46,724 bases of DNA from an uncultured Bacteroidales bacterium (lineage in GTDB: Bacteria > Bacteroidota > Bacteroidia > Bacteroidales > UBA932), in the NCBI GenBank assembly GCA_949297365.1, contig CASFSL010000004.1, positions 1-46,724 of the forward strand, in the 5' to 3' direction. Positions 1-46,724 of this stretch are shown here, piece by piece (the first letter of the stretch is position 1; the number at the start of each line of letters is the position of its first letter). A model generated the notes under the pieces. It searched no databases and had not been told where the DNA came from. It was given only the letters and a program-made list of their open reading frames with translations. Position numbers and translations under genes: made by a program.

Positions 1-2
1 CA

Positions 3-92
3 GATACTGTTGAACTCAAAACATTGTTCTGTAAACCTAACTGCAATATTGTCAATGAACTGAATGATTCAAGTGAACCTACATTGTTTTAA
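3..92 (+). CDS. IS transposase, C-terminal fragment (cut by window edge)
   Basis: An open frame enters from the window edge and ends at TAA 90-92 with the residues ELNDSSEPTLF. It is followed 29 bp later by a 14-bp sequence (TTTTTAGTGGACAC) that recurs inverted at the far right of the window, next to a transposase-like start. A short polar tail ending in a hydrophobic LF and lying just inside a terminal repeat fits the C-terminus of an IS4-type (DUF4372) Bacteroidota transposase. Only about 30 residues are visible, so the family is an inference from position and from the right-hand copy. No catalytic residues fall inside the window. Confidence 0.5.
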   Translation, partial: DTVELKTLFCKPNCNIVNELNDSSEPTLF

Positions 93-121
93 TTGTTAAA
101 CTTTTTAACTATCCTCCACAA

Positions 122-135
122 TTTTTAGTGGACAC
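122..135 (+). repeat. IS terminal inverted repeat, right end
   Basis: TTTTTAGTGGACAC is the exact reverse complement of GTGTCCACTAAAAA at 46590-46603. It lies between the end of the partial transposase frame and a gene that begins abruptly, as expected for the outer end of an IS. The flanking bases differ at the two window edges, so these are either two separate insertions or two ends seen from different copies. Confidence 0.6.
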
Positions 136-192
136 AAGTGAGCACATTTTACTAAAGATAGTGAACTGTCTGCTAACGATGAAAGTAATCCT

Positions 193-744
193 GTGTGGTC
201 ATATAAAGATATGAATGCACAAGAGAAACTCATCTCTATTCTAGAAAGTAAAGTTATTAAAGCATCCTCAATGCCTTGGACAAATGCAAGGGCTGTTTGT
301 TTTACGGAGTGTCCATGGTCAAGTTTAATGGCACATACTCAACAATATTCTACATACGGCATCGGATTCAGTAAAAGGATTGTTTATGCAAAACACGGTG
401 GGCCAGTATACTATATGAGACCAGACCATTTTAAACAACAAATGAAAAACAATGCCTTCGATAAGTATGTTTTACCATTTATTACTCCATTTTCGCCTGC
501 ATATCGCCCTAAGCATATGAGAGGAAAATACTTTCAAACGGTAGATTACAGTCATGAGAGAGAATGGCGAGTGCCACATGATTTCCCGTTTGCATACGAA
601 GATATTGAATTTGTCATATTAAACGACTACCATGATATGGCTTCATTTCCTAAGCCGCTAAAAGATGTAATAGGTCGCGATAAATTCATTTTAATTGAAA
701 ATTATAAGCAGATTGAGACTCTTTGGCCAGTTCATAAAATGTAA
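193..744 (+). CDS. AbiGi/DUF2971-like abortive-infection protein, 5' end lost at IS junction
   Basis: The product resembles the AbiGi (putative abortive phage resistance, antitoxin side) and DUF2971-like proteins: a VCFTECPWSSL block near residues 35-45, a YGIGFSKR block near 55-62, and an EREWRVP block near 122-128 are the kind of conserved blocks seen there. The same frame stays open upstream to a TGA at 139-141 and encodes HFTKD at 145-159, a motif normally near the N-terminus of this family. No start codon lies between that stop and GTG 193, and the IS ends at 135. The natural N-terminus therefore seems to have been removed by the IS, leaving GTG 193 or ATG 211 as possible starts. No partner gene is seen downstream. 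The family call is by eye and moderately secure; the truncation reading is an inference. Confidence 0.55.
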   Translation: MWSYKDMNAQEKLISILESKVIKASSMPWTNARAVCFTECPWSSLMAHTQQYSTYGIGFSKRIVYAKHGGPVYYMRPDHFKQQMKNNAFDKYVLPFITPFSPAYRPKHMRGKYFQTVDYSHEREWRVPHDFPFAYEDIEFVILNDYHDMASFPKPLKDVIGRDKFILIENYKQIETLWPVHKM

Positions 745-767
745 GTATATACAATCTTCTTCCATAG

Positions 768-795
768 TCCCCTTCAAAACAGCGAGGGGATTTTT
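768..795 (+). terminator. Intrinsic terminator after the AbiGi-like gene
   Basis: TCCCCT (768-773) pairs with AGGGGA (785-790) and is followed by a T run (TTTTTG). It lies 24 bp after the stop codon. Confidence 0.55.
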
Positions 796-890
796 GTATC
801 ATCACATACGACATAATTCCGAGAGGGGAGTATAAATTGAAAATTTGAAGAAACATGGCGTAGGAGTAAGAGAAAAACATACCTTTTGGG

Positions 891-920
891 TTGTATTTTT
901 ATATAACTTTTGTATCTTTG
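891..920 (+). promoter_or_regulatory. Bacteroidota promoter for higBA
   Basis: The -7 box TATCTTTG is at 913-920 with a TTG at 891-893 about 19 bp upstream, matching the TTTG/TAnnTTTG pattern. The start codon at 925 is only 4 bases downstream of the -7 box, so the transcript is likely leaderless or nearly so. This argues for ATG 925 rather than the upstream TTG at 910. Confidence 0.6.
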
Positions 921-924
921 CAGC

Positions 925-1248
925 ATGAAAAGGATAATCGCATATAAAGGGTACTATGCCGAATTCATGGCAAAGTTATCGGAGCAGGAGAGGAAGAAGA
1001 TACTGCGTGCGTTGCTGCTGTTTGAGACGGAGGACAAGATGCCGCATCATTACATCAAGTTTATAAGGGACGGAATATACGAGTTTAGGGTGAACTATGG
1101 AAACAATGAGTTCCGGCTGCTCTTTACCTATGACGGAGATACGATAGTCATTCTCTTCAACTGCTTCAAGAAGAAGACGCAGAAGACCCCTAAAAGCGAG
1201 ATAGATAAAGCAATAAAGTTAAAAAATGAATATTATGAGCACAAATGA
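925..1248 (+). CDS. higB: HigB-like (RelE superfamily) toxin
   Basis: The 107-residue protein has the pattern of phage-Gp49/HigB-type toxins of the RelE superfamily. These are ribosome-dependent mRNA interferases, usually encoded before their XRE antitoxin. Seen here are the block RDGIYEFRVNYGNNEFRLLFTY, here split as RDGIYEFRV, then NEFRLLF, and a downstream VILFNCFKKKTQKTP segment. The last is the typical hydrophobic strand followed by a basic tail that binds ribosomal RNA in this family. The following antitoxin gene overlaps its 3' end by 23 bp. I chose ATG 925 because the in-frame TTG at 910 lies inside the -7 region. Toxicity is inferred from family and context. Confidence 0.82.
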   Translation: MKRIIAYKGYYAEFMAKLSEQERKKILRALLLFETEDKMPHHYIKFIRDGIYEFRVNYGNNEFRLLFTYDGDTIVILFNCFKKKTQKTPKSEIDKAIKLKNEYYEHK

Positions 1249-1528
1249 CATTTATGATGTTAGCGCAGAACTTGAGAAGGAGTTCGGAGCAAAAGGTACG
1301 CCTCAGAGAGAAGCAGCGATAAACCATGCATGGGAGGAGTACAATGCTCAGATTCTTCTGGATGCAAGGAAGAATGCAGGACTTACACAGGCAGAGCTGG
1401 CCAAGCGCATAGGAGCGGATAAAGGCTATATCTCCCGTGTGGAGCGAGGTCTTACCATACCCACGGTCGCAACACTCTACAAGATAGCAGCGGCAATGGG
1501 CATGACAGTTGAGCTGAGACCTCTATAA
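1226..1528 (+). CDS. higA: HigA-like XRE-family antitoxin
   Basis: A 100-residue protein with a helix-turn-helix of the Cro/C1 (XRE) type in its second half: residues about 44-98 contain LTQAELAKRIGADKGYISRV, then an ERG turn and TIPTVATLYKIAAAMG. It starts inside the toxin gene (23-bp overlap), which couples translation. An alternative start is ATG 1235. The expected roles are to neutralise the HigB toxin and repress the shared promoter at 891-920. The N-terminal 40 residues are polar and probably form the toxin-contacting or linker part. The gene ends 16 bp before a tRNA fragment, placing the module against a likely attachment scar. Confidence 0.82.
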   Translation: MNIMSTNDIYDVSAELEKEFGAKGTPQREAAINHAWEEYNAQILLDARKNAGLTQAELAKRIGADKGYISRVERGLTIPTVATLYKIAAAMGMTVELRPL

Positions 1529-1544
1529 TCTTCGTGATATTACA

Positions 1545-1586
1545 TGTAATCAGGGGGTCGCTGGTTCAAGCCCAGCCGGGTCCACC
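1545..1586 (+). other. 3' tRNA fragment, candidate attachment-site scar
   Basis: The sequence reads as the 3' half of a tRNA: TAATCAG (3' side of an anticodon arm), a short variable region, a perfect T-arm (GCTGG, loop TTCAAGC, CCAGC) and an acceptor strand CGGGTCC followed by ACC. No matching 5' half (GGACCCG acceptor, D-arm, anticodon 5' stem) lies upstream. Instead the fragment abuts a 12-bp palindrome, ATTACATGTAAT (1539-1550). The retained bases fit a Thr(TGT) or Met tRNA. A 3' tRNA duplicate is the usual footprint of a tyrosine-recombinase element. No integrase is in the window. Confidence 0.6.
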
Positions 1587-1596
1587 CTCAAAACCA

Positions 1597-1629
1597 AGGA
1601 GTTGCAGTGATGTCTGCGACTCCTTTTTT
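1597..1629 (+). terminator. Intrinsic terminator after the tRNA fragment
   Basis: AGGAGTTGCAG (1597-1607) pairs with CTGCGACTCCT (1614-1624) with one G-T wobble and is followed by a T6 tract. A hairpin of this kind just downstream of a tRNA 3' end suggests that the tRNA's own terminator was carried along with the fragment. Confidence 0.7.
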
Positions 1630-2011
1630 CTTTCCGGCACCAACAAAAGCTAACATTTTCAGGCGCATAGGCGCATCTGCAAAAGAGTATGTGTCGGGCA
1701 ATAAAATGATAACCTTCTCCGCCCGCCTTCTGAAGGTGATGCAGAAGGGTGCAGCAATGGAAAGCAGAGAAACACCTCGTAGGTGCAATGTGCTTAATAT
1801 GTGATAGTTACGATTTTAACGAGAGATTTTAGTCGCTATCTAAGGGCGTGGTAAGAACATCGGTGCTCTGCAAAGTGTTGATTATTAGCCTGTTATGATA
1901 TGGCTCTGCTCCCGTGGTTACCATTGTTCCCGCCATTCCAGAGAAGATGCTCTCCTGAATGTCCGGGATGAACCGTTAATGGTGCTTTCCGAGATATGCG
2001 GGTATTAAAAA
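1630..2011. other. Gene-free stretch between tRNA scar and outer-membrane protein gene
   Basis: About 380 bp with only short open frames on both strands that show no domain, signal peptide or ribosome-binding context. I see no RNA gene or clear repeat. It may be decayed mobile-element DNA next to the tRNA fragment, but nothing in it proves that. Confidence 0.4.
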
Positions 2012-2043
2012 AGACTGCGCTGATGAGGTGTCAGGCGCAGTCT
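2007..2043 (-). terminator. Intrinsic terminator of the outer-membrane protein gene
   Basis: On the minus strand AGACTGCGC (complement of 2035-2043) pairs with GCGCAGTCT (complement of 2012-2020), followed by a T run (complement of 2007-2011). It lies 21 bp after the stop codon of the minus-strand gene. Confidence 0.75.
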
Positions 2044-2063
2044 CGGGTATAGTGACGGAATTG

Positions 2064-2738
2064 TCAGAAGCGGTAAGAGAGTGTGATGTGGAACGGTTTG
2101 TTCAGATGGGCACCGCTCTCACTTTTGTAGAGGGGTGTGAGGCCCCAGTCGCCGCCTATGTTGAGCTGCAGGAATTTCCAACGGACGCCGGCTCCAACAC
2201 CCCACATCATGTGGAAACGACTGAAATCTGAATCTATGTGTTTGTAGGCATCTATTTTGCGTCCTCTTTCCTTAATGTTGTATACGAGTCCAATGTCAAA
2301 GCTGGGCCCGGTGTAGATAAAAAGGCTCAGGTCGCGGATAATCTCGTATCTCCACTGAACGCGCAGAGGAATGGAGAGAGTGTGTTCGTCAATTTTTATG
2401 TAGTAACGCTTATAGGAGTCAGCAGACAGTTCGTAGAAGATACCGGTTTGAAGCCCGATACCGTAGCGGAACTCGGGCGACCAAGAAAAGCCAATCTGGA
2501 AGGACGGGGAGGATTTTTTGTTCATCCTTCCTGTCGCTATCTGATCAAGCATCATCCATGGGATTTTGGTGCTGCCGTCTGACATTTGTTTAGTCACTAG
2601 GCCGACTGATATTCCGAAAGGTCTGTTGTCAGAGGGTTCAGGATTGAATGCGATTTTGCCTTCGGGTGTACCTGCCGTTACGGGTAGAGTCAGGCAGGCC
2701 ATTGCGGCAGCGATGCAGAGAATGCTTAATTTTTTCAT
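2064..2738 (-). CDS. Small outer-membrane beta-barrel protein (PorT/OmpW-like size)
   Basis: A 224-residue protein with a clear type I signal peptide (MKKLSILCIAAAMACLTLP, then VTAG) and alternating amphipathic strands such as FGISVGLVTK, FQIGFSWSPEFRYGIGLQTG and GVGAGVRWKFLQLNIGGDWG. The C-terminus HITLSYRF ends in the aromatic residue typical of outer-membrane barrels recognised by the BAM machinery. Size and strand pattern fit the PorT-family/outer-membrane beta-barrel (OMP_b-brl) group common in Bacteroidota, whose members are rarely characterised. It is a single gene with its own terminator, divergent from pruA. No function can be named beyond a likely eight-stranded barrel in the outer membrane. 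Confidence 0.75.
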   Translation of the reverse strand: MKKLSILCIAAAMACLTLPVTAGTPEGKIAFNPEPSDNRPFGISVGLVTKQMSDGSTKIPWMMLDQIATGRMNKKSSPSFQIGFSWSPEFRYGIGLQTGIFYELSADSYKRYYIKIDEHTLSIPLRVQWRYEIIRDLSLFIYTGPSFDIGLVYNIKERGRKIDAYKHIDSDFSRFHMMWGVGAGVRWKFLQLNIGGDWGLTPLYKSESGAHLNKPFHITLSYRF

Positions 2739-3075
2739 ACGTATTGGTGTTAAGATGTTGATTAAACGTCTGTTTTATTCAGTAAATATACTGGGAATTT
2801 TCGTCAGTCGAAAAAACTTTGTATATTAATGTATAATTTAGGAAATGTGACATCAACGGCCGTATGTTTCCAGGTCACTTTTAAACGGACGTTTAATCTA
2901 CGTTAAAGTTGTCTTTGGGTCGAGTGGAAGAACGCCTTCCTTTCGGTTGTATCGTTTTGCCTGAGAGAAGAGTCCTCTGTTTCTTGTATTTTAATCTTCA
3001 AAACTTTGAAATGTGCTGCGGAAGCAGTATATTCGTGGGCGATTGACAAAACAACTAACAAAACACCCATAGAGT
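2739..3075. promoter_or_regulatory. Divergent intergenic region with GATTAAACGTC inverted repeat pair
   Basis: This 337-bp gap separates the divergent barrel gene and pruA and holds no gene. GATTAAACGTC at 2760-2770 recurs inverted as GACGTTTAATC at 2888-2898. The second copy sits in a local dyad, TTAAACG-GA-CGTTTAA (2881-2896). A further dyad, TTCAAA-AC-TTTGAA, is at 2997-3010. On the minus strand a near -7 box (TATATTTA) lies about 45 bp before the barrel gene. The repeats look like binding sites for a regulator shared by the two genes; the regulator is unknown. Confidence 0.4.
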
Positions 3076-4707
3076 ATGAAAAATGCAGTTTTCAATTTCC
3101 CTCTGCCGGCCAATGAACCGGTGAAATCCTATCTGAAAGGCTCTCCCGAGCGGGTAGCCCTCGAAGCCGAGCTCAAGAGACAGAGCAGCGTCGAACTGGA
3201 TATTCCCCTGATTATCGGCGGAAAGGAAGTGCGTACAGGCAACACCGGTAAGGTGGTTATGCCTCATGACCATGCCCATGTGCTGGCAACATATCATAAG
3301 GCCGGTCCCGAGGAGGTCAGGATGGCCATCAAGGCGGCTCTGGACGCGCACGAGGAATGGGCGGAGCTGGACTGGACGGTCCGCGCCTCCATCATGCTCA
3401 AGATAGCTGACCTGCTCGCAGGCAAGTACCGCGCTGTGATCAATGCAGCCTGTATGCTCGGACAGAGCAAGAACTTCTACCAGGCAGAGATTGACTCCGC
3501 ATGCGAGACGATCGACTTCCTGCGCTACAACGCCGCTTTCGCCTCCAAGATCTACGGCATCCAGCCCAAGAGCGGCCCCAACCAGATCAACAGCGTGGAA
3601 TACCGTCCCCTCGAGGGCTTCATCTTCGCGCTTACCCCGTTCAACTTCACTTCCATTGCCTCCAACCTCTCTATGTCTCCCGCCCTGATGGGCAACACCG
3701 TGGTATGGAAGCCTTCCACCACAGCCATCCTCTCCAACTACTATCTGATGAAGATCTATGAGGAGGCAGGCGTACCCGCAGGCGTAGTGAACTTCATTCC
3801 CGGCAGCGGCGCCGTCATCGGCAAGGAGATCTTCGCTTCGAAGGATCTGGCCGGCGTGCATTTCACCGGTTCCAGCGCGACATTCAACACCCTGTGGAAG
3901 CAGGTGGGCGAGAACATCGCAAACTACCGTTCCTATCCCCGTTTAGTAGGTGAGACCGGCGGAAAGGACTTCATCTTCGTGCATCCTTCGGCAGTGGCCG
4001 AGGAGGTCGGCAATGCGGCTTACTGCGGTGCCTTCGAGTACCAGGGCCAGAAGTGCTCCGCCGCTTCCCGCATGTACGTGCCCAAGTCCCTGTGGCCCGC
4101 TGTCCTCGAGAAGATCAAGGATACAGCCGCAAAGGTGAGGATGGGTGACGTCTGCGACCCGATGAATTTCATCAACGCCGTCATCGATGAGACTTCCTTC
4201 GACAACATCGCATCCTACATCGAATATGCCAAGGCATCGAAAGACGCTGAGATCGTGCTCGGCGGCGGGTACGACAAGTCCAAGGGCTATTTCGTGGAGC
4301 CTACTGTCATCGTCACCACAGATCCCCATTTCAAGAGCATGGAGGAGGAGATATTCGGCCCCGTCCTCACAGTCTACGTCTATGACGACGCTGATGTGGA
4401 CAAGGCTGTCGAGCTCTGCGACACCACCTCGCCTTACGGCCTTACCGGTGCCATCTGGGGCCGCGACCGTCTGGCTCTCGAGAAGATTTCCCGCAGGCTG
4501 AAATACGCGGCCGGCAACTTCTACATCAACGACAAGCCCACCGGAGCCGTTGTCGGCATGCAGCCTTTCGGCGGAGCCCGCGCATCCGGTACCAACGACA
4601 AGGCCGGCGGCGAGTTCAACCTCATCCGCTGGGTGCTGCCGCGTGCGGTGAAGGAGACTCTGGTGCCGCCCACAGACCATCGCTACACCTACATGAAAGA
4701 GGAATAA
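3076..4707 (+). CDS. pruA: L-glutamate gamma-semialdehyde dehydrogenase (1-pyrroline-5-carboxylate dehydrogenase)
   Basis: The 543-residue protein is a full-length aldehyde dehydrogenase of the PruA/ALDH4 type, which oxidises glutamate semialdehyde (from proline) to glutamate with NAD in the cytoplasm. The general base is E293 in VGETGGKDF and the catalytic nucleophile is C327 in GQKCSAASR. The ALTPFNFTSIASN block near 187-199 and the ETGGKDF context are typical of the P5C-specific group. The C-terminal GGARASGTNDKAGG block is also characteristic. The start ATG 3076 gives MKNAVFNFPLPANEPV, the N-terminus usual for Bacteroidota homologues. No proline dehydrogenase gene is adjacent, so the monofunctional enzyme probably works with a partner elsewhere. 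It is monocistronic, with a terminator at 4761-4795. Confidence 0.93.
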   Translation: MKNAVFNFPLPANEPVKSYLKGSPERVALEAELKRQSSVELDIPLIIGGKEVRTGNTGKVVMPHDHAHVLATYHKAGPEEVRMAIKAALDAHEEWAELDWTVRASIMLKIADLLAGKYRAVINAACMLGQSKNFYQAEIDSACETIDFLRYNAAFASKIYGIQPKSGPNQINSVEYRPLEGFIFALTPFNFTSIASNLSMSPALMGNTVVWKPSTTAILSNYYLMKIYEEAGVPAGVVNFIPGSGAVIGKEIFASKDLAGVHFTGSSATFNTLWKQVGENIANYRSYPRLVGETGGKDFIFVHPSAVAEEVGNAAYCGAFEYQGQKCSAASRMYVPKSLWPAVLEKIKDTAAKVRMGDVCDPMNFINAVIDETSFDNIASYIEYAKASKDAEIVLGGGYDKSKGYFVEPTVIVTTDPHFKSMEEEIFGPVLTVYVYDDADVDKAVELCDTTSPYGLTGAIWGRDRLALEKISRRLKYAAGNFYINDKPTGAVVGMQPFGGARASGTNDKAGGEFNLIRWVLPRAVKETLVPPTDHRYTYMKEE

Positions 4708-4760
4708 CGGCATTCTACCCACTCTGACAAACCGTTAGGGAGAATAAGTGGGTAAATAAG

Positions 4761-4799
4761 AATCCCCGTCACGAAAAGCAAATGTGACGGGGATTTGTA
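4761..4799. terminator. Bidirectional intrinsic terminator between convergent genes
   Basis: AATCCCCGTCAC (4761-4772) pairs perfectly with GTGACGGGGATT (4784-4795). It lies between pruA (+) and the AAA-ATPase gene (-), about 50 and 20 bp from their stops, so it can serve both. A weaker outer pair, TACCCACT/AGTGGGTA (about 4716-4754), lies just upstream. Confidence 0.7.
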
Positions 4800-4817
4800 T
4801 TGCTCTGGTATTGCTGC

Positions 4818-6386
4818 TTATTCGGAGATTTTCCAGTCGGAGATGTTGTGGGATTCCCGGTCGAAGTCGATGGCGACCTTTACGACGGGGAGACCGCATA
4901 GGGCGAAGCGCTCGGGGTACTGCTTGAGGTCAATCTGCTGCATGGCTGCCTCAGCTGAGCGGTCGAGCTTCAGTTCCACGAGGTAGAGTCTGGTGGCGGT
5001 GCGCATGACCATGTCCACCCTGCCTTTCGGGGTGCGGACTTCCACGTCCACGTAGTAGCCGAGGAGGGAGAAGATGATGTAGAGCACCTGCTGCCAGTGG
5101 CCTTCGTAGTCGGTGTTGTCGGTGTAGGGGATGGTGCCCAGGAAGGTCTGCATGGCCTTCAGTGCTCCGTCCATGTCATCTTCAAGGAGGCATTCCGCCA
5201 TAGAAATAAGGGTCGAGGAAGCCGACAGGGTGTCAGGGGTCACGTAGTACGGTATCAGGGAGCGGAACAGTCCGATTCTCACCTCCTGGTTGGGTATTCC
5301 CAATGTGTAGGACTCGATGGCCGGGATGCCTTTCTTTATAGTGTAGTACCCGCTCTGGTAGAGCAGAGGAATTATGCTGGAAAGCCGTTCTGTGGGAGTG
5401 TCGAATTCGTCCTTTCCTGCCTTGCATGTCTCTCCTAACTGAACGGGAGTCATACGGAACTTACGGATCATCTCAATCAGGTATGTCGGAGTGCCGCTGC
5501 CGAACCAATAGGCACCGATTTTTTTGTCAGCGAATGCGCATACTATGCTGAACGGGTTGTAGATATCGGGGGAGGGCCATGTGAAATGGTATCCGTCATA
5601 ATAGCTTTTGAGTTTCTCGAGGAGCTGTCTGCGGTCAAGGGCCATCTTCGCTGCCATTGTGTCTATGTCCTCGCTCATCTGCAAGAGCATCTCGTCCTCC
5701 GAGATTCCGCAGACAGCGGCGTAGGAGGTATCCATGCTGATGTTCCTCAGGTTGTTGAGTTCGCTGAATATACTCAGCTGGGAGAACTTGGTGATACCGG
5801 TCATGAAGACGAAGCGGAGATACGGGTCGCAGGCCTTGAGGGGGCTGTAGAAATTGCGCATGACGTTGCGCAGTACCGGCAGGGTCTTTTCCTCGTGTAC
5901 TACGTCCAGCAGCGGGGCATCGTATTCATCAATCAGAATAACAACCCTCTGTCCGGTCTTCATGAATGCTCTTCGGATGATCCCGGCGAGTCTGTCATTG
6001 ACGCCTGTCTCTGCCTCTACTTTTCCGTAGATATTTTCGTAACCGAGCAACTGCAGGTTGAGCATGGACTCGAGCTGTTCCTTCTCCATGTGCTTGGCCA
6101 TGCTCATGTCGAAGTGCAGCACCGGATATGTAGTCCACTCCTTCTCCAGTGCCTCTATGGTCAGCCCCTGAAACAGTTCTTTCCTGCCCTGGAAGTAATA
6201 TTTCAGCGTGGATACCAGGAGCGACTTGCCGAACCTCCTCGGGCGGCTCAGGAAGATGAACTTGGCATCGGAGTGCGTCATCCTGTAGACATACTCAGTC
6301 TTGTCGATATACATGAAGTTGCCCTCCGTCCTTATCTCGGCGAAGTCCTGCCGTCCTACCGGGTAGAGTCTCTGCTGCATGTCCAT
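4818..6386 (-). CDS. AAA-ATPase-like protein with C-terminal PD-(D/E)XK nuclease-superfamily domain
   Basis: A 522-residue protein of the Bacteroidota family that joins an AAA-ATPase-like domain (PF09820 type, residues about 5-215) to a PD-(D/E)XK domain (PF08011 type, about 425-505). The Walker A is RPRRFGKS with K54 and the Walker B is VVILIDEYD. In the C-terminal domain the nuclease-fold residues appear as GRVDMVM followed by YLVELKLD, that is D...ExK. Members are numerous paralogues with no proven role; some are suspected of being mobile or conflict-related. It has its own -7 box on the minus strand (complement of 6415-6422, TAACTTTG) and lies 42 bp downstream of parE. ATG 6386 and ATG 6380 are both possible starts. 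Confidence 0.85.
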   Translation of the reverse strand: MDMQQRLYPVGRQDFAEIRTEGNFMYIDKTEYVYRMTHSDAKFIFLSRPRRFGKSLLVSTLKYYFQGRKELFQGLTIEALEKEWTTYPVLHFDMSMAKHMEKEQLESMLNLQLLGYENIYGKVEAETGVNDRLAGIIRRAFMKTGQRVVILIDEYDAPLLDVVHEEKTLPVLRNVMRNFYSPLKACDPYLRFVFMTGITKFSQLSIFSELNNLRNISMDTSYAAVCGISEDEMLLQMSEDIDTMAAKMALDRRQLLEKLKSYYDGYHFTWPSPDIYNPFSIVCAFADKKIGAYWFGSGTPTYLIEMIRKFRMTPVQLGETCKAGKDEFDTPTERLSSIIPLLYQSGYYTIKKGIPAIESYTLGIPNQEVRIGLFRSLIPYYVTPDTLSASSTLISMAECLLEDDMDGALKAMQTFLGTIPYTDNTDYEGHWQQVLYIIFSLLGYYVDVEVRTPKGRVDMVMRTATRLYLVELKLDRSAEAAMQQIDLKQYPERFALCGLPVVKVAIDFDRESHNISDWKISE

Positions 6387-6428
6387 GATCGTTTGATTTT
6401 AAGTATTCAACTTTCAAAGTTACTAAAA

Positions 6429-6737
6429 TTATCTGAACCGCTGCCGCACATCCATCCGTTCGTGCCGTTCGTGCAGGATGCGGATTATTGTTACGTCTCC
6501 GCTTTCGGAAATGGTGTGGAATATGATGTGACGGCCTGTTTTAAGGCCGAGCAGACCGGGCATGATGTCATCGTAGTGCCGGCATATATTCGGGCCCGGT
6601 TCAGTGAGGCTGCCGCATGCGTTCATGAGTATGTTGTAGTATCTTTCAACCTGCTGCGCAGACCATGTCCGTTCAGTATGGTTCCAGATGGACGTAAGGT
6701 CGCCGACTGCCTTGTTGGTGAAACGGAGCTTACTCAT
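6429..6737 (-). CDS. parE: ParE/RelE-family toxin
   Basis: The 102-residue product matches ParE-type toxins of the RelE/ParE superfamily: an N-terminal LRFTNKAVGDLTSIWNHT helix, a central GLLGLKTGRHIIFHT strand pair and a final VTIIRILHERHERMD segment, the typical end of this fold. ParE proteins usually poison DNA gyrase, while RelE members cut mRNA; the sequence alone does not settle which. The gene starts inside the end of the antitoxin gene (8-bp overlap), the normal ParDE order. The residues HERMDVRQRF close the protein at the expected length. Confidence 0.88.
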   Translation of the reverse strand: MSKLRFTNKAVGDLTSIWNHTERTWSAQQVERYYNILMNACGSLTEPGPNICRHYDDIMPGLLGLKTGRHIIFHTISESGDVTIIRILHERHERMDVRQRFR

Positions 6738-6975
6738 CGGGCAGTCCGGTTTTCAGTCTGGCGAGGTGTGCGACAGGGTCGAAGTTGGTGGCGATGCCGC
6801 TGTTCAGACCGTCATCGATGGCATGTCTGAGTGCATTGACGCGCAGTTCTTCCTCCTCGAGAAGGCGCAGTCCGGCGCGGACCATCTCGCTGGCACTGCC
6901 GTAGCGTCCCTCTTCTATGGAGACCTGAATAAAATTGTCAAAATGAGGGCCGAGAGCCACTGATGTATTTTTCAT
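6730..6975 (-). CDS. parD: ParD-family antitoxin
   Basis: An 81-residue protein of the ParD/CC2985 type: an N-terminal ribbon-helix-helix (residues about 1-45, with ALGPHFDNFIQVSIEEGRYG and SASEMVRAGLRLLEE) and a disordered C-terminal tail (FDPVAHLARLKTGLPDE) that wraps the toxin. It precedes parE with an 8-bp overlap, which ensures antitoxin excess. A 17-bp palindrome 22 bp upstream of its start (6998-7014) is a natural operator for autorepression. Confidence 0.88.
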   Translation of the reverse strand: MKNTSVALGPHFDNFIQVSIEEGRYGSASEMVRAGLRLLEEEELRVNALRHAIDDGLNSGIATNFDPVAHLARLKTGLPDE

Positions 6976-6997
6976 CCTTTTCTAAATTTTCTGCAAG

Positions 6998-7014
6998 TTA
7001 CCAATTTTTGGTAA
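6998..7014 (-). promoter_or_regulatory. Palindromic operator upstream of parDE
   Basis: TTACCAA (6998-7004) and TTGGTAA (7008-7014) form a perfect 7-bp dyad with a 3-bp centre, 22 bp before the parD start. ParD ribbon-helix-helix proteins bind short palindromes of this kind. It lies in the 50 bp between parD and the end of the upstream peptidase gene. Confidence 0.55.
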
Positions 7015-7025
7015 TGTGCCAAAAT

Positions 7026-9080
7026 TTATTTGGAGACGATTGTGCTGACGGCCTCGAGCAGCGGATCCACGCTGACCTCGGAGCCGACGGCCTGCTGCAT
7101 CCATATCTGAGGGGTCAGGCGGCCGAGGGTGTAGATGCGGCGGATCTCCGAGGCGAACTCAGACTTGGTGCGGCACTGTGCCAGATGGCTCTCGAGCTGG
7201 TACTCGATGATGTGGCCGAAGGGGTAGTTGGGCAGGTACATCGGGGAGTTGACCATGTGCGAGTAGACGGCCAGCAGGGGGCAGTCGGGGGTGCCGAGCA
7301 CGGGGGCGTAGTACTTGTTCCATACGTCCTTGGCTATGCTGTTGACGGCGTCGCGCAGCTCGGATGCCGTAGCATCGGGATGGCTGTAGAGCCACTGCCA
7401 GGTGTACATGTCCACCAGTGCGACACCCATGATCTCGTATGCGCCCCAGAAGATGTCGAGGGTGGTGTTATCGTCCATCTCATAGTCAAAGCCCAGGAGC
7501 TGGAGGTCGCGCTTCTGGAAGATGAAGGCCAGGGCCTCTGTGTAGGCGGTGTTGGGCACACCGTTGAGCATGTAGTAGTCGATGTCGTAGAGGTCCAGGG
7601 TCTGCTCTACGTTGTGGCCGAACTCGTGGACTGCGATATTGTAGCCTTTGTAGTCCATGCCCTTGTCTCCGATACGGGTGCGCAGACGGGCGGGCTCCCA
7701 GCGTCCTTGGGCCCCCCAGGCATGGCCTGAGCCGCGGGCCGGTTCCACTACGATACGTTCAGCCAGGTAGCGGGCATCCTTGGCGGAGAACCCGAGGGCT
7801 CTCAGCATACGCGGCATGTCATCGGCGAAAGCCTGCGCGTCAGGATATTTGCGCCGGGTCATCTCGGTCAGTTCGTCCTCGGGCATGGCCGAACGGCTCT
7901 TGAATCCGTCGTACCAGATGTCGTAGGGTCTCAGGTCGCGGCCCAGACGCTCCTTGATGAGCGCGGCGACTTCCTTCACCTCATCGGAAGATATCAGGCG
8001 GATGAACAGCTCCTCGATGTCCTTAGCGGATACTTCCATGCCCTCCTCGAAGTTGCGTGCGATGCCGGTGGGCAGCTCAGGGCTGTAGAGGTCAATCTGC
8101 TCTTCCACGTGGAAGGTGTTGAGGATGTGCGAGTAGCGGACATCGGTCTCGGGCTGGAGCTGCACTTCCTTGCCGTCCTGCCAGGTCTTGTTGGAGTAGG
8201 GGGCCCAGTCGTAGGCGGGGTTGTTCACCACGTCCTTCGGGATGGTCTGGTCCACGATGCGGAGCATCACTTGGAAGATCATCTCCTGTTTCTCGTTGGC
8301 ATCGGGAATGTCGGCGTAGTTGCTCTTGAGCTCGTCGCGCAGGTTCCAGTGCGAGAGCAGCACCATGTCCTCGGGGAAGAGACGGCGGCCGTCATCTGTG
8401 AGCAGATGTCCCATCATGATATTGTAGGAGGCGATGTAGTTCTCGCAGCCGCTGAGCACCTGAGCGTAACGGGCCTTGACTGCTGCAGGCACCCTGGTGG
8501 TGAATGCGTCTCCCATGCGGGCGTAGGCCCAGTCAAGACGGCTCCAGTCCTTTCCGAGGGTGTTCTTCTCCTCAAGGGTGTAGAACGGGAAGTTGAGGAT
8601 GGTGACGAATGCCGTCTTGTTGGCGAAGAGGTCGTCCGACAGGTGAGAATAGGGGTCGAATGCTCCGAGGATGTAGTCTATCCCGGTGAGCTCCGGGCCG
8701 GTCAGATGCAGCGGAGCCTGCAGCCGCACGGCCACTTGGTTGGATGTGCCGTAAAGGGTCTCGAATGCCGCCGACAGTTTGTCGAACAGCACCTTGCGGT
8801 CCTCGGGCGTGGCAGCGTAACTTTCAGCGGCGAACTGCCCGAACTCCGCTTCAGTGCCGTCCTCAGCCCTCCAAAGTGCTGCCGCCTGGGCCACACCCTT
8901 CTGCACCAGTGCCTGGTCGGCCTGCGGACATTTCTCCACTATGGCCTGTACCGTCCTATTGACGGTCTCTTCCGAAATATTGCTCATGGTCTTCTGTTGA
9001 TTGCTGTTATTGTTTCCGTTACAGCCGCTCATAATCATCGTCGCCGCGGCCAGCATGACAGTAGGTATCCGTTTCATCAT
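7026..9080 (-). CDS. M3-like gluzincin metallopeptidase lipoprotein
   Basis: The 684-residue protein begins with a lipoprotein signal (lipobox MSGC, acylated C20) followed by a polar Asn/Ser-rich linker, so it should be anchored in the cell envelope. The zinc site is HEFGH (H485, E486, H489) in IAVHEFGHNVEQ, with a plausible third ligand E515 in NTAYTEALAFIFQ, the glutamate-zincin layout. The HEFGH form and helical character resemble the M3 oligopeptidase family. It is not the HExxGH motif of dipeptidyl-peptidase III, although the length is similar. Substrate is unknown; oligopeptide degradation is the likely role. Its stop lies 51 bp before parD, and its start faces the divergent antitoxin gene at 9170. 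Confidence 0.75.
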   Translation of the reverse strand: MMKRIPTVMLAAATMIMSGCNGNNNSNQQKTMSNISEETVNRTVQAIVEKCPQADQALVQKGVAQAAALWRAEDGTEAEFGQFAAESYAATPEDRKVLFDKLSAAFETLYGTSNQVAVRLQAPLHLTGPELTGIDYILGAFDPYSHLSDDLFANKTAFVTILNFPFYTLEEKNTLGKDWSRLDWAYARMGDAFTTRVPAAVKARYAQVLSGCENYIASYNIMMGHLLTDDGRRLFPEDMVLLSHWNLRDELKSNYADIPDANEKQEMIFQVMLRIVDQTIPKDVVNNPAYDWAPYSNKTWQDGKEVQLQPETDVRYSHILNTFHVEEQIDLYSPELPTGIARNFEEGMEVSAKDIEELFIRLISSDEVKEVAALIKERLGRDLRPYDIWYDGFKSRSAMPEDELTEMTRRKYPDAQAFADDMPRMLRALGFSAKDARYLAERIVVEPARGSGHAWGAQGRWEPARLRTRIGDKGMDYKGYNIAVHEFGHNVEQTLDLYDIDYYMLNGVPNTAYTEALAFIFQKRDLQLLGFDYEMDDNTTLDIFWGAYEIMGVALVDMYTWQWLYSHPDATASELRDAVNSIAKDVWNKYYAPVLGTPDCPLLAVYSHMVNSPMYLPNYPFGHIIEYQLESHLAQCRTKSEFASEIRRIYTLGRLTPQIWMQQAVGSEVSVDPLLEAVSTIVSK

Positions 9081-9128
9081 ATTGCACAGAGTTTAGCCAT
9101 TATTTGACAAAGATATGAAAATTAATCT

Positions 9129-9156
9129 TATCTTTGTTGTACATTATAGTGTACAA
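9129..9156 (+). promoter_or_regulatory. Promoter with overlapping operator for the orphan antitoxin
   Basis: The -7 box TATCTTTG (9129-9136) is followed immediately by a perfect dyad, TTGTACA-N6-TGTACAA (9137-9156), at the expected transcription start. A protein bound there would block initiation, as expected for an autoregulating antitoxin. The gene start is 13 bp further on, at 9170. Confidence 0.6.
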
Positions 9157-9169
9157 AGTCGACAGAAAT

Positions 9170-9397
9170 ATGAGAGTGATAAGTTCATCCGAGTTGAGAA
9201 GCAATTTGAAAAAATATTTAGATTTAGCTGCAAATGAGCAGATTATAATCCAGAGAGGACGTAACGAGACATTTGTCCTCACCAAGCAGGAGTATCTTGA
9301 ACCGGACGAAGATCTGAAACGGGCGGTAACCGCTCAGCAACTTATGCCTGGAATTGTCTCGGATGTCCGTGAAGCATATAGGAAAAGAAGGCGTTGA
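9170..9397 (+). CDS. Phd/YefM-type antitoxin, apparently without partner
   Basis: A 75-residue protein with the N-terminal pattern of Phd/YefM-like antitoxins: MRVISSSELRSNLKKYLDLA, then ANEQIIIQRGRNETFVLTKQEY. This is the small alpha/beta DNA-binding domain followed by a charged tail that would contact a toxin. ATG 9170 is preferred to the in-frame TTG at 9134 because the latter overlaps the -7 box. No RelE, PIN or Doc-like gene follows; the next codons encode only a 17-residue peptide and then a PH-domain protein. It may be a solitary regulator or the remains of a toxin-antitoxin pair. Confidence 0.75.
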   Translation: MRVISSSELRSNLKKYLDLAANEQIIIQRGRNETFVLTKQEYLEPDEDLKRAVTAQQLMPGIVSDVREAYRKRRR

Positions 9398-9399
9398 GT

Positions 9400-9453
9400 A
9401 TGAGAGTGCTGTTCTTGAATAACCACGCAATAGCAAAATACTTATTAAATTAA
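9400..9453 (+). CDS. 17-codon open frame in the toxin position
   Basis: ATG 9400 starts 2 bp after the antitoxin stop and reads MRVLFLNNHAIAKYLLN before TAA. The tight spacing is that expected of a toxin gene, but the frame is too short to be one. It may be the start of a degraded toxin, a small peptide, or chance. I see no continuation in other frames. Confidence 0.3.
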   Translation: MRVLFLNNHAIAKYLLN

Positions 9454-9469
9454 GACAATTCAGAATGTT

Positions 9470-9958
9470 ATGGAAAGGAGTATACAGATGAGGTGGAGCA
9501 GGAGTGCCGTGGCGTGGACTGTGGTTATCGTAGCACTTATGGTCATTCTGACAGCAGAAGGTATTGCAGAGTGGCGGAATGGAGAGCCGGCTGCGGGTAT
9601 AGTATGTTGGGTAATAGCCGCTGCGGTGTCAGTCTGTGCCCTTTGGACTCCGTTGCGTATCATCGTGACGGACCGGCAGATACAACTGTGCCGCCCGGTT
9701 GGTCGGCTGCGTATCAACCGCAGCGATATCGTCAGGGTTGAGGAAGTCTCTTCCGGTGTCGTCCTGAATTCGTTTCGGGTAGGCAGCGGCGGTCCGTTCG
9801 GTTATTGGGGCCGTTGGCAGAGCGACTCTTTGGGCTGGTACACTCTTTTCGCCACAAATTTAAAAGACCTGTGTTTAATCAGGCTCTCCAATGGCCGGGC
9901 CTATATCGTCAGTAGTCGTACTCTGCTGTTGACCATAAAGCAAGGGGCTAGTCGGTAA
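9470..9958 (+). CDS. Membrane protein with bacterial PH domain
   Basis: A 162-residue protein with two N-terminal membrane segments (about residues 12-30 and 41-60) followed by a bacterial PH-like domain (about 63-160): LRIIVTDRQIQLCRPVGRLRI and IVRVEEV strands, then a Gly/Trp-rich segment GSGGPFGYWGRWQSD and LGWYTLFATN. That last segment is typical of the short membrane-attached PH proteins of Bacteroidota. Function is unknown; related domains are thought to act as membrane-associated scaffolds. ATG 9470 or ATG 9488 could be the start. It stands alone, with a strong hairpin after it. Confidence 0.7.
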   Translation: MERSIQMRWSRSAVAWTVVIVALMVILTAEGIAEWRNGEPAAGIVCWVIAAAVSVCALWTPLRIIVTDRQIQLCRPVGRLRINRSDIVRVEEVSSGVVLNSFRVGSGGPFGYWGRWQSDSLGWYTLFATNLKDLCLIRLSNGRAYIVSSRTLLLTIKQGASR

Positions 9959-9991
9959 TGTATTTGTAATCAGGTGGATGCTGATTATCGG

Positions 9992-10029
9992 GTTGCTCTA
10001 TGGCTTGTTTTTTCAGGGCATAGAGCAAC
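9992..10029. terminator. 11-bp perfect hairpin between convergent genes
   Basis: GTTGCTCTATG (9992-10002) pairs perfectly with CATAGAGCAAC (10019-10029) around a 16-nt loop. It lies between the PH-domain gene (+) and queH (-), both ending towards it. The T run is in the loop rather than after the stem, so termination is plausible from position but the structure is not a classical intrinsic terminator. Confidence 0.45.
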
Positions 10030-10082
10030 TAATCTGCGTGCAATTAATTGATAATGTGGTAGATAGTCCTATGTCAGGTGCT

Positions 10083-10766
10083 TTATGGTTTGTCGGAATG
10101 TGAGCAGTTGCTTTGGGGCGCAGTGCGGTGGGCAAGGCTGAACTCGCAGCCGCAGTACTGCTGGTTGTAGAACTGGCGGGCGAGGATGTTGCGGCGTTCG
10201 TAGAGGCCGCCCTTGCGCCAGTTGCGGTCCCAGAAGCGGGTCAGGCCCCGGCCGCAGTGCTCCTCGGCATAGAAGCCGGCCTCGTTGATCTGCCGGATGT
10301 CCTTCCAGCGGGAGGAGGCTAGGGTGGTGGTGAAGAGGGGGAAGCCGTAATCTGCTGCGTAGGAGGCCGCAGTGCAGAGGCGGTGCCTGAAGCAGGCGAG
10401 GCAGCGTCCGCCCCGTTCCGGCTCATTCTCCAGTCCGACAGTGCATTTGAGCCACTGTGTGTGCTGCCGCTCCCAGAAATCACCGGCAGTGCCCTGTTGC
10501 CCCTCCGCATTGCCCGGTCCCGTCATCCCTGCCGTCAGTTCTCGCCCGGAGCGGATTTCCGCATTGCCTCCGTCTAAGTCCACTATGGCCACCCCGATTT
10601 CCTTCGCGTACCTCGCTATCTCATTTTTCCGCTTGAGATACTCCTCCTCGGGGAAGATGTTGGGGTTGTAGAAGAGGATGGTAGGTTCATAGCCGTTCTG
10701 CCCCATCCATTCGAGGATGGCGGCGGAGCAGGGGGCGCAGCAGGAGTGAAGCAGAACTTTTTCCAT
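10083..10766 (-). CDS. queH: Epoxyqueuosine reductase QueH
   Basis: The protein (227 residues from ATG 10766) is QueH (formerly DUF208), which reduces epoxyqueuosine to queuosine in tRNA. The cysteines that bind the iron-sulfur cluster and accessory metal are visible as HSCCAPCS near the N-terminus, RCLACFRHRL in the middle and YCGCEFS near the end. PEEEYLKRKNE and TTLASSRWKD are further family blocks. It carries an insertion of about 25 Gly/Ala-rich residues before FWERQ that I do not expect in the family. I prefer ATG 10766 because the upstream in-frame ATG at 10778 overlaps its -7 box (complement of 10776-10783). It is divergent from the fused folate/FMN enzyme gene. Confidence 0.88.
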   Translation of the reverse strand: MEKVLLHSCCAPCSAAILEWMGQNGYEPTILFYNPNIFPEEEYLKRKNEIARYAKEIGVAIVDLDGGNAEIRSGRELTAGMTGPGNAEGQQGTAGDFWERQHTQWLKCTVGLENEPERGGRCLACFRHRLCTAASYAADYGFPLFTTTLASSRWKDIRQINEAGFYAEEHCGRGLTRFWDRNWRKGGLYERRNILARQFYNQQYCGCEFSLAHRTAPQSNCSHSDKP

Positions 10767-10775
10767 TGTATCGGA

Positions 10776-10791
10776 CAAAATTATATTTTTG
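10776..10791. promoter_or_regulatory. Abutting divergent promoters (queH and the fusion gene)
   Basis: CAAAATTATATTTTTG contains two -7 boxes back to back: TAATTTTG on the minus strand (10776-10783) and TATTTTTG on the plus strand (10784-10791). Polymerase can occupy only one at a time, so the two genes may be reciprocally expressed. A TTG at 10767 lies 17 bp before the plus-strand box. Confidence 0.55.
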
Positions 10792-10808
10792 CGAAAATAT
10801 TGAAAATT

Positions 10809-12326
10809 ATGGAAAGTAAGAAGGAACTTCGCAAATTGATATCGATGCGCAAGAAGCAGGTGCCCCTAGAGGAGCGCCGCCGCCGCTCTGTGCCTGTGAT
10901 GGAGCGTCTGATGGTGCTGCCGCGTTTCCGGAAAGCACAGAATATTCTGTTCTACTGGGCAATGCAGGATGAGGTGGCGACTCAGGATGCGGTGATCGCC
11001 TGTGCTGCGGCCGGGAAGAATGTGTTTTTGCCGGTGGTGGACGGGGATTTCTTGAGAATCAGGCGGTTTTCCGGACAGGCCGCGCTGACTCCGGGCGAAT
11101 CGTACGCTATTCCGGAGCCTGTGGAGGGGTCGGAGGAGGTGCGGATCTCCGATATCGACCTGGTCGTGGTGCCGGGAGTGGCCTTCGATATGGACGGCGG
11201 CCGGATGGGACGCGGTAAGGGCTTCTATGACAGGCTGCTGGCAGGGGCTTCGGACTGCTCTCAGGGCGGGCCGTACAAGGTCGGGGTCTGCTTCGACTTT
11301 CAGGTGGTGGATGCGGTGCCCAGGGAGGCTCACGATATGTTGATGGACGCGGTGGTGTGCGAGTCGCGTACTGAGATCATCCGCAATGACAACCGGGTGT
11401 GCTCGGTGTTCGGCATCCGTTATCCGATAGTCTCCGGCGGAATGGTCTGGTGCAGCGGCTGGAGGCTGGCTTCGGCGGTGAGTGCTGCGGGCGGTCTGGG
11501 TCTGCTCGGAGCCGGGTCGATGAGGCCGGAGCTGCTGCGGGAGCATATCGCTTCATGCCGCGCTGCTACGGATAAGCCGTTCGGGGTCAATGTCCCGCTG
11601 ATGTCGCCGTATGCCGCTGAGCTGATGGAGGTAGTGCTGTCGGAGAAGGTGCCGGTGGTGTTTACCTCGGCCGGTAATCCCAAGACATGGACGCCGAGGC
11701 TCAAGGATGCCGGGGTGAAGGTAGCGCATGTGGTGTCGAGTTCCAAGTTTGCGGTCAAATGTGCTGAGGCCGGGGTCGATGCGGTGGTGGCCGAGGGGTT
11801 CGAGGCCGGCGGGCACAATGGCCGGGAGGAGACGGCTACGATGGTGCTGGTACCTCAGGTCCGGGCGGCAGTATCGCTGCCTCTGCTGGCTGCGGGCGGT
11901 ATCGTCTCTGGTGCGGGAATGGCTGCGGCCTTCGCTCTCGGAGCTGAGGGCGTGCAGGTCGGTACCCGTTTTGCCCTGTGCCGCGAGAGCAGTGCCAGCG
12001 AGGAGTTCAAGCAGCTCTGTCTCGGGCTCAAGGAGGGCGATACGATGCTGGCCCTCAAGAAGGTGAGCCCGACCCGCCTGATCAAGAACGATTTCTATGC
12101 GCAGGTGCAGGAGGCCGAGGACCGCGGGGCTTCGAAGGAAGAGCTCGTGGAACTGCTCGGACGCGGCCGGGCCCGTCAGGGCATCTTCGAAGGCGACCTG
12201 TCAGCCGGCGAGCTGGAGATAGGCCAGGGCGTCTCCCTCATCTCCGACCTGCCCTCGGCCGCCGACATCGTCCGCTCAATGGTGGACGGCTACCGTCGGG
12301 CTGTGGCCGGGATGGAGGTGCTGTAA
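10809..12326 (+). CDS. Fusion: 5-formyltetrahydrofolate cyclo-ligase + FabK/nitronate-monooxygenase-like flavoprotein
   Basis: A 505-residue protein joins two enzymes. Residues about 1-190 are a 5-formyl-THF cyclo-ligase (5-FCL/YgfA), which uses ATP to make methenyl-THF; the family block GRGKGFYDRLL is at 134-144. From about N195 (NRVCSVFGIRYPIVSGGM) to the end it matches FMN-dependent nitronate monooxygenase/FabK-like enoyl-ACP reductases, with the TSAGNPKTW block, AEGFEAGGHNGRE (H336) and LPLLAAGGI. There is almost no linker: the second domain begins where a free-standing homologue would start. ATG 10809 follows the -7 box by 17 bp and gives the usual 5-FCL start (MESKKELRK). Whether the two activities are linked is unknown. 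Confidence 0.85.
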   Translation: MESKKELRKLISMRKKQVPLEERRRRSVPVMERLMVLPRFRKAQNILFYWAMQDEVATQDAVIACAAAGKNVFLPVVDGDFLRIRRFSGQAALTPGESYAIPEPVEGSEEVRISDIDLVVVPGVAFDMDGGRMGRGKGFYDRLLAGASDCSQGGPYKVGVCFDFQVVDAVPREAHDMLMDAVVCESRTEIIRNDNRVCSVFGIRYPIVSGGMVWCSGWRLASAVSAAGGLGLLGAGSMRPELLREHIASCRAATDKPFGVNVPLMSPYAAELMEVVLSEKVPVVFTSAGNPKTWTPRLKDAGVKVAHVVSSSKFAVKCAEAGVDAVVAEGFEAGGHNGREETATMVLVPQVRAAVSLPLLAAGGIVSGAGMAAAFALGAEGVQVGTRFALCRESSASEEFKQLCLGLKEGDTMLALKKVSPTRLIKNDFYAQVQEAEDRGASKEELVELLGRGRARQGIFEGDLSAGELEIGQGVSLISDLPSAADIVRSMVDGYRRAVAGMEVL

Positions 12327-12342
12327 TGCTCCCGTTGTGGAG

Positions 12343-12378
12343 GATGTAAAATAGGAACTTGCGTAGGTGTTTTACATC
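12343..12378. promoter_or_regulatory. Dyad upstream of the sigma-54 promoter (candidate activator site or terminator)
   Basis: GATGTAAAA (12343-12351) and TTTTACATC (12370-12378) are perfect 9-bp inverted repeats 18 bp apart, about 63 bp upstream of the -24 element. The placement suits an upstream activating sequence for an NtrC-type activator. It also lies just after the fusion gene's stop, so a role in transcript ending is possible, although no T run follows. Confidence 0.4.
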
Positions 12379-12440
12379 TGCTAAAGGCCTGTTTGTCAAA
12401 ATGAGAAATATAGGTGTGAATTTCGGAAATTTCGGTCATT

Positions 12441-12456
12441 TGGCACAATCGTTGCT
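12441..12456 (+). promoter_or_regulatory. Sigma-54 (-24/-12) promoter of the RND efflux operon
   Basis: TGGCAC (12441-12446), five bases, then TTGCT (12452-12456) is an exact match to the RpoN consensus TGGCAC-N5-TTGCW, with GG and GC ten bases apart. The expected transcription start is near 12467, giving a leader of about 25 nt before ATG 12492. Transcription from such a promoter strictly needs an AAA+ activator; one with a GAFTDA loop is encoded at 45171-46499. Confidence 0.75.
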
Positions 12457-12491
12457 AGCACGGACTCAGAATTTTTAAAGAGTTATTATAT

Positions 12492-13616
12492 ATGCGTTAT
12501 CTGAAAATTGCGGTTTTGGGCCTCTGTGCCGTTATCGGCATGACATCATGCAAGCAGAAGGCTCAGGGCCAGATGGAGGCGGTTACGTATCCGCTTCTTA
12601 AAGTATTTCCCGAGGACAGGTCTCTGTCAGTCAGCTACTCTGCTGTCATAGAGGGAAAGCAGGATGTGGAAGTGAGGCCCCAGGTTTCAGGATTCGTTAC
12701 GGATGTCCTGGTAAAGGAGGGGGCCAAGGTTAAGAAAGGGCAGACGCTGTTCGTGATAGACACTATCCCCTATGCCGCAGCATACAGGCAGGCCAAGGCC
12801 GCTGTCGCTACTGCTGAGGCCCAGCTGGCTACAGCCGAGCTCTCCCTGGAGGGAAGCGAGGACCTGTATGCCGACAAGGTGATTTCGGATTTTGAGCTCC
12901 AGACGGCCCGCAACTCGTACAACAGCGCGGTCGCCGCTCTCAGACAGGCTGAGGCCGCTGAGGCAAGCGCGGCTCAGAACCTTTCCTACGCTATCGTGAA
13001 GAGCCCTGTCAACGGTTCGGCAGGCATGACTTCGGTGAGAGTGGGAGCATTGGTGAGCGCGTCCATGGCGGAGCCCCTGATAAGCGTTTCGGACAATTCC
13101 CAGATGTACGTATATTTCTCCCTGCCTGAGAAGGAGGTGCTCTCGATGACCCGTCAGTACGGCTCCATCGACAACACCGTGGACTCTTTCCAGCCGGTGT
13201 CGCTGACTATGGCCGACGGCTCCACTTACGAGCATCAGGGTCATATCGACGTGATCAGCCGTATCGTGGACAAGGGTACCGGTGCGGTGAGCGTCAGGGC
13301 CGTGTTCGACAATCCTGACGGCCGTCTGATGAGCGGCGGCTCAGGCCGTGTCAATGTGTCGTATGACAGGACGGACTGCATCGTAATTCCTCAGGAGGCG
13401 ACATATGAGATACAGGACAAGATATTTGTTTACAAGGTGATTGACGGCAAGGCGGTGTCCAGCGAGATAAAGGTGTTCCGTCTCAACAACGGTCGGGAAT
13501 ATATCGTTGAGAGCGGTCTGTCCGAGGGCGATGTAATAGTGTCCGAGGGAGCCGGTCTGCTCAGGGAGGGCACTCCGATAACCGGTACGCCTGTCAATTC
13601 TAACGAAGGAGAGTAA
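12492..13616 (+). CDS. RND efflux periplasmic adaptor (AcrA/MexA-like lipoprotein)
   Basis: A 374-residue membrane-fusion protein with a lipobox (MTSC, acylated C20). It has the expected order: lipoyl half-motif VEVRPQVSGFVTDVLVKEGA (about 57-76), an alpha-helical hairpin rich in Ala/Gln (about 95-155), the second lipoyl half (IVKSPVNGSAGM), a beta-barrel and a membrane-proximal domain with DCIVIPQEA. It bridges the inner-membrane pump and outer-membrane channel. It is the first gene of the operon behind the sigma-54 promoter; the pump gene follows after 3 bp. Confidence 0.92.
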   Translation: MRYLKIAVLGLCAVIGMTSCKQKAQGQMEAVTYPLLKVFPEDRSLSVSYSAVIEGKQDVEVRPQVSGFVTDVLVKEGAKVKKGQTLFVIDTIPYAAAYRQAKAAVATAEAQLATAELSLEGSEDLYADKVISDFELQTARNSYNSAVAALRQAEAAEASAAQNLSYAIVKSPVNGSAGMTSVRVGALVSASMAEPLISVSDNSQMYVYFSLPEKEVLSMTRQYGSIDNTVDSFQPVSLTMADGSTYEHQGHIDVISRIVDKGTGAVSVRAVFDNPDGRLMSGGSGRVNVSYDRTDCIVIPQEATYEIQDKIFVYKVIDGKAVSSEIKVFRLNNGREYIVESGLSEGDVIVSEGAGLLREGTPITGTPVNSNEGE

Positions 13617-13619
13617 CGT

Positions 13620-16600
13620 ATGAATCTAAAGACGTTCATAGACCGGCCTATCCTGTCGGTCGCAATATCGACATTCCTGGTGCTGGTGGGTATCATTGCG
13701 CTGGCAATTCTGCCTATCGAGCAATACCCGGATATCGCACCTCCTACCATCCGCGTATCCACGACCTACAGCGGTGCCAACGCCACGGCCGTGCAGAACG
13801 CGGTGATAGCTCCTCTGGAGGAGGCCATCAACGGTGTGGAGGACATGACCTATATGACTTCCGAGGCAAGTAACTCCGGAAGTGCTTCCATTACAGTATA
13901 TTTCAAGCAGGGAATTGACCCTGATATGGCTGCGGTCAACGTACAGAACCGCGTGTCCAGAGCCACATCCCTGCTGCCGGCGGAGGTTACCAGGGTCGGT
14001 GTCGAGGTGTCCAAGCGTCAGAGCAGTACCCTGAAGGTATTTGCCCTTGTGTCGCCTGACAGCACCTACGACGAGACTTTCCTCACCAACTACCTTTCCA
14101 TCAACGTGAAGCCTCAGATCCAGCGTATCTCCGGAGTGGGCGACTGCAACGTGATGGGCGGTGACTATGCGATGCGTGTGTGGATGAAGCCTGACGTGAT
14201 GGCCCAGTACGGTCTGATACCTTCCGATGTCAGCGCGGCTCTGTCCAGCCAGAACATCGAGGCCTCGACCGGTGCCATAGGTGAGAATTCCGACAACGTC
14301 TTCCAGTACACCCTCCGTTACAAGGGCCGTCTGTCCACCGAGGAGGAGTTCGGAGAGATAGTCATCCGGGCCTATGACGATGGCCGTGTCCTGAAGCTGA
14401 AGGATATCGCCGACATCGAGCTCGGTGCGGTCTCCTACAACTTCGAGGGCCGTGTGAAGGGTGCTCCCGGTGTTACCTGTATGATCAACCAGACTGCCGG
14501 AAGTAACGCCAACGAGATCATCAAGGAGATAGACGCATATCTGGAGACTGTGAAGGCTGATCTGCCCAAAGGTATTGAGATAATAGACATCATGAGTACC
14601 AAGGACTTCCTCGACGCCTCCATACAGGAGGTGATAAAGACTCTCTTCGAGACCATCCTGCTCGTGGTACTGGTGGTGTACGTCTTCCTGCAGAGTCCGA
14701 GGGCGACCCTCATCCCTACGATATGTATCTTCGTCGCGCTGATTGCGACATTCGCATTCATGATAGTGGCCGGCTTCACCATCAACCTGATCACCCTCTT
14801 CGCGCTGATCCTGGTTATCGGTACGGTCGTGGACGATGCCATAATAGTCGTCGAGGCGGTGCAGGCACGCTTCGACATGGGTTACAGGTCTGCATATAAA
14901 GCCGCGATGGACGGTGTCGAGGGTGTGTCCGCAGCCGTCGTGTCCGCGACGCTGGTCTTCATGGCCGTGTTCATCCCCGTATCCTTCCTGGGCGGTACCT
15001 CCGGTCTGTTCTACAAGCAGTTCGGTCTGACCATGGCTGCGGCGGTAGGTTTCTCGGCCATCAACGCCCTTACTCTCTCGCCCGCGCTTTGCGCCCTGAT
15101 CATGAAGCCCAACGAGATCGTGGCTCCCGGTGAGAAGCCCAAGCAGTTCTCGACCAGGTTCAGAATCGCTTTCGAGGCATCATTCGGACGTATGATCACC
15201 AAGTACAAGGGCGGAGTGAAGTTCTTCATCAAGCACAAGTGGGTAGGTGTAGGTACTCTTGTGGCGGCCTGCGGTCTGCTCGTGTACTTCATGGCCACGG
15301 CGAAGACATCCCTGGTGCCCAACGAGGATACCGGTTCGCTCTTCATCAGTGTGGATGCGGCTCCCGGTACCACTCTTGCCGAGACCAATGACATTCTGAC
15401 CGAGATGCAGAACAGCATCAAGGACATCGAGGAGATCCAGACCTACAACCAGGTGGCCGGTTTCTCCTTCTCCGGTAGCGGTGCCTCGCACGCCATGATG
15501 ATGATACGTCTCAAGGACTGGAGCCTGCGTCCCGACAAGGACCAGAGCTATACTGCGGTCATCGAGAAGATATACGCCAATACGGCCCATATCAAGAACG
15601 CGCAGATCTTCATCTTCGCACCTCCTATGATTTCCGGTTACGGTACCGGTAACAGCTTCTTCGTAGACCTTCAGGACCGTTCGGGCCGTGGCATCGATGC
15701 GCTGGAGGAGGTGACCCAGGGCTTCATAGCCGCTCTCAACGAGAGACCCGAGGTGCAGATGGCCTATACCTCGTTCAGCTCCGATTTTCCTCAGTATCAG
15801 ATAGACGTGGATGCGGCCAAATGTATCCGTGCCGGTACTACCACAGACGCGGTGCTCTCCGTGCTGTCGGGCTACTACGGCAGTATGTACGTGTCCAACT
15901 TCAACCGTTTCACCAAGCTCTACCGTGTCATCCTGCAGGCTCCGCCCGAGTTCAGGGACAATATGCAGTCGCTCGATGACGTGTATGTGCGTACGACCGA
16001 CGGTATGGCTCCCGTAAGCCAGTTCGTGACACTGACCAAGATATACGGAGCCGAGGTGCTCAACCGCTTCAACATGTTCACCTCCATCACCGTGCAGGGT
16101 ATGCCTAATCCCGGATACAGTTCGGGAGACATCATCGCCGCCATCGAGGAGGTCAGCAAGGAGGCCCTGCCTACCGGTTTCGGCTACGAGTTCTCCGGCA
16201 TGACCCGTGAGGAGGCCGAGCTGGCCGAGTCCAACACCACGGCCATAGTGTATGTGATCTGCGTGATATTCATCTACCTGATCCTCTGCGGTATGTACGA
16301 GAGTCTCTTCCTGCCGCTCGCGGTGCTTTGCTCAGTGCCCTTCGGTCTGATGGGAAGCTACTTCTTCACCAAGCTGTGCGGTATGGAGAGCAACATCTAC
16401 ACCCAGGTCGGTATGGTCATGCTGATCGGTCTGCTGTCCAAGACTGCGATCCTGATTACCGAATACGGCTCGCAGCGTAGAAAGAGGGGCATGTCCCTCA
16501 GTGCGGCGGCTCTGTCCGCAGCCGGAGTGCGACTCAGGCCTATCCTTATGACAGTGCTTACCATGGTGATCGGTCTGCTGCCTCTGATTACTGCTTCGGG

Positions 16601-16763
16601 TGTCGGTGCCAACGGTTACCGCTCCCTCGGTATCGGTACAGCCGGCGGTATGGTGGTCGGAACCATCGCCCTTATGTTCATCACGCCCATGTTCTTCGTC
16701 ATCTTCCAGTATGTGGAGGAGAAGGTAATGGGTAAAAGAAAGGAGGAAAGAGCAGCATTATGA
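13620..16763 (+). CDS. RND efflux pump inner-membrane subunit (HAE-1, AcrB/MexB-like)
   Basis: A 1047-residue proton-driven hydrophobe/amphiphile exporter of the AcrB type. It starts with the usual amphipathic NLKTFIDRPILSVAIS helix and TM1. The proton-relay aspartates are D405 and D406 in GTVVDDAIIVVEA, matching D407/D408 of AcrB. GGTSGLFYKQFGLTMA and the second-half SKTAILITEYG are further family blocks. The layout is TM1, a periplasmic porter/docking loop, TM2-7, a second loop, and TM8-12. Substrates cannot be read from sequence; drugs, bile salts or fatty acids are common. Its last four bases overlap the start of the next gene (ATGA). Confidence 0.95.
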   Translation: MNLKTFIDRPILSVAISTFLVLVGIIALAILPIEQYPDIAPPTIRVSTTYSGANATAVQNAVIAPLEEAINGVEDMTYMTSEASNSGSASITVYFKQGIDPDMAAVNVQNRVSRATSLLPAEVTRVGVEVSKRQSSTLKVFALVSPDSTYDETFLTNYLSINVKPQIQRISGVGDCNVMGGDYAMRVWMKPDVMAQYGLIPSDVSAALSSQNIEASTGAIGENSDNVFQYTLRYKGRLSTEEEFGEIVIRAYDDGRVLKLKDIADIELGAVSYNFEGRVKGAPGVTCMINQTAGSNANEIIKEIDAYLETVKADLPKGIEIIDIMSTKDFLDASIQEVIKTLFETILLVVLVVYVFLQSPRATLIPTICIFVALIATFAFMIVAGFTINLITLFALILVIGTVVDDAIIVVEAVQARFDMGYRSAYKAAMDGVEGVSAAVVSATLVFMAVFIPVSFLGGTSGLFYKQFGLTMAAAVGFSAINALTLSPALCALIMKPNEIVAPGEKPKQFSTRFRIAFEASFGRMITKYKGGVKFFIKHKWVGVGTLVAACGLLVYFMATAKTSLVPNEDTGSLFISVDAAPGTTLAETNDILTEMQNSIKDIEEIQTYNQVAGFSFSGSGASHAMMMIRLKDWSLRPDKDQSYTAVIEKIYANTAHIKNAQIFIFAPPMISGYGTGNSFFVDLQDRSGRGIDALEEVTQGFIAALNERPEVQMAYTSFSSDFPQYQIDVDAAKCIRAGTTTDAVLSVLSGYYGSMYVSNFNRFTKLYRVILQAPPEFRDNMQSLDDVYVRTTDGMAPVSQFVTLTKIYGAEVLNRFNMFTSITVQGMPNPGYSSGDIIAAIEEVSKEALPTGFGYEFSGMTREEAELAESNTTAIVYVICVIFIYLILCGMYESLFLPLAVLCSVPFGLMGSYFFTKLCGMESNIYTQVGMVMLIGLLSKTAILITEYGSQRRKRGMSLSAAALSAAGVRLRPILMTVLTMVIGLLPLITASGVGANGYRSLGIGTAGGMVVGTIALMFITPMFFVIFQYVEEKVMGKRKEERAAL

Positions 16764-18160
16764 GAAAGACAATATTGATATCAATGGCGGTGCTGATGGC
16801 CAGCGGATGCTCCATCTACCGCAAATACGAGAGGCCTGAGAACATAGTCCCGATGGACAGTCTGTACAGGGCTGAGCTGGTATCCCCGGATGATGCGGCT
16901 GCAGCGGCCGACAGTTCCTCTTTCGGCTACATGCCCTGGGAAGAGATGTTTACAGACCCTCATCTTCAGGAACTTATCCGTACAGGTCTGGAGAACAACA
17001 CCGACCTGCTCAGCGCGGCTCTCCGCGTACAGCAGGCCCAGGCCCGTCTGAAAGCCTCGAAGTGGGCTTATTCCCCTTCGCTCAATCTGGGTCCTCAGGC
17101 AGGGTACAATTACTCCCTTAGCGACGGAGCCGGCACAGGCTCAGGCTCCTACAATCTCGGCGGCTCAGTCAGCTGGGACATCGACCTTTTCGGCTCGCTG
17201 CTCAACGCCAAGCGCGGAGCCCAGGCTGCTCTCCTGCAGCAGGAGGCTTATCAGCAGGCCGTGCGCTCCCAGCTCATAGCCACTATAGCCAACACCTACT
17301 ATTCGCTTCTGATGCTCGATGAGCAGGTCAGGGTCAGCGAAGAGAACGTGGCTCTGTGGGCAGAGCAGATAAGGTCCATGGAGTCAATGCTGAAGGTGGG
17401 CCGTGTCAATGAGAATGCCGTTACCCAGTCCCGTGCACAGCTTTATGGTCTGGAGGCGTCGCTGGCCGATATGAAGCGTCAGCGTCAGGAGGCGGAGAAC
17501 GCTCTCTGCTCCATCCTGGGCTCAGTATATACCAGTATAGAAAGGAGTACCATCGACGAGCAGGCTCTTCCTCAGGATTTCTCGGTGGGAGTGCCTTTGG
17601 AACTGCTCTCCAACCGTCCCGACGTCTATCAGGCGGAGATGGCCCTGGCCAGTGCGTATTATTCCACCAACCAGGCCCGCTCGGCCTTCTATCCCAAGCT
17701 CACCCTTTCGGGCAGTGCCGGATGGACGGGAGCATTCGGACAGGCCGTGGCCAATCCCGGCGGACTGATCATCAACGCCCTGGCCCAGCTCGCCCAGCCT
17801 ATTTTCAATAAGGGTCAGCTCACATCCAATCTGCGCGTGGCCAAGGCTGAGGAGGAGATAGCCAGACTGACTTACAAGCAGACCCTGCTCGATGCCGGAG
17901 AGGAGGTCAACAACAACCTCTACGCCCTTGAGATCTACGACGAGATGCTCCGGAAGCACCAGGCCCAGCTTGATGACCTGGAGCGCACCGTTGAGACAGC
18001 GGAGTCCCTTTACCGTAGGAGTTCCAAGATGACCTACCTTGAGGTGCTGACCGCCCGTCAGTCCCTGCTCACGGCACAGCTCAACGTGGTATCCGACAAG
18101 TACCTGCTGCTGCAGACCACAGTCAACCTGTACCGCTCCCTCGGAGGAGGAAGACAGTAA
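16760..18160 (+). CDS. Outer-membrane factor lipoprotein (OprM/NodT family)
   Basis: A 466-residue TolC-like channel with lipobox ASGC (C17) and the two repeated helical/beta units of the OprM/NodT family: the segment LQELIRTGLENNTDLLSAALRVQ (in the sequence as LQELIRTGLENN then TDLLSAALRV), the SWDIDLFGSLLNAKRGAQAA block, and the later GVPLELLSNRPDVYQAEMAL block. It would form the trimeric outer-membrane exit duct for the adjacent pump. It overlaps the pump gene by 4 bp. The C-terminus TTVNLYRSLGGG is the standard family ending. Confidence 0.93.
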   Translation: MRKTILISMAVLMASGCSIYRKYERPENIVPMDSLYRAELVSPDDAAAAADSSSFGYMPWEEMFTDPHLQELIRTGLENNTDLLSAALRVQQAQARLKASKWAYSPSLNLGPQAGYNYSLSDGAGTGSGSYNLGGSVSWDIDLFGSLLNAKRGAQAALLQQEAYQQAVRSQLIATIANTYYSLLMLDEQVRVSEENVALWAEQIRSMESMLKVGRVNENAVTQSRAQLYGLEASLADMKRQRQEAENALCSILGSVYTSIERSTIDEQALPQDFSVGVPLELLSNRPDVYQAEMALASAYYSTNQARSAFYPKLTLSGSAGWTGAFGQAVANPGGLIINALAQLAQPIFNKGQLTSNLRVAKAEEEIARLTYKQTLLDAGEEVNNNLYALEIYDEMLRKHQAQLDDLERTVETAESLYRRSSKMTYLEVLTARQSLLTAQLNVVSDKYLLLQTTVNLYRSLGGGRQ

Positions 18161-18166
18161 TGTGAT

Positions 18167-19591
18167 ATGAGACGATACAAGATATTCATGACAGCCGTCG
18201 CCATGCTTGTGGTGGCGGCTTCTTGCAAGGAAGGCAAGGCTCCTGAGCCATACGGCCCGCTGCCTACAGCCGCTCAGCTGGAGTGGCAGAAGATGGAGTA
18301 TTATATGTTCGTACACTTCGGTCCCAATACATTCACCGACAGTGAGTGGGGAACTGGCGAGGAGAATCCGGACGTGTTCGCGCCCACGGCCCTGGACTGC
18401 AACCAGTGGGCCAGGATAGCCAGGGAAGCAGGGATGAAAGGTATCATCATCACGGCCAAGCACCACGACGGCTTCTGTCTGTGGCCCAGCAAATACAGCC
18501 GGCATACCGTAGCTCAGAGCGCATGGCGGGACGGTCAGGGAGACGTGTTGCGTGAGCTTTCCGACGCCTGTGCCAGATACGGCCTTAAGTTCGGAGTGTA
18601 TATCTCGCCGTGGGACCAGAACCATCCCGCATACGGTACCGAGCAGTACAACGAGGTGTTCGCCGGCACCATATCCGAAGTGCTCAGCGAATACGGGGAT
18701 GTATTTGAGCTCTGGTTTGACGGGGCGGATGACCGCCAGGGAGATGCTCCAAGCACTTACAGGTGGAAGTATTTCAATGCTACGGCTACGACTATTCAGC
18801 CCGATGTGGTTATCTTCAGTGACGTCGGTCCGGGATGCCGCTGGGTGGGCAATGAGCGCGGCTACGCCGGGGAGACCAACTGGTCCAGACTGGATGTGGA
18901 TGGTTTTGCACCGGGACGGCTTTCTCCCTCATGGGATACTCTCAACACCGGCAATGTCCACGGCAGCCGGTGGCTTCCTGCCGAGGCCGATGTCTCCATA
19001 CGTCCCGGCTGGTTCTATTCTCCCTCCACCGATGACAGGCTCAAGACGGTGGACGAGCTGATGGACATCTACTATGCTTCCGTAGGCCGCAATGCCAACC
19101 TGCTGCTCAACGTTCCGCCCGACCGCTCGGGCCGGATCAGCCCCGTGGACTCGGCCCGTCTGATGGAGTTCCGGGATGCCCGCGATGAGGCTTTCCATGC
19201 CGACTATGCCAAGATGTCCCGTGCCCTCTCCGAGTCAGTGCGCCGCAACTCTCCCCGCTATGCGGCTTCCAATGCCGTGGACGGGCGTTATTCCACCTAC
19301 TGGGCAACGGACGACAGCGTGACCTCGGCGTCATTCACCGTGTATTTCCGTCGGGACAGAGAGGTAAGTGCCGTGATGATGCAGGAGTACATCCCTCTGG
19401 GCCAGAGAGTGAAGGCATTCAGCGTAGAATGTAAGCTGGCCGATACCGGGGAGTGGAAGGAAGTATGCCGAGGTACGACGATAGGCTATAAGCGCATCAT
19501 GCGTTTTCCGGCCGTCAAGGCTTCCGAGGTGCGTTTCAACATCCTTGATGCCTATGCCAGTCCGCTCATCAACAATGTCGCGATATATTGA
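18167..19591 (+). CDS. GH29 alpha-L-fucosidase-like lipoprotein with C-terminal F5/8-type domain
   Basis: A 474-residue lipoprotein (lipobox VAASC, C20) with a GH29 catalytic barrel at about 35-340. The blocks KMEYYMFVHFGPNTFTDSEWG, here as MEYYMFVHFGPNTF, then ITAKHHDGFCLWPS and FELWFDGADD are diagnostic; D185 in WFDG is the expected nucleophile. A beta-rich F5/8 type C (CBM32-like) domain follows at about 345-474 (AASNAVDGRYSTYWATDD). The sequence fits the 1,3/1,4-fucosidase subfamily better than the broad-specificity one. Its start is only 6 bp after the outer-membrane factor stop, so it should be co-transcribed with the efflux genes from the sigma-54 promoter. That is an unusual neighbour for a glycosidase; host fucosylated glycans are the likely substrate. 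Confidence 0.87.
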   Translation: MRRYKIFMTAVAMLVVAASCKEGKAPEPYGPLPTAAQLEWQKMEYYMFVHFGPNTFTDSEWGTGEENPDVFAPTALDCNQWARIAREAGMKGIIITAKHHDGFCLWPSKYSRHTVAQSAWRDGQGDVLRELSDACARYGLKFGVYISPWDQNHPAYGTEQYNEVFAGTISEVLSEYGDVFELWFDGADDRQGDAPSTYRWKYFNATATTIQPDVVIFSDVGPGCRWVGNERGYAGETNWSRLDVDGFAPGRLSPSWDTLNTGNVHGSRWLPAEADVSIRPGWFYSPSTDDRLKTVDELMDIYYASVGRNANLLLNVPPDRSGRISPVDSARLMEFRDARDEAFHADYAKMSRALSESVRRNSPRYAASNAVDGRYSTYWATDDSVTSASFTVYFRRDREVSAVMMQEYIPLGQRVKAFSVECKLADTGEWKEVCRGTTIGYKRIMRFPAVKASEVRFNILDAYASPLINNVAIY

Positions 19592-19696
19592 CGGAGTGTC
19601 CTGCAGTTGTGACATTGTGGTGACATTCTGTCCGCATATCCTGACGTGGTATCGGATTTGCAGAGGAGTAAGTCAGAAGTTTTAAAATTTAAAGTT

Positions 19697-20179
19697 ATGA
19701 TTACCGAAAAATTACAGAATGCGATCAATGATCAGATAATCGCCGAGATGTGGTCTGCCAACCTCTATCTTTCCATGTCTTTCTATCTTGAGAAAGAGGG
19801 TTATGACGGACTGTCACACTGGATGAAGAAACAGTCACAGGAAGAGCTTGAACATGCATACGACATGGCCTCGTTCCTCCAGAAGAGGGGCGGTACAGCC
19901 AAGGTCAGCATGATCGACGTAGTGCCTCAGGGCTGGGGCAGCGTGCAGGAAGTCTTCAAGCACGTCTATGAGCACGAGTGCCATGTAACATCGTTGATTG
20001 ACAAGATTGTGGACATCGCCCGCGAGGAGAAGGACAAACCTTCCGAGGACTTCTTCATGGGTTATATCCGCGAGCAGGTCGAGGAAGAGGCTACTGCACT
20101 CTCCATCTACGAGAAAGTCCAGAAAGCCGGCGAGGCCGGTCTCGTAATGCTGGACAGCAAGCTCGGCGAGCGCAAATAA
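19697..20179 (+). CDS. ftnA: Ferritin (bacterial FtnA type)
   Basis: A 160-residue non-haem ferritin that oxidises and stores iron in a 24-subunit shell. From ATG 19697 the ferroxidase residues fall at the E. coli FtnA positions: E17 (IIAEMW), E50 and H53 (EELEHA), with further acidic residues in HECHVTSLID and REQVEEEATA. The in-frame TTG-type start upstream (19646) would add 17 residues with no family counterpart, so ATG 19697 is chosen. It is 105 bp after the fucosidase gene and ends in a strong terminator. Confidence 0.95.
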   Translation: MITEKLQNAINDQIIAEMWSANLYLSMSFYLEKEGYDGLSHWMKKQSQEELEHAYDMASFLQKRGGTAKVSMIDVVPQGWGSVQEVFKHVYEHECHVTSLIDKIVDIAREEKDKPSEDFFMGYIREQVEEEATALSIYEKVQKAGEAGLVMLDSKLGERK

Positions 20180-20206
20180 TCCTGACGCAGACCGTCGAGG
20201 ACAATA

Positions 20207-20246
20207 AAGTTCCGGTGGAACCGCAAGGCTTCACCGGAACTTTTTT
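20207..20246 (+). terminator. Intrinsic terminator of ftnA
   Basis: AAGTTCCGGTG (20207-20217) pairs perfectly with CACCGGAACTT (20232-20242) and runs into T6 (20241-20246). It lies between ftnA and the convergent GSCFA gene. Confidence 0.85.
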
Positions 20247-20258
20247 ATCGCCCTATAT

Positions 20259-21113
20259 TCAAAGAACGGATGTGCGGAATCTTTCCCAGACGATATTGAC
20301 GGTCTCAGGAGACGGGTGTACCAGGTCGTCTGCGAACCATGAGTAGTCGCGCAGTTCGTCCAGGACAATCTCGTAGGCCGGAAAATAATGTGTGTTGGGG
20401 AATGCGCTGACCAGATGCTCGACCGCCAGTAGGAGTATGGCCTTGGATATCTGGTTGCCGTGCATTCCGTCTTTCCTGTGGCGGATGGGCGAGACAGTGA
20501 AGATGAAGTGCTTGTCCGGAAAAGCCTTTACGATGTCGTCCCATCTGTCGGTGATATCTTCCACGGTCAGCAGTTCGCGCCGGAATTCCCATGCCGGGTG
20601 CTTGTGGCAGTTGGACACGATGATGTCCCGTTCTATGTGCCGGTATACCCATGATGTTCCGAAAGTGACCATTATCCATTTGGCTTTCCTGAAAGCTGAG
20701 GAGGCTGCGGCCAAGGAGGTATTGGCATTGAGGAGAAACTCCTCCGGGGACTTTCTGGTGAACGAGCCGTGGTGGTAGAACGACACATATCCGTCTCCGT
20801 CCGGAGCAATGGGTCTGTGGCCCGGCTGAGGCCCGACTGTATGTCCGGCCCTTACAGGGTTGGTATTCCGCGGGACTACGTCGCTGTCCGTGAAAATCCT
20901 GCCGTGCGCCAGAAAGTCTATCGAATTGGCTATGGACGCCGGGTTATAGAGCACACCGAACGGATTGGAGCATATCCCGTAGCCCTCTTCCGCAAGCTTG
21001 TTCCCTATCTCCATCGAAAAACATGAGCCCAGCGAGAGTATCCCGGCATCCCTGGTCACTCTTTCCGACCATCCCTTTACTTCAACGACAGTCCTGTTGC
21101 GCTCACACTGCAT
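20259..21113 (-). CDS. GSCFA-domain protein
   Basis: A 284-residue protein of the GSCFA family. The name-giving motif appears as SLGSCFSMEIGNKL near residues 27-40, with an SGNH-hydrolase-like look and further blocks NPFGVLYNP, MVTFGTSWVY, CHKHP, FTVSPIRHRKDG and ADDLVHPS near the C-terminus. The family is common in Bacteroidota, and the motif order (Ser near a GSC, late D-x-x-H) suggests an esterase or acyl-transferase-like fold. Substrate is unknown. It has no signal peptide. It lies 58 bp downstream of two lipoprotein genes on the same strand and may be the third gene of that operon. Confidence 0.85.
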   Translation of the reverse strand: MQCERNRTVVEVKGWSERVTRDAGILSLGSCFSMEIGNKLAEEGYGICSNPFGVLYNPASIANSIDFLAHGRIFTDSDVVPRNTNPVRAGHTVGPQPGHRPIAPDGDGYVSFYHHGSFTRKSPEEFLLNANTSLAAASSAFRKAKWIMVTFGTSWVYRHIERDIIVSNCHKHPAWEFRRELLTVEDITDRWDDIVKAFPDKHFIFTVSPIRHRKDGMHGNQISKAILLLAVEHLVSAFPNTHYFPAYEIVLDELRDYSWFADDLVHPSPETVNIVWERFRTSVL

Positions 21114-21171
21114 TTGTTTGAGGTATTAATGTTTTACAGTATGTGAGTTTCTTGGAACGTTATTGTATTGG

Positions 21172-23001
21172 TCATTCGGCGACAAATGTCTCGGAAAAGA
21201 AGGTCTTACCGACAATATCGGTGTATCCGAAAGCGAAAGCTGTATATTCTGTCCCTTTGGTCAGTCCATCAGGATTGTATATCAGTTCATCGAAAGTTAT
21301 CCTTGTATTCAGCATATCGTTGATGACATAGTATGAGAGCACGGATGCGATTTTAACGTCGTCTGTGTCACATCCGTCGAAGAATGAAGTCTCGAGGACT
21401 CCGTACACGTAATATTCATCGGGATAAGGTGTGAATTTGACCGATGCATTAGATGCACTTTTGTTAAGGATCTCGATGTTGACATCGATGTTCACATCAT
21501 CAGAGCCATCGTCTGCATTGGTTACCAGGGAGCTTGTGGTGAGATCTGAGATTCTTGTACCATATTCGCTGATGGCCATAACACCGATGAACTGCCTGGT
21601 CTCCGGGATGGCTGCCTCACCCATCATATCGTAGTTGGATAGGGTCTGTGTGCCGGTGTATGCCAGAGCGCTCATCCAGTCGGCTCCTGATGAGCAGAGT
21701 ATGTCCAGTACTTCGTCCGTCATCTCCTCCAGTGAGGGGTATGCTTCCAGAACCTCATAGGGCAGCGTATAGGCGAACCATTTCTGGTTAGGGTCAGACG
21801 GAATAATCTCAGCGGAGAATGTGGTGGACATGATATCTTTAGGAGTAATGGAGAAAGAGCAGTTAACCTTTTCCAGACTCATGGCAGAGAATTCCTCCTT
21901 CATGAGTGGAGTGGTGACAACTCCGGACACATCGCAGCCGAAAGCGAATACTACATATTTTTCTCCGTTATTGAATTCGTTGAATGCTTCTGACTGGTTG
22001 TGATAGAACAGTATTTGGCCCATGCCTGTGCCTGATGCCTGTGATTCTTCCAGCAATTCTTCCGCGATTCTGTCGGCGGCATCTTCTCCGTAAGCGTCAA
22101 ACTCAGACTTGGGCATTACATTCCAGTAGTACTGGACATATATGCTGCTTGGGATTACATTGATCCTCATCCCCTCAAGCGTGGGACGGACCATGAAATC
22201 AAACGTACATTCCTGCTGCTCAGGCTCAGTGGTGGTGAATTCCTGCTTGAATACCTTGGAGGTGACAGTGCCGTCGTGGTTGAGCCCGTAAGCGTAGAAC
22301 ACATATTTGGACATGGGTTTGTCAAGGGTAATCTCGTAATTCTCCATGGCTCCCGTTCTGGTGAACATGGCGATGCACTCCTCTTCTGTGATGCCTTCTT
22401 CCCCGAAGGTCATGCCCCATTCGATGAAGTAATTGATGTCCTGCTCAAAGAATTCCCTGCTGTTTTCCTCCAGAGCGTAGTAATCATCATAATCGGAGGC
22501 CATGGCGATGTAGGTGGCCTCAAGGTCGGACGGGATGCAGTTGACTGTCACTGACCTGGAGCTGACGCTGACTATCTCGATCTGGAATGAAAGCCCGGTG
22601 TCCTGGATGAAGTCATCGTCTTCATCATCGGGATTGTCCGGGGTAGAGCCGTTCTGAGTCACTGTCACCGTGACATTCTCCGCTCCGGCATAGGACAGGG
22701 TGATTTCCGCGCTGCGGCTGTCCTCCGTTTCATTGGCGGCGACATTGGCTATGACGGAGGCTTCGGTGGTCTCCTTTATGCTGAGCCAGCCGCAGTCCTC
22801 TGCTGCAGCAGTCAGCTGCTGGCCTTCTACAGGGTTTGCAATGGTGTAGTTGATGGTTATGTCCCCTCCGGCGGCCTCAGCGGTTACAGTCTCCTGAGTC
22901 TGTATCACAGGAGATTCTTTCACAGTCTCCGTATTCTCGGGGGTGCAGCCTGCGAGCAGTGCAAATGCTGCAAAAGGAATTAATGCGAATATTTTTTTCA
23001 T
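21172..23001 (-). CDS. Surface lipoprotein: BACON domain plus four Ig/FnIII-like repeats
   Basis: A 609-residue lipoprotein (lipobox LAGC, C19). Residues about 30-120 form a BACON domain (GGDITINYTIANPVEGQQL, then AEDCGWLSI). The rest is about four divergent units of 110-125 residues, each beginning with a strand like FQIEIVSVSSRSVTVNCIPSD and an E/D-T-Y or Q-Y-Y segment. Each continues with an acidic helix and ends in a strand such as KYVFYAYGLNHDGTVTS or EYTAFAFGYTD. The same unit recurs in the proteins at 23026-24408 and 25528-27327. Very acidic and without an enzyme motif, it is probably cell-surface exposed and binds glycans, mucin or partner proteins. It follows the next lipoprotein gene after 24 bp, in one operon. 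Confidence 0.78.
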   Translation of the reverse strand: MKKIFALIPFAAFALLAGCTPENTETVKESPVIQTQETVTAEAAGGDITINYTIANPVEGQQLTAAAEDCGWLSIKETTEASVIANVAANETEDSRSAEITLSYAGAENVTVTVTQNGSTPDNPDDEDDDFIQDTGLSFQIEIVSVSSRSVTVNCIPSDLEATYIAMASDYDDYYALEENSREFFEQDINYFIEWGMTFGEEGITEEECIAMFTRTGAMENYEITLDKPMSKYVFYAYGLNHDGTVTSKVFKQEFTTTEPEQQECTFDFMVRPTLEGMRINVIPSSIYVQYYWNVMPKSEFDAYGEDAADRIAEELLEESQASGTGMGQILFYHNQSEAFNEFNNGEKYVVFAFGCDVSGVVTTPLMKEEFSAMSLEKVNCSFSITPKDIMSTTFSAEIIPSDPNQKWFAYTLPYEVLEAYPSLEEMTDEVLDILCSSGADWMSALAYTGTQTLSNYDMMGEAAIPETRQFIGVMAISEYGTRISDLTTSSLVTNADDGSDDVNIDVNIEILNKSASNASVKFTPYPDEYYVYGVLETSFFDGCDTDDVKIASVLSYYVINDMLNTRITFDELIYNPDGLTKGTEYTAFAFGYTDIVGKTFFSETFVAE

Positions 23002-23025
23002 GTCTTGTGAGTTGTTCGTTAATTA

Positions 23026-24408
23026 TTAATATGTGGGCAGTTCCTGCTTGAACAGGATAGTAGGAGTGCTTGCCAGATTGTAGTAGTATAAATTTACAAA
23101 TCCACTTCGGTTCTCCTCATAGCCGGGGGTGACATCAGAACTGGGGAGCACTGTGAACCTGATAACGCAGTTCTCACTGTCTACACTTACGTCGGTCACC
23201 CAGTCAGAGCAATTGTATCCGGCACTGGCGCTCAGTTCTTGGCCTTCAATGGGGTTCTTTAAGACGAAAGGTACTTCATAGGAACCGCCCTTCATCGGTA
23301 TGACAGTGTTGTTGTCCCATTCGACAGTGAGTTCCGGCCGGGCTGCGGAATGGAAAGGCACTTTGGTTATACCGTTAGAGGTGACAGTGCCGTCCGTGTT
23401 CAGGCCGTATGCGTATATATAGTAGTCGGTATCGGCGTTGTACAGGTATTCATAACAATCCTGCTCCGAACCGGTGTAGATATAATCCTCAATGCTGCCG
23501 GGATTACCGAGCCAGTCTTCCGAAAGGAAATATTCAATGTCTTCTTCAATCAGTGCCATGTCGCTTCCGAAAGCATCAAATTCGGTTTTTTCCATTACAG
23601 CTCTGTAATATGTGGCTTCCTCATCTGATACTGTGATGTTGAAATATACGCCGTCAGAGGACACGGACGTGATATCGATGGTAAAGGTAAGTCCTTCTTC
23701 GACTACTTCTTCCTCTGCTTCCTGAATAAATGTTATCGGCGTGATATCATCCGCCCCCGGATAGCTTAGCGATATAGTGCCGTGTCTGGGTCCGCTGCCC
23801 GGTTCAGAGTCATTCCCGGCTACGGTAAAGGCGATGATGCCGTCTTGTGTGCCGGTTACGGTAATCCAGTCCTGTTCCGGTACTGCCTTAAGCGCGGCGT
23901 CTTCTGCCGGGTGTTCTATGGAGTAGGCGGCTGTATAGGTTCCTCCTTCAACGGGGACAACAGTAGTGCTGTCCCAAGTGACGTTCACGACCGGAGTTTC
24001 TGGTGTTTCAGGATCGTCAGGATCTTCGATGGCTGGTGCGGACTGGGTGACTTCCACTTTGACAGTCTCTGCGTCGGGATATTCAACGGTGATGACGGCA
24101 GTCCTGTTCTCGGGATTCTCTTCGTCAGTCTCGTATTTGAGGACATCGAATGTCAAAGCGGTCTCGGTAAACACGGGACTGTCAATCCAGTCGCAGTCTG
24201 GAGTCACTTTGGTCTGCCCGGCACCGTTCTCCACCGGGTCGGTTATCGTTACCTTGAGGGTTATTGTCTCCCCTTCTGCCTTGACTGTACGGCATTTCTC
24301 AATATTGACAACGGGCTTGGCGGCTGGGGTTTCTTTCTCTTCTTTCTGGCAGCTCACGACAGCGGCCATGGCGGCTGCAATAAGGATTGTGGATAAGGAC
24401 TTTCTCAT
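23026..24408 (-). CDS. Surface lipoprotein with three BACON domains and one repeat unit
   Basis: A 460-residue lipoprotein (lipobox VVSC, C20), first gene of the minus-strand operon. BACON-like domains lie at about 32-128 (TPDCDWIDSP), 140-228 (VPVEGGTYTAAYSIEHPAED, then PEQDWITVTG) and 360-458 (VIPMKGGSYEVPFVLKNPIE). Between the second and third is one copy (about 235-350) of the unit shared with its neighbours: LTFTIDITSVSSDGVYFNI, then DEEATYYRAVMEKTEFDAFG, then YIYAYGLNTDGTVTSNG. BACON domains are thought to bind carbohydrate or mucin, though proof is limited. Its promoter region is shared with the divergent Crp-type regulator at 24545. Confidence 0.8.
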   Translation of the reverse strand: MRKSLSTILIAAAMAAVVSCQKEEKETPAAKPVVNIEKCRTVKAEGETITLKVTITDPVENGAGQTKVTPDCDWIDSPVFTETALTFDVLKYETDEENPENRTAVITVEYPDAETVKVEVTQSAPAIEDPDDPETPETPVVNVTWDSTTVVPVEGGTYTAAYSIEHPAEDAALKAVPEQDWITVTGTQDGIIAFTVAGNDSEPGSGPRHGTISLSYPGADDITPITFIQEAEEEVVEEGLTFTIDITSVSSDGVYFNITVSDEEATYYRAVMEKTEFDAFGSDMALIEEDIEYFLSEDWLGNPGSIEDYIYTGSEQDCYEYLYNADTDYYIYAYGLNTDGTVTSNGITKVPFHSAARPELTVEWDNNTVIPMKGGSYEVPFVLKNPIEGQELSASAGYNCSDWVTDVSVDSENCVIRFTVLPSSDVTPGYEENRSGFVNLYYYNLASTPTILFKQELPTY

Positions 24409-24480
24409 AATAGTGTATAGTATGGTTATATGGCAAGAATTCTGTCAGATGCAAAAATGTTCAATGTTTTTGAAATAAAA

Positions 24481-24522
24481 GTTGACAAATGTCAACACTT
24501 GCTCCAATATTCCGTATTTTTG
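24481..24522 (+). promoter_or_regulatory. Promoter and palindromic operator of the Crp-family gene
   Basis: A perfect dyad, GTTGACA-AA-TGTCAAC (24481-24496), includes a TTGACA at the -33 position, 18 bp before a -7 box TATTTTTG (24515-24522). A dimeric regulator bound there would compete with polymerase. The site lies between the lipoprotein operon and the Crp-type gene, so it is a natural site for autoregulation and control of both. Confidence 0.55.
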
Positions 24523-24544
24523 TATAGAATTAAAAGTAACGGAT

Positions 24545-25120
24545 ATGAATGATGTGATGGAATGTTTTTCACGAGAAGGCAGTTTTATCCTTCCTGAGGA
24601 TCTAGCTCATAAGATTTTTTCCGGGGCAGAAGATGTCTGGGTTGGCCCTAGGGAGAGTGTAATCGGGTATGGCAAGGTTGATACCAATATATACATAGTC
24701 GCTGAAGGTATCCTGAGAGCCGGGTATTTTGACGGCAATAAAGAAGTTACGCTGGCTTTTACGGATATCGGCACCATGTTCATGTCCCTTCACGGATACT
24801 TTGCCGGGAAACCTGCGTTCATCTATTATCAGGCATGCAGCAAATGTCTGTTGAAGAGGATATCCAAGGAGTTTTTCGACAATCTGATAGAGGAGTCGCC
24901 GGTGTTTGCCCGCTGGGTGTATTCGGTGGCGATACATCAGCTGTATGCTCTTGAAAGGAAAGTTTCCCTTATCAACGGGACGGTCAAGGAACGGTATCTG
25001 GCACTGATCAAGAATAGGCCGGATATCATCAAGAATGTCTCAATGAAGGTAATTGCCAGCTATTTAGGTGTTTCGCCCTATTATCTGTGCCGGTTGAAAA
25101 AGACTCTTTTGAACGAATAA
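24545..25120 (+). CDS. Crp/Fnr-family transcriptional regulator
   Basis: A 191-residue regulator with an N-terminal cyclic-nucleotide-binding-like beta-roll (about 20-115: YIVAEGILRAGYFDGNKEVT, then GTMFMSLHGYF) and a C-terminal helix-turn-helix (about 155-188: SMKVIASYLGVSPYYLCRLKK). The phosphate-binding R of true cAMP sites is not evident, as in many Bacteroidota members, so the ligand is unknown. ATG 24545 is chosen: the earlier in-frame start at 24482 lies within the operator and upstream of the -7 box. It is divergent from two BACON lipoprotein genes, which are its most obvious targets. Confidence 0.85.
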   Translation: MNDVMECFSREGSFILPEDLAHKIFSGAEDVWVGPRESVIGYGKVDTNIYIVAEGILRAGYFDGNKEVTLAFTDIGTMFMSLHGYFAGKPAFIYYQACSKCLLKRISKEFFDNLIEESPVFARWVYSVAIHQLYALERKVSLINGTVKERYLALIKNRPDIIKNVSMKVIASYLGVSPYYLCRLKKTLLNE

Positions 25121-25145
25121 ATTTTGGAAATTGGGAAAATTGCTA

Positions 25146-25153
25146 TACTTTTG
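25146..25153 (+). promoter_or_regulatory. -7 box of tRNA-Ser
   Basis: TACTTTTG matches TAnnTTTG and lies 21 bp before the mature tRNA 5' end. Confidence 0.5.
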
Positions 25154-25174
25154 CCTCCCACATTAAGACTGAAT

Positions 25175-25261
25175 GGTGAGGTGGGTGAGTGGCTTAAACC
25201 AGCAGTTTGCTAAACTGCCGTACGGGTTACCGTACCGGGGGTTCGAATCCCCCCCTCACCG
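25175..25261 (+). tRNA. tRNA-Ser (GCT anticodon)
   Basis: The 87-nt sequence folds as a class II tRNA: acceptor GGTGAGG pairs with CCTCACC, discriminator G at 25261. The anticodon arm is GCAGT/ACTGC with loop TTGCTAA, giving anticodon GCT. A long variable arm (TACGG/CCGTA) and a T-arm CGGGGGTTCGAATCCCCC follow. The long variable arm and G73 are serine identity features. CCA is not encoded (GCA follows). Confidence 0.95.
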
Positions 25262-25319
25262 CAAAAGGGTACAAAGAGGCCGCAGAGCTTGCTCTAGCGG
25301 CTTTTTTGTACCCTTTTGC
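25261..25319 (+). terminator. Long nested hairpin immediately after tRNA-Ser
   Basis: GCAAAAGGGTACAAA (25261-25275) pairs perfectly with TTTGTACCCTTTTGC (25305-25319). An inner stem adds CCGC/GCGG and AGAGC-TT-GCTCT (25280-25300), with a T6 run on the 3' arm. The outer arm starts at the tRNA discriminator base itself. It may act as a terminator or processing signal, but a 15-bp outer stem around a second stem is far more than termination needs. Confidence 0.6.
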
Positions 25320-25322
25320 AAA

Positions 25323-25340
25323 GCCCGCCGCCAGGCGGGC
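25323..25340 (+). terminator. Short GC hairpin after the tRNA-Ser hairpin
   Basis: GCCCGCC (25323-25329) pairs with GGCGGGC (25334-25340) around a GCCA loop. There is no T run. It directly precedes the first 40-bp direct repeat. Confidence 0.4.
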
Positions 25341-25341
25341 G

Positions 25342-25440
25342 GGGATGTGCGACCGTAGGGAGCAAATCCCCCCGGTGAGGATACTCGGGGCCTGGCTTTT
25401 GGGATGTGCGACCGTAGGGAGCAAATCCCCCCGGTGAGGA
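25342..25440 (+). repeat. Two perfect 40-bp direct repeats
   Basis: A 40-bp unit beginning GGGATGTGCGACCGTAGGGA and ending CCCCCCGGTGAGGA occurs at 25342-25381 and 25401-25440, 59 bp apart start to start. The two copies are identical by eye. Each ends in GGTGAGG, the same 7 bases as the 5' acceptor strand of the adjacent tRNA-Ser. With only two copies, no flanking cas genes and a unique spacer, this is not a CRISPR array. Confidence 0.75.
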
Positions 25441-25527
25441 GTGAATAATTGACATATGGCAACATTGTTCTGGAAATTATTAGGCAAGTTTGCACTTTCA
25501 AAAATAATAACCAATACCTGATGATTT

Positions 25528-27327
25528 ATGAAGAAGATTTTTATCCACGCAATGATTGTGATTATGACGGCATCAATACTGGCTTCCTGCGACAAGGCCG
25601 GGCCCGACACGGAACCTGTCACTCCGCCGGACACCCCGTCAGAACAGGAACTGCCGGAGATGTTGTCCATTACGATTCTCCGCGTGACCGATACGGGAGT
25701 GCAGCTGAAGTGTGAGTCCGTATCGGAGGACAGTACCTATTATCTGCGTGTAGGGCCTGCCGAAGAGGTTGAGGGACTGACAGATGAGGAGGTGCAGGCT
25801 TTTGACGCGCAGTTCTTTGTAGAGGAGGCCGCGGCTCTTGACATGACATTGGAGGAGTACTTGTCTCTGCGCCTGGACAGAGGTACGGTTTCGGTTGCCT
25901 TGGGCAATCTGGAGCCGGGGGCCGGATATTGCGCTTATGGATACGGTCTGAACGCAGACGGGACTGTCACATCGGTGATGGAGCGCCGTCCGTTTGTAAC
26001 CCTCAGCTCGGAAGAGCCTTTCGTCACCGTCTCTTTCGGCAGTATCGGACCCGATGAGGCCGAAGTGACATTCACTCCTGTCGATGATGAGATAACGTAT
26101 GTGTTCGATATCCGTCCGGCTGAGGATTATCTGGCCATGAGCGACGCGGAGTGTATAGCGGATATCATCAATGCCGGAGTTTCCGAGGATATGGTCAGGA
26201 CAGGGGTGTACACCCATGTCTTTGACGGACTCACTCCTGAGACCGGATATATTGTATTTGCCTTCGGTTATGATGCTCCTTCCGGTCAGGCCATTACGTC
26301 GCTTACACGGGGGATGTTCGAGAGTACATCAGAGATGCTGCCGGACTTTTCCATAGAGGTGAGAGCTGAGAATATAACGCCTTCGTCTGCGGACATATCT
26401 TTCATTCCTTCGGATAAGAACACCACCTATTTTTACGATGTACTGCCTGCCGCCGCTTATGACGGGATGTCGGACAGTGAGATTATTGAGGCGGCTCTAG
26501 GTGCAGCCGGAGAAAGCGGTCTGCTGTATTATTATCTGACGACCGGGGACGAGAGTTTCTCGCAGGCTCTCGACCATGACAGGGATTATGTAGCCTATGC
26601 ATTCGCTTATGATTATTTTACCGGTGGGGCGGCATCAGGCCTGTTCAGGCGTGATTTCACATCTGGGCATTCGGATGTTCCGCAGTTCTCTGTGGGAATA
26701 GAGCTGGGGGAGATTACATCGGACATGGCTACGGTAATCTTCAAGGGTTCGGATGAAGATACACCGTATTTCTTCTATGTGGCAGAAAGTGCTGAGTTCA
26801 CAGGGCTTAGCGGAGATGCTCTGGCAGAGAAAGCCCTGACTCTTCCCGGCTATGCCGGTTTATGGGTGGAGCGCGGAGAGTTCGAATATGACTGGGAGGT
26901 CAATCCCGGAACGGAGTACACGGCGGTAGCGTTCGGTTATGACAGCGATATCGTGACAACAGTCCCGTTCTCCAGGTCTTTCACCACACCGGAGTGGGAA
27001 GATCCGTCGCTACTTTTCAGAATAGAGACAGGCAATCTGACAGCCACATCCGTGGATGTGTGGATAATCCCTGCGGACAAGGAGATGGACTATTTCACCG
27101 ACATAGTACCCTTGGCCGATTATGACGGCCTGAGTGATGACGAGGTGACGGAGAAACTGATAGAGGATGCCTGGTATTTTTACACGGATTACGGCATAAT
27201 GGACTATCCCTATACCGGTCTGACTCCTGATACCGATTATACAGTTTATGTATTCGGATGTGACGAATACACGGAGGAGAGAACCACGCCTCTCCACAGT
27301 CTGCGCCTGCACACGCCCGGTGAATAA
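25528..27327 (+). CDS. Surface lipoprotein built of five Ig/FnIII-like repeats
   Basis: A 599-residue lipoprotein (lipobox LASC, C21) with a short Thr/Pro linker and then about five units of 100-115 residues. Each has the order: strand (SVGIELGEITSDMATVIF), D-E-D-T-P/T-Y-F-Y turn, acidic helix (MSDSEIIEAAL), and a closing LTPxTxYxVYAFGYD strand. Unit starts are near residues 48, 166, 272, 390 and 490. The unit is shared with the lipoproteins at 21172-24408, but no BACON domain is present. It is very acidic, with no catalytic motif. It follows tRNA-Ser and its repeats and is transcribed towards the pseudo-caspase gene 77 bp away. A surface binding or scaffolding role is inferred. Confidence 0.75.
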   Translation: MKKIFIHAMIVIMTASILASCDKAGPDTEPVTPPDTPSEQELPEMLSITILRVTDTGVQLKCESVSEDSTYYLRVGPAEEVEGLTDEEVQAFDAQFFVEEAAALDMTLEEYLSLRLDRGTVSVALGNLEPGAGYCAYGYGLNADGTVTSVMERRPFVTLSSEEPFVTVSFGSIGPDEAEVTFTPVDDEITYVFDIRPAEDYLAMSDAECIADIINAGVSEDMVRTGVYTHVFDGLTPETGYIVFAFGYDAPSGQAITSLTRGMFESTSEMLPDFSIEVRAENITPSSADISFIPSDKNTTYFYDVLPAAAYDGMSDSEIIEAALGAAGESGLLYYYLTTGDESFSQALDHDRDYVAYAFAYDYFTGGAASGLFRRDFTSGHSDVPQFSVGIELGEITSDMATVIFKGSDEDTPYFFYVAESAEFTGLSGDALAEKALTLPGYAGLWVERGEFEYDWEVNPGTEYTAVAFGYDSDIVTTVPFSRSFTTPEWEDPSLLFRIETGNLTATSVDVWIIPADKEMDYFTDIVPLADYDGLSDDEVTEKLIEDAWYFYTDYGIMDYPYTGLTPDTDYTVYVFGCDEYTEERTTPLHSLRLHTPGE

Positions 27328-27374
27328 ATCAGGATATTTTTTGCGGCACGGGCTTTGCGATAGGACAAAGCGAT

Positions 27375-27382
27375 TATCTTTG
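27375..27382 (+). promoter_or_regulatory. -7 box of the WG/caspase-like gene
   Basis: TATCTTTG at 27375-27382 matches the Bacteroidota -7 box, 22 bp before ATG 27405. Upstream lie a dyad GCTTTG-N8-CAAAGC (27352-27371) and a weaker sigma-54-like arrangement CGGCAC-N5-TTGCG (27344-27359). Confidence 0.5.
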
Positions 27383-27404
27383 TAGGGATATTCGCCAAGT
27401 GTAT

Positions 27405-29366
27405 ATGAGAAAATTCAGATTTGCCGCATATCTGTGCCTGACGGTGTTGATGGCTGCAGCCGGAAGGATGCCGGTGCAGGCACAGGATTTGGAACCTTAC
27501 CGGGACTGGTTCGGAAGCTACGGCTTCACGGACAGTCTCGGTAATATCGTTATAGAATGCAGGTTCGATGATGTCAAGGGCTTTACCGAGGGATACGCTC
27601 CGGTGCTTTCGCGCGGAGGCAACGTCCTGGGTGAGGGCGGAGTCTTCGGGACTCTGTCGCCCACGTTGAAGTGGGGCTATATCGATACCTCGGGCATGAT
27701 AGTGATACCCTGTCAGTTTGACCTTGCGGACCAGTTCTCGGAGGGCTATGCTGCCGTGATGTCAGGTAGCAAATGGGGCTTTATAGACCATGTCGGCGAC
27801 ACTCTGGTCTCGTACAAATACGATGAGGTGCGCAAGTTCGTCAACGGATATGCTGCAGTGCGTCACGGGCAGAAGTGGGGCTATATAGATACGGAGGGCC
27901 AGGAGCTGGTGCCGTGTGTCTACGATGTGGCCGGCAGTTTCGGACAGGACGGTTTTGCGGCTGTGACCAGGGCCGACTCCTCCGGCTTCGTGTTCCGCAA
28001 CGGCAACTGGTACGCCACCAAGGACAGGGCCTTGAACTGGATCCGCGGCATACCTTTCTCTATCTATGCCAAGGACAAGATGATGAACAGCATGAACGAG
28101 TGGCAGCGTCTGGAGCCGGGCGAGTCTGTGCCGGACTGGGAGGCCAGGGTCAATGACGAGACTTTCATGGCCAGGCTTGACGGTCTGGAACTGCGTTTCG
28201 GATCAGGATATCTGACTGCCAACCAGCTGGAGAATCCTGAGTGTCTTCTTGGTGATTATGATTCACTGGCCGGTACGTTTGCGGTGAGTGTGCGTGAGGG
28301 CTCCAGGGAGTACCGTCTGGATCTGCCGGTGCCGGCGGATGATGCGGCCTCAGTGGAGAGCGGATGGAAGAGAGTCAAGTCGCAGTTCAAGTATTTTATC
28401 AACCATGACAGGCCGGCGGTGTCGGAAGCCGTCTTTACTCTTCCGGGCCGGAAAGTTTACGAATGGAAAAATCCGGAGTATGACGCGGCGGGTCATCATC
28501 TGCTGCTGGATTATGATCTGGATGATGTGGATTTTACCCTTCCGGGCAAGATATACCGGGAGACACTCAAGTATGTCCGGGATTCTTCTGTGGCCGATAC
28601 CGACAGCCGTCTGCCAGACGGGTCAGGACGTAATACGGACACCTATGCGATAGTCATAGCCAATGAGCATTACCTTTCCGGAGAGTCCGTTCCTTATGCG
28701 TTGAATGACGGAAAGATATTCTGCGAGTACTGCAGGGCAGGACTGGGAATCCCCGACAACAATATCCGGTTCCTTACGGATGCCAGGGCGGAGGATATCC
28801 GTTCGCTGGAGTCCTGGCTGGACAAGGAGGCCCGGGTGTTCAATGTGGATACCCGCGTCATAGTTTATTATTCGGGCAAATGTGCTGTGGATGACGGTCT
28901 CCGCGAGGTGTTTCTCCTGCCCGTGGACTATGTGACCGGCGGAGTCCAGGGCGGTCTGAGCCTGAATTCCATGTATTCCAGACTTCTCAATACGTCGGCT
29001 GACAACGCCCTCTTTTTAATAGACGCATCCTACGGCAAGATAGACAGGGACGGTATGCGCTCTGACGTGTTCTATACTCCTGCTGTGGATATTCAGACTC
29101 TGCGGCCTGCCGAGAGGATGGTGACATTCTATGCGGCCGGAGCCGACGAGGGGGCCTATCCCTATCCTCAGAAGCGTCACGGACTGTTTACGTATTTTCT
29201 TTTAAAGGCCCTGCAGGACCACCCCGGGATATCCTACGGAGAGCTGTTTGATTATATATCCGCCAATGTAGAGCGCGTATCGGAGGAACTTTACGGCAGG
29301 ACTCAGGAGCCCGAGGTCTACTCGTCCGAATGGGACGGAGAGGCCTGGAGGGACTTTACTCTGTAG
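27405..29366 (+). CDS. WG-repeat protein with catalytically replaced caspase-like (C14) domain
   Basis: A 653-residue exported protein (signal peptide ending near PVQAQ). It has four WG/beta-hairpin repeats in the N-terminal 180 residues (for example WGYIDTSGMIVIPCQFD, WGFIDHVGDTLV and WGYIDTEGQELVPCVYD), a middle region of unknown fold, and a C-terminal caspase-like domain from about 410 (YAIVIANEHYL). In active C14 peptidases the His follows YYSG and the Cys follows LLDA. Here they read YYSGKC (K492) and FLIDASYG (S542), so both dyad residues are replaced while FLLPVDY and the TYFLLKAL helix are kept. A binding or regulatory role is more likely than proteolysis. ATG 27405 is preferred to GTG 27399. 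It overlaps the convergent MATE gene by 11 bp. Confidence 0.8.
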   Translation: MRKFRFAAYLCLTVLMAAAGRMPVQAQDLEPYRDWFGSYGFTDSLGNIVIECRFDDVKGFTEGYAPVLSRGGNVLGEGGVFGTLSPTLKWGYIDTSGMIVIPCQFDLADQFSEGYAAVMSGSKWGFIDHVGDTLVSYKYDEVRKFVNGYAAVRHGQKWGYIDTEGQELVPCVYDVAGSFGQDGFAAVTRADSSGFVFRNGNWYATKDRALNWIRGIPFSIYAKDKMMNSMNEWQRLEPGESVPDWEARVNDETFMARLDGLELRFGSGYLTANQLENPECLLGDYDSLAGTFAVSVREGSREYRLDLPVPADDAASVESGWKRVKSQFKYFINHDRPAVSEAVFTLPGRKVYEWKNPEYDAAGHHLLLDYDLDDVDFTLPGKIYRETLKYVRDSSVADTDSRLPDGSGRNTDTYAIVIANEHYLSGESVPYALNDGKIFCEYCRAGLGIPDNNIRFLTDARAEDIRSLESWLDKEARVFNVDTRVIVYYSGKCAVDDGLREVFLLPVDYVTGGVQGGLSLNSMYSRLLNTSADNALFLIDASYGKIDRDGMRSDVFYTPAVDIQTLRPAERMVTFYAAGADEGAYPYPQKRHGLFTYFLLKALQDHPGISYGELFDYISANVERVSEELYGRTQEPEVYSSEWDGEAWRDFTL

Positions 29367-30702
29367 CGATATATCTTTTGCTGATACGGACGAACCTGGT
29401 GCAGAACATCAGGGCCGCAGCCGCGAGACCGAGCAGCAGCCCGATCCAGACTCCCTCAGGACCCAGACCGAAGGTGAACCCGAGCAGATAGGCGCAGGGC
29501 AGGCAGATCGCGTAATAGGATATGGCCGAGAACACGGTCGGTATGTTGATGTCCTTGAGTCCCAGCAGTGAGGACCGGCTGGCCAGCTGTATGGCATCGA
29601 AGATCTGGTAGAGGGCCAGTATGATGATCAGTTTCCCCGCTATCGGGATTACGGCGGTGTCATCGGTGTACATATACGGTATGAGCCGGTGCAGGGATAT
29701 GAACAGGATGCCGAAAAACACCATTATCGCCATGGCCATGTGGACTGCGGCCACGCCGGCGTGGAACGCGTCCCTGCGGCGTCCGGCCCCGAACTGGTGC
29801 GATACGCGGATGGTGGCCGCCGAGCCGATGCCTGTGGTGATCATGAATGACAGCGAACTGAGGTTCTGCGCAATCTGATGTGCGGCCAGTTCGTATTTCC
29901 CCATCCAGCCCACCATGATGGCCGCGAAACTGAAAGCAGTTACTTCCAGCAGGTTCTGCAGGGATACCGGGATGGACATCTTCAATTGCCGGTATATTTC
30001 GGACAGGTGTATGGGCTTGCGCGGGGTGAGGCGGACGAATTTACGGTATTCCTCCACTCTGAACAGGATGATGAGAAAGGCAATGGCTCCCAGTACTCTG
30101 GAGATGAGTGTGGCCCAGGCCGCGCCGGCCACTCCGAGTCTCGGTGCTCCAAGATTGCCGTAGATAAGTACCCAGTTGAGGAAGATGTTGATCAGATTGG
30201 TGCCTATGGTGATCCACATCTCGTTGCGGGTGTTGCCGATGCCCTCGGAGAAGAAGCGGACGTTGAAGAAGGCGATCATCGGGATGAATCCGGCCACGAT
30301 GATGAAGTAGTAGTCCTTGGCGTGGGCGAGCACCTCCGGGTCCTGGCCCATGCGGTCCATGAAGGCTCCCACTGTCAGCATGATGCCGGTAAGTACGACT
30401 GCCATTACGGTGTTGAGTACGGCGGAATTGCAGAGAGCCGAGGCTACGGCCCGTCCGTCTCCCTTTCCGAAGTGCTGTCCTATCACCGGGGTCACGCCCT
30501 GAGTGAAGCCTATGGCGAAGACCAGTCCGATCATGATGATGGCGTTGGCAAAGGAGACTCCGGCCAGCTCGGCCGCTCCCAGATGCCCCACCATGATGTT
30601 GTCCGCCAGCTGCACCAGCACCTGTCCGGCCTGGGTGATCATCACTGGAAACGCCACTTTCAGATTCCTTTTATAGAAAGGTATATATTCCTGTAGAGTC
30701 AT
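29356..30702 (-). CDS. MATE-family multidrug efflux transporter
   Basis: A 448-residue protein with about 12 membrane segments in two related halves, as in NorM/DinF-type MATE exporters that expel cationic drugs by Na+ or H+ antiport. MITQAGQVLVQLADNIMVGHLGAAELAGVSFA and its half-length echo show the family: here VQLADNIMVGHLGAAELAGV in the first half, and GKYELAAHQIAQNLSSLSFM in the second. GFTQGVTPVIGQHFGKGD is another typical block. It is monocistronic with a minus-strand -7 box (complement of 30731-30738, TACTTTTG), divergent from the TetR-led ABC efflux operon. Confidence 0.93.
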   Translation of the reverse strand: MTLQEYIPFYKRNLKVAFPVMITQAGQVLVQLADNIMVGHLGAAELAGVSFANAIIMIGLVFAIGFTQGVTPVIGQHFGKGDGRAVASALCNSAVLNTVMAVVLTGIMLTVGAFMDRMGQDPEVLAHAKDYYFIIVAGFIPMIAFFNVRFFSEGIGNTRNEMWITIGTNLINIFLNWVLIYGNLGAPRLGVAGAAWATLISRVLGAIAFLIILFRVEEYRKFVRLTPRKPIHLSEIYRQLKMSIPVSLQNLLEVTAFSFAAIMVGWMGKYELAAHQIAQNLSSLSFMITTGIGSAATIRVSHQFGAGRRRDAFHAGVAAVHMAMAIMVFFGILFISLHRLIPYMYTDDTAVIPIAGKLIIILALYQIFDAIQLASRSSLLGLKDINIPTVFSAISYYAICLPCAYLLGFTFGLGPEGVWIGLLLGLAAAALMFCTRFVRISKRYIATE

Positions 30703-30770
30703 ATTGTGTCCTTTTTTGAAAAACGGGCGGCAAAAGTACTAAAAATTCCCTTAGGAAACGGAAATGGTAT

Positions 30771-30810
30771 TATATTTGCATTTAATATGATATTTAACTG
30801 CTTATTAAAT
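30771..30810 (+). promoter_or_regulatory. Promoter and candidate TetR operator of the ABC efflux operon
   Basis: The -7 box TATATTTG (30771-30778) is followed by a perfect dyad ATTTAATA (30780-30787) / TATTAAAT (30803-30810) lying across the transcription start, 5 bp before ATG 30816. The site suits autorepression by the TetR protein encoded next. Confidence 0.55.
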
Positions 30811-30815
30811 ACGCG

Positions 30816-31451
30816 ATGAAAGAAAAGGAAGACAAGGCCGGCGGTGACGGCAGCATGGAGGAGCGGATACTCGCGTGTGCGGAGAGACTGTTTCTCAACA
30901 AGGGGTACAATCTGACCAGCATGACGGAGATTGCCCGTGAGGCCGGCTGCACCCAGGCGCTGGTGCATTATTATTTCAGGACGAAGGAGAACCTCTTCTC
31001 GAAGATCTTCGAGGGCAAGTTCCATCTTTTCATCGACTGCATCGTCCGGAAGGAGGACGAGAATCTTCCGTTCGAAGAGATCGTCGCGGTCAGGACTTCC
31101 AGACTGTTTGACCTGATGGCCGCCAACCGGAGGCTGCCCTTTGTGTTCCTGAGCGAGTTCATCATCAATCCGGATCAGCGGTTCAGCCTCAAGGACAATA
31201 TAGTCAGTCTCTGCGCTGAGGCGACCTCCCGTCTGGAGACGATGATTGCCGCCGAGGTGGAAGGCGGCCGTATCCGCCCTGTCGGGACGATGGACATCAC
31301 CCTGAACATGTTTTCCCTTGTGGTGACATTTTTCATAGTCCTGCCTTTTCTGGAGGAGATGGGCTTTGTCACTGATGCCAACAGGGATGAGTTCATAGAG
31401 CAGCGCAGGCAGGAGATACTTAAAACCCTGATAGGAGGACTGAGACCATGA
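30816..31451 (+). CDS. TetR/AcrR-family repressor (CecR-like position)
   Basis: A 211-residue TetR-family regulator: HTH at about 12-58 (ERILACAERLFLNKGYNLTS, then MTEIAREAGCTQALVHYYFRTKENLF) and a helical ligand domain with a conserved CecR/YbiH-like feel. It leads the operon and its stop overlaps the start of the TolC-family gene (ATGA). It most likely represses its own operon from the dyad at 30780-30810 and is released by an unknown substrate of the pump. Confidence 0.9.
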   Translation: MKEKEDKAGGDGSMEERILACAERLFLNKGYNLTSMTEIAREAGCTQALVHYYFRTKENLFSKIFEGKFHLFIDCIVRKEDENLPFEEIVAVRTSRLFDLMAANRRLPFVFLSEFIINPDQRFSLKDNIVSLCAEATSRLETMIAAEVEGGRIRPVGTMDITLNMFSLVVTFFIVLPFLEEMGFVTDANRDEFIEQRRQEILKTLIGGLRP

Positions 31452-32854
31452 AGACTTATATCGGAAAGTATGTGATGACCGCTTTGTCGGCGGCGGTGCT
31501 GGCGGCAGGTACGTTGCCGGTGTCCGCACAGTACCGGGTCTCTCCGCAGACGCAGCAGTATGCGGAAGTTCAGGATGCAGCCGTGTCCGATACTCTGCGG
31601 GGAGCTGCGGTGGACGGAGACTCTGTCTACACTATAGAGAGATGCTACACTCTGGTGGAGGAGAATTATCCTCTGGTCAGGCGGTACGGTCTGCTGGATC
31701 TGACGGAGGAGTTTACCCTGAAGAACGCCTACATGAATTATTTTCCCCAGATATCCTTGCAGGGCTCCGCATCGTATCAGACGGACGTGCTGCAGTTCCC
31801 ATTCGACCTGAGTTCATATGGAATAGATATGCCTACGTTCAGCAAGGACCAGTACGCTGCTGTCATCGAGCTGTCCCAGGTGATTTGGGACGGAGGCATG
31901 ATCGCGGCCAACCGGGCCAATATCAGAGCCAAGGCGGATGTGGACATGGCCGAGCAGGAGATCAACATGTACTCGTTGCGCGAGAAGGTCAATGACCTGT
32001 ATTTCGGGATTCTGTATCTGGATCAGCAGATCCGGCAGGTGGATATTCTGATGCAGGACCTGCAGAGGGAGCACAAGCGCATAGAGAGCTGCATAGCCAA
32101 TGGCGTGGCCAATCTGTCAGATCTGGATCTTATAGAGGTAGAGCGTATTACCCAGGAGCAGAACCGGGAGAGCCTGGCCTCGATGCTGGAGTCCTATCTG
32201 CGTGTTCTGACACTGATGACCGGAGTCAAGATAGATGACTGCCGCCAGTTGGTGATGCCGGTGCCTGAGAGCGTGGACCTGGAGGTCATGCTGGATGCGC
32301 TGATAGAAGCAGAGATACACCGCCCCGAGCTGCAGCTGTACAAGGCTCAGGAGCTGGAGATAGATACCCAATTGGACTATTGGACGGCTGGAGGTCTGCC
32401 CCAGTTCAGCCTCTTTATCAGGGGCGGTTACGGCAGGCCGGGACTCAACATGATGGACAACAGTTTCCAGCCTTTTGCCGTAGGAGGCATACGTCTGGTA
32501 TGGAATATCAGCAAACTGTACAGTCTGGGCTATGGTAAGAAGATAGTCAATTACTCCAAGGAGCAGGTCAATACGGTGCGCGAGACCTTCCTTTTCAACA
32601 CCAATCTGCAAGTCCAGGAGCAGGTGGCCGAGATACGGCGTTATTTCAAGACTGTGGAGGACGATGAGAGAATAGTGGAGTTGCGGGAGAATATCCGCAA
32701 ATCCACCGAGGCGGCAGTGGAGAACGGTACCAAGAACGCGTCGGACCTGGTCTCCGAGATCAACAAGGAGAATGTTGCCCGCAGGCAGCTGATTATGCAC
32801 CAGGTGGAGATGATGAAGGCCATATATGAGCTTAAAACGATTAAAAACAGTTAA
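31448..32854 (+). CDS. TolC-family outer-membrane factor
   Basis: A 468-residue TolC-like protein with a type I signal peptide (cleavage near PVSAQ). It shows the family's long paired helices and beta strands: CYTLVEENYPLVRRYGLLDLTEEF at the start (in pieces CYTLVEENYPLV, then LLDLTEEF), SQVIWDGGMIAANRANI and FSLFIRGGYGRPGLNMMDN. It provides the outer-membrane exit for the ABC transporter encoded downstream. It overlaps the regulator gene by 4 bp and precedes the adaptor gene by 5 bp. Confidence 0.88.
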   Translation: MKTYIGKYVMTALSAAVLAAGTLPVSAQYRVSPQTQQYAEVQDAAVSDTLRGAAVDGDSVYTIERCYTLVEENYPLVRRYGLLDLTEEFTLKNAYMNYFPQISLQGSASYQTDVLQFPFDLSSYGIDMPTFSKDQYAAVIELSQVIWDGGMIAANRANIRAKADVDMAEQEINMYSLREKVNDLYFGILYLDQQIRQVDILMQDLQREHKRIESCIANGVANLSDLDLIEVERITQEQNRESLASMLESYLRVLTLMTGVKIDDCRQLVMPVPESVDLEVMLDALIEAEIHRPELQLYKAQELEIDTQLDYWTAGGLPQFSLFIRGGYGRPGLNMMDNSFQPFAVGGIRLVWNISKLYSLGYGKKIVNYSKEQVNTVRETFLFNTNLQVQEQVAEIRRYFKTVEDDERIVELRENIRKSTEAAVENGTKNASDLVSEINKENVARRQLIMHQVEMMKAIYELKTIKNS

Positions 32855-32859
32855 ATGCA

Positions 32860-33777
32860 ATGAATATGAGAACTATGTGCAAATGGATATATGTTGTTGC
32901 GGTGGCGGTAATGTCACTGGGGCTTACAGCATCGTGCAAGGATGCGGGCGGGGGTAATGACGCTTCGGGCACGTTTGAGGCTACGGAGGTGGTTGTTTCC
33001 GCCGAGGCATCGGGACGGATAGTGTCGCTGGACGTACAGGAGGGCATGCCGCTTTCGGCCGGTCAGGTCTGCGGTCTGGTGGATACCGTGCAGCTGTATC
33101 TTCAGCAGCGGCAGCTTGAGGCCGGGGTCAACGCGGCTCTAAGCCGAAAACGTGACGCCGAAACCCAGACGGCCTACATCAGGGAGCAGATAGAGGTGAA
33201 CAGAAGAGAGGCGGAGCGTGTGCGTAACCTTATTGAGGCGGACGCGGCCAACACCAAGCAACTGGACGATATTACCTCAGCCATCAAGCTGCTGGAGACC
33301 CAGCTGACCGCCACAGAGGCTGATATCGCCCAGAACAACGCGATAGCCGAGGCTGAAGCTGCCTCATACAGGGCTCAGATCGCCCAGGTGGAGGAGTCCC
33401 TGAGGCGTTGCCGCATAGCCTCGCCGATAGACGGCACAGTGCTGGTCAAGTACGCTGAGGCCGGGGAACTTACCGCAGCCGGCAAGCCTCTGTTCAAGGT
33501 GGCGGACCTGAGTTCCATGAACCTTAGGGCCTATATTACGGCCTCGCAGCTTACACATGTGAGGCTGGGCCAGAAAGTCAGGGTCTTCGCTGACTCCGGC
33601 GAGAAAGGGGTAAGGGAGTACGAGGGGACAGTGTCATGGATATCCGACCAGTCCGAGTTCACGCCCAAGACCATTCAGACCAGGGATGAACGGGCCAATC
33701 TGGTCTACGCCATCAAAGTCTCCTTTGTCAACGACGGTTACGTCAAGACAGGCATGTACGGAGACCTTAAATTTTAA
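32860..33777 (+). CDS. HlyD/YbhG-like periplasmic adaptor lipoprotein
   Basis: A 305-residue membrane-fusion protein with lipobox TASC (C26). The order is lipoyl half (VVVSAEASGRIVSLDVQEGM), a long coiled-coil hairpin of about 80-180 (charged, Ala/Glu-rich), second lipoyl half (CRIASPIDGTVLVKYAEAGE) and a beta-barrel (LRAYITASQLTHVRLGQKV). This matches the YbhG type that pairs with YbhF/S/R ABC exporters. It is 11 bp upstream of the first ATPase gene. Confidence 0.9.
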   Translation: MNMRTMCKWIYVVAVAVMSLGLTASCKDAGGGNDASGTFEATEVVVSAEASGRIVSLDVQEGMPLSAGQVCGLVDTVQLYLQQRQLEAGVNAALSRKRDAETQTAYIREQIEVNRREAERVRNLIEADAANTKQLDDITSAIKLLETQLTATEADIAQNNAIAEAEAASYRAQIAQVEESLRRCRIASPIDGTVLVKYAEAGELTAAGKPLFKVADLSSMNLRAYITASQLTHVRLGQKVRVFADSGEKGVREYEGTVSWISDQSEFTPKTIQTRDERANLVYAIKVSFVNDGYVKTGMYGDLKF

Positions 33778-33788
33778 TTAGGCGCGTT

Positions 33789-34721
33789 ATGTACAGTGTC
33801 GAGGCGGACAATCTCATCAAGCGGTACGGAAGCAATGACGCTCTCCGCGGAGTGTCGTTTCATGTGGACTCTGGTGAGATATTCGGCATCATCGGACCGG
33901 ACGGTGCCGGTAAGACCTCGATATTCCGTATACTGACCACATTGATCCTTCCCGATGGAGGAAGTGCGAGGGTTCTCGGTCTCGATGTGGTGAAGGACTA
34001 CCACGAGGTACGCCGTCGCGTGGGCTACATGCCCGGTCGGTTTTCCCTGTATCAGGATCTGAGTGTAGAGGAAAACATCCGTTTCTTCGCCACGCTTTTC
34101 GGCACTACCCTGGAGGAGAACTACGATCTGGTAAAGGACATCTATTCTTATCTGGAGCCGTTCAGGAAGCGTAAGGCAGGAGCCCTCTCAGGAGGAATGA
34201 AGCAGAAGTTGGCACTTTCCTGCGCGTTGATCCACAAGCCGGAGGTGCTGTTCCTGGATGAGCCTACCACCGGTGTGGACCCGGTGTCCCGCAAGGAGTT
34301 CTGGATAATGCTTACCAGGCTCAAGCAGCAGGGACTTTCCATTGTGGTCTCCACTCCGTATATGGACGAGGCGACTTTATGTGACCGTATTGCTTTGATC
34401 GAAAAGGGACGGTTCATGGATACGGATACCCCCTCCGGGATTATTTCCAAGTTTACCCTTCCGTTGCTGGCGGTCAGTGGTCCGCACATGCCTTCTCTAC
34501 TGCGTGACATCCGCCAGGTACCGCAGGTGCTGAGCTGCTTTGCTTTCGGAGATACCCACCATGTGGTGCTGAGAGAGAACGGTCTGTCGGACGAGGCGCA
34601 GATAGACCTGCTCAATACAGCTTTGTATGCGAAAGGACATAGTGATTTGGCTATCAGGCATATTAAGCCCAATGTGGAGGATTGTTTCATGTATCTTGAT
34701 ACTTTGGAGGAGCACTCATGA
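33789..34721 (+). CDS. ABC exporter ATPase, first half (YbhF N-domain-like)
   Basis: A 310-residue ABC ATPase of the DrrA/YbhF type: Walker A GPDGAGKTS, signature LSGGMKQKL, Walker B VLFLDEPTTGVDP and a C-terminal extension with the DRR-like DCFMYLD end. It hydrolyses ATP to drive export through the ABC-2 permeases encoded downstream. In E. coli YbhF the two ATPase domains are one protein; here this gene is separate and overlaps the next by 4 bp (ATGA). Confidence 0.93.
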   Translation: MYSVEADNLIKRYGSNDALRGVSFHVDSGEIFGIIGPDGAGKTSIFRILTTLILPDGGSARVLGLDVVKDYHEVRRRVGYMPGRFSLYQDLSVEENIRFFATLFGTTLEENYDLVKDIYSYLEPFRKRKAGALSGGMKQKLALSCALIHKPEVLFLDEPTTGVDPVSRKEFWIMLTRLKQQGLSIVVSTPYMDEATLCDRIALIEKGRFMDTDTPSGIISKFTLPLLAVSGPHMPSLLRDIRQVPQVLSCFAFGDTHHVVLRENGLSDEAQIDLLNTALYAKGHSDLAIRHIKPNVEDCFMYLDTLEEHS

Positions 34722-35533
34722 AAAGAGCGGAGGAGACAAGAAAATACATACGTGAGCTTTTTGGAATGGAGGATGACGATTTTCTCCGTGAAGGGGAGGT
34801 CATACGTACCGAGGGGCTGACCAAATGTTTCGGCGATTTTACTGCGGTAGACCATATATCGTTCTCAGTCAAGGAGGGAGAGATATTCGGCTTTTTGGGA
34901 GCCAACGGTGCCGGCAAGACTACTGCCATGAAGATTCTGTGCGGCCTCAGCAAGCCTACTTCGGGAAGGGCTGTCGTGGCCGGCTATGACCTGCACAGGG
35001 GCAGGGATGTCAAGCATCTGAAAAAGGTTATCGGGTACATGAGCCAGAAATTCTCTCTGTACGAGGATTTGAAAGTATGGGAGAATATCCGGCTGTTCGG
35101 AGGCATATACGGTCTTAAGGACGATGTCATCGCCTCCAAGACCGACGAGCTGCTACATAGGCTCGGACTGACGGAGCAGAGAAACAGGATGGTGCGCGAC
35201 CTGCCTTTGGGATGGAAGCAGAAGCTGGCTTTCTCCGTTGCAATATTCCATGAGCCTAAGGTCGTGTTCCTCGACGAGCCCACCGGAGGAGTGGACCCGG
35301 CCACACGACGCGGTTTCTGGGAGATGATATACGATGCTGCGGAGAGAGGAATCACTGTCTTTGTCACTACGCATTATATGGATGAGGCCGAATACTGTAA
35401 CCGTGTCTCCATCATGGTTGACGGAAGAATTGAGGCCCTGGATGCTCCTTCCGCTCTTAAGCAGCGGTATGGGGTGTCAAGTATGGATGAGGTTTTCAGA
35501 ATGCTCGCCGGCAGGGCGAGAAGGGAGGAGTAA
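34718..35533 (+). CDS. ABC exporter ATPase, second half (YbhF C-domain-like)
   Basis: A 271-residue ABC ATPase with Walker A GANGAGKTT and Walker B VVFLDEPTGGVDP. The signature motif is altered to LPLGWKQKL in place of LSGGxxQ, as seen in the second ATPase domain of YbhF-like fusions. That makes an asymmetric heterodimer with the upstream ATPase likely, with one of the two ATP sites built around a non-standard signature. A 40-residue N-terminal extension (RKYIRELFGMEDDDFLREGE) looks like a leftover linker. The downstream permease starts 4 bp after its stop. Confidence 0.93.
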   Translation: MKRAEETRKYIRELFGMEDDDFLREGEVIRTEGLTKCFGDFTAVDHISFSVKEGEIFGFLGANGAGKTTAMKILCGLSKPTSGRAVVAGYDLHRGRDVKHLKKVIGYMSQKFSLYEDLKVWENIRLFGGIYGLKDDVIASKTDELLHRLGLTEQRNRMVRDLPLGWKQKLAFSVAIFHEPKVVFLDEPTGGVDPATRRGFWEMIYDAAERGITVFVTTHYMDEAEYCNRVSIMVDGRIEALDAPSALKQRYGVSSMDEVFRMLAGRARREE

Positions 35534-35537
35534 GCCT

Positions 35538-36689
35538 ATGGGACGACGGATTAAGGATTTCAAACGGTTCATGTCATTTGTGGGGAAGGAGTTCAACCAC
35601 ATTCTCAGGGATACCAGGACTCTTATGGTGCTGCTCGTGATGCCTGTAGTGATGATTGTACTCTTCGGCTTCGCTCTTTCAACCGAGATAAAAGATGTAA
35701 AGGTGGTGGTGCTGGATCCGTCCAATGACGCTGCTACTACTAGAATAATCAATCAGATAGATGCCAGCGAGTATTTTACTGTGACCTCTTCGGCCAATAG
35801 TGAGGAAGGAATACTTCAGGCATTTCAGAACAATACTGCCGATATCGCTCTGGTCTTTGAGGACAATTTCTACCACCGGGCAGTGCATGACGGTGACGGC
35901 TCCATACAGGTGATAGTGGACGGTTCCAATACCAATGTCGGCTCGATGGCCGTCTTCTATGTCAGCAGTATCGTCTCGTCGTTCCAGAAGGAACTGGCTC
36001 AGGAGGCATCCATGAGCGGGACGGACGGCGCCGTATCGGCTCCCGTACGGATTCATACTTCCACGAGGATGATGTACAATCCGCAGATGAAAAGCGCGTT
36101 CAACTTCGTGCCCGGAGTTATGGGTATGATACTTATGCTGATATGCGCCATGATGACATCCGTGTCCATTGTCCGTGAAAAGGAGAGGGGGACGATGGAA
36201 GTGCTGCTGGTCTCGCCGGTCAAACCGTTCTCGGTCATACTGGCCAAGGCGATTCCGTATTTTGTGGTGTCGGCCCTGATTCTGGCCATTGTTCTCTGTC
36301 TCTCGGTATTCCTGATCAAGGTGCCGATTTCAGGCAGTCTGCTGTGGGTGGTGCTGGTATCACTGGTTTTCATTCTGGTGTCGTTGTCCATAGGCATCCT
36401 TATTTCTACGCTGGTGTCCCAGCAGGAAGTGGCAATACTTATCTCGGGCATGGTGCTGATGCTGCCTACAATGCTGCTCTCGGGCATGCTGTTTCCGATA
36501 GAGAGCATGCCTAGGGTCCTGCAGTGGGTGTCCTATTGCGTGCCTGCCAAATGGTACATCGAGGCTATAAGGGTGATGATGATACAGGGATTGGGTATCC
36601 GGTACTGTCTGGACGCGGTGCTGATACTGTGCGGCTTCCTGACTCTGTTCACGGGCCTGAGCGTTATTAAATTCAAAGACAGGCTATGA
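35538..36689 (+). CDS. ABC-2 type permease (YbhS-like)
   Basis: A 383-residue inner-membrane permease: one N-terminal TM (about 22-42, TLMVLLVMPVVMIVLFGFAL), a large periplasmic domain, then five TMs in the C-terminal half, with the conserved REKERGTMEVLLVSPVKPF block. The start ATG 35538 is chosen because it gives the family N-terminus (SFVGKEFNHILRDTRTL); longer in-frame extensions overlap the ATPase gene. It overlaps the next permease gene by 4 bp and should form a heterodimer with it. Confidence 0.92.
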   Translation: MGRRIKDFKRFMSFVGKEFNHILRDTRTLMVLLVMPVVMIVLFGFALSTEIKDVKVVVLDPSNDAATTRIINQIDASEYFTVTSSANSEEGILQAFQNNTADIALVFEDNFYHRAVHDGDGSIQVIVDGSNTNVGSMAVFYVSSIVSSFQKELAQEASMSGTDGAVSAPVRIHTSTRMMYNPQMKSAFNFVPGVMGMILMLICAMMTSVSIVREKERGTMEVLLVSPVKPFSVILAKAIPYFVVSALILAIVLCLSVFLIKVPISGSLLWVVLVSLVFILVSLSIGILISTLVSQQEVAILISGMVLMLPTMLLSGMLFPIESMPRVLQWVSYCVPAKWYIEAIRVMMIQGLGIRYCLDAVLILCGFLTLFTGLSVIKFKDRL

Positions 36690-37798
36690 TTATAAAGTAT
36701 CTCATAGAAAAAGAATTCAAGCAGTTGGCGAGAAATCCGTTCATACTGTTCATAGTCATAATCCTGCCTGTGCTGGTCATGCTGGTCTTTCCGTGGGCCA
36801 CCACGATGGAGATAAAGAATGTCAATGTGGCGGTGGTGGACAATGACCGCTCTGATCTGTCGCGTCTGCTGACCGAGAAGATAGCATCCACTGAGTATTT
36901 TGATATCGTCGGAGTGTTCATGCGCTCGGAAGATGCCCTGGAAAAAGTAGAGTTCTCAGACGCGGATATCATACTGGAGGTCCCATACGGTTTCGAGCAG
37001 GCCTTGATGTCTGAGGGTGAGAGCTCATTGCTGATTGAGGCCAACGCCGTCAACGGAACCAAGGCGAGCCTGGGTTCATCCTATCTGGATATGATAGTGT
37101 TGGACTTTACCGAGGAGGTCAATCTGGAGCGCGGAGCCGTCTCCGTGCTTCCTGCCGGGGGCATCGGAGTGGACTCGTATTACTGGTTCAATCCTACGAT
37201 GGATTACAAGATACCGATGATTCCGGCCCTGATAATGCTTGTGGTGGCTCTGATTACCGGCTTTCTTCCTGCCATGAATATCGTTGGTGAGAAGGAGGCC
37301 GGCACCATAGAGCAGATCAACGTCACACCGGTTCCCAAGATTACCTTCATCGTGGGCAAGCTGATTCCGTACTGGATAATCGGCATCATCGTCCTGAGTG
37401 TCGGTATGCTTGTGGCCTGGCTTCTGTACGGTCTGCGTCCCGAGGGAAGCGTGCTGCTGCTGTACGGCATGTCGTTCGTGTTCATATTCGGTATATCGGG
37501 ACTCGGTCTTATCATATCCAATTATTCCAATACCATGCAGCAGGCGATGTTCATGATATTCTTCATCATCATCGTATTTATCCTCATGTGCGGCATATTC
37601 ACTCCCATAAGCAGTATGCCTGAGTGGGCCCGGGTGATATCCCTGTTCGACCCGTTCACCTATTTCGCTGAGATTATCCGCATGATCTACCTCAAAGGCA
37701 GCGGCTTCCGTGACATTCTCCAGTATGTCTACCCTCTGCTGGCCTTCTTCGTGGTCATCATCGGCTGGGCTGTTCTCAGCTACCGCAAGCGCGGATGA
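36686..37798 (+). CDS. ABC-2 type permease (YbhR-like)
   Basis: A 370-residue paralogue of the preceding permease, with N-terminal TM (about 22-40), periplasmic domain and C-terminal TM cluster. The equivalent conserved block is GEKEAGTIEQINVTPVPKI, and the late block FTPISSMPEWARV is typical. It closes the TetR-TolC-adaptor-ATPase-ATPase-permease-permease operon. The next feature is tRNA-Leu, 80 bp on. Confidence 0.92.
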   Translation: MIIKYLIEKEFKQLARNPFILFIVIILPVLVMLVFPWATTMEIKNVNVAVVDNDRSDLSRLLTEKIASTEYFDIVGVFMRSEDALEKVEFSDADIILEVPYGFEQALMSEGESSLLIEANAVNGTKASLGSSYLDMIVLDFTEEVNLERGAVSVLPAGGIGVDSYYWFNPTMDYKIPMIPALIMLVVALITGFLPAMNIVGEKEAGTIEQINVTPVPKITFIVGKLIPYWIIGIIVLSVGMLVAWLLYGLRPEGSVLLLYGMSFVFIFGISGLGLIISNYSNTMQQAMFMIFFIIIVFILMCGIFTPISSMPEWARVISLFDPFTYFAEIIRMIYLKGSGFRDILQYVYPLLAFFVVIIGWAVLSYRKRG

Positions 37799-37854
37799 TG
37801 CCGCAGGGCAGGCAAAATAAATGTGGAGAAAGGAGTATTAATCCAAAAAAATTA

Positions 37855-37862
37855 TAACTTTG
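37855..37862 (+). promoter_or_regulatory. -7 box of tRNA-Leu
   Basis: TAACTTTG matches TAnnTTTG and lies 16 bp before the mature tRNA 5' end. No second -7 box is visible between the tRNA and the lipoprotein gene that follows. Confidence 0.55.
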
Positions 37863-37878
37863 CAACTTACTTGTTGCG

Positions 37879-37964
37879 GCTCGAGTGGTGGAATAGGTAG
37901 ACACGCAGGACTTAAAATCCTGTGGGCAGCAATGTCCGTACGGGTTCGATTCCCGTCTCGAGCA
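37879..37964 (+). tRNA. tRNA-Leu (TAA anticodon)
   Basis: An 86-nt class II tRNA: acceptor GCTCGAG pairs with CTCGAGC, discriminator A. The anticodon arm CAGGA/TCCTG has loop CTTAAAA, giving anticodon TAA. It has a long variable arm and a T-arm ACGGGTTCGATTCCCGT. A73 and the long variable arm mark leucine. CCA is not encoded. Confidence 0.95.
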
Positions 37965-37996
37965 CTTCAATAATAAATCCCCAAAACTGTTTTTAT

Positions 37997-40054
37997 ATGA
38001 AAAGACCATCGTATCTTCTACTGATGACGGCCGTGATTCTGGCCTTTGCCGTAAGTTGCAAAAAACAAGAGCAGGAAGTTGCTGCGGCATCTTCTATTGA
38101 GCTCGTCCTTGAGGACAATATTCTCAGCGTTGCTGCTGAGGGAGGTGATTTTGTCGTTTCGTACAATATTGTTGATCCTGTAGAGGGCGGGAAGGTCTCC
38201 GCATCCGTTGACAAAGACTGGGTGGAGAACCTGAACTATGAAACTGACGGCAAGATAGCTTTCCATCTGGGTGAGAATGACGGTGAGGACAGCAGAAGCG
38301 CGCTGGTCACTGTCGCATATACTGCTGAGGACGGTACAGTGGTGGACGAGGCCGAATTTACCGTGGAGCAGGCGGCTGCAGGGCAGGAAGAGCCTGAACC
38401 GGAGATAGTTAAGGTAGAGTTGACCGATTATCTGGCAGAGTCTACTTCTTATTATCCTGGAGAAAGTGTCGATAATTTTTATTTATCCCTCTATACAGGC
38501 GAGGTAGAGCTGTATGAGTCGGAGGAAGGCAGTATATATGTTCCTGCTGACACAGAGAGTCAGCTGCTGCATCTGGATCTGTATTGCCAGCCTGTGGCTG
38601 ATGGAGGAGATCTGGTGCTGCCCGAAGGTACGTATACCGTTGCCGACAATATGGATGCGGGATCTGCATACGGCTATTATACTTTTGCAATCCGGTATTT
38701 TGATGACGGTATGCTGGGTTATGCGGATCCGGTTGAAGGCGGGACGGTGGTTGTGGAGCATACCGAAGACGGATACTCGATAACAGCGTCGTTTGAAATG
38801 GTGCGTATGGACAACGGAGCCAGCCTGGGTAAGTGTGAGTACACATACAGCGGTCCGCTCGCATTTCTGGATATGAGTGAGCCTGAGCCGCCGACACAGG
38901 AAGAAATGTATCCTCCGCTGACGGAGTCCATCAATACTGTGTTTACCGGTTGTGATATACGTTATCTGGGAGTCCCGGCATACAGCAGCCCTATTGACTG
39001 CTATGTGATAGATCTTTTCGACGATCCGACGCCCGGTGAGGACGGTTCGCTCGATGAGGGCAATGTGCTGCGTCTGGAACTCTATACTGAGCATCAGTGG
39101 TGGTATCCGGGTGAGACAGGTGTCAAGATGCCTGGCGGGACCTATGATATGACTGATGGATATGTGCCGGTTGAGCCCGGCATCGGAACCGGAGACTTGT
39201 GGGATTCAGGATATGGCTTCTTCCCGTTCGGATCATATGTCCGTCATCTTGATGATGAAGACGGAATTGTCCGCTACGGTTTCCTCAGCGAGGAAGGCCA
39301 GGTGGTGATAGAAAGCGATGACGCAGGCTCGTATGTTATTACGGTGAATGTCACTACCCGTGACGGTTTCACTGTCAGCGGTACGTATTCCGGTAAGGTG
39401 GATATAATCAATGAGGCATCAGAACCGGAAAGGTCAGTGCAGTCGCGTATCTATGAGGACAAGGTGCTGGACCTCAGCAATACTACATCGGCCGATGTGG
39501 ATTTCTACGGCACGGAGAAAAATGACATGACACATTATTACCAGATCTTTGCGCAGGATCCCGTATCGCGTCAGGGTTTCCAGCTCCAGCTGCTGGCACC
39601 TGCAGGCGAGACGGGGGCATTGGCGGGTGTCTATAAGCCGGCGGAGTCACTTATGCCTGATAAACTGCTTCCCTATACGTACATCATCGGTGATATCCAG
39701 CTTGTATCGGGCGGTGCCGCCATGATCGGAACGTGGGGCTATTACGAGACGAATGAGGACGGCAGGGCCGTGGCATTCGCTCCCGCTATGTTCGGAGATA
39801 TAACCATTACTGAAAGCGAGACAACTCCCGGTCAGTTCATCATAGATTATGTGCTTACCGATGACAATCTTGATGAGCCGCATACTATGACAGCCCATTT
39901 TACCGGGACATTCGATATAACCGATCATACGGAATCAGCCTCAGCTGCAGAGTATCTGCTTCCTGCCGGGAATGACGTCAGAAGAGCACCTGTCGCAGCT
40001 CCTGAAGGCCGTAGGCTGCGTTGTGAAGAGGTCTTGAAGGCAGTGCGCCGTTGA
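37997..40054 (+). CDS. Surface lipoprotein with BACON domain and three long repeats
   Basis: A 685-residue lipoprotein (lipobox AVSC, C21). A BACON domain is at about 35-130 (AAEGGDFVVSYNIVDPVEGG, then DKDWVENL). Then come about three units of 150-190 residues around DCYVIDLFDD, LPEGTYTVADN or MPGGTYDMTDG, and a closing hairpin ITASFEMVRMDNG or ITVNVTTRDGFTVSG. These units differ from those of the 21-27 kb lipoproteins. ATG 37997 is chosen because it yields the lipoprotein signal; the in-frame upstream extension would run through tRNA-Leu. It starts only 32 bp after the tRNA with no terminator or promoter seen between, so co-transcription is possible. Role unknown; surface binding is inferred. 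Confidence 0.75.
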   Translation: MKRPSYLLLMTAVILAFAVSCKKQEQEVAAASSIELVLEDNILSVAAEGGDFVVSYNIVDPVEGGKVSASVDKDWVENLNYETDGKIAFHLGENDGEDSRSALVTVAYTAEDGTVVDEAEFTVEQAAAGQEEPEPEIVKVELTDYLAESTSYYPGESVDNFYLSLYTGEVELYESEEGSIYVPADTESQLLHLDLYCQPVADGGDLVLPEGTYTVADNMDAGSAYGYYTFAIRYFDDGMLGYADPVEGGTVVVEHTEDGYSITASFEMVRMDNGASLGKCEYTYSGPLAFLDMSEPEPPTQEEMYPPLTESINTVFTGCDIRYLGVPAYSSPIDCYVIDLFDDPTPGEDGSLDEGNVLRLELYTEHQWWYPGETGVKMPGGTYDMTDGYVPVEPGIGTGDLWDSGYGFFPFGSYVRHLDDEDGIVRYGFLSEEGQVVIESDDAGSYVITVNVTTRDGFTVSGTYSGKVDIINEASEPERSVQSRIYEDKVLDLSNTTSADVDFYGTEKNDMTHYYQIFAQDPVSRQGFQLQLLAPAGETGALAGVYKPAESLMPDKLLPYTYIIGDIQLVSGGAAMIGTWGYYETNEDGRAVAFAPAMFGDITITESETTPGQFIIDYVLTDDNLDEPHTMTAHFTGTFDITDHTESASAAEYLLPAGNDVRRAPVAAPEGRRLRCEEVLKAVRR

Positions 40055-40064
40055 CGGCAGTTTT

Positions 40065-40706
40065 CTAAAGAATGGGAACGGTGATAAGCCGTGTGTCCGG
40101 CCAGTCGCGGGACAGGAGGCTGCGGATGTAGTCTTCTGTGTCGCGGCTGATGCGGTCGTCGTCCTCGTGAGGATAAAGGTTGTAGGCGACGGTGTGCAGG
40201 CGGATGCCTCTGTGTCTGACGGCCTCCAGTCCGAGCAGAAAATGGTTGATGCTGCCCAGCCGTCCGGATGTCACGTATATGAGCGGATATCCTTTTTGAG
40301 CGATATAATCAATAGTCAGCAGTTCCCTGGTCAGGGGGACCATCAGTCCGCCGGCACCTTCCAGCAGGACGGCGTCATATCGGTCGCTCAGTACGGCTGT
40401 GGCCTTCTCTATCTTGCAGAAATCTATCGGCCTGCCGTCTATCTCTGCAGCCAGATGCGGTGAGCAGGGATAGGAGTATATCTCAGGCATGGTAAGGCCC
40501 TCTCGGTCTTCCGGAAGCAGCCCGGTACCCATAATGCGCCTGTGCAGCACTATGTCCTCGGAGATGCCGTCGTTGCCTGTCTGTATCAGTTTCTGGGTGA
40601 TGGTGCGGACGCCCTGTCCGTTCCAGGTGCGCGCGATATATCCTGTGGCATAGCTTTTCCCGATATCGGTGTCTATGCCGCTTACGAAGTAGACGTTGCC
40701 TTTCAT
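40065..40706 (-). CDS. bioD: Dethiobiotin synthetase
   Basis: A 213-residue protein matching BioD, which closes the ureido ring of biotin from DAPA, CO2 and ATP in the cytoplasm. The P-loop is GIDTDIGKS near residues 9-18, followed by QKLIQTGND, the YSYPCSPHLAAE block (substrate-binding) and LLEGAGGLMVPL. It is the last gene of a three-gene minus-strand operon and overlaps the DUF2007 gene by 4 bp. No other biotin genes are nearby. Confidence 0.92.
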   Translation of the reverse strand: MKGNVYFVSGIDTDIGKSYATGYIARTWNGQGVRTITQKLIQTGNDGISEDIVLHRRIMGTGLLPEDREGLTMPEIYSYPCSPHLAAEIDGRPIDFCKIEKATAVLSDRYDAVLLEGAGGLMVPLTRELLTIDYIAQKGYPLIYVTSGRLGSINHFLLGLEAVRHRGIRLHTVAYNLYPHEDDDRISRDTEDYIRSLLSRDWPDTRLITVPIL

Positions 40707-40933
40707 GCCTGCTCGGAGCCGGTATCTTCCGGCATGGATTTGAGAATCTCCATGGCCTTGTCGTAGTACTCGTCATCCACGACCACCTCGATGGGTATCA
40801 GATCCGTGTTGGCGACACCGGCCGTCCATATCAGGTTCTCGTTCAGAACGAAGGCCGGTACACCGTTCTCCTCCAGCACACCCTTGCAGATGTTGGCGGA
40901 GAAGGAGTTGTTGAATTTCCCTACTGTTTTCAT
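40703..40933 (-). CDS. DUF2007-domain small protein
   Basis: A 76-residue protein with the DUF2007 pattern: an N-terminal FNNSFSANICKGVLEENGVP followed by a strand AFVLNENL, then PIEVVVDDEYYDKAMEILK. The domain is annotated as a putative signal-transducing or metal-related module with no proven role. It overlaps bioD by 4 bp and follows the membrane protein gene after 6 bp, so all three should be co-transcribed. Confidence 0.82.
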   Translation of the reverse strand: MKTVGKFNNSFSANICKGVLEENGVPAFVLNENLIWTAGVANTDLIPIEVVVDDEYYDKAMEILKSMPEDTGSEQA

Positions 40934-40939
40934 GATGTG

Positions 40940-41527
40940 CTATTTCTGTTCCTGGTTCTCAGTGGATTCTGCCTCAGTGCCCTCATCAGCTGTGCCGCTG
41001 AAATCGTAGGGGTTGTCCGGTGTGGTGCCGTCGTCCTGACGCAAGGCGTATTCTATACGGCTTGCCAGACGCAGGATATCCTTTCTGTTGCCGCTGAGGA
41101 TGAGCGGAGCCTCGCCCTTGGTAATGGTGACGGTATCCTCGTAAGCCCTCATGAAGCGGGTGAACTTATTTTTTATACGGAAAGTCAGTTTCTCCTCATC
41201 TTCATCCGTCTTCACGTATCCCGCCTGTTCGAACTCTTTCATGATCTTGTCCCTGTGGTCCTCGAAGTCTCCTTCTATCATGACTTCTTTCTTTACAAAT
41301 GTAAGCCCTGGATAGATGGCCGCTATCAGCGCGAATATCACCAGCATCTGCCACCAGGAACCGTATTTGAAGAGGGCTCTTGTGTCTTCAGGGGATGTGG
41401 CGAAGATGTGCTCGTATGTGTGGTTAGGCGTGAGCAGGACCAGGATGCATACGAAGATAGAGACGAGAACGATGAAGATGAAGAAATATTTTACTGAGCG
41501 GATGACTCTTTTTGCCTTTGGATTCAT
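40940..41527 (-). CDS. Conserved two-TM membrane protein of unknown function
   Basis: A 195-residue protein with membrane segments at about 13-33 (YFFIFIVLVSIFVCILVLL) and 61-77 (MLVIFALIAAIYPGLTF), then a soluble domain of about 100 residues (EGDFEDHRDKIMKEFEQAGY, then LTFRIKNKF) and an acidic tail. I do not recognise a named family. It heads the operon with the DUF2007 gene and bioD. Its promoter (complement of 41561-41568, TATATTTG) lies back to back with that of the coiled-coil gene. Confidence 0.7.
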   Translation of the reverse strand: MNPKAKRVIRSVKYFFIFIVLVSIFVCILVLLTPNHTYEHIFATSPEDTRALFKYGSWWQMLVIFALIAAIYPGLTFVKKEVMIEGDFEDHRDKIMKEFEQAGYVKTDEDEEKLTFRIKNKFTRFMRAYEDTVTITKGEAPLILSGNRKDILRLASRIEYALRQDDGTTPDNPYDFSGTADEGTEAESTENQEQK

Positions 41528-41560
41528 GATTTGTATGACTGTTTTTGATTAAATTTGTCA

Positions 41561-41610
41561 CAAATATAGCAAATCGTATTATTTTTGCCCTAACAAAAAG
41601 TTTATTTTTG
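41561..41610. promoter_or_regulatory. Divergent promoters
   Basis: The minus-strand -7 box TATATTTG is the complement of 41561-41568, 33 bp before the membrane protein start. On the plus strand TATTTTTG occurs at 41580-41587 and again at 41603-41610. The first leaves a normal leader for ATG 41616; the second would give almost none. Confidence 0.5.
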
Positions 41611-41615
41611 ACAGT

Positions 41616-42557
41616 ATGGAAGAAATCAACAAGAAAGACACGAACGGTACGGAGAAAGCTCCGAAGATTGAAATCGCTCGGAACAATAATGACAACGGCA
41701 ATCATAAGTTGAGAATTACGGTGATAGTGCTGGCTGTGATAGCCGTAGTGCTGGCCCTGGTGTTCGCTTATGTATGGTATGACCGCCAGCAGATGATCAA
41801 TGACCTGACCATCGATAAGGAGAACCTGACCAATGAGCTGATAGAGCTGCAGGGAGAGTATTCCCAGCTCTCTACCGACAATGACAGCCTCAATGTCCAG
41901 CTGGACCGCGAGAAAGAGAAGGTCACCCAGCTGCTGGACCGCATCCAGAAGACCGATGCCGCCAACAGAAGCAAGATAAGGCAGTACGAGAAAGAGCTCG
42001 GAACTCTCCGCTCCATCATGAAGCATTATATTTTCCAGATAGATTCGCTCAATACCCTGAATATGGCTCTCCGCGAGGATGCAGAGCAGGCCCGGAAGGA
42101 GGCACAGAAGTCCCACGAGCGTTATCAGGAACTCAGCAAGACTACTGACGAGTACGCCAAGCTCGTGGCTCAGGGATCGGAGATTAAGGGCCGCGGTATC
42201 AACATCGTGGGTATCAACGCATCCAACAAGGATACCGACCGCAGCAGCCGTATCAAGAAGCTCAGGACCTGCCTCTTCCTGATAGAGAACTCGATAGCGC
42301 CAAAAGGCCCGATGACCGTCTATATCCGGATAAAGGGACCGGACGGCATCCTTCTCACCTCCGAGCAGCAGCGTATCTTTGAAGTGAGCGGTGAGCAGCT
42401 GGTCTACACAGAGTCCCGTGAGGTGGACTATCAGGGCGAGGAAGTGGAGGTATGCATCTATTACTCTCAGGAGCAGAAGTTCGTCAAGGGTGTGTACACC
42501 GTCGAGGTCTACACTTCTTCCGGTCTGCTCGGTACAGGTGACGTGCTCCTCCGTTAA
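41616..42557 (+). CDS. Single-TM protein with long periplasmic coiled coil
   Basis: A 313-residue protein: a polar cytoplasmic N-tail, one TM (about 32-53, ITVIVLAVIAVVLALVFAYV), a coiled coil (about 55-170) with heptads such as LTNELIELQGEYSQLSTDND, then a beta-rich C-terminal domain (about 188-313) ending GLLGTGDVLLR. The layout resembles Bacteroidota envelope proteins of unknown role. It starts the plus-strand pair with hemW, 12 bp downstream. Confidence 0.75.
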   Translation: MEEINKKDTNGTEKAPKIEIARNNNDNGNHKLRITVIVLAVIAVVLALVFAYVWYDRQQMINDLTIDKENLTNELIELQGEYSQLSTDNDSLNVQLDREKEKVTQLLDRIQKTDAANRSKIRQYEKELGTLRSIMKHYIFQIDSLNTLNMALREDAEQARKEAQKSHERYQELSKTTDEYAKLVAQGSEIKGRGINIVGINASNKDTDRSSRIKKLRTCLFLIENSIAPKGPMTVYIRIKGPDGILLTSEQQRIFEVSGEQLVYTESREVDYQGEEVEVCIYYSQEQKFVKGVYTVEVYTSSGLLGTGDVLLR

Positions 42558-42569
42558 TCCATTGACGGA

Positions 42570-43796
42570 ATGATATACATCCATTTTCCGTTCTGCAAGT
42601 CGTTCTGTACTTACTGCGACTTCTATTCGGTAAAGGAAAGAGGGAAAATGGAGCAATATAAAGAGGCCCTTCTGCGCGAGATAGACGCGCGGAGGGCTTT
42701 TCTTATGCGGTGTACGGAGCCTGCCACATTGTATATAGGCGGAGGAACACCGTCGCTGTGCCCGGTGGAATGGCTGGCGGAGATAATCTCTGCGGTGCGG
42801 AATGCTGGCGGAAAAGCGGAGGAGTTCCGTGAGCTGACAGTGGAGGTCAATCCGGACGATGTGACTCCGGAATATGCCCTCGGACTGCGCGGACTGGGAG
42901 TCAACCGGGTGAGCATGGGAGTGCAGTCGTTCTCGGATGTCAGTCTTCGGTGGATGAACCGCAGACATACTGCTGCCGGTGCCCGTGAGGCTTACAGGAT
43001 GTTGCGTGAGGCCGGCTTTGGCAATATATCGCTGGACCTGATCTTCGGTTACGACCCGGTACCCTGGGGTGCTCCGACCACACCCCGAGACTTGCTTATG
43101 CAGCAATGGCGTGAGGACTTGGAGCAGATGCTGCTTCTGCGTCCGGAGCACATATCGGCCTATCAGATGGGTGTTGAGGAAGACAGCGTACTGGGGGAGA
43201 AATCCTCGGCCGGTCTGTACCGTGGACCGTCCGACGAGTTATGTGCCGCTCAGTATGCTCTGCTTCAGCAGATGTTGTCCGAGGCCGGCTATGAACAGTA
43301 CGAGGTGTCCAATTTCGCCTTGCCTGGCCGTCAGGCCATACACAACAGCGGCTACTGGGAACGCCTGCCTTACATCGGTCTCGGCCCGGGAGCTCATTCG
43401 TTTGACGGAGACCGCCGCCGAAGCTGGAACGCTCCCGACGTGGACCTGTATATCCGCCGCTGGCTGCCGGAGGTGTCTCCCGGCCCTGAAATTCCGGTCG
43501 GGACTTCAGCTTGTTCCGAAAGCGCACCTTACCGGACTGACGATGTGTCAAATACCTGTGCGGCTTCCGGCAGCGAGACTCTTACCGATGAGGATGTGCT
43601 GGTCGAGAAAGTCATGCTGGGCCTGCGCAAGGCATCCGGCCTGCTTTTGTCCGATGTGCCGGAACTCGATCCGCTGACGGTCGCCCGTCTGGTCTCCTCC
43701 GGCTCTCTTGTCGAGGATGCCGGCCGCATACGCATCCCTCATTCAAAGCTCTTCATCAGCGACACCGTCATCCGCTCCCTCCTCCCCGCCGACTGA
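42570..43796 (+). CDS. hemW: Radical SAM protein HemW
   Basis: A 408-residue HemW-type radical SAM protein, a haem chaperone related to HemN. The cluster cysteines are C9, C13 and C16 (CKSFCTYC), followed by DFYS. The SAM-binding blocks TLYIGGGTPS, EVNPDDV, GVNRVSMGVQSF and NISLDLIFGYDP follow in the usual order, and the C-terminal HemN-like domain has HNSGYWERLPYIGLGPGAHSF. No coproporphyrinogen-oxidase-specific N-terminal extension is present, which favours HemW over HemN. Its stop is 1 bp from the convergent histidine kinase stop. Confidence 0.92.
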   Translation: MIYIHFPFCKSFCTYCDFYSVKERGKMEQYKEALLREIDARRAFLMRCTEPATLYIGGGTPSLCPVEWLAEIISAVRNAGGKAEEFRELTVEVNPDDVTPEYALGLRGLGVNRVSMGVQSFSDVSLRWMNRRHTAAGAREAYRMLREAGFGNISLDLIFGYDPVPWGAPTTPRDLLMQQWREDLEQMLLLRPEHISAYQMGVEEDSVLGEKSSAGLYRGPSDELCAAQYALLQQMLSEAGYEQYEVSNFALPGRQAIHNSGYWERLPYIGLGPGAHSFDGDRRRSWNAPDVDLYIRRWLPEVSPGPEIPVGTSACSESAPYRTDDVSNTCAASGSETLTDEDVLVEKVMLGLRKASGLLLSDVPELDPLTVARLVSSGSLVEDAGRIRIPHSKLFISDTVIRSLLPAD

Positions 43797-43797
43797 T

Positions 43798-45174
43798 TCA
43801 GCGGAAGAAGAGCTCGAAGCGGGTGAGGCCGTCTGGACCGGTGGCGAGACTGAAGCGGATGCCGGAGCGGGTGAGTATCTCGTGGATGACAGTCAGGCCG
43901 ATGCCCTTGCCGTCGGGCTTGGTGGAGAAGAACGGGGTGAAGAGGTTGCGGGCGGCTTCTTCCGGTATGGGCAGGCCGTTGTCGGATATGCACCAGTAGC
44001 CCGGCCTGGAGACAATGGTAATCTGATTCCGGGAAAGGTAGGGTTTGCTGTGGGGTACGGGCTGTACGGATTCTGCTGTGCCTGGGGCGGTGTAGGGAGT
44101 GTCGGGAGGGAAGGCTTCGACGGCGTTCTTGACGATGTTGGTGAGGACCTGTTCCATCAGTACAGGGTCGATGCTGACTTCTCCGGCGTTATCATCCAGG
44201 TCCAGCACTACGGCAATCTGCCGCCGGCCCTTGAGGCTTTCGAGGAAGGGTGCGGTCCTGCGCAGGAAAGAGTTGGCGTCCACGGGCCTGCACACCGGGT
44301 CGGGAATGCGGGCCATCGAGGCGTAGTCGGTGATAAAGCGGCTCATGCGGTCAATGCGCGAGAGCAGTATCGAGAGCATGGAGGCGGTATCCTCATCGCC
44401 CGAGTCCGCGCTGCTCTGCTGCATCGCTCCGAGGGCTGATGTCAGTCCGGCCATGGTGTTGTTGACCTCGTGGGAGATGATGCGGATGACTTTCCGGTAG
44501 CCCCGTTTCTCGGCCTCGTACAGTTCTTCGGTCAGCGGCTCCACCATGTAGAACGTATGCGGAAATCCTCTGTCCATGAAGGACGACTGGGTGCAGCGGT
44601 AGATGTGCAGCGGGTCGGTCTGGAGGATCCTGCCGCTGTCCGGTTCCACGGAGGCCATGAGCCTGAGCAGGGGCAGCCCGCTCTCGTCCAGGGAGAGACC
44701 TTTGTATGTGCCGATGCCGGTCAGGCCGAGGAAGCGGCACATGGCCGGATTGGCCGAGGACAGTTTCCCGTCTATGTCCATGATGAGCACTCCCATCGGG
44801 GATGCGGCGATAAGCAGTTCCAGAAAATGGTTCTGCTCCTGGGCCCGTACCTCATCTTCGTGGAGCTGACGGCTCATCCGGTTGAACAGCTCTATGATGC
44901 GGTCCGCGTCTGTCTGTCCTACGGGACGGAGCCGGGTGGAGAAGTCCTGTTCTTTCAGCAGGTCAATACCTCTCGACAGGGTGTCGATAGGACGGACTGT
45001 TTTCCGGTAGAGTATGGCCAGCAGTATTATGACGGCTACGGTGCAGATCTGGATGACAAGCCAGGTCCATTCCTTCTTCTCAGGTGAGAGCACGAGTACG
45101 AGAACGGCTGTTCCGACTGTCAGTACGAGTATCAAGGCGGCTATGAGCCTGAAATATCCCCGTGCGCTCATCAT
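43798..45174 (-). CDS. Sensor histidine kinase, NtrB/NtrY-like
   Basis: A 458-residue kinase: two N-terminal TMs (about 8-26 and 31-50) with almost no periplasmic loop, HAMP (about 55-105), PAS (about 115-220), the H-box SHEVNNTMAGL with phospho-acceptor H235, and a HATPase domain (NIVKNAVEAF, then WCISDNGLP and GKGIGLTVIHE). The ATGA overlap with the upstream activator gene fixes the start at 45174. A longer in-frame start near 45462 gives a low-complexity stretch that lies inside the activator gene and is rejected. It should phosphorylate the NtrC-type activator; the signal is probably sensed within the membrane or by the PAS domain. Confidence 0.92.
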   Translation of the reverse strand: MMSARGYFRLIAALILVLTVGTAVLVLVLSPEKKEWTWLVIQICTVAVIILLAILYRKTVRPIDTLSRGIDLLKEQDFSTRLRPVGQTDADRIIELFNRMSRQLHEDEVRAQEQNHFLELLIAASPMGVLIMDIDGKLSSANPAMCRFLGLTGIGTYKGLSLDESGLPLLRLMASVEPDSGRILQTDPLHIYRCTQSSFMDRGFPHTFYMVEPLTEELYEAEKRGYRKVIRIISHEVNNTMAGLTSALGAMQQSSADSGDEDTASMLSILLSRIDRMSRFITDYASMARIPDPVCRPVDANSFLRRTAPFLESLKGRRQIAVVLDLDDNAGEVSIDPVLMEQVLTNIVKNAVEAFPPDTPYTAPGTAESVQPVPHSKPYLSRNQITIVSRPGYWCISDNGLPIPEEAARNLFTPFFSTKPDGKGIGLTVIHEILTRSGIRFSLATGPDGLTRFELFFR

Positions 45175-46499
45175 GCTGGAGTTTCTATTTTGTATTTTTC
45201 CAGACGGCGGTATAGAGAGGCCCTGGTGATGCCCAGGGAGGCGGCTGCCCGGGTCATGTTGCCGTTGCAGTCGGACAGTGCCCTGCGGATGCGCTCTTTC
45301 TCCAGCTCTTCCAAAGTGAGGCTGCCGGAGGAGCGTGCGGCTGACGGCTCCGGCGCACCTCCCATGCAGCGGGCGATGTCGTCCTTGCCGATGGTCCCGC
45401 CGGGAGCCATGATGAGGGCCCTTTCCACCACATTCTTCAGTTCCCGGATATTGCCCGGCCACGGCAGACGGCTCAGGTATTCCACCGCCTCGGAGGAGAA
45501 CTCCGCCCGGGACGGCACATCCTTGGCGAAATGCCTCACCAGCAGGGGAATGTCCTCCCTGCGCTCTCTTAGCGGGGGCAGGTGGATGGGAATGAGATTG
45601 AGGCGGTAGTAGAGGTCTTCGCGGAAAAGCCCCTGGCTCACCATGTCAGGCAGGCTGCGGTTGGTGGCCGAGATCACGCGCACGTCGGTCTTGCGGGGCA
45701 GGCTCTCTCCAAGTGGCTCGTAGGTGCGGTCCTGGAGTACCCGCAGCAGCTTGACCTGGCACACCGGCTCCAGTTCCCCGATCTCGTCCAGGAAGATGGT
45801 GCCCTTGTCGGCCAGCTCAAAACGTCCCTTGCGGTCTGTCCAGGCATCGGTGAAAGCCCCCTTCTTGTGCCCGAACATCTCGCTGTCGAAGAGGCTGGAG
45901 CTCAGGCCTCCGAGATTGACCTTGACGAACGGGCCGGATTGCCTGGGAGAGTTGAGGTGGATGGCCTCGGCGATTAGTTCCTTGCCCGTGCCGCTTTCCC
46001 CGGTGATGAGCACGGACGCTCCGGTGGGGGCTACCCTCAGCACTGCGTCCAGCACCTCCCGCATCATGGGGCTGCGGCCGATAATCCGCTCGAATCCCCT
46101 GCCCGTGTCCGGTGTCTGCTCCGCCTGCGCCGAGTTCAGGTGCAGGGCAGTGCCTATGCGTTCCAGCAGAGCCGTATTGTCCCAGGGCTTGGTGATGAAG
46201 TCAAATGCTCCCAGCCTCATGCCTTCCACGGCCAGGGAAATGCTGCCCCAGGCCGTCATGAGTATGACCGGTGTGGACGGGGCGAGGATACGCACTTTCC
46301 GCAGAAGCTCCAGACCCTCCTCGCCGGTGGTGGACAGGGAGTAGTTCATGTCCATCAGGATGAGCTCCGGCTCCTGACGGCGCACGGTCTCTACCGCCTC
46401 TTTCGGGCCCGGTACGGCCTCTGCCGTCAGTCCGGCCCTGCCCAGCAGGAATCTAAGCGATGCCCTTATCGCATCATCATCGTCAACGATCAGTATCAT
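45171..46499 (-). CDS. NtrC-family sigma-54 response regulator
   Basis: A 442-residue activator: receiver (about 1-120, phospho-acceptor D50 in LILMDMN), AAA+ domain (about 138-370) with Walker A GESGTGKEL, the sigma-54 loop GAFTDA at 214-219 (usual GAFTGA, so the fifth residue is Asp), Walker B GTIFLDEIGE, and a C-terminal Fis-type HTH (NMTRAAASLGITRASLYRRL). It remodels RNA polymerase-sigma-54 at -24/-12 promoters. It is co-transcribed with its kinase (4-bp overlap). The one clear sigma-54 promoter in the window, at 12441, is a candidate target. A terminal repeat lies 91 bp upstream of its start. Confidence 0.95.
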   Translation of the reverse strand: MILIVDDDDAIRASLRFLLGRAGLTAEAVPGPKEAVETVRRQEPELILMDMNYSLSTTGEEGLELLRKVRILAPSTPVILMTAWGSISLAVEGMRLGAFDFITKPWDNTALLERIGTALHLNSAQAEQTPDTGRGFERIIGRSPMMREVLDAVLRVAPTGASVLITGESGTGKELIAEAIHLNSPRQSGPFVKVNLGGLSSSLFDSEMFGHKKGAFTDAWTDRKGRFELADKGTIFLDEIGELEPVCQVKLLRVLQDRTYEPLGESLPRKTDVRVISATNRSLPDMVSQGLFREDLYYRLNLIPIHLPPLRERREDIPLLVRHFAKDVPSRAEFSSEAVEYLSRLPWPGNIRELKNVVERALIMAPGGTIGKDDIARCMGGAPEPSAARSSGSLTLEELEKERIRRALSDCNGNMTRAAASLGITRASLYRRLEKYKIETPA

Positions 46500-46589
46500 A
46501 ATGTCACGAAAATAATCTATTCCGGACTTTCCGGCAAGTTTTCTATAGAAATTCCTATGATTTTCAGTATAAAATTCCCAAGATCATTA

Positions 46590-46603
46590 GTGTCCACTAA
46601 AAA
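46590..46603 (+). repeat. IS terminal inverted repeat, left end
   Basis: GTGTCCACTAAAAA is the exact inverse of the repeat at 122-135. It lies upstream of a promoter and transposase-like start, as an IS left end should. Confidence 0.6.
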
Positions 46604-46675
46604 ATCATAAAAATTCTTTGAAAATATTGTAAGTTAGGCAATTACAAGGATAAAATGAGCGCGCCGATTTGAATT

Positions 46676-46683
46676 TATCTTTG
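46676..46683 (+). promoter_or_regulatory. -7 box inside the right-hand IS
   Basis: TATCTTTG matches TAnnTTTG and lies 22 bp before the ATG at 46706. Confidence 0.5.
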
Positions 46684-46705
46684 CCAGACTATCGCAGAAT
46701 GGCAT

Positions 46706-46724
46706 ATGAATAAAGGAAAATACG
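46706..46724 (+). CDS. IS transposase, N-terminal fragment (cut by window edge)
   Basis: The frame starts ATG AAT AAA GGA AAA TAC and reads MNKGKY before the window ends. MNxGKYVF-like starts are common in IS4-type (DUF4372) Bacteroidota transposases. With only six residues, the call rests mainly on its place 103 bp inside a terminal repeat. Confidence 0.45.

Follow-up and report, generated by a model that had tools for sequence, protein, structure and literature searches.

Bacterial pseudo-orthocaspases, among them SyOC of Synechocystis, have a p20-type domain in which the catalytic His and Cys are replaced and the acidic specificity pocket is kept (PMC6426788; PMC7889975). In TbMC2, Asp95 and Asp211 make up this pocket for basic side chains, and the account of PMC6426788 has both residues kept in the pseudo-orthocaspases too. 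In the survey reported there (Klemencic et al. 2019), such forms amount to 8.6% of bacterial orthocaspases, 90% of them are alphaproteobacterial or cyanobacterial, and 10 of 1078 sequences are in Bacteroidetes; Ser is given as the commonest replacement for the Cys and Tyr-Ser as the commonest pair. An earlier survey had named six bacterial groups in which conservation of the dyad falls short of 90% (PMC3501461). Few roles have been assigned to bacterial caspase relatives; for SyOC, deletion is described as raising tolerance to oxidative stress (PMC7889975).

The stretch of DNA analysed here (the window, 46,724 nucleotides from an uncultured Bacteroidales bacterium) encodes a protein of this already known kind, of which it is a variant: a WG-bearing, sigma-54-linked Bacteroidota form with an invariant Cys. 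Unlike the published pseudo-orthocaspases, its clade has a WG architecture behind a start that resembles a signal peptide, an invariant Cys that is new, and upstream an element of the sigma-54 type; the residue pairs listed in PMC7889975 do not include those of the clade (Gln, Lys, Arg or Leu at the His position, Ser or Thr at the Cys position). In a partial literature search, covering titles and the beginnings of abstracts, we recognised no work on a WG-repeat caspase relative. The features of the locus are as follows.

27345..27358, + strand: sigma-54-type -24/-12 promoter element GGCACGGGCTTTGC, kept in orthologue upstreams
27375..27382, + strand: TATCTTTG, a possible second promoter seen in the upstream alignment and the sequence, which we take to be of the Bacteroidetes -7 type
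27405..29366, + strand: pseudo-orthocaspase gene, 653 aa
27405..27485, + strand: likely signal peptide, residues 1 to about 27, read from the sequence by eye
27510..27971, + strand: WG repeat region (Pfam PF14903), about residues 36-189, limits by eye
28008..28583, + strand: middle domain, helices followed by a beta sheet
28620..29363, + strand: caspase-like domain, residues 406-653
28878..28883, + strand: K492 where the catalytic His would be, followed by C493, a clade-invariant cysteine
29028..29030, + strand: S542 at the place of the catalytic Cys

The initial annotation had described an envelope-exported WG-repeat protein that retains a C14-like fold without its catalytic residues. Its repeats are recovered by WG_beta_rep (PF14903) in four stretches of the window's protein (E 2.3e-43; 146.3 bits against a cut-off of 25.6). 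Its fold is likewise upheld by the predicted model, in which residues 406-653 adopt the caspase fold of C14 peptidases and orthocaspases and residues 408-653 align with whole caspases. By sequence, the window's protein had no match to PF00656 at E up to 1 and none among solved structures at E up to 10; 10 of the 15 genus orthologues, one of these a fragment, pass the PF00656 cut-off. The core of the middle domain is modelled with confidence, and a search of solved structures found none clearly related to it, a result that says nothing on novelty. As to export, the hydrophobic N-terminal start, alike in the 14 orthologues compared, looks by eye like a signal peptide, and on that look the pseudo-orthocaspase is probably an exported protein.

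Alignment confirmed that both catalytic residues are lost, with K492 standing for the His and S542 for the Cys. A first alignment had His and Cys in 17 of 17 relatives outside the clade and in none of the 12 full orthologues besides that of the window. The survey of homologues for joint loss, proposed along with the original observation, found the dyad missing in all 14 full orthologues, a departure from active C14 peptidases and orthocaspases; L027, a fragment without position 492, is excluded from these dyad counts. Position 492 varies (Gln in eight, Lys in four, Arg and Leu in one each), position 542 is Ser in 13 and Thr in one (L010), and C493, Y543 and G544 are invariant. In 162 intact domains, position 493 is Gly in 157, Ala in three, Ile in two and never Cys; the intact sets used here (147-162 domains) are defined by His at 492 and Cys at 542. 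By alignment, D435 and D540 are invariant both in the 13 distinct domains of the clade (13 for 14 genomes, as L005 and L014 have an identical caspase-like domain) and in 162/162 intact domains, and D508 is kept in 13/13 and 151/162, respectively. Judged by the spacing of the motifs and not by superposition, D435 and D540 correspond to TbMC2 residues Asp95 and Asp211 (PMC6426788). The protein is thus a p20 homologue with a substituted dyad in which, on that mapping, the two specificity-pocket Asp residues are kept, as in other pseudo-orthocaspases. Since about one-third of all columns of the caspase-like domain are invariant within the clade, the kept Asp residues by themselves are weak evidence, and the loops at the active site are among the low-confidence parts of the predicted model. 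In the 162 intact domains, 29 columns reach at least 90% conservation; the clade keeps 23 of them and has changed six (448, 489, 492, 493, 542 and 543). Four of these six fall in the catalytic loops, with limits set by us (Fisher p 0.018); the two dyad columns define the sets and p is 0.14 without them, so the clustering argument was dropped, and our main reading does not depend on it.

The family search gave at least 30 loci. A wider C14 survey of 295 genomes listed 139 matches, spread over 61 of them. Seven short or contig-edge matches of this survey were left out (G239:C27, G244:C66, G221:C121, G345:C254, G345:C248, G325:C182 and G212:C272); 30 were taken in as loci, together with G000:C31, G000:C20 and 100 more that were retrieved. 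Among the matches listed in the genus, family and order searches, there are 168 distinct domains: 148 carry the intact His-Cys dyad, the clade accounts for 13 plus a fragment, and six others lack one or both dyad residues (H-S twice, Q-S, Q-G, L-P and L-N). In a tree of 179 domains, built with columns 492, 493 and 542 excluded and two of 181 rows dropped for having fewer than 150 filled columns, the 13 clade rows form one group with a support of 100 (SH-aLRT, quick method), and the dyad state must have changed four times or more. The wider neighbours of the clade are divergent rows and the rooting is by midpoint, so the tree was not used to name a parent. A second small C14 group with Ser for the catalytic Cys, one member also with Gln for the His, was seen in one family of the same order (L139, L142 and L147, in G413, G217 and G321). 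Single domains with odd dyads (L-P, L-N, Q-G) are L177 and L188 in G210 and the second frame of L030 in G104; L188 has a very long branch and is perhaps misaligned.

The element upstream of the gene, GGCACG-N3-TTTGC at 27345, has the -24/-12 spacing of the sigma-54 regulon, and transcription from it would start near 27370. The sigma-54 promoters of PMC3844500 share this layout, most of those given having T where the element has C before the GG. The pattern GGCA(C/T)-N4-TTTGC occurs in 13 of 14 orthologue upstreams, 27-60 nt ahead of the start codon; over 1000 rounds of shuffling that preserved base composition only, not dinucleotides, a mean of 0.006 and a maximum of one orthologue carried it. 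In an ungapped comparison, the preceding 60 nt equal the window at 12-25 of 60 positions, and against this poor match the element stands out. The exception is L008, an orthologue without the element although its genome (G098) encodes RpoN. Such an element is absent from all 49 intact C14 relatives for which 200 nt or more of upstream sequence could be examined; three rows classed in this count as other pseudo forms (L061, L206 and L217) duplicate clade members. For the window taken by itself, a single match at one mismatch or fewer is unremarkable, as 0.79 would be expected by chance. In the window's genome, the strict form of the motif occurs three times (reversed control, 0), and across the 19 genus genomes a narrower form occurs 32 times (reversed control, seven), 13 of the 32 preceding the pseudo-caspase gene. 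A relaxed form marks seven places in the window's genome (reversed control, 0), and as candidate RpoN targets these have no common theme. One of the seven, a sigma-54-like element, lies 50 nt before a frame that by its look resembles an efflux adaptor (L235, G000:C44:120240), and the same pair is seen in L208.

The window's genome encodes RpoN (PF04552, 2.4e-54) and has eight matches to the activator domain PF00158, four of them strong, so that both parts that a sigma-54 regulon calls for are present. One of the strong matches is at 45171-46499 of the window on the minus strand, an NtrC-type response regulator with a GAFTDA motif; beside it, at 43798-45174 on the minus strand, is a sensor kinase that matches PAS and HAMP. 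It is possible that this pair activates the element at 27345. Across the genus, rpoN is found in 18 of 19 genomes. The orthologue is present in 15 of the 19, one copy being a contig-edge fragment, and was not found in G005, G151, G152 or G156; G005, a single case, is without both RpoN and the orthologue, and the other three have RpoN. In Flavobacterium psychrophilum, sigma-54 promoters are reported for protein quality control, envelope stress, gliding and exported proteins without assigned function (PMC9723704), roles that, as far as that account goes, fit a stress-linked export reading. The element ties a caspase fold of a gut bacterium to a testable regulon.

We consider it probable that the gene encodes an RpoN-driven, exported pseudo-orthocaspase that binds basic peptides rather than cutting them. 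That close relatives keep the protein and its likely stress-type promoter despite the lost dyad suggests binding and not cutting. Under some envelope or nutritional stress, RpoN RNA polymerase, once turned on by an enhancer-binding activator, would transcribe the gene, and the product would cross the inner membrane by way of its signal peptide. On the far side, the caspase-like domain, incapable of His-Cys cleavage and keeping an acidic pocket of the metacaspase type, may bind basic peptide segments, or a protein partner, uncut, as a decoy, sensor or scaffold, with the WG repeats as a putative second binding surface. Of the earlier proposal of a pseudo-enzyme that binds a partner or substrate, the inactive caspase fold and the WG repeats hold, and the binding is made plausible by the kept D435, D508 and D540. 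Most genomes of the genus keep this dead form, and its sigma-54-type promoter has no counterpart in the intact relatives examined, which would make it a clean case for a caspase fold that does not cut. The main fact left unexplained is the invariance of C493, for which a simple dead pocket does not account and which counts against this binding role.

That cysteine counts in favour of a rebuilt site, in which C493, or a Ser542-Lys492 pair, would serve as a new nucleophile or redox thiol. We regard this as unlikely, even though C493 sets 14/14 orthologues apart from 0/162 intact enzymes and Y543 and G544, next to S542, are invariant as well. Lys stands at 492 in just 4 of 14 orthologues, so a Ser-Lys dyad was rejected as a mechanism common to all of them, and L010 has Thr at 542. 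Another His/Cys pair, for example one with C493, had been named in the initial annotation as the case against a dead site. C493 is indeed invariant, but the sole invariant His of the domain, H592 (13/13 distinct clade domains), is also present beside the true dyad in 137 of 147 intact enzymes, so the sequence speaks against such a pair. An RpoN-induced, exported relative with its site rebuilt round the shifted C493 beside the old His position, acting as a thiol peptide trap or an envelope stress sensor, seems to us rather unlikely. A different use of the fold is known from animals, which have pseudocaspase partners of the c-FLIP kind. c-FLIP-L has an inactive caspase fold, as the window's protein appears to, and differs from it in having a known intact partner. 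By analogy, the pseudo-orthocaspase would form a dimer with one of the cell's intact C14 paralogues, switching or blocking it, and we put the chance of this as low as that of a new nucleophile. The window's genome does encode three C14 proteins with an intact dyad. One of them, G000:C31, aligns with residues 89 to 650 of the pseudo-orthocaspase at 32% identity; by alignment, it and G000:C20 share with that protein the order of the parts (WG, middle, C14), and, unlike the window's protein, both have an intact dyad and no sigma-54-type element in the loci examined. Such a role requires an intact partner, however, and 2 of the 15 orthologue-bearing genomes, in assemblies that are incomplete (G141, 87% complete; G150, 81%), contain no further match to PF00656 with an E of 0.001 or less. 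Nor was an intact C14 neighbour noted at the nine named loci, where the search was limited to the window's own neighbours.

Selection bears on the remaining alternatives. The whole-protein dN/dS has a median of 0.159 over 35 of 91 pairs that were usable, the rest having either a dS of at least 2 or no value at all; by part, the medians are 0.102 for the WG part (28/91 pairs), 0.201 for the middle domain (51/91) and 0.158 for the caspase-like domain (26/91). The WG value, the lowest, would suit a protein whose repeats do the work and whose caspase-like domain is a structural spacer. We find this quite improbable, as the caspase-like domain is similarly constrained and keeps the residues aligned with the S1 pocket. 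Taken alone, the disappearance of both catalytic residues could mean a decaying pseudogene, a reading that we rejected as scarcely credible: all 14 full copies have intact frames, the median dN/dS is 0.16, and the promoter element is kept amid diverged upstream sequence.

Among the window's own neighbours, searched at nine named loci, there is no conserved operon partner of the pseudo-orthocaspase gene; the convergent MATE gene is the sole tested neighbour kept beside the orthologue, in 9/9 loci. At 29356-31451, the MATE and TetR genes are almost the same as their L006 counterparts (amino acid identity 99-100%, dS 0.04-0.08), whereas the pseudo-caspase is 75% identical, with dS 1.1. TetR, not MATE, is nearly identical to that of L008 as well. 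By these sequence comparisons, the efflux segment looks like one that has been exchanged between species.
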